Positions 1 to 38,929 of a stretch of DNA of 38,929 nt are shown in pieces. Location: positions 1 through 38,929 of the forward strand of contig MIAR01000047.1 in the NCBI GenBank assembly GCA_001829185.1, given 5' to 3'. Source of the DNA: Spirochaetes bacterium GWB1_60_80. Its GTDB lineage: Bacteria; Spirochaetota; Spirochaetia; Treponematales; UBA12059. The notes beneath the pieces were generated by a model. That model made no database searches and was not told the origin of the DNA. It saw only the letters and a program-made list of their open reading frames with translations. The translations under genes and the position numbers were made by a program. Position 1 is the stretch's first letter. Every line of letters starts with the position of its first letter.

Positions 1-76
1 ATCAAGTTTGTAAATGGGGAGCAGGTTGATGGCGTGGCTGCCTAACCGTGATGACGCTCAAACTTCCAATCCACAA

Positions 77-379
77 CTATTGACAATATCTCATGGTATA
101 GGTGACGGTAATGCGTTCAATGCGGCGCGGCGCGGCCACCATATCCTTCTTGAGTTCGAAGTGAATAGCTTCCACCGGTATGTTCTTGCCGGCCGCAAAC
201 ATTTTCATGATCAGGCTGGCACAAGCGCCCAGCGATACCGCGCAAAGATCAGTCGGCGAAAAGCTGCTACCGTCGCCGCCGTTGTCGGTTGGCGCGCTGA
301 CCAAGTACTCCGCCCCGGACTGGTGGCTTATCTTCACTTTAGTATCGCCGACTGTGGTACCACGCATTAAAACTGCCAT
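77..379 (-). pseudogene. OsmC-like protein, C-terminally truncated
   Basis: The 100-residue product reads as the N-terminal two thirds of an OsmC/YhfA-type protein (thiol-dependent peroxide or organic hydroperoxide handling). It has the segment around PTDNGGDG and FSPTDLCAVSLGACASL that carries the first conserved Cys. Full-length family members run to about 135-140 residues and have a second catalytic Cys in a CPV-type motif. Here the reading frame stops right after VTYTM, and neither the same frame nor the other frames down to base 1 restore OsmC-like sequence. The ATG at 379 is chosen because a GGGAGGAGG Shine-Dalgarno lies just upstream; an in-frame ATG at 427 lacks one. It lies 96 bases downstream of aroDE on the same strand. 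I infer a decayed gene or a rearrangement junction near base 90. A short functional variant is less likely because the second Cys is missing. Confidence 0.6.
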
Positions 380-475
380 CGTTTCCTCCTCCCCATACTG
401 TACCTGGTCGGTGGACCAACCCGGCAAGCACCGGGAATCCTGCTCAGGTTATTTAATTTTCTTTCAGTAAATACA

Positions 476-1987
476 TCAAGTAACGGCGAAGTCCGGCAGG
501 ATATCCGGGAACTCGCGGCCGGTAAACAGGGCAAACTGGGCCGCGGCCTGCGCCTTGAGCATACCCAAGCCATTGACGGCTCGGCAACCAGCCGCACGAG
601 CCCGCGCCATCACCTGGGTTTCCACCGGATTATAGATCGCCTCGAACAAGGCCTCGTGCCCCTGAAAATCATACCACTCCAGTGGGTCGCCGGCCGCACC
701 GCCGGTCATGCCAACCGAGGTGGTCTGGATTATCAGGTCATTATATTTCTCAAGCAGGTGCACGGCGCGCTCCGTGAGACCAGACCAGGCAAAGCCGTAG
801 CGCTCCGCCAACTGCTTGGCCTTGTGCATATTGCGGTTGATGATACAGGCCTTGACGCCAAGGCTGGCCAGGACGTAGGCCACCGCCCGCGCCGCCCCGC
901 CGGCCCCGATGATACTCGCCCGCAAGGTAGTGCCATCGATCGGACCGTAAAAATCCTGCAAAGCCCGCTTGAAGCCATAGGCGTCCGTGTTATAGCCAGC
1001 CCAGCCGTCGTCGGTCCGGACCATGGTATTGCAGGCGCCAATGCTCTCCACTTCCAGCGAACGCGTCGTCAGACGGGAGCAGACCTTCTCTTTATATGGA
1101 ACCGTTACCGAAAAGCCCTGTAACGGCAGCAGGTCCGCCAGGCGCATAAAGGTATCCAGATTGTCAGCCGGGAACGGCGTGTAGATGGCGGGGATGCCGC
1201 AAGCCACAAAGCCGGCGTTATGAATCAACGGCGACAGCGAATTACAGACCGCAGGGCCGCCCAGGATGCCAAAAATTTGCCAATCTGATTGAATATCCCG
1301 GAAGCGGTAGACTTCGTCGAGTACCCGTGGGTCCACCTGACCGGGCGCGGAAATGGTCATTCCAGCTTCCAAAGCGCTAGTATAACTGAGAATACTGCCG
1401 GTTAACTGGGTCAGAATGCGGCTAGAAAAGCCAAAATCGCCCATCGCGGCCACGATGCGCTCCTCGCCCCGCGGCCGGTTACGGAAGAACTCGTACAGTT
1501 GCAGGGTGTCCTGCAACGAGCAGGCAAAGACAGACAGTTTAGGTAGCTCGAAACCGGTAGCGGTTAACTCGCGCCAGACGGCCGGCAGGTCGGCCGGAAC
1601 GCCGTCCAAGATATGCCGCGACCGGATGACGCGGGTTCCGAAGGTTCGGGCGGCCTCCTGAAGCGAGGGAACATGCAGGTCGCTTTCCAGGTCGATATAG
1701 GCGAAATTGCGAGTGGCATCGCTCTCGGCAAAGGCCAACGCTTTGGCCATAATGACCAGGCGGACAGCCTCCCCGCCGACAAATTGCCCGCCATCGCTCT
1801 TGCGGCGCACCGTTAGAATGGTCGGCAAGCCAGCCAGGGCTGGAAAGCGCCGGACATAAAATTGGTCTTGCGGTTCCAGGAAGTCGACCCGCAGTTCGAC
1901 CATGTCCACTAGGTGACGGTAGCGTTCCAGCAATTCAAGGTTGCGCGCGATCGTACTGCCGGTCAGACTCAAACACAAACTAGGCAT
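476..1987 (-). CDS. aroDE: Bifunctional type I 3-dehydroquinate dehydratase / shikimate dehydrogenase
   Basis: A 503-residue fusion catalysing two consecutive shikimate-pathway steps: dehydration of 3-dehydroquinate, then NADPH-dependent reduction of 3-dehydroshikimate. The AroD half (about 1-230) shows the substrate-binding ELRVD at 31-35, the RRKSDGG segment at 61-67, the catalytic His at 125 (SRHIL), the Schiff-base Lys at 150 (PKLSVF) and the SAPGQ motif at 213-217. The AroE half (about 236-503) shows NSLSP at 249-253, VTVPYKE with catalytic Lys 299, Asn 320 in ACNT, Asp 335 in NTDAYG, the NADP-binding GAGGAARA at 361-368, and TTSVGM. The ATG at 1987 has a GGAG about 8 bases upstream. It follows an exported hypothetical by 64 bases, probably in one transcript. 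All key residues are present, so both activities are expected. Confidence 0.96.
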   Translation of the reverse strand: MPSLCLSLTGSTIARNLELLERYRHLVDMVELRVDFLEPQDQFYVRRFPALAGLPTILTVRRKSDGGQFVGGEAVRLVIMAKALAFAESDATRNFAYIDLESDLHVPSLQEAARTFGTRVIRSRHILDGVPADLPAVWRELTATGFELPKLSVFACSLQDTLQLYEFFRNRPRGEERIVAAMGDFGFSSRILTQLTGSILSYTSALEAGMTISAPGQVDPRVLDEVYRFRDIQSDWQIFGILGGPAVCNSLSPLIHNAGFVACGIPAIYTPFPADNLDTFMRLADLLPLQGFSVTVPYKEKVCSRLTTRSLEVESIGACNTMVRTDDGWAGYNTDAYGFKRALQDFYGPIDGTTLRASIIGAGGAARAVAYVLASLGVKACIINRNMHKAKQLAERYGFAWSGLTERAVHLLEKYNDLIIQTTSVGMTGGAAGDPLEWYDFQGHEALFEAIYNPVETQVMARARAAGCRAVNGLGMLKAQAAAQFALFTGREFPDILPDFAVT

Positions 1988-2033
1988 GGTATTCGCTCCG
2001 TCCAGATACGAGATCGGCCCGCGACCGGCGCTG

Positions 2034-2047
2034 GCCTGCTAGCAGGC
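2034..2047. repeat. Perfect 14-bp palindrome
   Basis: GCCTGCT followed directly by its reverse complement AGCAGGC, lying in the 64-base gap between the exported hypothetical and aroDE. The 11-base word GCTAGCAGGCT recurs at about 18687, next to another gene end. Role unknown. Confidence 0.5.
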
Positions 2048-2051
2048 TGTC

Positions 2052-2597
2052 TTAAAAATCAGCCCGGTAGAGATAGAGCTGCTCTGGCTGGCCGTCAGCG
2101 GCGGGTAGTAAGCGCAAGCGTACCGGCCAGGGCAGGCCGCCCACCGGCCATTCCAGCCAGCCGGTTTCCGGCCTATCTGGCGGCCCCAAACGCTCTTCCA
2201 GGCCAGCCGGCGTTACCGGCCAGGCCAGGCCGGGTACAAGTTCTGGGGAACCAGCGCCGAGCCGAAGCTGCCAGACCCGTTCGTGCCAAAAAAAGCAGGC
2301 CACCCCCCGCTCCGGGTAATCGAACACCACGTCATCCTGCCAAGGCTCCAGGCCGCGCAGCGCGTACAAGGCGGGCGGCGGCCCGAACAGCGCCAGGATG
2401 CGGCTGACCTCGGCGCCCAGGAGGCTGACCGCACCGGCTGGCGGCAGCGTGGCCAAAGTAGCCGGGGACGCGTTGCCAGCCGTCGGACTGGGGGCTTGGC
2501 CAGCCGCGTCCAAAACCTGCGCCGGGAGGACGAAGGTCGACAAGCCGAGAAACAGGCAGGTTAACAGGCCGGAGCCTGATCGGTTTCCGTGCAGCAT
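2052..2597 (-). CDS. Exported hypothetical protein
   Basis: A 181-residue protein of unknown function. Residues 1-32 look like a signal peptide: basic start, then a hydrophobic stretch ending near PAQVLDAAG. A low-complexity Pro/Ala/Thr linker follows (about 33-55), then a small globular domain with VSRILALFGPPPALY and many Trp/Tyr/Phe residues (EPWQDDVVFDYPERG, FFWHERVWQLRL). It reads like a lineage-specific conserved hypothetical. The ATG at 2597 lacks a Shine-Dalgarno but lies exactly 6 bases after a TACAGT -10 box, so translation from a leaderless mRNA is inferred. aroDE lies 64 bases downstream on the same strand and is probably co-transcribed. Confidence 0.75.
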   Translation of the reverse strand: MLHGNRSGSGLLTCLFLGLSTFVLPAQVLDAAGQAPSPTAGNASPATLATLPPAGAVSLLGAEVSRILALFGPPPALYALRGLEPWQDDVVFDYPERGVACFFWHERVWQLRLGAGSPELVPGLAWPVTPAGLEERLGPPDRPETGWLEWPVGGLPWPVRLRLLPAADGQPEQLYLYRADF

Positions 2598-2603
2598 GGA
2601 CTT

Positions 2604-2632
2604 ACTGTAACCTCGGAAGGCTTATCGCGCAA
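2604..2632 (-). promoter_or_regulatory. Promoter of exported hypothetical-aroDE (leaderless type)
   Basis: Reading the minus strand: TTGCGC (2632-2627), a 17-base spacer, TACAGT (2609-2604), six bases, then ATG at 2597. Transcription should start at or next to the A of the ATG. Confidence 0.65.
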
Positions 2633-2660
2633 GCGGCCAGAGCATCTGGCGCTCGCGGCC

Positions 2661-2690
2661 TTGACCTCCGCCCCGTTTGCATAGTAATAC
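2661..2690 (+). promoter_or_regulatory. Promoter of tRNA-Leu
   Basis: TTGACC at 2661-2666, an 18-base spacer and TAATAC at 2685-2690. The predicted start is near 2697, about ten bases before the mature tRNA. Confidence 0.6.
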
Positions 2691-2706
2691 TTGGGTGTAT
2701 GGCTGC

Positions 2707-2789
2707 GCCGGCATGGCGGAATGGCAGACGCGATGGACTCAAAATCCATTGTTCGCAAGGATGTGTGGGTTCAAGTCCCACTGCCGGCA
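2707..2789 (+). tRNA. tRNA-Leu (anticodon CAA)
   Basis: An 83-nt class II tRNA. The acceptor stem GCCGGCA pairs with TGCCGGC, followed by discriminator A. The anticodon stem ATGGA/TCCAT encloses the loop CTCAAAA, giving anticodon CAA, which reads UUG (Leu). There is a long variable arm, and the T stem GTGGG/CCCAC encloses TTCAAGT. The 3' CCA is not encoded and must be added enzymatically. It is a single gene, preceded by a TTGACC-18-TAATAC promoter and followed within ten bases by a strong intrinsic terminator. Confidence 0.96.
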
Positions 2790-2795
2790 TACGCA

Positions 2796-2833
2796 GGGGG
2801 CTGTCCAGGGAAAATCCCAGGACAGCCCCTTTT
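2796..2833 (+). terminator. Intrinsic terminator of tRNA-Leu
   Basis: A ten-pair stem, GGGGCTGTCC (2797-2806) with GGACAGCCCC (2820-2829), a 13-base loop, then TTTTCATTTT. Confidence 0.92.
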
Positions 2834-2890
2834 CATTTTCAGCCTGAGCCGGCTGGCCAAGCCAGCGACCGGACCAGCCGGCTCGGCCGC

Positions 2891-2932
2891 CTGCTGGTCA
2901 CCTGCTGGTCACCTGCTGGTCACCTGGTCACC
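2891..2932. repeat. Short tandem repeat, 11-bp unit
   Basis: Three perfect copies of CTGCTGGTCAC (2891-2923) and a partial fourth (CTGGTCACC). It lies in the otherwise gene-free stretch between the tRNA terminator and the stop codon of the glycoside hydrolase gene. Such units can vary in copy number by slippage; no function is apparent. Confidence 0.85.
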
Positions 2933-2968
2933 ATGGTATAGGCGGCTCGGGCCTGCTTCGTCGCCCGG

Positions 2969-5182
2969 TTAGGGCTGCCACGGCGTGTCGACGCTCAGGT
3001 TCGGCCCGCCCAGGCCGCCGCCTTCCCCGCGGTTCAACACCGGGACGTCGTCGTAGCGGCCGGAGTTATTCCAAAAGGTCAGGCCGGCGTTGAGGGCATG
3101 GCGCACCCCGTCGATCTGTAGATTGACGTAATTCTGGTTATAGAATTCCCGGTCGTAGCGGACGTTGATGTAAAAGGCCTGCACCCAGGGCCGCACCACC
3201 ACCTGGCGGCGGGCGATGAAATGGTTGCGCAGGGTGCCCAGATAGTATATCCGGAACGGCCGGAGAACGGCCGGCGCAAACTCCATGAAGGTCTGGTCGA
3301 AATGGGACGGATAGAACATCGGCAGGATGACGTCGACATAGCGCGACAGCAGCTCCACGTCCTGGCCGGTGCGCACCCCGGAACGGTACCAGCCGTTGGC
3401 GCCATAAATGTCGATGCCGATGGGCGCCTCGATGTTGGCGCGGGCGTACGACAGGAAGGACATCAAGGCGCTTTCCATGTCCATGCCGGCGTCCTTCCAG
3501 CGATAGCGGACGCTGCCCAGGTTCTCGCCGTCGGTCGGGAAGCGGATATAATCGAACTGCACCTCGTCGAAGCCACGGGCGATGACCTCCCGGGCGATGG
3601 CGATATTGTAGGCCCAGACCTCTTCGCAGTAGGGGTCGACCCAGTGCTCGCCATACAGCTCGCGTTCGGTGACGGTCTGGGTGAGCGTAGCCGGTGGGGC
3701 GGGCAGGCCGGCAGCCGGCGCGGGGTCGGGGTCGCCAGAGCGGCCAGAGCGGCCGGGCGGCGCGGTGGCTGGAGCCGGCACCTCTACTTGGCGCTGGACG
3801 CTGCGGTAGCCGCGCCAGGCGGCCGAGGTCGATGAATCCCAGACCGCAAAGCGGTTGCCGCCGTAGTTGAAGAGGTGCTCGTCCTTGAATACGACGATGC
3901 GGGCCACCAGATACTGGCCGCGGGCGTGCATGTCGGCGGTGAAGGCCTCCAGGTCCAGCGGATTCACCGTCCGGCCAATGGAACTGACCAGCGGGTCGGC
4001 CGGCACGTAGCGCAGCCGGCCGTAGTCGTCCTTGATGTCGATGGTCAGCATGTTGAGGTTGCGGGCGGTCAGCAGGTTGGTGTACTGGGGCCGGGTACTA
4101 GGCTGCACCATGAAGCCGGTCTGCAGGTAGATGCCGTTGCGGCCCTCGGCGGCGACGCGGTGCGGCTTAAGGTCACGGAACTTGACCAGCCACAGTTCAT
4201 TCAAAACCAGCGGTTGACCGTTGAAGGAACTAGTCCACAGGCACTTCAACTGGCCGGCGACCAGGTCGGCCAGGCGCGACACGAAGGCCGTCTCGGCCTC
4301 GGCGCGCCGCGGAGCGGCGCTGGCCGCGCCGTCCGTACCGACCACGGCTTGCATCACCGCTCCGTCGGCCACGAACAACAGGGCGCCGTCGCGCAGGTAT
4401 AGCGAATCCCAGGCTACGAAATCTTCGCTGCCATGGTAGGCAGTGGCGAACTGGGCCCGCTGCGAATCGTAACGGTAGATATTGGGCAGGAAACTGTTGG
4501 CCGCCCAGATGCGCGGCCCGGCCGCTGTTTGCTCGATGAGAATGTCAGCCAGCTCATCGGCCCGGAGCGTCGGGCAACTGCGCGCCAGGTCGCCGCGCAG
4601 CTCCACCCACGCGGCACCAGTCACGCTGGCGGCACCGGAGCGGGTCAGGCTCTTGACCTGCGGCCCGCGGATGGTGTGCGATACAAATATCTGCAGCTGC
4701 GGCAGGGAACTGATGGCCACAGCCTTGAGGCTCGGAAAATTAACCGGCGACCCCTCGTTGCGCCAGGACAGGCCGCCGTCAAGGCTGACAAAAACATAAT
4801 CTTTAGTAGCGGTGATCAAGTTAAGCGGATTGTATGGGTCCACCTCGAGATCTTTCAGTTCCTGGATCTCGGTGGCGAAGGATTTGACGCGACCATCGTA
4901 GAGCTTGATCGTCTTGATGGGCAGGCCGGCGTTACGTTCCTCGAAGGTAACCAGGTCCCGGCTGTAGAGCACGCCACGGTGCGTCAGAAAGTACCAGGCA
5001 TCGCCCACCCGCAAGATTTTTCGGACGTCGACGCCGGTCAAGAGCGGGCGGAGGCGGTCGCCTGAGTCGAGCTGATAGAGCCCGTCGTTGGTCCCGAGCA
5101 AGACGGGTTGGGCAAGCAGGGGAACGGCCATGACGAGGCAAGCGGCGAGGCACAGCAGACGGACGCGTAGCGGAAGGTTCAT
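2969..5182 (-). CDS. Exported putative glycoside hydrolase (DUF4015) with N-terminal propeller-like region
   Basis: A 737-residue secreted protein. Residues 1-25 form a signal peptide (basic start, hydrophobic core, LLAQ). Residues about 26-340 contain beta-propeller/BNR-like repeats (LLGTNDGLYQLD, VFVSLDGGLSWRNEG). The C-terminal part (about 370-730) matches the putative glycosyl hydrolase family DUF4015 in its IDIKDDYGRLRY, ARIVVFKD, WVDPYCEEVWAYN, FDEVQFDYIRFPTDG and DVILPMFYPSHF segments; the acidic residues in the FDYIRFP and IDIKDD strands suit a TIM-barrel hydrolase. A Pro/Gly/Ala-rich linker of about 40 residues interrupts the barrel after the FAVWDS segment. The ATG at 5182 is chosen over upstream in-frame codons because of GGAGAG nearby and the signal peptide. 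The substrate is unknown; cell-surface or envelope polysaccharide is a guess. Confidence 0.85.
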   Translation of the reverse strand: MNLPLRVRLLCLAACLVMAVPLLAQPVLLGTNDGLYQLDSGDRLRPLLTGVDVRKILRVGDAWYFLTHRGVLYSRDLVTFEERNAGLPIKTIKLYDGRVKSFATEIQELKDLEVDPYNPLNLITATKDYVFVSLDGGLSWRNEGSPVNFPSLKAVAISSLPQLQIFVSHTIRGPQVKSLTRSGAASVTGAAWVELRGDLARSCPTLRADELADILIEQTAAGPRIWAANSFLPNIYRYDSQRAQFATAYHGSEDFVAWDSLYLRDGALLFVADGAVMQAVVGTDGAASAAPRRAEAETAFVSRLADLVAGQLKCLWTSSFNGQPLVLNELWLVKFRDLKPHRVAAEGRNGIYLQTGFMVQPSTRPQYTNLLTARNLNMLTIDIKDDYGRLRYVPADPLVSSIGRTVNPLDLEAFTADMHARGQYLVARIVVFKDEHLFNYGGNRFAVWDSSTSAAWRGYRSVQRQVEVPAPATAPPGRSGRSGDPDPAPAAGLPAPPATLTQTVTERELYGEHWVDPYCEEVWAYNIAIAREVIARGFDEVQFDYIRFPTDGENLGSVRYRWKDAGMDMESALMSFLSYARANIEAPIGIDIYGANGWYRSGVRTGQDVELLSRYVDVILPMFYPSHFDQTFMEFAPAVLRPFRIYYLGTLRNHFIARRQVVVRPWVQAFYINVRYDREFYNQNYVNLQIDGVRHALNAGLTFWNNSGRYDDVPVLNRGEGGGLGGPNLSVDTPWQP

Positions 5183-5208
5183 ACCGAACAACTCTCCATG
5201 AAAATAAA

Positions 5209-5237
5209 AATATGGCGGGAACGAGGCCGGCCACCAA
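5209..5237 (-). promoter_or_regulatory. Probable promoter of the DUF4015 gene
   Basis: On the minus strand, TTGGTG (5237-5232), a 17-base spacer and CATATT (5214-5209), leaving a leader of about 20 bases that holds the GGAGAG ribosome site. Confidence 0.45.
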
Positions 5238-5328
5238 GGGCGGACCATGCCTAATCTATCACAAGGCGGGGTTTTGGAATAGCCGGCCGTCTGCTTCGGA
5301 ATAGGCGAGCGATCTCGCGCCTGGCGGC

Positions 5329-5357
5329 TTGTCCCGATGCCCACTGCCAACTATACT
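5329..5357 (+). promoter_or_regulatory. Promoter of UDG-like gene (leaderless type)
   Basis: TTGTCC at 5329-5334, a 17-base spacer, TATACT at 5352-5357, then seven bases to the ATG at 5365. No Shine-Dalgarno is present. Confidence 0.7.
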
Positions 5358-5364
5358 GGTCGCC

Positions 5365-6105
5365 ATGCCCAGCCTTAACGCCGCCACCTGCCAGCGCATC
5401 CACCGCCTCTTCGAGCAGTTCAAGGCGCGCATCGCCGACTGGAACGCCGTCTTGCCCGGGCTGGCGGACGCCCAGCGCCAACTGCAGCAGGACTGCGGGG
5501 AGCCGGACTACGCCATCGAGACGCCGATTGTGTACAACCGCGACCTGGATCGGCTGGCGGCCGGCCACGACATCCGCTGGCTACTCATCGCCGACAATCC
5601 GGGTAAAACCGAGCAATTGGCCAGTCAGAACCGCTACCTGGTCGGCAGCTCCGGACGGATGGCCGAAAACTTCTTCCGGCAGCGGCTGGATATTGATTTT
5701 CGTAGCCAAGTGCTTATAATAAACAAGACGCCGGTGCATACACCGAAAACACAGCAATTGAGGAGGCTTATCGTTCTGTATCCTGCGCTCGGGCGCGTAT
5801 TTACCGAGAGTCAGCATTTTATGGCCAGCCTGGCCTGGCAACTGCACACGCTGACCGCGGCACCGATCTGGCTGATGGGTCTATCCGAACTCAAACCGCG
5901 GGGACTTTTTTCCGCCTGGCGCGAAACCTTCGGCGCCGGCATGCCAGTCGATCCGGCCGTATACGTTTTCAATCATTTTTCAATGGGCAGCTTCGCCGCC
6001 GACTACAAGCGGCGGAAGCTGCCGGATGAGACAGCATTGCAGGCTGTACTGCGAATCGGGGCGGAAAACCGCAGCAAATACTTTGCAGCCCCGCATTCAT
6101 CATAG
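5365..6105 (+). CDS. Hypothetical protein, possible uracil-DNA-glycosylase-fold family
   Basis: A 246-residue soluble protein. Central segments resemble the uracil-DNA glycosylase superfamily: WLLIADNPGKTEQ followed by YLVGSSGRMAENFF recalls the motif 1 and GxxG region of that fold. VLIINKTPVHTPKT recalls the strand ending in a conserved Asn, and VFNHFSMGSF could supply the late His. This is a motif resemblance only; substitutions in the catalytic loop make DNA-repair activity uncertain. The ATG at 5365 is preferred to 5329 because the latter overlaps the -35 box of the predicted promoter. The gene is divergent from the DUF4015 gene and is followed 41 bases later by the RNA-binding protein gene. 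Confidence 0.7.
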   Translation: MPSLNAATCQRIHRLFEQFKARIADWNAVLPGLADAQRQLQQDCGEPDYAIETPIVYNRDLDRLAAGHDIRWLLIADNPGKTEQLASQNRYLVGSSGRMAENFFRQRLDIDFRSQVLIINKTPVHTPKTQQLRRLIVLYPALGRVFTESQHFMASLAWQLHTLTAAPIWLMGLSELKPRGLFSAWRETFGAGMPVDPAVYVFNHFSMGSFAADYKRRKLPDETALQAVLRIGAENRSKYFAAPHSS

Positions 6106-6146
6106 GCAGGTCTGCCAGTGGCGTGCCAATATTCGAGGAGTACAAG

Positions 6147-7325
6147 ATGTCTAACAGAAACCTACTAACGACCGACCAGCTTGCCGCCATCGGCCGCTTG
6201 CTTGACGACGCCATGATCGACGTGAAATCGACCGTCGACATTGACCGCTTACGCGATTGTCGCAGCCTTTTTCGCAAGAAAGTGCCCTTCGGCATGCGAT
6301 CCTGGGTTGCCGCCTCGTTGCTGATGGCCGCCACCCGCGGCGACAGTGGTCGCCAGCGCAACCAGCCACGCCAGGGGCGCCAGCCAGCCCAATCCCAACA
6401 ACAGCCACCGGAGCGTGGTACTTCCGGCCGTCAGAGCCAGAGTCAGGCCCAAACGGCGCCAAGCGGCCGCGGCGCCAATGCCCTGCCCGGCAGGCAGCAG
6501 CAGCAGCAGCAACAGCCAGGCAATAATAAACCCACCGGCAAGACGGGAAACCAGGCCAACCAGGGCCGCAACAAACCTGCCCTCCCGCAAGGCAACCAGT
6601 CCAAGGAAGAGCGCGGCAATCGGGAGCGCAATGGCAATGAGCGCAATGAGCGCAACGGCCGTGAACGCAGCGGCGAGGAAGCCCCCCTCTCATTGCGCGA
6701 GAATCGCTACCAGGGCGAAGGCCTATCGGTGTTCGTTAGCGCCGGCCGCCGCCAGCGTTTCTATGCCCGTGTCGCTCTGAAAATCCTTCTGGAGCACTGT
6801 CAACTGGCTGAAGAACAGATCGGCGATATCCGCACCATGGACAATTACAGCTTCATTTCAGTCGACCCGGCAGTGGCTGATTCCATCATCGCCAAGCTGA
6901 ACGGGCACCCCTTCAAGGGCCGCCCATTGACTGTCAATCTGGCCCGCAAGCGGGATGAAGCCGATCCGGCCGCGCCGCGCGAAGAGCGCTTCGCGCCCCA
7001 GGGCGACGAGGATCGCGGAACCGGACTCCGACAAACCGAGAGCGACGAGCCGGAAAACGAGGATATCGACCGCCATGTCTATAGCGACGGCCTGGACGAC
7101 GACGTGGACAGTGACCAGGACAACCGGCCGCTGATGGAGCGCGCCGATCGGCGCTTTGCCGACGCCGGCCCGGTCGACGGCGATGACCTGACTGACGACT
7201 TCGATGACGACGACGATCTAGACGCCAGCGGTCACGATGGCATCGACGGGGACGACACTGACAACAGCCCCCTCAGCCGCGACAAGTACGATGACGACAG
7301 CGACGCCGACATCGGTAATGACTAA
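6147..7325 (+). CDS. DbpA-type RNA-binding domain protein with disordered arms
   Basis: A 392-residue protein. An N-terminal helical block (1-70, TTDQLAAIGRLLDDAMIDVKST) is followed by a Gln/Asn/Arg/Gly-rich disordered stretch (about 72-190) with a poly-Gln run encoded by CAG repeats. A compact domain follows (about 195-280) containing VFVSAGRRQRFYARV, IGDIRTMDNYSFISV and LNGHPFKGRPLTVNLARKR. This matches the RRM-like DbpA RNA-binding domain normally found at the C-terminus of DEAD-box helicases, but there is no helicase domain here. The last about 110 residues are very acidic, with Asp runs. The ATG at 6147 has GAGGAG nearby. The pattern suggests an RNA chaperone or ribosome-associated factor; this is inference. 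Confidence 0.82.
   Translation: MSNRNLLTTDQLAAIGRLLDDAMIDVKSTVDIDRLRDCRSLFRKKVPFGMRSWVAASLLMAATRGDSGRQRNQPRQGRQPAQSQQQPPERGTSGRQSQSQAQTAPSGRGANALPGRQQQQQQQPGNNKPTGKTGNQANQGRNKPALPQGNQSKEERGNRERNGNERNERNGRERSGEEAPLSLRENRYQGEGLSVFVSAGRRQRFYARVALKILLEHCQLAEEQIGDIRTMDNYSFISVDPAVADSIIAKLNGHPFKGRPLTVNLARKRDEADPAAPREERFAPQGDEDRGTGLRQTESDEPENEDIDRHVYSDGLDDDVDSDQDNRPLMERADRRFADAGPVDGDDLTDDFDDDDDLDASGHDGIDGDDTDNSPLSRDKYDDDSDADIGND
6487..6516. repeat. CAG trinucleotide tract
   Basis: An almost pure run of CAG/CAA codons within the disordered arm of the RNA-binding protein, encoding about seven consecutive Gln. It is a possible site of in-frame length variation. Confidence 0.7.
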
Positions 7326-7342
7326 CCAGGCTTGATCAATCC

Positions 7343-7372
7343 TGACCGGGCGGCACCGCCGCTGTCCGGTCA
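7343..7372. terminator. Possible bidirectional terminator hairpin between convergent genes
   Basis: TGACCGG at 7343-7349 pairs with CCGGTCA at 7366-7372, with an inner GCGGC/GCCGC stem. It sits between the stop codons of the RNA-binding protein and the minus-strand membrane protein. The T-run is weak (GATAAAAC follows). Confidence 0.45.
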
Positions 7373-7384
7373 GATAAAACCGAT

Positions 7385-8314
7385 TCAGAGCACCAGGCGC
7401 AAGAGCAAGAACAAGCCGACGCCATTCACCAGTACGGCCAATCCAAAGGCGGCCATGCTGAACAGCACCGTCCGTATGGCCTGGCGCTGCCAACGCCGCG
7501 TCTGGCCAGGCTGACGCAACGTGGCAATATCGCGTTCCGCCCGATAGCGCCTGGCCAGCGCCCACCAGCGGCGGTAGACAAAAAACAACAGGAAGCCGGG
7601 CGGCAGGAACGGCAGGATCGGCCCAAAGGCCAGGGTCAGGTTGAGCGCCTGGAAAAAAACCAGGGTACGGCCACCCAAGGCGCTGCCCAGGATGCCGCTC
7701 ATGGCCAGGATACCCACCGCCAGCGATACTTGGGTCAACGGATTCCAATACTCGTTGCGATGCCGGCCGGCAATCAAGGCGCGGGGCAGAACGTACTCAT
7801 CCAGACCATCGTGCAGAATCACCAACAACGGGCAGTCATCGGCGTGGACGAAGCAGAAACCGGACTCGCCGGCAATCAGGCGTCCAGCCACGAACAAGCG
7901 GACTCCCTGGGTAATGGTCGGGATTGATTTCCAATGCAGATGCTCGATGACATCCATTTCCGGATCGACCGACGCATCGAGCGCTTCGCGGCCGCCACCC
8001 AGCGTATAGACCGCCAGCCGGTCCAGGTTCACGATGCAGGTAGCGCCATCCATCCGCAGCCATAAGCGGTTGTCTGGACCAATGGCTTCCACCTCCCCGC
8101 AAGCGATGAACAAGCCGACCAGACTGCCTGGGGGCGGGACCGCCGCCGCCCAGCCAAAGAGCTGGCCGGCGCTCAGCCGGGGCAAACCGGCCGCCTGGAA
8201 CAGGCGCTCCCGGAATTGCCGCCAACGGGTACGCGCCAGAATGGCCCCCAGCAAGGGAACCAGCACGTAAAAAACCAGAGCCACCGCCAAGGCCAGCCAA
8301 CTGCGCAGGAACAT
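7385..8314 (-). CDS. Hypothetical membrane protein
   Basis: A 309-residue protein of unknown function. An N-terminal transmembrane helix (about 4-27) is followed by a soluble domain (about 30-195) containing VGLFIACGEVEAIG, WLRMDGATCIVNLDRLAVYTLGGG and FCFVHADDCPLLVILHDG, which looks beta-rich. Two or three hydrophobic helices follow (about 200-250) and one at the C-terminus (about 285-308). The layout, a soluble domain held between membrane helices, recalls a membrane-anchored sensor or E3-like module, but I recognise no family. The ATG at 8314 is chosen because GGAGG lies 6 bases upstream and the hydrophobic helix then begins at once. The gene is divergent from the MBL-fold gene with only 48 bases between the start codons. 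Confidence 0.75.
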   Translation of the reverse strand: MFLRSWLALAVALVFYVLVPLLGAILARTRWRQFRERLFQAAGLPRLSAGQLFGWAAAVPPPGSLVGLFIACGEVEAIGPDNRLWLRMDGATCIVNLDRLAVYTLGGGREALDASVDPEMDVIEHLHWKSIPTITQGVRLFVAGRLIAGESGFCFVHADDCPLLVILHDGLDEYVLPRALIAGRHRNEYWNPLTQVSLAVGILAMSGILGSALGGRTLVFFQALNLTLAFGPILPFLPPGFLLFFVYRRWWALARRYRAERDIATLRQPGQTRRWQRQAIRTVLFSMAAFGLAVLVNGVGLFLLLRLVL

Positions 8315-8327
8315 CGAACCTCCATGC

Positions 8328-8356
8328 TTGCCAGGCCGGGCGCCGGCTGCTACAAT
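8328..8356 (+). promoter_or_regulatory. Promoter of the MBL-fold gene (leaderless type)
   Basis: TTGCCA at 8328-8333, a 17-base spacer, TACAAT at 8351-8356, six bases, then ATG at 8363. It overlaps the upstream region of the divergent gene starting at 8314. Confidence 0.72.
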
Positions 8357-8362
8357 CGCCCC

Positions 8363-9028
8363 ATGATACAATCCTTAAGCGTCGGCCCCATCGGAGCCAA
8401 TACCTATATTGTCGACCAGACGGACGGCCCGCTGCTGGTATTCGACCCGGGCGCCGAGGCCAACCGCATCCTACCACTGATTCTGACCGCCATCAAGCGC
8501 GGCCATCAAGACAGCGTGCTGCTGGTCTGCACCCATGGTCACCTCGACCATACCGGCGGCCTGCCCGAACTGACGGCCAGCCTGCGCGACCATGGCATCA
8601 AACACCAAATCTGCGTCCATGCCGACGATGTCGCCTATTTCGGCGCCGAATCCGTCCGCACCAACCAGCGGCTGTTCGACAGCATCCAGGCCAGCGCCTT
8701 CTTTGATCGCCTGCAGGCCGTCATACCCGCCCCGGACTTGCTCCTCCAGCACGACTCGCTACTGCCGGGAACCGATGTCCGGGTGCTGCACACGCCGGGC
8801 CACAGTCCAGGCAGCTGCTGCTTCCTCATCGAGCACGGCCGAACCCTCATCAGCGGCGACACCTTATTCAAAGGCGGCCGCGGCCGCACGGACAGCTTCG
8901 ATGCCAGCGAGGACAGCCTGCTGCGCAGCATCCGCGAGCGGCTTTGTAACCTGCCGGAAAGCACTCGCGTCCTGCCTGGCCATGGCGGGGAAACCACCAT
9001 CGGAAAGGAACGCCGCCATTACCTCTGA
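8363..9028 (+). CDS. MBL-fold metallo-hydrolase (glyoxalase II-like)
   Basis: A 221-residue cytoplasmic hydrolase of the metallo-beta-lactamase fold. The zinc-binding signature THGHLDHTGG lies near residue 55, followed by HTPGHSPGS, SGDTLF with the bridging Asp, and LPGHGGETTI near the C-terminus. The size and motif order fit the small glyoxalase II-like or YcbL group, which hydrolyse thioesters such as S-lactoylglutathione or analogues; the real substrate cannot be read from sequence. The start at 8363 has no Shine-Dalgarno but sits 6 bases after a TACAAT box, as in the other leaderless genes. The end overlaps the N-terminus of apbE by 47 bases, so the two are probably co-transcribed. Confidence 0.92.
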   Translation: MIQSLSVGPIGANTYIVDQTDGPLLVFDPGAEANRILPLILTAIKRGHQDSVLLVCTHGHLDHTGGLPELTASLRDHGIKHQICVHADDVAYFGAESVRTNQRLFDSIQASAFFDRLQAVIPAPDLLLQHDSLLPGTDVRVLHTPGHSPGSCCFLIEHGRTLISGDTLFKGGRGRTDSFDASEDSLLRSIRERLCNLPESTRVLPGHGGETTIGKERRHYL

Positions 9029-10109
9029 CAGTAGCCTTCGCTGGTCGACCAAACGGCGGCAGGCAGGCAGCCGCGGTACGGTCGCCAGCCTCATCGCCGC
9101 CACCCTCAGCCTGACCCTGTTGGCAGCCTGCGCCAAGCCGACCACTTACCCCCTCAAGCGCAGCGACTTCGCCTTGAATACCGTCTGCAGTATCACGCTG
9201 CTGGCCGGCGGCGACAACGACAGCCTGCGCAGCGCCTTCGAGCGCATCCAGGCCATCGAAACTATGATGAGCGCTCGCCAGGACGGCTCCAGCCTGATGG
9301 CCGTCAACCGGGCGGCCGGGCGGGAAGCCGTCGAGGTCGACCCGGAACTATACTTCGTAGTCGAGCAAGCCCTACGTTACGCCACCCTGACCGGCGGCCG
9401 CTTCGACCCGACCATCGACCCGCTAGCCCGCCTCTGGGACATCCAGGGCGGCACGGAACGAATCCCGGCCCCGGACGAAATCGCCGCCGCGCTGGACCTG
9501 GTCGACTCGACCGCGGTAACCCTCAATCCGGTCAACCATAGCATTTTCTTGACGCGCGGCGGCATGTCGCTGGATCTCGGCGCCATTGCCAAGGGCTACG
9601 CGGCCGACGCCGTCGCTACCGTGCTGAAAGCCGAGGGCGTTGAAGCGGCCATCATCGATCTGGGCGGCAACATCGTAGTTCTGGGAAACAAAGCAGACGG
9701 CAGCCCCTGGCGGGTCGGCGTCAAGAATCCCTTCAACCCGGGCAGCGCCTACCTGGGCATCCTGAGTCTGGAAGGCAGCGGCACCATGGTGACTAGCGGC
9801 ATCTACGAACGCTTCTTCATCGGGCCAGACGGCCAGCATTACCACCATATTTTCAATACAGCCGATGGCTATCCGGTGCAGAACGGTCTCTTGTCCGTCA
9901 CGGTGCTTAGCCAATCGTCGCTTGACGCCGACGCCCTGTCCACCAGCCTATTCGCCCTCGGCCTGGAAGCCGGCTTGGCCCTGGCCGAGGAACTGGACGA
10001 AGTCGAGGCGCTGTTCGTAGACGCCAACCACCGCCTGTCCGCCACCACTGGAATGCGCCGCTTGTTCACCATCAGCGATACGGCCTTCAGCTGGGCGGAC
10101 GCGCCCTAG
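8982..10109 (+). CDS. apbE: FAD:protein FMN transferase (ApbE family), lipoprotein
   Basis: A 375-residue flavinyltransferase that moves FMN from FAD onto Thr/Ser of exported flavoproteins such as RnfG/NqrC-type subunits. Family signatures present: FALNTVCSITL, SLDLGAIAKGYAAD, AAIIDLGGNIVVLG, VTSGIYERFF, HHIFNTADGYPV and the Mg-binding D/T pair in LDADALSTSLF. A basic stretch (KRRQAGSR), a hydrophobic core and the lipobox LLAAC indicate a lipid-anchored exported protein. The only start codon in frame before the signal sequence is ATG 8982, inside the MBL gene. This gives an unusually long n-region of about 30 residues and no Shine-Dalgarno, so translational coupling or a rare start such as ATT near 9018 is possible. 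The stop shares the bases CTAG with the convergent membrane-protein gene. Confidence 0.93.
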   Translation: MAGKPPSERNAAITSDSSLRWSTKRRQAGSRGTVASLIAATLSLTLLAACAKPTTYPLKRSDFALNTVCSITLLAGGDNDSLRSAFERIQAIETMMSARQDGSSLMAVNRAAGREAVEVDPELYFVVEQALRYATLTGGRFDPTIDPLARLWDIQGGTERIPAPDEIAAALDLVDSTAVTLNPVNHSIFLTRGGMSLDLGAIAKGYAADAVATVLKAEGVEAAIIDLGGNIVVLGNKADGSPWRVGVKNPFNPGSAYLGILSLEGSGTMVTSGIYERFFIGPDGQHYHHIFNTADGYPVQNGLLSVTVLSQSSLDADALSTSLFALGLEAGLALAEELDEVEALFVDANHRLSATTGMRRLFTISDTAFSWADAP

Positions 10110-11023
10110 CCGGCCACCTCAGCCGGCGGATCGGGCTGCCGCAGCCACCCCAGACGTTGCCCCAGCATGGGATGGCCGACCGTGATCCAGAGCGCGGCCA
10201 GCAAGCCGTGAACGAACCGCGCCAAAGGCAGCACTTCGCGACCCGCGACCGGCAGCAGCCAATCACCCGCCCAGCTAACCAGCACCAGGCCGGTCAAGCC
10301 GGCCAGCGGGAACAACCAGCGCTGCCTGACCAGCCCAGGCACCAGGTTCATTCCGAGTCGGCCGGCCAGAAGGATGCTGCCCAGCACGCCGCCAAACAGC
10401 AGGCCGGCCAGACCGGTCAGTTCCGGCACGACGGCATTCATCAGGAAGGCCAAGGCGGCGACTAAGCCGATGCGCAGGCGCGAATCGAGCCTGGCCAGGT
10501 ATTTTTCCAATCGGCAGGCCGGCAGCAGCCAAACGGCAGCCAGTCCCCCGCCAGCCAGCGCGGCCAAGGCCGCGGCCGTGAGGCTCGAACCGCCGTCGCG
10601 CAGGCTGGCCAGAGTCACCAATGCCGGCAGCGCCACGGCTAACCCGGCTCGCGCCACCCTGGTCCAGCGCTGGGCCGACAACGGAATTTCCCAGGCCGGC
10701 CGGGTTTGCACCAAGCCAGCCGCCAGTACCAAGCCGGCCGCGGACGTGGCCGCCAAGCGGCCGTACAGCAACCCGGCGTCAGGCGGCAAGCCGAGCTCCT
10801 CCAGCAGCCGGTTCAGGATAGCCTCGACCAAGCAGCCGCCGGCACCAGCTAGCAAGGCCAGACGCATGGCCAGACCTGGCCGCCCCGACCAGAAAACCAG
10901 AGCGCCAAGGGCGATCAGGCAGCCGGGCTGGGCCAACAAGCGCACGGGCATGAGCCACCAGGCGGGCGGCAGTGCCTGCCAGACCCGCAGCCAGGCACTG
11001 CCAAGATTCAAAAAATCAAACAT
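10106..11023 (-). CDS. Hypothetical multi-pass membrane protein
   Basis: About 305 residues, strongly hydrophobic, with eight or more predicted membrane helices and short Arg-rich loops. No catalytic motif is recognised. The beginning (FDFLNLGSAWLRVWQ, then several helices) loosely resembles spirochaetal PAP2-type membrane proteins, but the phosphatase motifs (KxxxxxxRP, PSGH, SRxxxxxH) are absent, so that name is not supported. Start choice: ATG 11035 overlaps the stop of the upstream GGDEF/EAL gene (ATGA), while ATG 11023 has GAGGA 6 bases upstream; the latter is preferred. Either way translation is coupled to the c-di-GMP gene. Its stop overlaps that of apbE on the opposite strand. Confidence 0.72.
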   Translation of the reverse strand: MFDFLNLGSAWLRVWQALPPAWWLMPVRLLAQPGCLIALGALVFWSGRPGLAMRLALLAGAGGCLVEAILNRLLEELGLPPDAGLLYGRLAATSAAGLVLAAGLVQTRPAWEIPLSAQRWTRVARAGLAVALPALVTLASLRDGGSSLTAAALAALAGGGLAAVWLLPACRLEKYLARLDSRLRIGLVAALAFLMNAVVPELTGLAGLLFGGVLGSILLAGRLGMNLVPGLVRQRWLFPLAGLTGLVLVSWAGDWLLPVAGREVLPLARFVHGLLAALWITVGHPMLGQRLGWLRQPDPPAEVAG

Positions 11024-11031
11024 GGTATTCC

Positions 11032-12831
11032 TCATTGGTAGGATACGGCTGGCAAGGGACGCCCCAGGATCAACAATCCCTCGAAGTCAATCAGGGATAA
11101 GGGTTTGGAAAACAGGTAGCCCTGATAGGAATCGCAGAAAATGGTATCCAGGAAACGCAGCTGCTCCATCGTCTCGACGCCTTCGGCTACCACCGAGAAG
11201 CTGAGGGTATGCGCCAGATCGACGATGGCCGAGGCGATGATGGTGGCCCGCCGGTCATGCGGCAGGGGGTCGACGAAGGACTTGTCCATCTTGATGATGT
11301 CCACCGGATAATCCTTCAACTTGGAGAAGGAACTATAACCAGTACCGAAATCGTCGATCGAGACCAACACGCCCAGGGCCTTAAGCTGGTTGAGCTTGCT
11401 GATGCCCTCCGTCTGATTCTCCATGATGCCGCTCTCGGTTATCTCCAGCTCGATCATTTCCGGAGGCAAATCAGCCTCAGCCATGGCTTGTCTGATGTCA
11501 TCGACCAGCAAGGGCTGGGCAAATTGGCGCGGCGACAGGTTGATGGAGACCGGCACGTTCATCAGTTTGCGTTTGTGCAGTCCGGCCACCGCCTGGCAGG
11601 TTTTGCGCAACATGATGGCGCCAATCTGGTCGATAAAGCCATTGGCCTCGGCCAGCGAGATAAAATACGAAGGCGGCCGGATCTGCCCGCTCGGCAGCCG
11701 CCAGCGGATAAGGGCCTCGGCGCCCAGCAAGTAGCCTTGGCGATCGACCTTGGGCTGGAAGTAAGGCTCAAACTGCTCCTGACGGATGGCGGTGTTGAGC
11801 TCGGCCTCGACGCGCTGCCGATCCAGCAGGGCTTCGTTCATATTGGCGTCATACAGCCGGTAACTATCGCGGCCGGACTCCTTGGCCATGTACATGGCGG
11901 TCTCGGCGCTGCGGATCAAGCCCGGCGCGTCCAGACCGTCGTTCGGGTAGAAGGCTATACCGATGGAGGCGGAGAGCCGGGTATCCTCCTTGGTGCCCGG
12001 CGGGCTGAAGTCGAGGCTGGACTGTACCTTGGCGATGATGGCCTTCACATTCTCATGCGAGCGGATATCAAGACACAGCGAAAAAAATTTATCACCGCGG
12101 AAGCGCGAGACCACGTCGTCGGCCCGCATGGCCTGCTGTAGCTGACGGGCTACGGCCACTAGCGCCAGGTCGCCGGTTTCGGTGCCATACAGGTCGTTGA
12201 TGCGGCGGAAGCGGTCCAGGCCGATGGCCATGACGCAAAACAAGCGCGAACGGTTACTGGCCACGGTGATGGCCTGAGCCACTTGGCTGGTAAAGCCGCC
12301 GCGGTTCTGAAGGCCGGTTAAGGGGTCGTAGTGCTCCAAGAAAATAGCCTTGGCCTCGGCGGCTTTTTGCCGGGTAATATCACGGAAGCTGACCAGCAGG
12401 CCCTGCTGTTGGTTGTCGACCAGGTAATTGGAGGTTACCGCAGCCACCAAAACCGTCGAACCATCAGCCCGTCGCAACGCCATGGACTCCGTGATCCGGG
12501 ACTGTTCCAACGGGCAAGGCTGCAGAAAGGCAGCCTGCTCTTCGAGGCTAGTCTCGTCCGGAAAAAGCTGGAACAGGCTACAGCCGATCAAGTCGGCGGC
12601 GGCATAGCCGAGTACGGCCATCGAACCACCGGCGAATTGAATCTGGGCCATCTGATCAATCACCAGGATAGTATCGTTACTGTGAGCTAAAATGGCTTTG
12701 AAGACGCAGCCAAGACCGGATAACGAAAACACTTCACTAGTTGACGAGAAGGCCAGAGCGGTCGAAGACCCCACCCCCTTGGCTGGCAGAAATGACTCGC
12801 TGAAGGGCGGTAACTCGGGTTCCTCTTCCAT
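11032..12831 (-). CDS. PAS-GGDEF-EAL protein, probable c-di-GMP phosphodiesterase
   Basis: A 599-residue cytoplasmic signalling protein. A PAS domain (about 42-150) ends in the typical VSFRDITRQK. The GGDEF domain (about 160-330) has a degenerate active site, RGDKF at 245-249, instead of GGDEF, so cyclase activity is probably lost, but the inhibitory I-site RADD (236-239) is intact at the right spacing. The EAL domain (about 340-595) retains EALIRW (372 on), NLSPRQF, ELEITES, the DDFGTGYSS loop, MDKSFV and AEGVET, so phosphodiesterase activity is expected. The ATG at 12831 is preferred over a GTG at 12849, which lies inside the predicted promoter. The next gene is translationally coupled. Confidence 0.94.
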   Translation of the reverse strand: MEEEPELPPFSESFLPAKGVGSSTALAFSSTSEVFSLSGLGCVFKAILAHSNDTILVIDQMAQIQFAGGSMAVLGYAAADLIGCSLFQLFPDETSLEEQAAFLQPCPLEQSRITESMALRRADGSTVLVAAVTSNYLVDNQQQGLLVSFRDITRQKAAEAKAIFLEHYDPLTGLQNRGGFTSQVAQAITVASNRSRLFCVMAIGLDRFRRINDLYGTETGDLALVAVARQLQQAMRADDVVSRFRGDKFFSLCLDIRSHENVKAIIAKVQSSLDFSPPGTKEDTRLSASIGIAFYPNDGLDAPGLIRSAETAMYMAKESGRDSYRLYDANMNEALLDRQRVEAELNTAIRQEQFEPYFQPKVDRQGYLLGAEALIRWRLPSGQIRPPSYFISLAEANGFIDQIGAIMLRKTCQAVAGLHKRKLMNVPVSINLSPRQFAQPLLVDDIRQAMAEADLPPEMIELEITESGIMENQTEGISKLNQLKALGVLVSIDDFGTGYSSFSKLKDYPVDIIKMDKSFVDPLPHDRRATIIASAIVDLAHTLSFSVVAEGVETMEQLRFLDTIFCDSYQGYLFSKPLSLIDFEGLLILGRPLPAVSYQ

Positions 12832-12837
12832 GTCGCA

Positions 12838-12866
12838 AGTATAATGCACCGTTTCAGGTCCTGCAA
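12838..12866 (-). promoter_or_regulatory. Promoter of the PAS-GGDEF-EAL gene (leaderless type)
   Basis: On the minus strand TTGCAG (12866-12861), a 17-base spacer, TATACT (12843-12838), six bases, ATG at 12831. Confidence 0.7.
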
Positions 12867-12939
12867 TGGCAAATTTCCAATTATCTCTAATATGTCCAAT
12901 AAATGCAATACTTGCTAGGCAATATTAGCCGCCAAGCCC

Positions 12940-12968
12940 TTGCCCCAGCCCGGCCCCCAAGTTACAAT
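12940..12968 (+). promoter_or_regulatory. Promoter of the D,D-carboxypeptidase gene (leaderless type)
   Basis: TTGCCC at 12940-12945, a 17-base spacer, TACAAT at 12963-12968, six bases, ATG at 12975. A 7-bp inverted repeat CTAATAT/ATATTAG (12887-12893 and 12922-12928) lies just upstream and might be an operator. Confidence 0.7.
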
Positions 12969-12974
12969 GCCGTC

Positions 12975-13790
12975 ATGAAATTGACCAGTCTGACAATCAG
13001 CCTGCTGCTCGGCCTCAGCCTGCTGGCCTGTTCGGAAGCGTCCGGCCAGTCCACCAACGCTACTTCCATCCCGACTATCCAGGTCGACCCCCGACTCGTC
13101 GGCATCAAGCTGGCGATGGATACCCTGTCCTTTACCACCGCCGCCGCTATCCGCGCCCGCATCGACCAGCAGCCAGAGGCCTTCTTCCGTCTGCTGGATG
13201 CAGCCCGGCAGCAAGCACTGGCGGCCGATGGCCTGTTGCGCCTGGTCGACAAGCAGCACATCCTGCCGGCCGACTACATCCCGACAGACCTGGTCAACCT
13301 GGCGGAATACCAATTCGATCTAGCCAGAAACCCGATGCTGCTGCGCCAGGCGGCCATGGAAGACTTGTTGGCCATGGTGGCAGCCGCCCGCGCCAAGGGT
13401 ATCAGCCTGCTAATATCTTCAAGTTTCCGCTCTTACGAGTATCAGAGTGAGGTCTATACCCGCCACGTCAATACCATGGGCCTGGCCGGAGCCAACCAAG
13501 TTTCGGCCCGCCCCGGACACTCCCAGCACCAGCTCGGTACCGCCATCGACTTCGGCAGCATCACCGACGCCTTCGCCAGCACCGCCGCCGGGCAATGGCT
13601 GGTGGCCGAGGCCTGGCGCTTCGGCTTTTCGCTGTCCTATCCGCGGGGTCTCACGGCCATCACCGGCTACAACTGGGAAAGTTGGCACTACCGCTACCTA
13701 GGCCGGGCGGCCTGCCAGCTGGAACACGATTATTTCGATGGCATCCAGCAACAGCTCCTGGAATTCCTGGCAGCCTACTTTACAGACTGA
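12975..13790 (+). CDS. VanY-like D-alanyl-D-alanine carboxypeptidase, lipoprotein
   Basis: A 271-residue envelope peptidase of the LAS/VanY (M15B) family, which trims the terminal D-Ala from peptidoglycan peptides. Residues 1-19 are a lipoprotein signal with lipobox SLLAC. The catalytic domain (about 95-260) shows SSFRSYEYQ, the zinc motif SQHQLGTAIDFG (His and Asp ligands) and ESWHYRYLG (catalytic Glu-like position and third His ligand). The start at 12975 sits 6 bases after a TACAAT -10 box with no Shine-Dalgarno. The gene is divergent from the c-di-GMP gene; no partner gene is obvious downstream on the same strand, apart from the symporter after 156 bases. Confidence 0.92.
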   Translation: MKLTSLTISLLLGLSLLACSEASGQSTNATSIPTIQVDPRLVGIKLAMDTLSFTTAAAIRARIDQQPEAFFRLLDAARQQALAADGLLRLVDKQHILPADYIPTDLVNLAEYQFDLARNPMLLRQAAMEDLLAMVAAARAKGISLLISSSFRSYEYQSEVYTRHVNTMGLAGANQVSARPGHSQHQLGTAIDFGSITDAFASTAAGQWLVAEAWRFGFSLSYPRGLTAITGYNWESWHYRYLGRAACQLEHDYFDGIQQQLLEFLAAYFTD

Positions 13791-13946
13791 CGTCATTCGT
13801 TGTAGAACCTGAGCCGCGCACATGCAGGTTATGCGCCGGCCTGCGCAGCCGGCTGCAAGCTCTTCCCCAGAGCCATCCAGAACCGCCAACATCCCGACAC
13901 CGGCCAGCCGCCTAACGGTGCCGTTGTCCGTCACTGGAGGCCGTTC

Positions 13947-15686
13947 ATGTCCCTTGCCGCTATCGCTGCCCTATCCTTCATCGCGCTCAACGCCATCTTC
14001 GCCCTACGCCGCCCCTCCGGCAGCCTGGCGGCGCATCGTTCGCCGAGTGAATTCATCTTGGCCGGTCGCCAGCTGGGCGGCTTCACCCTGCTAGCCACGC
14101 TGGCCGCCTCCAACCTGTCGGCCTTCACCATCTTTGGCGTCTCCGGCACGGCCTACCGCGTCGGCTGGGCCTTCTTTCCGGCCATGGGCTTCGGCACCGG
14201 CCTCATGGCCCTGTCGTTCCTGACCATCGGCCTGCCATTACGCCGCCTGGCGGCAACCGGACAGTGGACCACCCCGGCCCACCTGGTCGAAAACCGCACC
14301 GGCAGCCGGCTGCTCGGCAAGATTTTTTCGGCCTTGTCGCTGCTGTATACCCTACCCTACCTGGCTGTACAGGCTGGCGCGGCTGGCGGCCTACTGGCCA
14401 ACATCGGCGGCATCCCGCGCGCCCTCGGCGCCGGCCTGGTCATCGGCATCATCGCCCTGTATGTGTTCCGCGGCGGCATGCGCAGCGTGGCCCGTACCGA
14501 CATCCTGCAATTCCTGGTTCTAATGGGGCTGGGCATCAGCGCCTTCATGATCATCGCCATCCAAGCCGCGCGCACCGGCGCCTGGCAGGCTCTGGCGGCG
14601 GATGTTTCCGTCAACGGCCCCAACGCCCGCAGCGGCCTGGACGGTTCGCAAACCACCCTGGTTCTGGCCGGCTACTGCGTCCTGTGGTCCTTAGCCAACC
14701 CGATGTTCCCGCACTTCATCCAGCGCTTCTACGCCGCCAACAGCGACCGATCCTTGCTGAGCAGCATGGCCGCCTATCCCTTCGTCAGCCTGCTGATTTT
14801 CCTGCCGATGACCGCCATCGGCGTCCTGGGCGCCCGCCTGATACCCGGCCTGACCGGCAGCGCGGCCGACGGCATCTTCAGCTTGTTGGCCAACCAAGTG
14901 GCCGGGCCGATCTGGGGACCGGTTTTTGCCCTGGCCGCCCTGGCCGCGCTGATGTCCACCCTGGACAGCCAACTACTGTCCTGCGCCTCGATCGTAGTCG
15001 AGGATTTCCTGCCCGGCAAGCGGCACAGCGCTAACCTAGTCGGCCTGGTTGGCCTGGCGCTGGCGGCGGTGGCCTGGCTGGTGTCGCTCAAGCCGCCGGC
15101 CAGTATCCTGGGCTTCCTGACCGGCACGGCCTTTCCCGGCTACGCCTCGCTGGCGCCGATCGCCCTGGCCGCCATCTACCTACCGCGGTTTTACCGTACC
15201 GCCGCGGCCACCCAGCCAGCGGCAGCCACCGGCGTGCCGGCCACGCTGTCGCCCGTCCTGGCCTGGAGCTGCGCGACTGCCCTACTGGTCGGCACTGGCC
15301 TGGTACTGATTCAAGCCTTCGGCATCAAGCCGTCCATTCCAGCCGCCATCTTCAATGCCGCCATCCAGCTAACTATCCTCGGTGGCTTCTGGCTGGCCTG
15401 GCGCCTGCATCAAGTCGCCGCAAGTCGCCTGGCGACCCGCCAGTCCAGCAAGCTTGCCCTGGCAACCCTGCCTGATGCCGCCCTGCCCAGCCGCCGCCGT
15501 CTCCTGGTGGCCGGCCTATCCAGCGGCTTGACGCTCGTGGCAGCGCTCGACTGGTGGCACGCCGGCCAAGCGCCGATCATAGTCTGGGGTTTGCCCACCT
15601 GGTTGTGGTACCAGCTGGGCGTAGTGGTGCTGTTGGGAATTATCTTCGTTTGGCTAGCCCGACAGACTCCAGCCCGGCCGAAGTAG
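13947..15686 (+). CDS. Sodium:solute symporter (SSS family)
   Basis: A 579-residue inner-membrane transporter with about 13-14 hydrophobic helices. Family marks include the Na+-site region ASNLSAFTIFGVSG in TM2, the segment FRGGMRSVARTDILQF (SSS signature), MSTLDSQLLSCASIVVEDF late in the protein, and VGWAFFPAMGFGTG. This family carries substrates such as pantothenate, proline, sugars or acetate with sodium; the substrate cannot be assigned from sequence. Translation starts at ATG 13947 with GGAGG 8 bases upstream. The stop lies 17 bases from the stop of the convergent HDOD gene. Confidence 0.93.
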   Translation: MSLAAIAALSFIALNAIFALRRPSGSLAAHRSPSEFILAGRQLGGFTLLATLAASNLSAFTIFGVSGTAYRVGWAFFPAMGFGTGLMALSFLTIGLPLRRLAATGQWTTPAHLVENRTGSRLLGKIFSALSLLYTLPYLAVQAGAAGGLLANIGGIPRALGAGLVIGIIALYVFRGGMRSVARTDILQFLVLMGLGISAFMIIAIQAARTGAWQALAADVSVNGPNARSGLDGSQTTLVLAGYCVLWSLANPMFPHFIQRFYAANSDRSLLSSMAAYPFVSLLIFLPMTAIGVLGARLIPGLTGSAADGIFSLLANQVAGPIWGPVFALAALAALMSTLDSQLLSCASIVVEDFLPGKRHSANLVGLVGLALAAVAWLVSLKPPASILGFLTGTAFPGYASLAPIALAAIYLPRFYRTAAATQPAAATGVPATLSPVLAWSCATALLVGTGLVLIQAFGIKPSIPAAIFNAAIQLTILGGFWLAWRLHQVAASRLATRQSSKLALATLPDAALPSRRRLLVAGLSSGLTLVAALDWWHAGQAPIIVWGLPTWLWYQLGVVVLLGIIFVWLARQTPARPK

Positions 15687-15703
15687 CCACGAATCCTGGG
15701 GGG

Positions 15704-17215
15704 CTACTTCCGGTGCTGCTTGATCTGTTCTTGCTTAAAGGCTTCGGTGAATTGCTCGAGCGTCTTGGTGAACTGCTTCTCACTCAGGAAGCCGAAGTCC
15801 TGGATGACCTGCGCGTCAATCTGGTCCCAGGCAATGCCATGGTGTTCAAATTCACAGAAGACATTGGCCAGGTAGACCGTAAAGACCACGTCCTTATAAT
15901 CGGTGGTCATCAAGCCCGGCTCGTGATGATAGCGGATACCAGCCACCAGGGACTCCGGGAAGTTCCACTTCTCGGCTACGCGTGCGCCGATCTCGGCGTG
16001 GTTCAGGCCGCCGGACAGATCCTCGAAGAAGCGCTTGTCGATACCCTTGTGCTGACAAAAGGCATCGATATGGTCCAGCAATTCCGGATGCACCGCCGAG
16101 AATACGATCTTGCCCATGTCGTGCAACATGCCACCAACGTAGGCATCGTCGGCCAGCAGGCGATTGTTGGGCTTGAAGTTCTTGGCCAGATTGTAGGCAT
16201 AGTAGGCACAGCGAAAACTATGATCCCATAGGGCCTTCTGATCCTCGGCGTTCTCGGCCGCGAATATCTTCTGCGAGCCGTATGAATATAGCAGGTTCTT
16301 GATGCCGCGCAGGCCGACCAGCTTGACGGCGTCGACAATATTGTCGACCCGGCGGGGCAGCATGAACTGCGCCGAGTTGACCAGCTTGAGCAAGTCGGCC
16401 GTCATGGCGGGGTCCATGGAAATATGGCGGGCGATGCTGACCATTTCCGATTTCGGGTCGCCGATCAGGCGCTGGATGGCCAAGATGTTCTCGGGGAACT
16501 GCGGCAAGCGACTGATGCGGTTGACTATCTCGTCGGTCAGGGCGGAAAGGTTCTCGATCTTGGTGGCGTTGACCGGTACCGTGATGCGTGCCACGGTCTC
16601 GCCGTTTTCGACCCGGATGTCGAAACACTCCTCCTCCAGGCCCATCTTGCGCAACATGAGCACCAGGATGACCAAGCCAAGCCCAGCGCCCTCCGTCGAA
16701 TCGAGAACCTGAGCCATAGCCTCCTCAAGCGAGTTGAATTTACGCGAGCGGGCCAACTTGTCCTGGATGCGGATGTATTCGGTGCGGGTAATCTCGACAT
16801 TATTACGCACCTCGAGTACCACATTGGAACCACGGGCCTGAAAAATCAGTTTGATATAATATTGTTTTTCTTTCTGCTTCTGCAGATAGTAGGAAATATT
16901 ATCCAGAGTATCGGCTTTGAACTGCTTCATGCCCTCTTCATATTCTTCTGGATCATTGAGGTTCAAGCCACGGGTTTCAAAATACACCCGCTTGGTGTTG
17001 GCCTTTTTAGCGTTCACGGCTAATTCACGCAAGCAATAGACCAAATAATCCTTAAGCCGGGCCTGCCCTAACTCATTGAGGAACACATCGAGCACTTCTT
17101 CCATATAAACTTCAATTTCATGAGGCAGGGTATAGGTCGTAATCGTCAGGGGGATGGCACTATGTGCCGCCTTTTTGATCCTGGCAACATCGACCACAAT
17201 CTCGTTTCCAGCCAT
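15704..17215 (-). CDS. HDOD signalling protein with N-terminal ATPase-like domain
   Basis: A 503-residue cytoplasmic protein. Residues about 1-225 resemble a GHKL/HATPase-type fold: YCLRELAVNAKKANTKR looks like an N-box, and STEGAGLGLVILVLMLRKMG looks like the G-box lid. Residues about 235-500 form an HDOD domain (RISRLPQFPENILAIQRL, ISMDPAMTADLLKLVNSAQF, VGLRGIKNLLYSYG, then a GGMLHDMGKIV segment retaining an HD pair, HAEIGARVAEKWNFPESLVAGIRYHHEP). HDOD domains are regulatory and often tied to c-di-GMP, chemotaxis or flagellar control. The start at 17215 has AAGGA about 8 bases upstream. It is divergent from the NtrC-like gene. The partner and output are unknown. Confidence 0.88.
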   Translation of the reverse strand: MAGNEIVVDVARIKKAAHSAIPLTITTYTLPHEIEVYMEEVLDVFLNELGQARLKDYLVYCLRELAVNAKKANTKRVYFETRGLNLNDPEEYEEGMKQFKADTLDNISYYLQKQKEKQYYIKLIFQARGSNVVLEVRNNVEITRTEYIRIQDKLARSRKFNSLEEAMAQVLDSTEGAGLGLVILVLMLRKMGLEEECFDIRVENGETVARITVPVNATKIENLSALTDEIVNRISRLPQFPENILAIQRLIGDPKSEMVSIARHISMDPAMTADLLKLVNSAQFMLPRRVDNIVDAVKLVGLRGIKNLLYSYGSQKIFAAENAEDQKALWDHSFRCAYYAYNLAKNFKPNNRLLADDAYVGGMLHDMGKIVFSAVHPELLDHIDAFCQHKGIDKRFFEDLSGGLNHAEIGARVAEKWNFPESLVAGIRYHHEPGLMTTDYKDVVFTVYLANVFCEFEHHGIAWDQIDAQVIQDFGFLSEKQFTKTLEQFTEAFKQEQIKQHRK

Positions 17216-17426
17216 GTTTCATCCTTGGGCAACTTTTTGGATAGCAATTCGCACTATTCAGCTTATATTTGACTTTAAAGATAATGCAAAGTTCCGCACC
17301 GCGCAAGCCCAATTCCACGTCGGCTGATCTTAGAACAACCCTGTCAATAATCCAAGTTCTGATATATCAATGAAATTAATTTCATATTTGTTACGTGTCT
17401 CTCTCAATGACTCGTACTATGGGCAC

Positions 17427-18626
17427 GTGAAGCGAGTATTGGTCGTAAATCAACAACCAGAAGATCATCACTACTACAGTCTGATCTTGTCGGATCGTTA
17501 CCAGACGGAGTGCACCACCAAGGTGGACGAGGCCTGTCAACGGCTGGCAGAAGAGGCTTTCAGTTTTGTATTGCTTGATATCAGCTCCTGTTCTCCCGCC
17601 GAGTGCCGCCAACAAGTTGGTTTGCTCTGCGCTAGACTGCGCCGCGCCAATCTGGTATGTACCGGTCCAGCCGAGGCAACCGAGCTGGTGATCGCCGCCG
17701 TAAAAAGCGGCGCCTCCCATTACCTGAGCACGCCAGTACAGCCAGCTGGTTTATTAAGCAGCCTGTTGCAGCTCAGCAGCCAAGCCGTAGGTGAGGATAC
17801 CCCGAGCTACGCGGCACCGCCAGCCAGTTCAACGGTCGTCATCAGCCACCAGGCCACAGAGAGCACCCTGCACGGCAGCAGCCAGGCTATGCGCCAAGTT
17901 CGGGAAACCATCGCGCTCTATGCCCAGGACGATGCCAGTGTCCTGATCGTCGGCGATACCGGCACCGGCAAGGAACTGGCGGCCAAGGCCATCCACCGCT
18001 TGTCGCCGCGCCAGCACTCGCCTTTTGTCCCGGTCGATTGCGCCTCGCTACCGGAGACCTTGGCAGAAAGCATCCTGTTTGGCGCCGAGAAAGGCGCCTA
18101 TACCGACGCCTTCCAGCGCAAAGGCATCTTCGAAGAAGCCGACTCCGGTACGGTGTTCCTGGATGAATTGGCTGAGCTGCCGCTGTGTGTCCAAGCCAAG
18201 TTGCTGCGGACTGTCGAGACGCGCCGTTGCAGCCGCTTGGGTTCCCACCGCCAAATCGAGTTTGACATCAGGCTGGTTTCAGCCACCAATGCCCGGCACC
18301 TGCAGGATGAAAGACTCTTCCGGCCCGATCTACTGAGCCGTCTGGACACCCTCGTTCTGGAATTGCCACCCTTGCGCGCTCATCCTGAAGACATACCGGA
18401 ACTGACCACTCATTTCATGAACCTGAAACGCGTCATCAAACCGCTGGCCAGCCTGGCGCTGGAAAAGCTGCAAAGCTGGCACTGGCCATGCAATGTCCGA
18501 GAGTTAAAAAACGTCATAACCAGAGCTTGTGTCCTGGCTAGAAACAAGGAAATCATTGGGATTGACGACATCCAGATCAGTCAATTGCAGCGCTGGACCG
18601 GTTACCAGCGAACTTTGTTAGGTTAG
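17427..18626 (+). CDS. NtrC-like AAA+ protein with degenerate receiver and no DNA-binding domain
   Basis: About 399 residues from GTG 17427; an ATG at 17370 would add 19 residues, but homologous receivers begin at RVLVV. The receiver-like domain (1-115) keeps Asp 51 (LLDIS) and Thr 79 but lacks the acidic pair (NQQ at 8-10) and has Thr-Pro instead of Lys-Pro at 102-103. The AAA+ domain (about 148-385) has Walker A GDTGTGKE (176-183), Walker B FLDEL (244-248) and the arginine-finger region FRPDLLSRLD. The sigma-54-contact loop GAFTGA reads GAYTDA (223-228). The protein ends after the AAA+ lid (NVRELKNVITRAC) without a Fis-type helix-turn-helix. It is therefore unlikely to be a conventional sigma-54 activator. 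The start sits 6 bases after TACTAT with no Shine-Dalgarno, though the -35 is weak. Confidence 0.85.
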   Translation: MKRVLVVNQQPEDHHYYSLILSDRYQTECTTKVDEACQRLAEEAFSFVLLDISSCSPAECRQQVGLLCARLRRANLVCTGPAEATELVIAAVKSGASHYLSTPVQPAGLLSSLLQLSSQAVGEDTPSYAAPPASSTVVISHQATESTLHGSSQAMRQVRETIALYAQDDASVLIVGDTGTGKELAAKAIHRLSPRQHSPFVPVDCASLPETLAESILFGAEKGAYTDAFQRKGIFEEADSGTVFLDELAELPLCVQAKLLRTVETRRCSRLGSHRQIEFDIRLVSATNARHLQDERLFRPDLLSRLDTLVLELPPLRAHPEDIPELTTHFMNLKRVIKPLASLALEKLQSWHWPCNVRELKNVITRACVLARNKEIIGIDDIQISQLQRWTGYQRTLLG

Positions 18627-18653
18627 ACTATCAAAGACGCGATCGCTAGCAGC

Positions 18654-18696
18654 AGCCTGCTAAAGCGGCTGTAGCCCGCTAGAGCGCTAGCAGGCT
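18654..18696. terminator. Hairpin between convergent genes
   Basis: AGCCTGCTA at 18654-18662 pairs with TAGCAGGCT at 18688-18696, with an inner AGCGG/CCGCT-type stem. It covers the last codons of the minus-strand gene ending at 18679 and follows the NtrC-like gene. No T-run, so it is only a candidate terminator. Confidence 0.4.
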
Positions 18697-19134
18697 ACGT
18701 ACTCGCACCAGCAATGCCAGTTGGCCGGCGGCATCCGTGATCAGCACCGGCGCATGTACCAGAACCATTACCTGTTGCCCTTCCATTCCTCGGAAATATT
18801 CATCGAAGGCTGGGTCGTCCACCAACAGGTAAATAACAAAAAGCTGCAAATCAAAGTCATCCTGCCAAGCGGCGGACTGCAGCGTCACAATCAGTTGATA
18901 CGGATCCTCAGCCTCGCTGGCGACGGCGCCAAGGGCACCACGCAGCAGGAAATCCTGTTGCGCCAACCCCGCCAGAATTGTAGCGGCGTCATCCTGCCCG
19001 GCTAAACGAGCCAAGGCGATAACATCGTAGCGCAGGTTGAGGTGAACTTCGACCTCCGCTTCGCCGACCCGCAAGGCCTGGGCAGACAGCCCAACAGTCA
19101 GGCAAAACACAATCAGCCAGCAGATTTTCTTCAT
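18679..19134 (-). CDS. Small exported hypothetical protein
   Basis: A 151-residue protein of unknown function. A clear signal peptide (MKKICWLIVFCLTVGLSAQA) is followed by an acidic, helical-looking mature domain (YDVIALARLAGQDDAATILAGL, DDPYQLIVTLQSAAWQDD, then VFIYLLV and VMVLVHAPVLITDAAG-like strands). The ATG at 19134 is chosen because GGGAGG lies 7 bases upstream and the signal peptide begins there; an open frame upstream to 19215 lacks both. It lies 111 bases downstream of the TrmJ-like gene on the same strand. Confidence 0.78.
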   Translation of the reverse strand: MKKICWLIVFCLTVGLSAQALRVGEAEVEVHLNLRYDVIALARLAGQDDAATILAGLAQQDFLLRGALGAVASEAEDPYQLIVTLQSAAWQDDFDLQLFVIYLLVDDPAFDEYFRGMEGQQVMVLVHAPVLITDAAGQLALLVRVRSLLAL

Positions 19135-19245
19135 GAAGCCTCCCCACATACTCACCGTTTCCCAACAGGCCGATCGCCGGCAATGCAGCGACGACACTGG
19201 CAGATTGCACTGCAAAGACTACTACCAGAGCTGACAGCGGTCAAG

Positions 19246-19992
19246 TCATTTGGCCGAAAAACAATCGAGCGCTTCGCCCGTTGGCTCAGTCGTCCGACCT
19301 TCTGCCAGGGCCGCGTACTTGCCAAACAGATCGGCCAAGCGCTGCAGCTCCCGTGTCGACAAACCAGCCCGGGCGCATAGTTCGCGCAGGAAGATCGCCG
19401 TATTCTCGCGGCCGCTAATCTTGAAAAAGCCGAGCCGCGCCAAGCGCTCCACCATGCCATCCACAGCCGGGATCAATTCCGCCCGCTCCGCCGCCACGCG
19501 CCCGTCAAGGGCTGGCCCAGCCAGACGCCGCAACTCCCAACAGGCCAGCTGTACGGCCTGGGCTACATTCAGCGACGGCATGGCCGGGTCGGTCGGAATG
19601 AACACCGCATCGTCGCAGCTACCCAATTCAGCGCTAGACAAGCCATCGCGCTCGTTGCCGAAAACCAGGGCGATTGGTCCGGCGGGACGTTCCACCCGCG
19701 CAGCCGCCCATTGCCGAATATCAAGTGCCTGCTTGCGGCGCTGCCCACCCCGGCGCGAAAAGGCCGCCGCGTAGGCCACATCCTGCAAGGCGGCGTCCAG
19801 ACTGGGAAAGCGCGCGGCTTTTTCATACAGGGGCCAAGCCGCTAAAGACCAGGTACGAACCTGCACTGGATCATGGTCCGGACAGGCCGCCAACCGCAGT
19901 TCCCGGCAGCCCATGCTGGCCATAGCCCGGCAAATCGCCCCGACATTTCCGGCCGATTCCACCCGACACAAAACAATCAGCACGCTGTCCAT
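19246..19992 (-). CDS. trmJ: TrmJ-like SpoU-class RNA methyltransferase
   Basis: A 248-residue SAM-dependent 2'-O-ribose methyltransferase of the SPOUT class, probably acting on position 32 of tRNA like TrmJ. Family motifs: VESAGNVGAICRAMASMG (motif 1 with the catalytic Arg), IALVFGNERDGLSSAEL (motif 2) and PTDPAMPSLNVAQAVQLACWE (motif 3, the knot). The length fits TrmJ better than TrmL (about 155). The ATG at 19992 is used; a TTG precedes it by one codon. No convincing Shine-Dalgarno is seen, and the promoter must share the 51-base divergent gap with the SDR gene. Confidence 0.85.
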   Translation of the reverse strand: MDSVLIVLCRVESAGNVGAICRAMASMGCRELRLAACPDHDPVQVRTWSLAAWPLYEKAARFPSLDAALQDVAYAAAFSRRGGQRRKQALDIRQWAAARVERPAGPIALVFGNERDGLSSAELGSCDDAVFIPTDPAMPSLNVAQAVQLACWELRRLAGPALDGRVAAERAELIPAVDGMVERLARLGFFKISGRENTAIFLRELCARAGLSTRELQRLADLFGKYAALAEGRTTEPTGEALDCFSAK

Positions 19993-20008
19993 CAATCCAG
20001 TGCCATCT

Positions 20009-20037
20009 TTGCCTTACCCAGCAAAAAAAGTTATACT
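20009..20037 (+). promoter_or_regulatory. Promoter of the SDR gene (leaderless type)
   Basis: TTGCCT at 20009-20014, a 17-base spacer, TATACT at 20032-20037, six bases, ATG at 20044. Confidence 0.72.
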
Positions 20038-20043
20038 GACGGC

Positions 20044-20799
20044 ATGATACCAGAAACAGGCGCTCCCGGACAATCATTGCGCTTCCTTATCCTGGGCGGC
20101 TCGGGCGGCATCGGTCGGGCGGTGGCCAACGCCGTGGCCAGCCGGGATTGCCACCTGATAGTGCACGGCCGCGATCAGGCCAAACTCGACGCGGTATGCG
20201 ACCAACTGCGCCAGCAAGACGGCAGTCGCGCGACGCTGACCAGTCTCTGCCTGGACTTGGATGATACCAGCCTATTGCCACTACTGCTCCCGCAAGTAGA
20301 AGCCTGCGACTGCCTGGCCATCTGTCGCGGCAGCTTTGTGCACAAGCGCTTGGCGCAGACCAGCCCGGCGGATTGGCAGAGCACAGTGTACAGTAACTTA
20401 ACCTTGCCTGGCATCCTGGCGGCGGCTGCGGCAGCGGCCATGGCCGGGCGCGGCTTCGGCCGCATCCTGCTTTTCGGCGGCACCCGGACCGACGCCATCC
20501 GCGGTTACCGACACAATGCGGCCTATGCCGCGGCCAAGACCGGCCTGGCGGTAGTGGTCAAATCCATCGCCGCAGAGTATGCCAGCCATGGCGTTTCAGC
20601 CTGCCTGATCTGCCCAGGCTTCGTGGACACCGAATACCTGCCAGCTGATCTGCGCCAAAGACTGATCGCTTTGTCGCCACGCCAACGCCTGATTCCGCCG
20701 CCCCGCATTGCCAGACTGGCGCTTACCCTGTTGGATGGCCTAATGGATACCGCCAATGGCGCGGTAATAAATGCTGATGAAGGCTTGTATTCCATTTAA
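20044..20799 (+). CDS. Short-chain dehydrogenase/reductase (FabG-like)
   Basis: A 251-residue NAD(P)H-dependent oxidoreductase with a Rossmann fold. The cofactor loop is GGSGGIGRAVA (variant of TGxxxGxG) near residue 17. The catalytic YxxxK is in NAAYAAAKTGLAVVVKSIAAEY, followed by CLICPGFVDTEYL, which is typical after the active site. The position of the catalytic Ser is occupied by LLFGGTRTDAI, where a Thr rather than a Ser precedes the Tyr, so activity needs testing. The substrate is unknown; FabG-type 3-oxoacyl reduction is one possibility. The start is leaderless as described for its promoter. Confidence 0.9.
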   Translation: MIPETGAPGQSLRFLILGGSGGIGRAVANAVASRDCHLIVHGRDQAKLDAVCDQLRQQDGSRATLTSLCLDLDDTSLLPLLLPQVEACDCLAICRGSFVHKRLAQTSPADWQSTVYSNLTLPGILAAAAAAAMAGRGFGRILLFGGTRTDAIRGYRHNAAYAAAKTGLAVVVKSIAAEYASHGVSACLICPGFVDTEYLPADLRQRLIALSPRQRLIPPPRIARLALTLLDGLMDTANGAVINADEGLYSI

Positions 20800-20814
20800 A
20801 TACTCATATAATTC

Positions 20815-20843
20815 TTTACAAACCGGTATGGGCGTTTTATAGT
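20815..20843 (+). promoter_or_regulatory. Orphan promoter-like sequence
   Basis: TTTACA at 20815-20820, a 17-base spacer and TATAGT at 20838-20843, just after the SDR stop codon. The only small open frame behind it (20870-20947, 25 codons) has no ribosome site. It may give the STAS gene a second, longer leader, or an untranslated RNA. Confidence 0.35.
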
Positions 20844-20951
20844 TATGGCCTAACCCGGTTTTCGGGCATCATGGCGTCAACAAAACCTCGCTCGCATAAT
20901 AGACTGAAATTTGTCGACTTTTCTGCCGAAGATTTGACAAAGCATTGACGT

Positions 20952-20979
20952 TTGACTAGGATTGGATTTAGTATATAGT
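20952..20979 (+). promoter_or_regulatory. Promoter of the STAS/zinc-ribbon gene
   Basis: TTGACT at 20952-20957, a 16-base spacer and TATAGT at 20974-20979. It is preceded by two further TTGAC words (from 20936 and 20945). The leader is about 30 bases with a GAGGAG ribosome site. Confidence 0.55.
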
Positions 20980-21017
20980 GGTGTTGGCCCTGCAGAAATG
21001 CCGGGAAGAGGAGTATC

Positions 21018-21569
21018 ATGACAAACAACGATATCGTTCCTGGATTTGACGATGAAAAGGACGATAGCCTAAAGATTCGGCTCCAAAAAATAGACCATGT
21101 AGAAAATTGCCTGGCTCTCTTCCTCACCGGTTATATCGACACCTACAATTCTAATTTTTTCCAAAAACGGGTTGGCAAGGCTATCGACAATAGTTTCTCC
21201 CGACTCATCTTCAGCTGCGGTGGCCTCAGCTATGTCTCATCCACCGGCATCGGCAGCTTTACAGCCTTCCTGAAAGCCGTAAAACCACGGAGCGGCGATA
21301 TCGTCTTGCTGGAAATTCAGCCTAAAGTATACGAAGTCTTCCAGCTCCTCGGTTTTTCGCAATTTTTTAACATCAAGGACAATCTTGACGAGGCGACCGC
21401 TTTCTTCCAGCAAGGCACAACCGTTAATAGCCAATCTATATTCCCTAAAATTTTTTCCTGCCCAATTTGTAACCGCAAGCTGAAGGCGGCCAAACCAGGC
21501 CGTTTCCGTTGTTCCGAGTGTAAAACTATCCTGGCAATCGATAATTCCGGCCAGGTATTCCTAGGTTGA
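21018..21569 (+). CDS. STAS-domain protein with C-terminal zinc ribbon
   Basis: A 183-residue cytoplasmic protein. Residues about 20-125 form a STAS domain of the anti-sigma-factor-antagonist type. The loop LSYVSSTGIGSF carries the Ser-Thr-Gly where such proteins are phosphorylated, with Ser replacing the usual Asp before it. Residues about 140-183 form a small zinc ribbon with CPICNRKL and CSECKTIL (two CxxC pairs). In the classical system, STAS proteins bind anti-sigma kinases; no kinase lies nearby except the ATPase-like/HDOD protein 4 kb away. The fusion with a zinc ribbon is unusual and might add RNA, DNA or protein contact. The start has GAGGAG 7 bases upstream. Confidence 0.85.
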   Translation: MTNNDIVPGFDDEKDDSLKIRLQKIDHVENCLALFLTGYIDTYNSNFFQKRVGKAIDNSFSRLIFSCGGLSYVSSTGIGSFTAFLKAVKPRSGDIVLLEIQPKVYEVFQLLGFSQFFNIKDNLDEATAFFQQGTTVNSQSIFPKIFSCPICNRKLKAAKPGRFRCSECKTILAIDNSGQVFLG

Positions 21570-21591
21570 TACCAGGCAACCGCCTGGTATC
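21568..21591 (+). terminator. Perfect hairpin at the end of the STAS gene
   Basis: A ten-pair stem, GATACCAGGC (21568-21577) and GCCTGGTATC (21582-21591), with an AACC loop, overlapping the stop codon. No T-run follows, so it may stabilise the 3' end rather than terminate. Confidence 0.5.
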
Positions 21592-21861
21592 TGTCACTTG
21601 CCGTCGCCATTTCAGAATAGCTGTTTCCAGAATGGGTTTCCTTCACGGCTGACCGCTTGGTTACCGTGGTGCTGAGGGTGGGGCTGAAAACCACGCCGGG
21701 TTTAGATCATGCCGCCGTTACCGGAACGCGGCATGCCGGAAATTGCCAGGATTCTTCGCGGAGAGCGACGTCAACGGTGTTGGCTGGCTTTTCGTTGAGC
21801 ATATGGCCGCCGTGCAAATCGCTTTGTCCGGCGGGAAGCACAACTGGAATGGAGGAACGTA
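21592..21861 (+). other. Gene-free leader region of the YbjN-like/PspA operon
   Basis: About 270 bases with no convincing gene. It presumably holds the promoter of the downstream operon. The best vegetative-type match is TTGGCT with TATGGC after 16 bases (around 21780-21808), which is weak. No good sigma-54 -24/-12 pair was found, although PspA operons in enterobacteria use one. Confidence 0.4.
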
Positions 21862-22245
21862 ATGGCTGGGCTCACCAAGGTCGAAAGTTATCTTATGGAT
21901 CTCAATCTCAGCTACCAGGAATTAAACGAAGGAACCTACTTCATCAACGATGAAACCCGCGGCCTGCCGGGCGTAGTGGTAACCATCGACGATCCGGTAG
22001 TCATCATCCGTGCCAAGGTTATGGACATGCCCAAAATCGTGGACCCGGTGCTCTTCAAGACGCTATTGACCTTAAATGCCGCCGGAGTCGCCCATGGCGC
22101 TTACGCGATCGAAGGTGATGAAATCATCCTAATCGACACCCTGCAATTTGAATCCATGGACAAGGGCGACTTCGAGGCCAGTATCGATTCCATCGGCTTG
22201 GCGCTGGGCGAACACTACAGTGTGCTTGGTAAATTCCGGAACTAA
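21862..22245 (+). CDS. YbjN / CesT-chaperone-like protein
   Basis: A 127-residue acidic protein. The arrangement ESYLMDLNLSYQELNEGTYFI, VVTIDDPVVIIRAKVMDMP, LLTLNAAGVAHGAYAIEGDEIILIDTL, then a C-terminal helix, matches the YbjN domain, whose fold resembles type III secretion chaperones. YbjN-like proteins are usually stress-linked adaptors without catalytic residues. ATG 21862 has GGAGG 8 bases upstream. It lies 17 bases before pspA with another strong ribosome site between, so they form one operon. I infer that it is a PspA partner. Confidence 0.8.
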   Translation: MAGLTKVESYLMDLNLSYQELNEGTYFINDETRGLPGVVVTIDDPVVIIRAKVMDMPKIVDPVLFKTLLTLNAAGVAHGAYAIEGDEIILIDTLQFESMDKGDFEASIDSIGLALGEHYSVLGKFRN

Positions 22246-22262
22246 CACAGAGGAGGTATTCC

Positions 22263-22967
22263 ATGGGTATTTTTGACCGTTTCAAGAGAGTCGTTACTTC
22301 CAATATCAACGACATGATTTCCAAGGCTGAAGATCCGGAAAAGATGCTTAACCAGCTGATCATCGACATGAACCAGCAGATGATTGAATCCAAAAAGGCC
22401 GTCGCCCTGGCTATTGCCGACGAAAAAAAGATCGAACGCGAATTGTTGGAACAAAAGCGCCAGGCCGATGAATGGGAGCGCAAGGCTGTCATGGCCGTCA
22501 AAGCCAACCGCGATGACCTGGCCAAGGAAGCCCTGACCCGCAAGCAGGAATTAGACACCTACTACAATCAGTTGCGCCCGCAGTGGGAGTCCCAGAAGGC
22601 CGCAGTCGAGAAGCTTAAGGAAACCTTGCGTACGCTTCAGAACAAAATCGACGAAGCCAGCCGCAAGAAGAATATCCTCATCGCTCGTGCCAAACGCGCC
22701 GAGGCTCAGGAGAAAATCCAGAAAACCCTTACTGGTATGGCCAGCAACGCCAGTGCCTTCGATACCTTCGACCGCATGGCCAAAAAGGTCGACGAGATTG
22801 AGGCCCGGGCCGAGGCTCACGCCGAACTGGCCAATCTCAATACCACTGCCACCCTGGAAAATGAATTCGCCAAGCTGGAATCCTCCGGCGCCGGCGCCGA
22901 TGCCATGCTCGAGGAACTGAAGCGTAAAATGGTGACCGATTCCAGCGGAACCGCGACCCCCAGCTGA
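22263..22967 (+). CDS. pspA: PspA/IM30 family envelope-stress protein
   Basis: A 234-residue peripheral membrane protein of the ESCRT-III-like PspA/Vipp1 family. It opens with the amphipathic helix MGIFDRFKRVVTSNINDMI and continues as long charged coiled coils (about 25-215) with family segments such as AEDPEKMLNQLI, LAIADEKKIERELLE, AKEALTRKQELDTYYNQL and AFDTFDRMAKKVDEIEARAEA. PspA coats damaged inner membrane and helps keep the proton gradient. The start has AGGAGG 7 bases upstream. The stop overlaps the next gene's ATG (ATGA). No PspB/C homologue lies in the window; the flanking partners here are the YbjN-like protein and a wHTH regulator. Confidence 0.95.
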   Translation: MGIFDRFKRVVTSNINDMISKAEDPEKMLNQLIIDMNQQMIESKKAVALAIADEKKIERELLEQKRQADEWERKAVMAVKANRDDLAKEALTRKQELDTYYNQLRPQWESQKAAVEKLKETLRTLQNKIDEASRKKNILIARAKRAEAQEKIQKTLTGMASNASAFDTFDRMAKKVDEIEARAEAHAELANLNTTATLENEFAKLESSGAGADAMLEELKRKMVTDSSGTATPS

Positions 22968-23593
22968 TGACTGGCATGCGCATCCTCTTCGCAGGGTCCG
23001 CGGCCGATTATCGTAACGCTACCGGAGGGGAAGGCTGCCTGCAGGCACCCTTCCTCTTTTTTTGCACCGTGGACGCCGGTGACCAGCTTAATTCAGACGT
23101 CGACATCCAGCTAGTGCCGTATCGGCAATACTTTGTCCGCATGGCCGACACTCCAGTGCCCCCAGCCACGTGCCCTATCCTTGTCAGCGGCCCGTCCAAC
23201 GCCATGGCCGAAGCCTTGGCCTGCGGTTGCGCCGACTATCTGGTCGAGCCGTGGAGCGATGATGAACTACTGGCCCGAGCCGGCCGCTGTGCCTGTTTCG
23301 CGCTTGCCGGCCAAGAAATCAGCTTCCATGGTCTCCAGGTGCGCGGTCCGGGGGGCGAGAAGATACTCGGACCGGACGAGGCATACCTGCTGCGCCTCTT
23401 GCTAGCCAATCGCCGTTCCGGTATCTCACGCCAGCATCTGGCCAGCCTGTTGCGCCTTCCAGAGGGTGGCCGGGCAATTGATATGCGAATATCGCGACTC
23501 CGACGTTACCTACAAGCCATCAGCCGCAACCTGTCGCCTGGCTGGTTGCGCTCCCGGCGAGGTGTCTATTGCCTGACTAGTTCCATCGACTAA
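22967..23593 (+). CDS. OmpR-type winged-helix regulator with degenerate receiver
   Basis: A 208-residue protein. The C-terminal part (about 120-205) is an OmpR/PhoB-type winged helix (ILGPDEAYLLRLLLANRRSGISRQHLASLL, IDMRISRLRRYLQAI, WLRSRRGVYCL). The N-terminal 115 residues resemble only the second half of a receiver (ILVSGPSNAMAEALACGCADYLVEPWSDDELLARA). No phosphorylatable Asp or acidic pair is visible, and the conserved Lys is replaced (VEPW). Phosphorylation-independent control is therefore expected. Its start overlaps the pspA stop (an alternative ATG is 9 bases on), so it is co-translated with PspA and probably regulates this operon; that is inference. Confidence 0.82.
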   Translation: MTGMRILFAGSAADYRNATGGEGCLQAPFLFFCTVDAGDQLNSDVDIQLVPYRQYFVRMADTPVPPATCPILVSGPSNAMAEALACGCADYLVEPWSDDELLARAGRCACFALAGQEISFHGLQVRGPGGEKILGPDEAYLLRLLLANRRSGISRQHLASLLRLPEGGRAIDMRISRLRRYLQAISRNLSPGWLRSRRGVYCLTSSID

Positions 23594-23852
23594 CAAGCTG
23601 TGGAAAAGTTGTTGATTATCTCTTGAAAACCTAGTACTAAGCACCAGGCTAACCCTTGTCTCCTACTTTAAAAACTACCAGAAAGAGGGGGGAAGAAGAT
23701 TCTCTTATTATATATATAATTACGATTACAGAGCTCTTGCGACAATACTGCCGGTCACCTATTTTCTGTGTTTATCGTTCCTATTTTCTCCATTCTCTGA
23801 AATCAGCTATTGTGGATAACTTGTGCACAAAATGAAAACACCGACTTTTAGC
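23594..23852. other. AT-rich intergenic region with DnaA-box sequences
   Basis: A marked AT-rich island in a GC-rich window. Two exact matches to TTWTNCACA lie on the minus strand (TTTTCCACA at 23599-23607 and TTATCCACA at 23811-23819). The palindrome TTGTGCACAA (23821-23830) gives one-mismatch boxes on both strands. An AT-only stretch (TTATTATATATATAATTA) lies near 23705-23722. This could be a replication origin or DnaA-regulated region; dnaA or dnaN are not in the window, so the call is tentative. Confidence 0.45.
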
Positions 23853-23881
23853 TTGTCAAGTGCCCGGCCGCATGCTACAGT
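23853..23881 (+). promoter_or_regulatory. Promoter of the membrane-protein pair (leaderless type)
   Basis: TTGTCA at 23853-23858, a 17-base spacer, TACAGT at 23876-23881, seven bases, ATG at 23889. Confidence 0.7.
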
Positions 23882-23888
23882 TGAAATA

Positions 23889-24626
23889 ATGGAAAAGCTG
23901 GGTCGGGTTATTCTTCGCTACCTTATCGTCCTGATAGCCACCGATGGACTACTGGTCGGGTTGACGATACTGCAATGTATCCCTTCCTTGAAAACCCTGT
24001 CCGTAGTCGACTGGGAAGCCCAATTCGGCCAATTGGTCAGGCAAACACCGCTGATCGCATTGCCAGCGGCCACCATACTGACCTGTTTTCTCAGTTTCTA
24101 CCATATTACGCGGCTATTCCGATCCCGACTGGCTGGCTATTTGACGTTGGGTAGCCTTAATTTAATTATTTTCTGTCTGCCACTGTTGTTGCGACGCCTA
24201 GTGTGGCCCGAACTATTTCTAGCTACCCCGTTCCTGGATAGAACCCCGCTGGTCCGCTTTTTAAGCGGCTACCGTAGCCTGCTTGTCTGGCTGGACGCAG
24301 CAGGCGGCGAGAGCTGGCTGCTCATGCCACTGCTGGTCGCGCCGGCGGCCTGGCTGACGGCGGCGCTGTGGCCCTTGACCCGTTTTACCCGGCAGCGCCC
24401 CTTGTTCGGCGCTTTACTCGGGCCGGCTGGCTGCATCGGTCTCTTCTACCTGTTCTCGGTCTACCTCTCCCCGAGCAGCAATCAACTCTTCAAGTATATC
24501 GGCTTCACGCTGCCGGCCCACCACAGTGCCGCTATCCTGAGCCTGATGACGGTAGTGGCGCTCTACCTGTTCGACCTACTCTTCGCCTATAAACCGCTGG
24601 GCGTCAAAAAGGAAACCCATGCCTAG
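23889..24626 (+). CDS. Hypothetical multi-pass membrane protein
   Basis: A 245-residue protein with about six hydrophobic helices (first at about 9-28, last at about 215-235) and few charged loops. No family recognised. The ATG at 23889 is preferred to an earlier one at 23823 because it lies 7 bases after a good -10 box and begins directly before a membrane helix. The 3' end overlaps the next gene by 8 bases, which suggests the two proteins act together. In proteobacteria adjacent lptF and lptG genes have a similar layout, and this could be a reduced partner of the LptF-like protein downstream; that is speculative. Confidence 0.75.
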   Translation: MEKLGRVILRYLIVLIATDGLLVGLTILQCIPSLKTLSVVDWEAQFGQLVRQTPLIALPAATILTCFLSFYHITRLFRSRLAGYLTLGSLNLIIFCLPLLLRRLVWPELFLATPFLDRTPLVRFLSGYRSLLVWLDAAGGESWLLMPLLVAPAAWLTAALWPLTRFTRQRPLFGALLGPAGCIGLFYLFSVYLSPSSNQLFKYIGFTLPAHHSAAILSLMTVVALYLFDLLFAYKPLGVKKETHA

Positions 24627-26319
24627 GGCCGATTCTGCCAACAAATCACGACTGTTGCCGCTCACCGTACTGTTAGCCTTGGTTGGCTTCGGTATCGGCT
24701 TGGTTCTAGCCATCATCAATGGCCAGCGCCAGGAAATTCTACCCCACCTTGGGTTGTTCTGGGCCATCGGCCACGGCTTGGTCATGCTGGCCACCTGGGC
24801 ACCACCCATCCTGTTGGTCTCCGCCTGTACCTCGGGCGAGTTCACCACTCGGGGCATCAGTTTTGCCAGCGCCGCCAAGGGGACCATGATTCCAGCCCTG
24901 ATACTGGCCGGCGTGTTTTCTCTGTTCTATCTGTTCCTAGTGCCACCGGTTGAAGCTAAGCTCGACCGTTACCGCCAGACTAGTCTGCAATTCAACACCG
25001 CCCTGCGCGAACTGAACCTGGCTCTCCACGAGAACCGGCTGGAGGACGCCGGCCGCTACTTGCAGGTCTGCCGCGCCATCGCCATCAACGCCCCGGCCTG
25101 TCAGGAAGCCACCGAACGCTACCAAATGGCGGTGGTTCGCGCTACACGGCAAGTGGTAGAGGCGGAAGCAGAGACGGGAATGGCCAGCGCCATCGCTGAA
25201 AATACCTCTGACTGGCAAGCCGGCAACGATTTTTACCTCCAGGCTCGGCTGGCTTTGGAGGAAGGTCGTTATTTCGACGCTTATTTCCTGGCCCGACGCG
25301 CCCGAGCACTCTATCCGAATCGGGTGGAAGTACGGGTGCTCGAGAATCTGACCTGGGAAAGGCTGCAGAATGCGATTCCACCGGCGGAGCTGCAATCCGG
25401 CCGAGCTTATTACGCCCGCAAGGTTGAAGGTTACCGGCTCTTGGTCGAAGAAGAATATCTGCTGGCCTTCCGCCTGTTCAGCATCCTGGCCAGCGAGCGC
25501 CCCGACGATCCGGACCTCCGCACTTACTTAGCGCGCAGCCAGACTGGCTTGGCTCAGACTTACTTTTTCGTCGACGAATACGAAGCTGCCCTCAAGCGCT
25601 ACCGATCCCTGCCGCTGGATTTCAATCTCACGCTCGACGATAGGCAGCTCCGGCTGCAGGCGGAATTGGCGCTAGCCGGCCCGGACGGTATTTTCTTCAA
25701 GAATGTCACCTACCGACAAGACGGAGCCGACGCCATTCTGATGGGCAGTCCGCTGGCCCGCCTGACTGGCAACAGTCTTATCCCTCGCGCGGTGCAGCGC
25801 GAGCGGCCGGCAGAAACCCTGGAGCCGCTCTGGCAAAGCGACGCGGCCACCGGGTTGGCCGTTCTGGCCAACCTGCCCTTCAACGAAGAAGACGTCCGCC
25901 TGGTAATGCAATTTTCCGGCCAGCCAGGCGATATTCCCCTGCATCACCTCTTGTTCTCGCTGGACGAGGCCGCCCGGCTAGGGCGCGATCGAACTACGCT
26001 GCAGCGCGAATTGGGGTTGCGCCTGTCTTATCCCTTTACGATGATAATACTAGTGTTGCTTGGCATTGCCCTGGGCATGCGGTTTCGCGGACCTAACAGC
26101 CCTGGGCCAGTTTCCATCGTCATCGGCTCGCCGCTACTAGTGTTACTGGCCAGTCTGCCTATCAAGATTTTCAGTGACGGCAGCCTGATACTGCTCAACT
26201 TGCTGGCCAGCCAAACCGGTTTGGCTAGCTTCCTGGCCGCCTGGCTGGGAATGCTGGCGGGAGTAACCGTCCTCTGCCTGCTGTTGGCCGTAAAAATCGC
26301 GGCCGCCAGCCCGGTCTAG
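24619..26319 (+). CDS. Membrane protein with LptF/G-like topology and TPR-like periplasmic domain
   Basis: A 566-residue protein. Three N-terminal helices (about 12-35, 45-72, 88-113) are followed by a large soluble region (about 115-450) and three C-terminal helices (about 468-487, 495-515, 535-560). The soluble region has TPR-like helices: ALRELNLALHENRLEDAGRYL, FYLQARLALEEGRYFDAYFLARRARALYP, YYARKVEGYRLLVEEEYLLAFRLFSIL. The segment LSYPFTMIILVLLGIALGMRFRG strongly recalls the fourth helix of LptF/LptG permeases, which also have 3+3 helices around a periplasmic domain, although theirs is a beta-jellyroll. The ribosome site AAGGA lies inside the preceding gene. A transport or envelope-assembly role is inferred. 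Confidence 0.75.
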   Translation: MPRADSANKSRLLPLTVLLALVGFGIGLVLAIINGQRQEILPHLGLFWAIGHGLVMLATWAPPILLVSACTSGEFTTRGISFASAAKGTMIPALILAGVFSLFYLFLVPPVEAKLDRYRQTSLQFNTALRELNLALHENRLEDAGRYLQVCRAIAINAPACQEATERYQMAVVRATRQVVEAEAETGMASAIAENTSDWQAGNDFYLQARLALEEGRYFDAYFLARRARALYPNRVEVRVLENLTWERLQNAIPPAELQSGRAYYARKVEGYRLLVEEEYLLAFRLFSILASERPDDPDLRTYLARSQTGLAQTYFFVDEYEAALKRYRSLPLDFNLTLDDRQLRLQAELALAGPDGIFFKNVTYRQDGADAILMGSPLARLTGNSLIPRAVQRERPAETLEPLWQSDAATGLAVLANLPFNEEDVRLVMQFSGQPGDIPLHHLLFSLDEAARLGRDRTTLQRELGLRLSYPFTMIILVLLGIALGMRFRGPNSPGPVSIVIGSPLLVLLASLPIKIFSDGSLILLNLLASQTGLASFLAAWLGMLAGVTVLCLLLAVKIAAASPV

Positions 26320-26339
26320 CGACCGGCGGCGGCTAGCAC

Positions 26340-27620
26340 TTATTCCGGCAGTCGTTCGATTTTAGCCCCCAAGGCCTGCAGGCGCTCGGTCAAACGCTCG
26401 TATCCTCGCTCAATCTGGTAGACATTCTTAATGGTGCTGCAGCCCTCAGCGCAGAGCGCAGCAATGACCATCGCCATGCCGGCCCGGACGTCGGGCGATA
26501 CCAACTCCGAACCGCGCAGCCGAGTCGGGCCGGATACCACTGCGCGGTGCGGATCACAGAGCACAATCCGGGCACCCATGCCAATCAGCTTGTCTACGAA
26601 AAACATGCGCGACTCGAACATCTTTTCGAAAACCAGCACCGTGCCCTCGACCTGAGTGGCCACCACCGTCATGATCGACGTCAAGTCGGGCGGGAAGCCT
26701 GGCCAGGGCGCGTCGTCGATCTTTGGGATCATGCCGCCCAGGTCGGTCTGGACGCGCAACCCCTGGCCGGGGTGGACGTGCAGGCTGTCGCCTTCCTTGC
26801 TCCAGGTGATGCCCAACTTGGCAAAACCGATCTTGATCATGCGCAAGTCGTCGTGATTGACCCCGGCGATGGTCAGATCGCCGCGGCTGACGGCCGCCAA
26901 CCCTATAAAGGAGCCGACCTCCATAAAATCGGGCCCGATGGTAAAATCAGCCCCATGCAGGCTGGCGACGCCATCGATCTGCAAAATATTGGAGCCGATG
27001 CCGCTGATACGCGCGCCCATGGCGATCAGCAAGCGGCAGAGGTCCTGAACATGCGGTTCGCTGGCGGCATTGCGGATGAAGCTAGTGCCCTCGGCCAAGG
27101 CGGCGGCCATGACCGCATTCTCGGTGGCCGTCACCGAAGCCTCGTCCAGGAAAATATCGGCGCCTTTGAGCTTGTTGGCGACAAACTGGAACGTGCCGTC
27201 GATTTCGATACGCGCGCCGAGTTCCTCAAGGGCCAGCAGATGGGTATCCAGACGGCGGCGGCCGATGACGTCGCCACCCGGTGGCGGCAGCTGCACCCGG
27301 CCGAAACGGGCCAGAATCGGGCCGGCGAACAGGATGGAAGCCCGCACCTTGGCAGCTAGCGCCGATGGCAGCTCGGTTCCCGAGGCCTGGCCGGCGTCGA
27401 TGCGCCAGGTATTGTTGGCCAGCTTCTCGACCGTCGCGCCCAGCGACCGGCAAACGTCAAGCATGACATTAACGTCCTCGATCTCGGGAATATTGTGCAG
27501 GATGACAGCCTCCGTGGCCATCATGGCGGCTGCGATGCAAGGCAAGGCCGCATTCTTGTTGCCGCTGATGCGGACGGTTCCCTTGAGAGGATGCCCGCCG
27601 TCGATCTTATACTTATACAT
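26340..27620 (-). CDS. murA: UDP-N-acetylglucosamine 1-carboxyvinyltransferase
   Basis: A 426-residue cytoplasmic enzyme for the first committed step of peptidoglycan synthesis: enolpyruvyl transfer from PEP to UDP-GlcNAc. Key marks: SGNKNAALP with Lys 22, RASILFAGPILARFG, the active-site loop PPPGGDVIGRRRLD, and SPDVRAGMAMVIAALCAEG with the conserved Arg. The loop residue normally Cys (PGGCxIG, Cys 115 in E. coli) is Asp 117 here. Cys-to-Asp MurA enzymes stay active but are not alkylated by fosfomycin, so natural fosfomycin resistance of this target is expected. The start at 27620 has no ribosome site and sits 6 bases after the predicted -10 box. It is divergent from fhs. Confidence 0.96.
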   Translation of the reverse strand: MYKYKIDGGHPLKGTVRISGNKNAALPCIAAAMMATEAVILHNIPEIEDVNVMLDVCRSLGATVEKLANNTWRIDAGQASGTELPSALAAKVRASILFAGPILARFGRVQLPPPGGDVIGRRRLDTHLLALEELGARIEIDGTFQFVANKLKGADIFLDEASVTATENAVMAAALAEGTSFIRNAASEPHVQDLCRLLIAMGARISGIGSNILQIDGVASLHGADFTIGPDFMEVGSFIGLAAVSRGDLTIAGVNHDDLRMIKIGFAKLGITWSKEGDSLHVHPGQGLRVQTDLGGMIPKIDDAPWPGFPPDLTSIMTVVATQVEGTVLVFEKMFESRMFFVDKLIGMGARIVLCDPHRAVVSGPTRLRGSELVSPDVRAGMAMVIAALCAEGCSTIKNVYQIERGYERLTERLQALGAKIERLPE

Positions 27621-27626
27621 ACCGGC

Positions 27627-27655
27627 ATGGTATACGGACGCGGCCGATTGGTCAA
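27627..27655 (-). promoter_or_regulatory. Promoter of murA (leaderless type)
   Basis: On the minus strand TTGACC (27655-27650), a 17-base spacer, TACCAT (27632-27627), six bases, ATG at 27620. A second -10-like TATACC (27634-27629) overlaps it but leaves only a 15-base spacer. Confidence 0.6.
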
Positions 27656-27663
27656 CGCTGAAT

Positions 27664-27692
27664 TTGACTGGTCATTCCGTATCCATTACAGT
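27664..27692 (+). promoter_or_regulatory. Promoter of fhs
   Basis: TTGACT at 27664-27669, a 17-base spacer and TACAGT at 27687-27692. The predicted start near 27699 leaves a leader of about 86 bases. It stands back to back with the murA promoter. Confidence 0.65.
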
Positions 27693-27724
27693 GGAGGCTA
27701 CGGTTGCGACCAGAATCGCCCAGT

Positions 27725-27743
27725 GCCCGGCAAACAGCCGGGC
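27725..27743 (+). promoter_or_regulatory. Leader hairpin upstream of fhs
   Basis: A perfect seven-pair stem GCCCGGC/GCCGGGC with an AAACA loop within the fhs leader, 41 bases before the start codon. It could affect mRNA stability or translation. The leader does not look like a known tetrahydrofolate riboswitch. Confidence 0.4.
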
Positions 27744-27784
27744 GCGACGATGCACCCAGCCGATTCCACGTTCCGGGAGGTTCC

Positions 27785-29548
27785 ATGGCCCTGCAGAAAA
27801 AGAATCCGGTCCCCAGCGACATCGAGATAGCCCAGGAAACTAGCATCCAGCCAATCGTCGAAATAGCCGGCCGCTACGGTATCTGCAACGAGTGCATCGA
27901 CCACTTTGGCAAGTACAAGGCCAAGGTTCGCCTGGAATACCTTCAGCAAAGCGCCAGCTTGCCAAAGCGGGCCAAATACATCGACGTTACGGCCATTACG
28001 CCCACCCCGCTGGGCGAAGGCAAGACCACCACCACCGTCGGCCTGACCCAGGGGCTCGGCTTCCTCGGCAAGCAAGCCATCGCGGCCATCCGCCAACCGA
28101 GCATGGGACCGACCTTCGGCATCAAGGGCGGCGCCGCCGGTGGCGGCTACAGCCAGATCGTGCCGATGGAAGACTTCAACCTGCACTTAACCGGCGACAT
28201 CCACGCCGTCGCCTCGGCCCACAATCTCTGCGCCGCCGCCCTGGATGCCCGCATGTACCATGAAGAGCGCTGGGGGGAAGAATTCTTCCGCAAACAAAGC
28301 CTCGAAAAACTGAACATCAATCCCCATCAGGTACTGTGGCGCCGAGTAGTGGACATGAACGACCGGCCGATGCGCAGCATCCTGACCGGCATCGGCGGCC
28401 TGGATAACGGACCGCTGCGCGAAACCGGCTTCGACATCGCCGTAGCCAGCGAAGTTATGGCCATCCTGGCCCTGGCCAAAGACCTGCGCGACCTGCGCGA
28501 ACGCATCGGCCGCATCGTCATCGCCATCGACAAGCAAGGCAAAGCCATCACCACCGAGCTGCTCGGCGTGGCCGGCGCCATGACTATCCTGCTTAAAGAC
28601 GCCATCAAACCCAACATCCTGCAAACCCTGGAAGAACAGCTGGCCTTCGTGCACGCCGGCCCCTTCGCCAACATCGCCCACGGCAACTCCTCGGTCATCG
28701 CCGATATCATCGCCACCAAGATCGGCGACTATGTGGTTACCGAGAGCGGCTTCGGCGCCGACATGGGCTTCGAAAAATTCGTCGACATCAAGTGCCGCAC
28801 TTCCGGCATCTTCCCCGACGCTGTCGTGGTCGTAGCCACAGTACGAGCCCTTAAAATGCACGGCGGCGGCCCCAAGGTGGTCCCCGGCAAGTCGCTGGCC
28901 GCCGAGTACAAGCAGGAGAACCTGGAGTTGGTGCGGAAGGGCCTGCCCAACCTGCTGGCCCACCTGAACATCGTCAAGCAATTCGGCGTGCCGGCCGTAG
29001 TGGCCATCAATGCCTTCCCGACCGATACCGCCGCCGAGTGGGACCTGATCCGCGACGCAGCCATCAAAGCTGGCGCCTTCGACGCTACAGTCACCAAGAA
29101 CTGGGCCGAGGGCGGCGCCGGCGCAGCCGACTTGGCTAAGGCCGTCATCAAGGCCGCCGACCAACCGAGCGCGGTCAAGCCATACTACCCGCTGGACCTT
29201 TCCATCAAGCAAAAAATCGAGCGCGTCGCCACCGGCATATATGGCGCCGACCGCGTCAGCTATTCGCCGGAGGCCGAAAAGGCCATCGACCGTTTCAGCG
29301 AGCTAGGTTACGACAGCCTGCCGATCTGCATGGCCAAGACGCAGTACTCGCTGTCGCACGACCCGGCCTTCAAGGGAGCGCCCAAGGGCTTTGTCTTCCC
29401 GATCAACGACGTGCGGCTGGCGGCCGGCGCCGGCTTCATCTATCCGTTGTCCGGCGAGGTTACCACCATGCCCGGCCTATCCAGCAAGCCCGGCTACCAC
29501 GGCATGGATATCGACGTCGAAACCGGGCGGATTATCGGCCTATCCTAA
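27785..29548 (+). CDS. fhs: Formate--tetrahydrofolate ligase
   Basis: A 587-residue cytoplasmic enzyme that makes 10-formyl-THF from formate, THF and ATP. It feeds purine and fMet synthesis, and is also the formate-entry step of the methyl branch of the Wood-Ljungdahl pathway, as known in acetogenic termite-gut treponemes. Diagnostic sequence: the P-loop TPTPLGEGKTTTTVGL, RQPSMGPTFGIKGGAAGGGY, VPMEDFNLHLTGDIHA, FVHAGPFANIAHGNSS, ESGFGADMGFEKF and the C-terminal SGEVTTMPGLSSKPGYHGMD. The start is ATG 27785 with GGGAGG 6 bases upstream. The protein is somewhat longer than the usual about 557 residues. No other Wood-Ljungdahl gene is in the window, so acetogenesis cannot be claimed. Confidence 0.97.
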   Translation: MALQKKNPVPSDIEIAQETSIQPIVEIAGRYGICNECIDHFGKYKAKVRLEYLQQSASLPKRAKYIDVTAITPTPLGEGKTTTTVGLTQGLGFLGKQAIAAIRQPSMGPTFGIKGGAAGGGYSQIVPMEDFNLHLTGDIHAVASAHNLCAAALDARMYHEERWGEEFFRKQSLEKLNINPHQVLWRRVVDMNDRPMRSILTGIGGLDNGPLRETGFDIAVASEVMAILALAKDLRDLRERIGRIVIAIDKQGKAITTELLGVAGAMTILLKDAIKPNILQTLEEQLAFVHAGPFANIAHGNSSVIADIIATKIGDYVVTESGFGADMGFEKFVDIKCRTSGIFPDAVVVVATVRALKMHGGGPKVVPGKSLAAEYKQENLELVRKGLPNLLAHLNIVKQFGVPAVVAINAFPTDTAAEWDLIRDAAIKAGAFDATVTKNWAEGGAGAADLAKAVIKAADQPSAVKPYYPLDLSIKQKIERVATGIYGADRVSYSPEAEKAIDRFSELGYDSLPICMAKTQYSLSHDPAFKGAPKGFVFPINDVRLAAGAGFIYPLSGEVTTMPGLSSKPGYHGMDIDVETGRIIGLS

Positions 29549-29569
29549 AGGCCACCACCAGTTGCCGGC

Positions 29570-30343
29570 TCAAGCGCCAGATGTTTTTGTAACATCCAGC
29601 GCCGGCATGCCCCCACCCAGCAACCTTATGGCGTTGCCGAAGATCAGCAGCCTAGCCAGCTCCGGCCGCAAACCTAGCGTCCGGGCGATGTCCAGCACCA
29701 CCCGGCCGATCAACTCCGGCCCGTCCAGCCTGCCGCCCAGCCACTTTTCAGCCGTCGGGTTGTCGGTCTCGGCCAGGATCAGCTCCGGCGGCGTCTGGCG
29801 TAGCTGACGGCGCACCGTCCAGGAGTAACGCAACTCGCAGCCGAAAGTCTGATAGTAGCCGCGGTCGAGCAGTCGGCGGTAGACGGAATTAGGTCCGTGA
29901 TACCAGTGGATCACCGCCTTAGTCACTTTATAATAATCGAGCATCTCGAGCACGCGCCGCTCCGCCCCCTTGGTATGGATAACGCAATACTTGTCCCGGG
30001 CGGCGCAATGCGCCAGAAACCAGCTAAAAACCGCCTCCTGATCGCGCTTGGGCACCTGACGCCACCACCGTTGATCCAACCCGATCTCGCCGATCAGGCT
30101 GCCGGCTTCCAGCAAGGGCAACAGCCCTTCCAGCCGGGGCGCGTATTCGGTGGCCCGCGAAGGATGGATGCCGAAGGTCGGAATTATGCGCCGACTGCGC
30201 TCGGCCAAGGCCAGGGTAGCCAAGTAGGACGGCACGTCGACCGAGCAGGCCACGGCCATGATGTCCGCCCGCTCCATGGCGGCCAGGCAGCCGTCGGGGT
30301 CGGCGTACTGGTGCAAGTGGGTATGAAAATCGATATACGCCAT
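29570..30343 (-). CDS. TatD-family metal-dependent hydrolase
   Basis: A 257-residue amidohydrolase-fold protein of the TatD group, some of which act as DNases or D-aminoacyl-tRNA-type hydrolases. Metal-site marks: FHTHLH near the N-terminus (His 7 and His 9), SLIGEIGLD (Glu), CVIHTKGAERRV (His), VIHWYHGP (His) and ILAETDNP (Asp). The usual HCFSG-type segment reads HWYHG. The start has GGGAGG 7 bases upstream; a TTGCTT-17-CAAAAT promoter lies at 30399-30371. It is convergent with fhs (21 bases apart) and divergent from flaB. The exact substrate is unknown. Confidence 0.9.
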   Translation of the reverse strand: MAYIDFHTHLHQYADPDGCLAAMERADIMAVACSVDVPSYLATLALAERSRRIIPTFGIHPSRATEYAPRLEGLLPLLEAGSLIGEIGLDQRWWRQVPKRDQEAVFSWFLAHCAARDKYCVIHTKGAERRVLEMLDYYKVTKAVIHWYHGPNSVYRRLLDRGYYQTFGCELRYSWTVRRQLRQTPPELILAETDNPTAEKWLGGRLDGPELIGRVVLDIARTLGLRPELARLLIFGNAIRLLGGGMPALDVTKTSGA

Positions 30344-30370
30344 GCAAGCCTCCCACCGACCTTGTCCAGA

Positions 30371-30399
30371 ATTTTGCTACTTGGCCCCAAAAAAAGCAA
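30371..30399 (-). promoter_or_regulatory. Probable promoter of the TatD-like gene
   Basis: Minus strand: TTGCTT (30399-30394), a 17-base spacer, CAAAAT (30376-30371), with about 20 bases of leader containing GGGAGG. Confidence 0.45.
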
Positions 30400-30467
30400 G
30401 CCTGCGCTGCCATATTTCCAACAGCCTGAACCAATCCCGGATAGCCAAAAAATCCAGCTCCCCGCCC

Positions 30468-30494
30468 TAAAGTCGCCGCCAGCGACGCCGATAA
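30468..30494 (+). promoter_or_regulatory. Sigma-28 (FliA) promoter of flaB
   Basis: TAAA at 30468-30471, a 15-base spacer and GCCGATAA at 30487-30494: an exact match to the flagellar sigma-28 consensus. Transcription should start near 30502, leaving a leader of about 196 bases. Confidence 0.85.
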
Positions 30495-30501
30495 CTAGAG
30501 G

Positions 30502-30697
30502 GAGGGCAGTCAACAACTGCTGTCGCTGGCGCGCGCGAGTCGGCAGCAGCCAACAGGCTGGTCTCACGGTTCAAGGTTCACAGGGAAACCTGGAGGAGCA
30601 TACCGTACTACACAGCACGCAATCGGCAAGGATGCCGGGTGGCCATCGGGGCAACGGCCTCGGGTACAGCCACTGACTTCACGGAAAGGAGACAGGT
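30502..30697 (+). promoter_or_regulatory. Long flaB leader with CsrA-type GGA sites
   Basis: The roughly 196-base untranslated leader between the sigma-28 promoter and flaB holds no gene. It contains a small hairpin, CGGC-AAGGAT-GCCG (30624-30637), that presents GGA in its loop, the classic CsrA-binding shape. Further GGA motifs lie at about 30586-30597 and in the AAGGAG ribosome site. Translational control of flagellin by CsrA, known in Bacillus subtilis, is a reasonable inference. Confidence 0.5.
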
Positions 30698-31558
30698 ATG
30701 ATTATCAATCACAACCTTAGCGCGATGTACGCAAATCGTTCGCTTGGCGTAACGAACGGCTTCAGCGACAGGAACATGGAGAAATTGTCTTCGGGCATGC
30801 GGATCAACCGCGCTGGCGACGATGCTTCTGGTCTTGCGGTATCGGAAAAAATGCGCTCACAGATCCGCGGCTTGCAGCGGGCTTCGAAAAATGCGTTGGA
30901 TGGCATTTCGTTCATCCAGACGGCGGAAGGGTTCCTCCAGTCCTCGCAGGATATCATCCAGCGGGTTCGGGAGCTGGCCGTGCAGGCTTCCAACGGTATC
31001 TATACTGCTGAAGACCGCATGCAGATCCAGGTGGAAGTTTCCCAGCTGGTCGACGAAATCGACCGCATCGCCAGTCATGCCCAGTTCAACGGCCTCAACC
31101 TCCTGACCGGACGGTTTGCCCGCGAAACCGGTGAAAACGTCGTAACCGCCTCCATGTGGCTGCACATTGGTGCCAACATGGACCAGCGCGAACAGGTGTA
31201 CATCGGTACCATGACTGCCGGCGGCCTCGGTGTTCGAAACGCCGCCGACAACACCATCCTGTCTTTGTCCGCCCCGGACAGTGCCAACCGAGCCATCGGT
31301 ACGCTTGACCAGGCGCTCAAGACCATCAACAAGCAGCGCGCCGACCTCGGTGCCTACCAGAATCGGCTCGAGTATGCCATCCGTGGCATCGACATCGGCG
31401 CCGAGAACCTGCAGGCTGCCGAGAGTCGCATCCGCGACACCGACATGGCCAGCGAGATGGTCGAGTTCACCAAGAACCGGATCCTCGCCCAGGCCGGCAA
31501 CGCGATGCTCGCCCAAGCCAATCAGAAAACCCAACAGGTTCTGCAGCTCCTCCAGTAA
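30698..31558 (+). CDS. flaB: Periplasmic flagellin core protein FlaB
   Basis: A 286-residue flagellin, the main core subunit of the endoflagellar filament that runs in the spirochaete periplasm. The N-terminal D0/D1 region ([42 protein letters not shown]) and the C-terminal D1/D0 region ([33 protein letters not shown]) are classic; the variable outer domains are missing, as usual in spirochaetes. No signal peptide is present because export is by the flagellar type III system. It has an AAGGAG ribosome site, a sigma-28 promoter about 200 bases upstream and an efficient terminator right behind. The gene is monocistronic and is the best taxonomic marker in the window. Confidence 0.97.
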
Positions 31559-31575
31559 CAGTTCCAGGGTGGACG

Positions 31576-31607
31576 AAAAAGGCTCCCGTTCGCGGGGGCC
31601 TTTTTTT
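31576..31607 (+). terminator. Intrinsic terminator of flaB
   Basis: GGCTCCCG (31581-31588) pairs with CGGGGGCC (31593-31600) around a TTCG loop, preceded by AAAAA and followed by seven T residues. Confidence 0.93.
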
Positions 31608-31705
31608 AAGCCTGGCGACCAAGCGTCCGGCTGCCTGACACGGCTGGTGCGCGACGCTACCTACCCGTCCACGGCCACTGCGCTGTAGACTTCGCGCCAC
31701 GACCC

Positions 31706-31734
31706 TTGCCTCTGCGCCGCGCCGCCAATATAAT
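31706..31734 (+). promoter_or_regulatory. Promoter of the 557-residue hypothetical (leaderless type)
   Basis: TTGCCT at 31706-31711, a 17-base spacer, a perfect TATAAT at 31729-31734, eight bases, ATG at 31743, no Shine-Dalgarno. Confidence 0.72.
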
Positions 31735-31742
31735 AACCGGCA

Positions 31743-33416
31743 ATGCTTGATACTACTGACGATCCGCGCGACGTCATTCTGGAGCGGGTTTTCCCGAACC
31801 TCCGCTATGGTGGCGATCCCGATATCGAACGCTATTTCGAATTACGTGGCGCCAACCGGACTGTCGACGCCTTGTCGGTCTATCAATTCCGCTTGGTGCC
31901 GCGCTATCCGGACCAGGCCAAGCGCATTATTCTGCTCCGCCTCTACCGTCAGCACTCGCCGCAATTCGCCGCCTACCTCAAAGGGCTACTCTACGAACGG
32001 GCCGACGAACTGATCAGCCAACTCCGGAAAAACATCGACGCCCTGGTCGCCAGAATCGCCACGGTAAACATGCGCGACACCTACGCCGTACTCAAAGCCA
32101 TTGAGAACACCTCCCGCCTTCTGCCAGACGACCAGGACAAGGCGCGCGACTTTGCCCATACCTACCACGATTATGCCGCCATCCTTGGCTACCGCAAAGC
32201 CGAGATGAGTCGCCTCTGTTACCTGCTCGACGAGTTCTACAGCCAGACCAGCGCCGCAGCGACGCAGTCAACCGACTTCTTGGCTATGAGCCAGGCCACG
32301 GCTGACCAGGCCCGCCAGCAGGAAGAAGATCAGAGCAAAAAAAACTTCTTTGATCTGTCACGTATCAATTTTGACGAAAGCGACGTGCGACGCATCGAGA
32401 TTCCCGCCCACCTGGAGCGGAACGAAGACATTGCCCTAGCCTACTGCTACAAGTACTGGCTCAGGATAGGCGACCCGGCCTTCGAGCGCATCATCTGGCT
32501 GTACGCGCGCAAGTACGAAACCAGGCACTATGACATCTTCCGCACCATCAAAATCTGCCGGCTGCGCAAATACAGCGACGATGAAATCCTGACCATGGTG
32601 ACCAACTGCGTCAACACGGAGTATTCTTACACCGTGCAGGGCGACATTTATATGCAGAACACCTGGAAGCGGCTGAAAGCCAATCTGTACGCCAGCCTGA
32701 AACCCGCGCCGCCAGCGCCCCTCGCGGATCAAGCGCCGAGCCAGCCATCAAACGGCGCCGCGCCTGCCGCCACGCCGGTCTGCGGCCAAACGGCCGCCAA
32801 GCTGGCGGCCAGCCAGCCAGCGCCAAACGCCTCGGCCAAACAGGCCAACTTCGACCCGCCAAGCTCCACCATCACAGTACAACCCAGCGCTCCGGCAAAA
32901 TCTGGCCAGCGCGCTCGCCGCGTCGCATCGGTCCAACCGTCCGAGACCCCTCCCGGCCGGCGCGCCAGCCTGGCGAAAACAACAAGCCAGGCGCCGGCGG
33001 GCACCGTCCTCAAACCCGTCCGCCAACGGCGTGGTGGCACCGTGAACCGGCTGGCCGCCCGAAAAAGCCTGGTCTCCGCTTCGCTGCCGGCCCCCGTCGC
33101 CGGCGGCTCAATCTCCGATTATGTCAAACGCTTGTCCGGCCGCGGCTATGACGTCTACCGCGACCTGTTCCTAGCCAGGCTGCGCGTCGTCATACGCGAT
33201 GAACTGCTTAAACGCCGAACCAGGGCCGGCGGCCTATTCGACGAAAGCATCAACGAGGCGGAGAACGTCACCTACGAATTCATGGAAAAAAATTATAACA
33301 ACAGTTACATGGACTGGACCGGATCGCCGGCACGCCACAAATTGGACGAAATCGGCTACCGATTGGAGAATCTCGACCGCATCATCGAAAAGTGCTATGG
33401 CAAGATCAACAATTGA
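31743..33416 (+). CDS. Large conserved-type hypothetical protein
   Basis: A 557-residue soluble protein of unknown function. A helical N-terminal block (about 1-325) has motifs such as RVFPNLRYGGDPDIERYFELRG, IILLRLYRQHSPQFAAYLKGLL and ERIIWLYARKYETRHYDIFRTIKICRLRKYSDDEI. A Pro/Ala/Gln-rich disordered linker (about 326-450) follows, then a C-terminal helical block (about 455-557) with SDYVKRLSGRGYDVYRDLFLARLRVVIRDELLKRRT and YNNSYMDWTGSPARHKLDEIGYRLENLDRIIEKCYGKI. There is no signal peptide or membrane helix. It reads like a lineage-restricted spirochaetal protein. Its stop is 16 bases from that of recR on the other strand. A role as a scaffold or structural protein is only a guess. Confidence 0.85.
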   Translation: MLDTTDDPRDVILERVFPNLRYGGDPDIERYFELRGANRTVDALSVYQFRLVPRYPDQAKRIILLRLYRQHSPQFAAYLKGLLYERADELISQLRKNIDALVARIATVNMRDTYAVLKAIENTSRLLPDDQDKARDFAHTYHDYAAILGYRKAEMSRLCYLLDEFYSQTSAAATQSTDFLAMSQATADQARQQEEDQSKKNFFDLSRINFDESDVRRIEIPAHLERNEDIALAYCYKYWLRIGDPAFERIIWLYARKYETRHYDIFRTIKICRLRKYSDDEILTMVTNCVNTEYSYTVQGDIYMQNTWKRLKANLYASLKPAPPAPLADQAPSQPSNGAAPAATPVCGQTAAKLAASQPAPNASAKQANFDPPSSTITVQPSAPAKSGQRARRVASVQPSETPPGRRASLAKTTSQAPAGTVLKPVRQRRGGTVNRLAARKSLVSASLPAPVAGGSISDYVKRLSGRGYDVYRDLFLARLRVVIRDELLKRRTRAGGLFDESINEAENVTYEFMEKNYNNSYMDWTGSPARHKLDEIGYRLENLDRIIEKCYGKINN

Positions 33417-33432
33417 CGAGATTGGCCGTCTA

Positions 33433-34020
33433 TTATAGAGCGGTGCGGCCGCGGAAGGAACGGGCCAGGGTCAGCTTGTCGGCGTACTCTAGGTCGCCGC
33501 CCACCGGCATGCCGGTGGCCAGCCGACTGACGCCAACGCCGGTATCCTCAAGCACCTTCTTGATATAGAGAGCGGTGGTGTCGCCTTCCACCGTCGGATT
33601 AGTGGCTAGCACCACCTCGCGCACCCCCAGCTCCAGCACCCGGGCATGCAGCCGGTCCAGACGCAAGGCCTCCGGGCCAATCCCATCCAGGGGCGAAATC
33701 AGACCGCCGAGGACATGGTACAAGCCCTGGTATTCCCGCGAGGCCTCGATGGTCAGCACGTCCTGCGGCTGTTCCACTACGCACAGTTGCTGCCGATCCC
33801 GCGACGGCGAAGAGCAGACTATACAGACCGACCCTTCGGCATAGCTGCCGCAGCGCTCGCAGAAGCGGACGGCATCCTTGATTCCCGCGATGGAACTGGC
33901 CAGCAAGCCGGCGAAATGACCATCGCCCTTGAGCAGGAAGAACGCCATCCGCGACGCGCTCTTTTTACCGACGCCAGGCAGTCGCGCCAGCAAATTTACC
34001 AGATCATCGAGCGCTTTCAT
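33433..34020 (-). CDS. recR: Recombination mediator RecR
   Basis: A 195-residue DNA-repair protein that, with RecO/RecF, loads RecA at gaps. Helix-hairpin-helix at the N-terminus (LARLPGVGKKSASRMAF), a Cys4 zinc finger (FCERCGSYAEGSVCIVC), a Toprim domain (LCVVEQPQDVLTIE through VVLATNPTVEGDTTA) and the conserved end (SRLATGMPVGGDLEYADKLTLARSFRGR). The start ATG at 34020 overlaps the ybaB stop codon, so it is translationally coupled as the last gene of dnaX-ybaB-recR, an order shared by many bacteria. Confidence 0.97.
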   Translation of the reverse strand: MKALDDLVNLLARLPGVGKKSASRMAFFLLKGDGHFAGLLASSIAGIKDAVRFCERCGSYAEGSVCIVCSSPSRDRQQLCVVEQPQDVLTIEASREYQGLYHVLGGLISPLDGIGPEALRLDRLHARVLELGVREVVLATNPTVEGDTTALYIKKVLEDTGVGVSRLATGMPVGGDLEYADKLTLARSFRGRTAL

Positions 34021-34355
34021 GTTCCAAGGCCGCTACCATCACCAAAGGGATTCATGCCGCCCAAGCCGGCGCTCTTGGCCACTTCGCCCTGCAACGCCTG
34101 CTTGATCTTCGAGGAAGCGTCATTGTAGGCCGCTCGAACCAAGTCTTGCAGGATGACAACATCCTGGGGGTCCACCACCTCCGGCGCAATCTCGACGGCC
34201 AGCATCTCCATCGCCCCGTTGATGGTCACGCATACCATGCCACCGCCAGCGCTGCCCTTGGCGGTAACCGAGGCCACCTTCTGCTGCATCTCGGCAGCCT
34301 GGCGGGCGAAAGCCTGCGGGTCCTTGAGCATCTTCATTATGCTGTTCAAATCCAT
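34017..34355 (-). CDS. ybaB: YbaB/EbfC nucleoid-associated protein
   Basis: A 112-residue DNA-binding protein that forms a tweezer-like dimer. Typical sequence: MDLNSIMKMLKDPQAFARQAAEMQQKV, then VTAKGSAGGGMVCVTINGAMEMLAVEI and a C-terminal helix (LVRAAYNDASSKIKQALQGEVAK). It has a strong AAGGAG ribosome site and lies 30 bases after dnaX. In Borrelia, EbfC is a global nucleoid protein; a similar role here is inferred. Confidence 0.95.
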   Translation of the reverse strand: MDLNSIMKMLKDPQAFARQAAEMQQKVASVTAKGSAGGGMVCVTINGAMEMLAVEIAPEVVDPQDVVILQDLVRAAYNDASSKIKQALQGEVAKSAGLGGMNPFGDGSGLGT

Positions 34356-34385
34356 GCTATTCTCCTTAAGTCCGGCCAGCGTCGC

Positions 34386-36197
34386 TCAACCCTCGCCGAT
34401 TCTCTTGCCGCGGAATACCCGCTCCACAATGGCGGCGGAATCCGGCAAGACCCCAGTATCCTGTACCGATTCCACGGCGTCAAAATTGTCATCGTCATCG
34501 TCGCCGTCGTCATCCGCCGCCTGTACTTGGATAACGGGAGTGGCGCTTTCGGGCACTTGTAAATCAATGCGTAAGGCCCGCCCCGAAAGCTCGGTGGCCT
34601 TCCTGGCCAACAGGTTGTTTTCAGCCAAAATGGTATTGCCGTCGTAGGCGTTGGCGCAGTTTATGCGCAGGCGATCATCCAGGACGCGCCAGCTTGTCGA
34701 ACGTTCCAGGCTGGACGATAACACCAGACGCTTCTTGGCCAACAACGCCACTAGCTTTTCTTTCAGCCAGCCAGCGTCCTCGCCGTCGCCATCAACACCT
34801 GCCCCGGCCGGCGCAGCGCCAGCCGCCAGCGTCGCCTCGTCTGGAGCCAGTAGCTCATCATCAGGATCAGACGCAGCCACAGCCTTTCTAGCGGCCAATG
34901 GGGCTACATCCAGATTCCCGTCCACCGGCATGCTGTCGCCAGCACCGGCGGGAATGCTATCGGGTGCATTCCGGGCCGGGCCACTCAGCCCTGGGTCATT
35001 TTTTTTTTGAGCCAGCGCCAGCAAGGCGGCGTCGGCCACCCCGGCACCGGCGCCATTCACCACCAGCGCCTTAAGTTCCCGCACCGTGCGGGCTAGCAGC
35101 GCCGGCGGCACGTAGTCGCCAATGGAACAAAGCCTGGCCACGGCCAATTCCAGCTCAAAGCGCGGATTGACGCTATAGCGCATGTTACGGTAGAGCTCAA
35201 ACAAGCCGGCCAACATACGCTCAACGCGCGGCGCATCGATAGCGGCCGTCACAGCGGCGGGGAAGGCCGTCCGCGGCGCGCCTAGCAAGGCCTCGCGCTC
35301 GACACCGCAGCTGATCAGCAATAGACCGCGCACGTAGGCCACCGCGTCGGTCACGAACTGCTCGACGGATACGCCGCTGGCGATGATGGCGTTCAGTAAC
35401 TCCAAGGCCCCAGCCCGGTCGCCGGCCACGCACAGCTCCATCAGACCGCCCAGGCGCTCTGACCCCACCAAGCCAAGCTTGTCGCGGATCTTGGCCGCAG
35501 TGATATGACCACCGGAAAAACTGGCCACTTGATCGAACAAGGTATAGGCATCGCGCAGCGAACCAGTCGCCTCGCGGGCAATCCAGAGCAAAGCATCGGA
35601 CTCGGCCTGGACGCCGAGGTCGGCAGCGGCCGACTTGAGCCGCTCCAGGATGGTCTCCAGCTGAATCAAGCGGAAGTTGAACTGCTGGCAGCGGCTTTTA
35701 ATGGTGGCCGGCACCTTGTGCAGCTCAGTCGTGGCGAAAATGAACACGATATAAGGCGGCGGTTCCTCGATAGTCTTCAGCAGCGCATTAAAAGCGCTGT
35801 TGGACAGCATGTGTACCTCATCGATAATGTAAATCTTGTACTTCGAGGCATTGGGCGGAAACAGCACTTCATCCTTGATCTGTCGGACGTTCTCCACCGA
35901 GGTGTTGGAAGCGCCGTCGATCTCGATGACATCGAGCGCCGCCCCCCGTCCGATCGATTGGCAGGAATCACACACGCCGCAAGGTTCGGCTGTCGGCCCC
36001 CGCTCGCAATTGAGCGACTTGGCCAGGATGCGGGCCGTGCTAGTCTTGCCGCAGCCGCGCGGCCCGGCAAACAGATAGGCGTGGGCGATTCGTCCCGACG
36101 CAATCGACGCCCGCAACGTCGCGGACACGAATTCCTGACCGGCTAATTCATCAAAATTGTGCGGCCGTTTCCTGGTGGCGGTAATCTCGTATGCCAT
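34386..36197 (-). CDS. dnaX: DNA polymerase III subunit tau (and probable gamma)
   Basis: A 603-residue clamp-loader subunit. Walker A GPRGCGKTST (45-54), the zinc-binding Cys cluster CERGPTAEPCGVCDSC (64-79), Walker B YIIDEVHM (123-130), sensor 1 FATTE (154-158), SRC finger (168-170), sensor 2 GSLRDA (212-217). The clamp-loader domain III ends around residue 370. A run of ten A in the coding strand (34999-35008) covers codons 397-400 (Q-K-K-N). A one-base gain gives QKKK and stop; a one-base loss gives QKKMTQG and stop. So truncated gamma-like forms of about 400 residues are predicted. The C-terminal tau region ends with an Asp-rich stretch. The start at 36197 is leaderless (6 bases after TATGCT); longer frames upstream are not supported. 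Confidence 0.96.
   Translation of the reverse strand: MAYEITATRKRPHNFDELAGQEFVSATLRASIASGRIAHAYLFAGPRGCGKTSTARILAKSLNCERGPTAEPCGVCDSCQSIGRGAALDVIEIDGASNTSVENVRQIKDEVLFPPNASKYKIYIIDEVHMLSNSAFNALLKTIEEPPPYIVFIFATTELHKVPATIKSRCQQFNFRLIQLETILERLKSAAADLGVQAESDALLWIAREATGSLRDAYTLFDQVASFSGGHITAAKIRDKLGLVGSERLGGLMELCVAGDRAGALELLNAIIASGVSVEQFVTDAVAYVRGLLLISCGVEREALLGAPRTAFPAAVTAAIDAPRVERMLAGLFELYRNMRYSVNPRFELELAVARLCSIGDYVPPALLARTVRELKALVVNGAGAGVADAALLALAQKKNDPGLSGPARNAPDSIPAGAGDSMPVDGNLDVAPLAARKAVAASDPDDELLAPDEATLAAGAAPAGAGVDGDGEDAGWLKEKLVALLAKKRLVLSSSLERSTSWRVLDDRLRINCANAYDGNTILAENNLLARKATELSGRALRIDLQVPESATPVIQVQAADDDGDDDDDNFDAVESVQDTGVLPDSAAIVERVFRGKRIGEG
34999..35008 (-). promoter_or_regulatory. 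A10 slippery run in dnaX
   Basis: Ten consecutive A on the coding strand, read as CAA AAA AAA AAT. It could cause transcriptional slippage or -1 ribosomal frameshifting. Both shifted frames meet a stop within one to five codons, as in Thermus dnaX. Confidence 0.7.
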
Positions 36198-36203
36198 AAG
36201 CCC

Positions 36204-36232
36204 AGCATAGCATGGAGCGCCCAGACAGGCAA
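36204..36232 (-). promoter_or_regulatory. Promoter of dnaX (leaderless type)
   Basis: Minus strand TTGCCT (36232-36227), a 17-base spacer, TATGCT (36209-36204), six bases, ATG at 36197. Confidence 0.72.
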
Positions 36233-36259
36233 TATCACGCGGCCCGGGCGGACGCGCCC

Positions 36260-36288
36260 TTGACACGATGTGTCGTCGCCATAAAAAT
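36260..36288 (+). promoter_or_regulatory. Promoter of the YegD-like gene (leaderless type)
   Basis: A perfect TTGACA at 36260-36265, a 17-base spacer, a weak AAAAAT (36283-36288), six bases, ATG at 36295. It is back to back with the dnaX promoter. Confidence 0.6.
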
Positions 36289-36294
36289 GGGCGG

Positions 36295-37605
36295 ATGCTT
36301 GCCACCTCACCCCAACCCCCAGCCACGCTTTACGGCATCGACTTCGGCACCTCGAACACCGTAGTAACCTGTCAGACAGGCCACCAGACACGTATCCTAC
36401 CCCTCGACGACGGCGGCATCATCCCCTCGCTGCTCTATTTCGCCAAAGACCGGCCAGTCTCCATCGGCAGTAGCGCCATCCACGAGTACGGCCAAGCCCT
36501 GCACAGCCACCGCAACAGCAGCAACCTATACAGCACCTTCCGGTTCTTCCAGGCCATCAAGCTAGCCCTCAAGAACCCCGCCTTTTCAGGCACGCGCATC
36601 TTCGGCCAGTTCTGGCCAGCTGAATCACTAGCCGGACTCTTCCTGCGCGAAGTCAAGCGCCTGGCCGACGAAGCCACCGGCAGCCAGGTCGACCAGGTGG
36701 TCCTCGGCCGCCCCGTGGTGCTGGGCGCCGACCCGACAGCCGACGCCGCCCTCCAGGGACGCTTTCACAAGACCTGCCTGTTCGCCGGCTTCCGCGCCAT
36801 CGATTTCGTCTATGAACCGGTGGGCGCTATGCTCAGCGACGGTACAACCTACCAAGGCAAGGTCCTGGTCTTCGATTTCGGCGGCGGCACCCTCGATATC
36901 AGCATCGCCAGCATCGGTAACGGCCAAGTCAGCTTGCTGGCCAACGCCGGCCTCGACCTCGGCGGCTACAGCCTGAACGAAGACCTGTCGCGAGCCCGCG
37001 TCATCGGCCACTTCGGCTTCCATGGCAAGTTCCGCACTATGACCGGGCGCTATCTGGACATGCCCACCTGGATCACCGACCAGGTAGCCTCGTTCTATGC
37101 CCTGCCACTGGCCGAGTTGGCTAAAACCCGCAACGCCATCAAGGACCTCATCCCCGAGGCCAGGGCGGCCGACAAGCCAAAACTGAAAGGGCTACTTGAG
37201 TTCATCGATTGCAACATGGCCTTTGACCTCTTTGACCGTATCGACCAGGCCAAGATCAGACTATCCGACAGCCAAACCACAGCCATCGAGTTTGCCGTAC
37301 CGCCCTTCGTCCAGCTAGCCGAAAGCGTCAGCCGCCCGGCCTTCGAGAGCATGATCGCTCCCCGGGTGGGGGCCGCCCGCAGCCTGATCCTGGCCGCGCT
37401 GTGCGAGGCCGGGCTCCAGCCAGTCGACATCGACCGGGTGGTACGAGTCGGCGGCTCCTGCCGCATACCAGCCTTCATCCGCCTACTAGAAGACCTCTTC
37501 CCCGGCCGAGTCAGCGCCGGCGAAGCCTTCACTAGCATCGCCGCCGGCCTGATCGCCGCCCGCCAACTCGGCCTGACCGTTCACGGAACAAACCCGCCGG
37601 CCTGA
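36295..37605 (+). CDS. YegD-like Hsp70-family ATPase
   Basis: A 436-residue protein consisting of the actin-like Hsp70 ATPase domain without a full substrate-binding domain. Phosphate-1 loop LYGIDFGTSNTVV (from about residue 11), VYEPVGAML, phosphate-2 loop VLVFDFGGGTLDIS, connect-type segment, and the adenosine loop RVGGSCRIPAFIRLLEDLF. Size and composition fit the YegD subgroup. The client or partner is unknown. The ATG at 36295 is chosen over 36268 because it lies 6 bases after the -10 box and the earlier ATG overlaps the promoter. The VOC gene follows after 28 bases and is probably co-transcribed. Confidence 0.92.
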   Translation: MLATSPQPPATLYGIDFGTSNTVVTCQTGHQTRILPLDDGGIIPSLLYFAKDRPVSIGSSAIHEYGQALHSHRNSSNLYSTFRFFQAIKLALKNPAFSGTRIFGQFWPAESLAGLFLREVKRLADEATGSQVDQVVLGRPVVLGADPTADAALQGRFHKTCLFAGFRAIDFVYEPVGAMLSDGTTYQGKVLVFDFGGGTLDISIASIGNGQVSLLANAGLDLGGYSLNEDLSRARVIGHFGFHGKFRTMTGRYLDMPTWITDQVASFYALPLAELAKTRNAIKDLIPEARAADKPKLKGLLEFIDCNMAFDLFDRIDQAKIRLSDSQTTAIEFAVPPFVQLAESVSRPAFESMIAPRVGAARSLILAALCEAGLQPVDIDRVVRVGGSCRIPAFIRLLEDLFPGRVSAGEAFTSIAAGLIAARQLGLTVHGTNPPA

Positions 37606-37633
37606 GGACCGGCTGATAAACAAAGGAGCACAT

Positions 37634-38041
37634 ATGGAACAAGCGATCGGCCTGGTCGCCCTGGTAATCAGGGATTATGATGAAGCACTGGCCTTCTTCG
37701 TCGGCCAGCTTGATTTCAAACTCGTCGAAGACAGCTACCAGCCGGAACAGGACAAACGCTGGGTAGTGGTAGCTCCGCCCGGGTCAAGCGGCGCAAAATT
37801 GCTCTTGGCCAGGGCCACTACGCCCGAACAAGTCGCCAGAATCGGCGACCAAACCGGTGGCCGCGTCAGCCTCTTTCTATATACCGATGATTTCTGGCGC
37901 GACCACGCCCGCTACACCGCCAATGGCATCCACTTCGTCCGTCCGCCATCAGAGGCACCCTACGGCACCGTCGCCGTCTTTGCCGACCTGTACGGCAACC
38001 GGTGGGACCTGGTCGAACTGCGCAAAACCAGCCCGAACTGA
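37634..38041 (+). CDS. VOC-family (glyoxalase/bleomycin-resistance) protein
   Basis: A 135-residue protein with the paired beta-alpha-beta-beta-beta modules of the vicinal-oxygen-chelate fold: IGLVALVIRDYDEALAFFVGQLDFKLVED at the start, LFLYTDDFWRDHARYTANGIHFVRPP in the middle, GTVAVFADLYGNRWDLVEL at the end. The late Glu (LVEL) is a usual metal ligand. Members include glyoxalase I, dioxygenases and antibiotic-binding proteins; which applies cannot be told. AAGGAG lies 7 bases before the start. Confidence 0.92.
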   Translation: MEQAIGLVALVIRDYDEALAFFVGQLDFKLVEDSYQPEQDKRWVVVAPPGSSGAKLLLARATTPEQVARIGDQTGGRVSLFLYTDDFWRDHARYTANGIHFVRPPSEAPYGTVAVFADLYGNRWDLVELRKTSPN

Positions 38042-38182
38042 CGACCGACGGCGCAACCATTACCCACTCGCTGTGAAACAGAAATGTATCACGGGTCTAA
38101 AAATGGTCGTCAGGACCACAATTTGCTAAGAATTGATCATATAAGTTGCAATGGTAATGACCGAATCGATCAGATACGATAC
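38042..38182. other. Short AT-richer intergenic stretch
   Basis: About 140 bases between the VOC stop and the convergent lipoprotein gene. Lower GC than the neighbouring genes; no gene, clear terminator or RNA recognised. Confidence 0.4.
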
Positions 38183-38470
38183 TTAACTTCGGGCAAGAAC
38201 CTTGACGGTAAAAACAACTAGCTTGTCCAGCAGGATTTCCAGCGCCTCCGTGCTGACAGCCATTTGACTGGCTGCTGGATCGCTTCGATCCAGTGTGTAG
38301 CGAATATCAGCCTGATCCAGCTGGTAGCTAACCGTATTGCAAACAACGAGAGGTGCGGAATGTATACCACTCACCGGATCCAGTTCAGGCCAGGGCAGTT
38401 CGCTATTTGGACATGAAAGAATCGTACCCGCCAAAAATAAAACCAGAAACACAGTAATGGACCTACGCAG
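38183..38470 (-). CDS. Small lipoprotein with a chitobiase-C-terminal-like domain
   Basis: About 95 residues. The sequence RRSITVFLVLFLAGTILSC is an ideal lipoprotein signal (two Arg, hydrophobic core, lipobox). The mature part, with DPVSGIHSAPLVV, QADIRYTLDRSDP and a closing strand VFTVKVLA, matches the small immunoglobulin-like domain known from chitobiase C-termini, which often appears in repeats in surface proteins. No ATG, GTG or TTG precedes the signal at a sensible place. CTG at 38470 lies 5-6 bases after AGGAGA, so a rare CTG start is proposed; a TTG at 38521 would add 17 residues that do not fit a signal peptide. It may alternatively be a remnant of a larger gene. Confidence 0.6.
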   Translation of the reverse strand: MRRSITVFLVLFLAGTILSCPNSELPWPELDPVSGIHSAPLVVCNTVSYQLDQADIRYTLDRSDPAASQMAVSTEALEILLDKLVVFTVKVLARS

Positions 38471-38708
38471 ATTCTCTCCTGATCCGTGGAGTGCTACAGA
38501 CACCGCGCTCCCCCATAGCAACGATTTTCGCCGCTGGCGCGATTAGATGCAAGGCACGCCCCCTCAAGAAAGCACAGGCGTGCTAGGCTGACTTTTCGCA
38601 TCTATGCCAAAAGCCAGCCATGATAGCGGAGCCGTACTTCGCTACCGTTCCATACACCTGCCTTCCTGGCAGGACAACATAGCCACCCAGCACGTCGCAC
38701 ATTTCCTC

Positions 38709-38747
38709 GCAGCTTTTTGAAAAACTCGACGCTTTTCAAAAAGCTGC
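38709..38747. repeat. Perfect 15-bp inverted repeat
   Basis: GCAGCTTTTTGAAAA (38709-38723) and its exact reverse complement (38733-38747), separated by 9 bases. Confidence 0.85.
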
Positions 38748-38802
38748 AGTGCAATTCCTCAAATACCTTACGGTTTTCCGCGTAATTGCTAAATCTTTGG
38801 TA

Positions 38803-38834
38803 TGTTGAAAAAGCCGCGATCGGCTTTTTCAACA
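38803..38834. repeat. Perfect 14-bp inverted repeat
   Basis: TGTTGAAAAAGCCG (38803-38816) and its reverse complement (38821-38834) around CGAT. It shares the AAAAAGC/GCTTTTT core with the first palindrome. Confidence 0.85.
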
Positions 38835-38912
38835 GCCGATTAGTAAGCGCTACCATCACCCCATCTAGCCAATTTAAAATTTCAGGGTAGGCTTCGCTCA
38901 GGAGGCTCCCGC

Positions 38913-38929
38913 ATGAGAACGAAACAAGA
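38913..38929 (+). CDS. Start of a gene running off the window
   Basis: ATG at 38913 preceded by AGGAGG at a proper distance (8 bases). Only five codons (MRTKQ) are visible, so no product can be named. It could also be a short leader. Confidence 0.4.

Follow-up and report, generated by a model that had tools for sequence, protein, structure and literature searches.

The dnaX gene of Escherichia coli is read with a programmed -1 ribosomal frameshift, for which the heptamer A_AAA_AAG, a Shine-Dalgarno sequence and a stem-loop are used. In Thermus thermophilus dnaX, according to the accounts of Larsen et al. 2000 given in PMC1088944 and PMC5009743, slippage is transcriptional and takes place on a run of nine A's. 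A cluster of two-ORF dnaX genes found with GeneTack comprises nine genes with ten A's, in which gamma is the unshifted product and slippage gives tau (PMC3711429). Among spirochaetes, the dnaX of Borrelia burgdorferi has been described as lacking a cis element and as making tau only (PMC9879097, 2022), and a 2012 review holds that most bacteria beyond enterobacteria and Thermus show no frameshift signature in dnaX and perhaps do not produce gamma (PMC3290774). Slippage in Thermus dnaX and the two-ORF poly-A dnaX genes of a 2013 scan are already known; no report of slippage or frameshifting in a spirochaete dnaX was found in the open papers searched, a coverage that is incomplete and leaves priority unproved.

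The window, that is the whole stretch of 38,929 nucleotides that was analysed, carries on its minus strand a dnaX gene identified by NCBIfam PRK06647 (6.9e-188) and TIGR02397, in the product of which Pfam recognizes the ATPase core, the lid and domain III, the last ending at about residue 371 (table 1). On its 3′ side, within 33433-34355 of the window, lie two minus-strand ORFs (34017-34355 and 33433-34020), which we take from resemblance to be YbaB/EbfC-like and RecR-like, respectively; dnaX-ebfC-recR is a common gene order. The coding strand of dnaX contains a run of exactly ten A's (T10 on the plus strand), which starts with the middle base of codon 397 and is read xAA AAA AAA AAn (phase 1); the minus strand over 34985-35011 is GCTC AAAAAAAAAA TGACCCAGGGCTGA. 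The unshifted frame is that of tau, the ORF passing through the run to a conserved C-terminal tail, and the two shifted frames are closed 0 and 4 sense codons past the run. An earlier note on this DNA had read the codons as CAA AAA AAA AAT and the shifted-frame ends as QKKK-stop and QKKMTQG-stop, and had predicted a short form of about 43 kDa. The computed products bear this out, since one additional A, equivalent in frame to a -1 shift, gives a protein of 42.9 kDa ending in AQKKK*, and the loss of one A gives a protein of 43.2 kDa ending in AQKKMTQG*. The distance from domain III, put at some 30 residues in that note, is about 26 when taken from the Pfam end of the domain. Two slippery heptamers, A_AAA_AAA and A_AAA_AAT, are in frame at the run with TGA next, and an Rfam search of the gene gave no match.

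Table 1. Features of the dnaX locus in the window and of its predicted products.
Feature	Position	Strand	Basis or remark
dnaX CDS, full-length tau, 603 aa, 63.9 kDa	34386..36197	-	start codon ATG, 36197; range includes the stop
AAA+ ATPase core of DnaX, retained in putative gamma	35670..36137	-	Pfam PF13177 4.7e-46, PF00004
Clamp-loader domain III, kept in putative gamma	35085..35504	-	Pfam PF12169 9.2e-11
A10 run, candidate slippage site, codons 397-400	34999..35008	-	CAA AAA AAA AAT, phase 1
TGA for +1 A or -1 ribosomal shift	34996..34998	-	predicted gamma, 400 aa, 42.9 kDa
TGA for -1 A or +2 A	34985..34987	-	predicted product, 403 aa, 43.2 kDa
C-terminal globular domain, tau only, lost in putative gamma	34551..34787	-	AlphaFold2 core pLDDT 84-88
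Conserved C-terminal tail IVERVFRGKR, tau only	34389..34430	-	alignments

The arrangement resembles that of Thermus, as far as the accounts cited describe it, in having a run of at least nine A's in the coding strand of dnaX past domain III, with tau in the unshifted frame, near stops in both of the others and gamma as the short product. It differs in that the Thermus run is an A9 seven-eighths along the gene, whereas in the window an A10 is found at two-thirds (codon 397 of 603), and in that slippage was measured there and is predicted here. With E. coli it shares the placement of the site after domain III, slippery heptamers and a -1 stop 0-1 codons past the slip; however, E. coli uses A6G and a 3′ stem-loop, while the window gene has ten A's, no conserved stem-loop and both shifted frames closed. 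The two-ORF genes (PMC3711429) also have ten A's at the tau/gamma boundary, but there the unshifted product is gamma and the unshifted frame stops just past the run, which is not so in the window. With Borrelia burgdorferi the window shares a spirochaete dnaX-ebfC locus.

Conservation was assessed in the window's own family (f1; 20 genomes with a dnaX) and in a second family of the same order (f4). All f1 members of genera g1 (2), g2 (3), g4 (3) and g7 (1) have A10 in phase 1, as do seven f4 genera (g13, g15, g25, g33, g35, g38 and g49), and wherever an f1/f4 dnaX has a run in the linker, in 17 of 17 genomes, it is exactly A10 in phase 1 and lies between codons 393 and 428. Constancy of length among homologues is likewise expected of a Thermus-type site; other families have A9 to A12. 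The genomes are mostly fragmented drafts, and conservation covers independent assemblies and some single-contig genomes. The linker around the run cannot be aligned between genera; length and phase having been kept while their surroundings diverged, gamma is very probably made from dnaX. The run is nonetheless dispensable in f1/f4, being absent from the linker in g3, g6, g9 and one g5 gene, and from a supported f4 subclade of 14 dnaX genes. The earlier note's expectation that relatives keep the run, on which it had staked its reading, is borne out in four f1 and seven f4 genera, although the run is not universal in the group, g3, g6, g9 and much of f4 being without it. A search of the run-less f1/f4 genes for another slippery heptamer with a prompt -1 stop returned just two weak CCCGGG cases, so that these lineages show no replacement site.

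The 17 run-bearing f1/f4 genes have a GC content of 58-73%, and their lysine codons are mostly AAG (e.g. AAG:AAA 24 to 0, 22 to 0 and 20 to 1), so that the presence of A at the three wobble positions of the run in all 17 is extreme (summed log10 P -48, uncorrected for kinship). The stops of the window are part of the conserved arrangement: the stop reached by one additional A, or by a -1 shift, comes 0-1 sense codons past the run in 17 of 17 genes, and that reached by the loss of one A, or by two additional ones, is no more than 7 codons away in 14 of the 17. The pattern strongly suggests that the A10 is a recoding site under strong selection, and the reading of it as a gamma-generating site is supported at the level of sequence.

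Across the phylum, 158 distinct dnaX genes from about 40 families were sampled. Runs of at least nine A's number 38 in the 15,313 codons of the linker region (codons 370-470) and 4 in the 76,036 codons elsewhere, a 47-fold difference in density (P 2e-25, with no correction for kinship); among genes with at least 50% GC the counts are 21 and 1. Raw P values of this kind are too small because the sample includes near-relatives, and the clade-level tests given below are the fair ones. The recurrence of the run outside f1/f4 includes family f3, to which Treponema bryantii belongs in the tree, where A10 is directly followed by TGA in two separate clades, among them the single-contig genomes G024, G027 and G055; runs of A9 to A12 are found in f6, f8, f12, f16, f24, f28, f35, f41 and others, and outside f1/f4 those of A9, A11 and A12 are in several phases. 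The dnaX genes sampled from f7, which are probably those of Borreliaceae, have 29-31% GC and no run of A8 or longer, unlike their GC-rich relatives and in agreement with PMC9879097. Placed on the tree, the presence of a run changes 18 times, at least 12 of them on well-supported branches; the run has therefore been gained and lost often.

The survey also turned up genes of unusual make. In f5, genome G135 has two different dnaX copies (L294 and L295), one with an A9 linker run in phase 2 and the other without, and many DnaX proteins (L170, L173, L174, L236, L303-L309) have about 460-510 residues and a shortened tau region, several retaining a C-terminal tail like V(F/R)xG. L041 (G010:C190:6051-6060) has A10 in phase 1 at codon 543 of 593, C-terminal rather than in the linker, where slippage would swap just the final 50 residues, the conserved VFRG tail among them; C-terminal A10 runs of this type are also present in L101 and L108, from Desulfobacterales and Deltaproteobacteria records.

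How rare such runs are was judged by pattern searches of whole genomes. In that of the window (3.60 Mb) there are five runs of at least ten A's, both strands counted, and those lying in sense in identified genes are two, in dnaX and in ftsK. Other long ORFs contain about a dozen A9 runs in the sense direction, where a run of that length is at least tolerated, and the weight of the argument is therefore placed on conservation and not on the single occurrence. In the 17 run-bearing genomes taken together (about 62 Mb), 17 of the 43 runs of at least ten A's are the dnaX run, which in G002, G028 and G071 is the sole A10 of the assembly; the others are mostly situated outside plausible genes or opposite to an ORF, and many resemble terminator T-tracts on the opposite strand.

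Three explanations do without recoding. That the run is a functionless homopolymer, with stops in the shifted frames by accident, might be thought from the A9 runs just mentioned and from controls in which stops so near are not rare in the window gene taken alone; however, the same exact length and phase in 17 genomes that mostly prefer AAG, the 47-fold enrichment in the linker and the position of the run as the only A10 of three genomes leave this very improbable. Chance, which the earlier note had already thought a poor explanation, is refuted by conservation, as 16 other genomes from two families also have A10 in phase 1, and could be revived only if all the runs were assembly errors. The resemblance of many other A10/T10 runs in these genomes to T-tracts would fit a T10 acting on the opposite strand as an intrinsic terminator of antisense transcription, but no terminator-like hairpin is found at the window run, and hairpins abutting the runs are no stronger than elsewhere in genes (mean percentile 0.51), which makes this the least credible of the readings considered. 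Finally, homopolymers of ten are mutable, and the tract might serve as a contingency (phase-variation) locus at the DNA level, replication slippage toggling tau on and off; against this, the length is fixed at A10 in 17 of 17 genomes and, as dnaX is an essential replication gene, the loss of tau should be lethal, so that the idea can be given hardly any credence.

The reading preferred here, to which we assign a probability of roughly three in four, is that the A10 is a selected recoding site at which slippage of RNA polymerase gives both tau and gamma. The polymerase would slip on the run in part of the transcripts, producing A11, A9, A12 and so on; mRNAs with 10 or 10+3n A's would be translated into full-length tau, and those with other numbers would meet a stop few codons past the run and yield gamma, which would consist of ATPase domains I-III and lack the linker, the globular domain at the C terminus and the conserved tail. 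Both the occurrence of slippage and the function of gamma as a working clamp-loader subunit we infer from sequence. If one heptamer were all that mattered, either the wobble base of codon 1 or all of codon 4 could vary, but A is kept at the former (clade-level P 8e-5) and the latter is kept as well (clade-level P 2.5e-8), which argues that the length of the run is itself selected. Furthermore, with one value per clade, the stops are nearer than in linker controls in the -1 frame (P 6e-6) and in the +1 frame (P 1.5e-4); a +1-frame stop matters just when frames shift both ways, and its nearness thus points to slippage in transcription. Baranov et al. state that, where nine consecutive A's or T's are conserved in length in all homologues, purposeful slippage is very likely, and that long runs in GC-rich genomes are likelier to be under positive selection (PMC1088944).

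The live alternative is a programmed -1 ribosomal frameshift of the E. coli dnaX type, with a slip on A_AAA_AAA or A_AAA_AAN, TGA 0-1 codons later and a gamma of about 43 kDa, which we regard as a minority possibility, distinctly less likely than transcriptional slippage and yet well above the three explanations set aside above. It would account for the -1 stop in 17 of 17 genes and for the A_AAA_AAG that is formed where G comes after the run, and Shine-Dalgarno-like pairing is mildly enriched upstream (mean percentile 0.33), strongly so at about 6 of the 17 loci, the window gene not among them, which leaves this alternative some room. It does not explain why all ten A's are conserved, when a single heptamer would need fewer, nor why the +1 frame, whose stops have no bearing on a -1 shift, is closed so soon as well, nor the A9, A11 and A12 runs of other families in several phases. 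Moreover, a conserved stem-loop downstream was looked for at the 17 loci and not found (mean z -0.3, mean percentile 0.47). A hairpin upstream, in the nascent RNA, has a mean percentile of 0.31 and is strong in some loci only. Taking together the retention of the full run, the stops in both frames, the lack of a conserved stem-loop and the considerations of Baranov et al., slippage would be mainly transcriptional, by about three to one over ribosomal. The mechanism, which the earlier note had left between RNA polymerase and ribosome, thus leans to transcription, and a mixture of the two is conceivable, since the two would yield almost identical proteins.

The portion that would be absent from gamma can be described in part from models. 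The AlphaFold2 model of the tau-only globular domain finds its best fold match in DnaA domain I (Z 9.6), with weaker matches to chain 5fku_E of the E. coli replicase (Foldseek) and, weakly, to the tau C-terminal domain 2aya; as DnaA-domain-I/KH-like folds score above the tau C-terminal domain, the identity of the domain is suggestive only. Tails like that of the window protein are widespread among spirochaete DnaX. By analogy with E. coli tau, the part found in tau only may bind or hold the polymerase.

Two spirochaete genes, L243 (f8) and L284 (f24), look like the two-ORF genes: their unshifted frame ends about 1 codon past an A9/A10 run, and a tau C terminus with a VFRG/IFKG tail is present in another frame overlapping the run. 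In these, tau would need slippage and the roles look reversed, an appearance that a homopolymer error in assembly could mimic.

Beyond the spirochaetes, a sample of dnaX genes has 7 runs in the 7,000 codons of the linker and 2 in the 32,691 codons elsewhere. Linker A9/A10 runs with stops within 11 codons in both frames were seen in L074, L089, L090, L131, L136, L138 and L143, a set drawn from Bacteroidetes, Ignavibacteria, Gemmata, Desulfobacteraceae, Verrucomicrobia, Fibrobacter and Pyrinomonadaceae. To judge from this sample, slippage in dnaX may be more frequent among bacteria than PMC3290774 states.

The ftsK gene of the window genome has, in the linker that precedes the FtsK alpha domain, an A10 in phase 1 (L198 1501-1510, the same as L332; G000 C10:3488-3497), and relatives have A11 (G001, L333) and A10 (G011, f1g6, L348), both in phase 1; at all of these runs each shifted frame is closed by a stop no more than about 6 codons away. 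The site is absent from some 40 other ftsK genes checked. It is a possible second slippage site, which would release FtsK without its motor. That A-run slippage is a shared, switchable device of the chromosome-handling machinery of spirochaetes, acting phylum-wide in dnaX (with gain, loss, relocation and reversal of tau and gamma) and in ftsK in the window's genus, with products responding jointly to conditions that alter slippage, is a speculative and rather doubtful extension; if it were true, the products of replication and segregation would respond together to conditions altering polymerase slippage.

For the bacterium itself, the conservation described makes it very probable that the A10 serves to derive gamma, a shorter clamp-loader protein, from the gene that also encodes tau. 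Two GC-rich spirochaete families have the site, as do part of the family that contains Treponema and scattered other families across the phylum, and close relatives are without it. Run-bearing and run-less relatives are natural pairs for asking what gamma does, a question long debated in E. coli, and the run-bearing dnaX genes offer a system for separating slippage of the polymerase from that of the ribosome.
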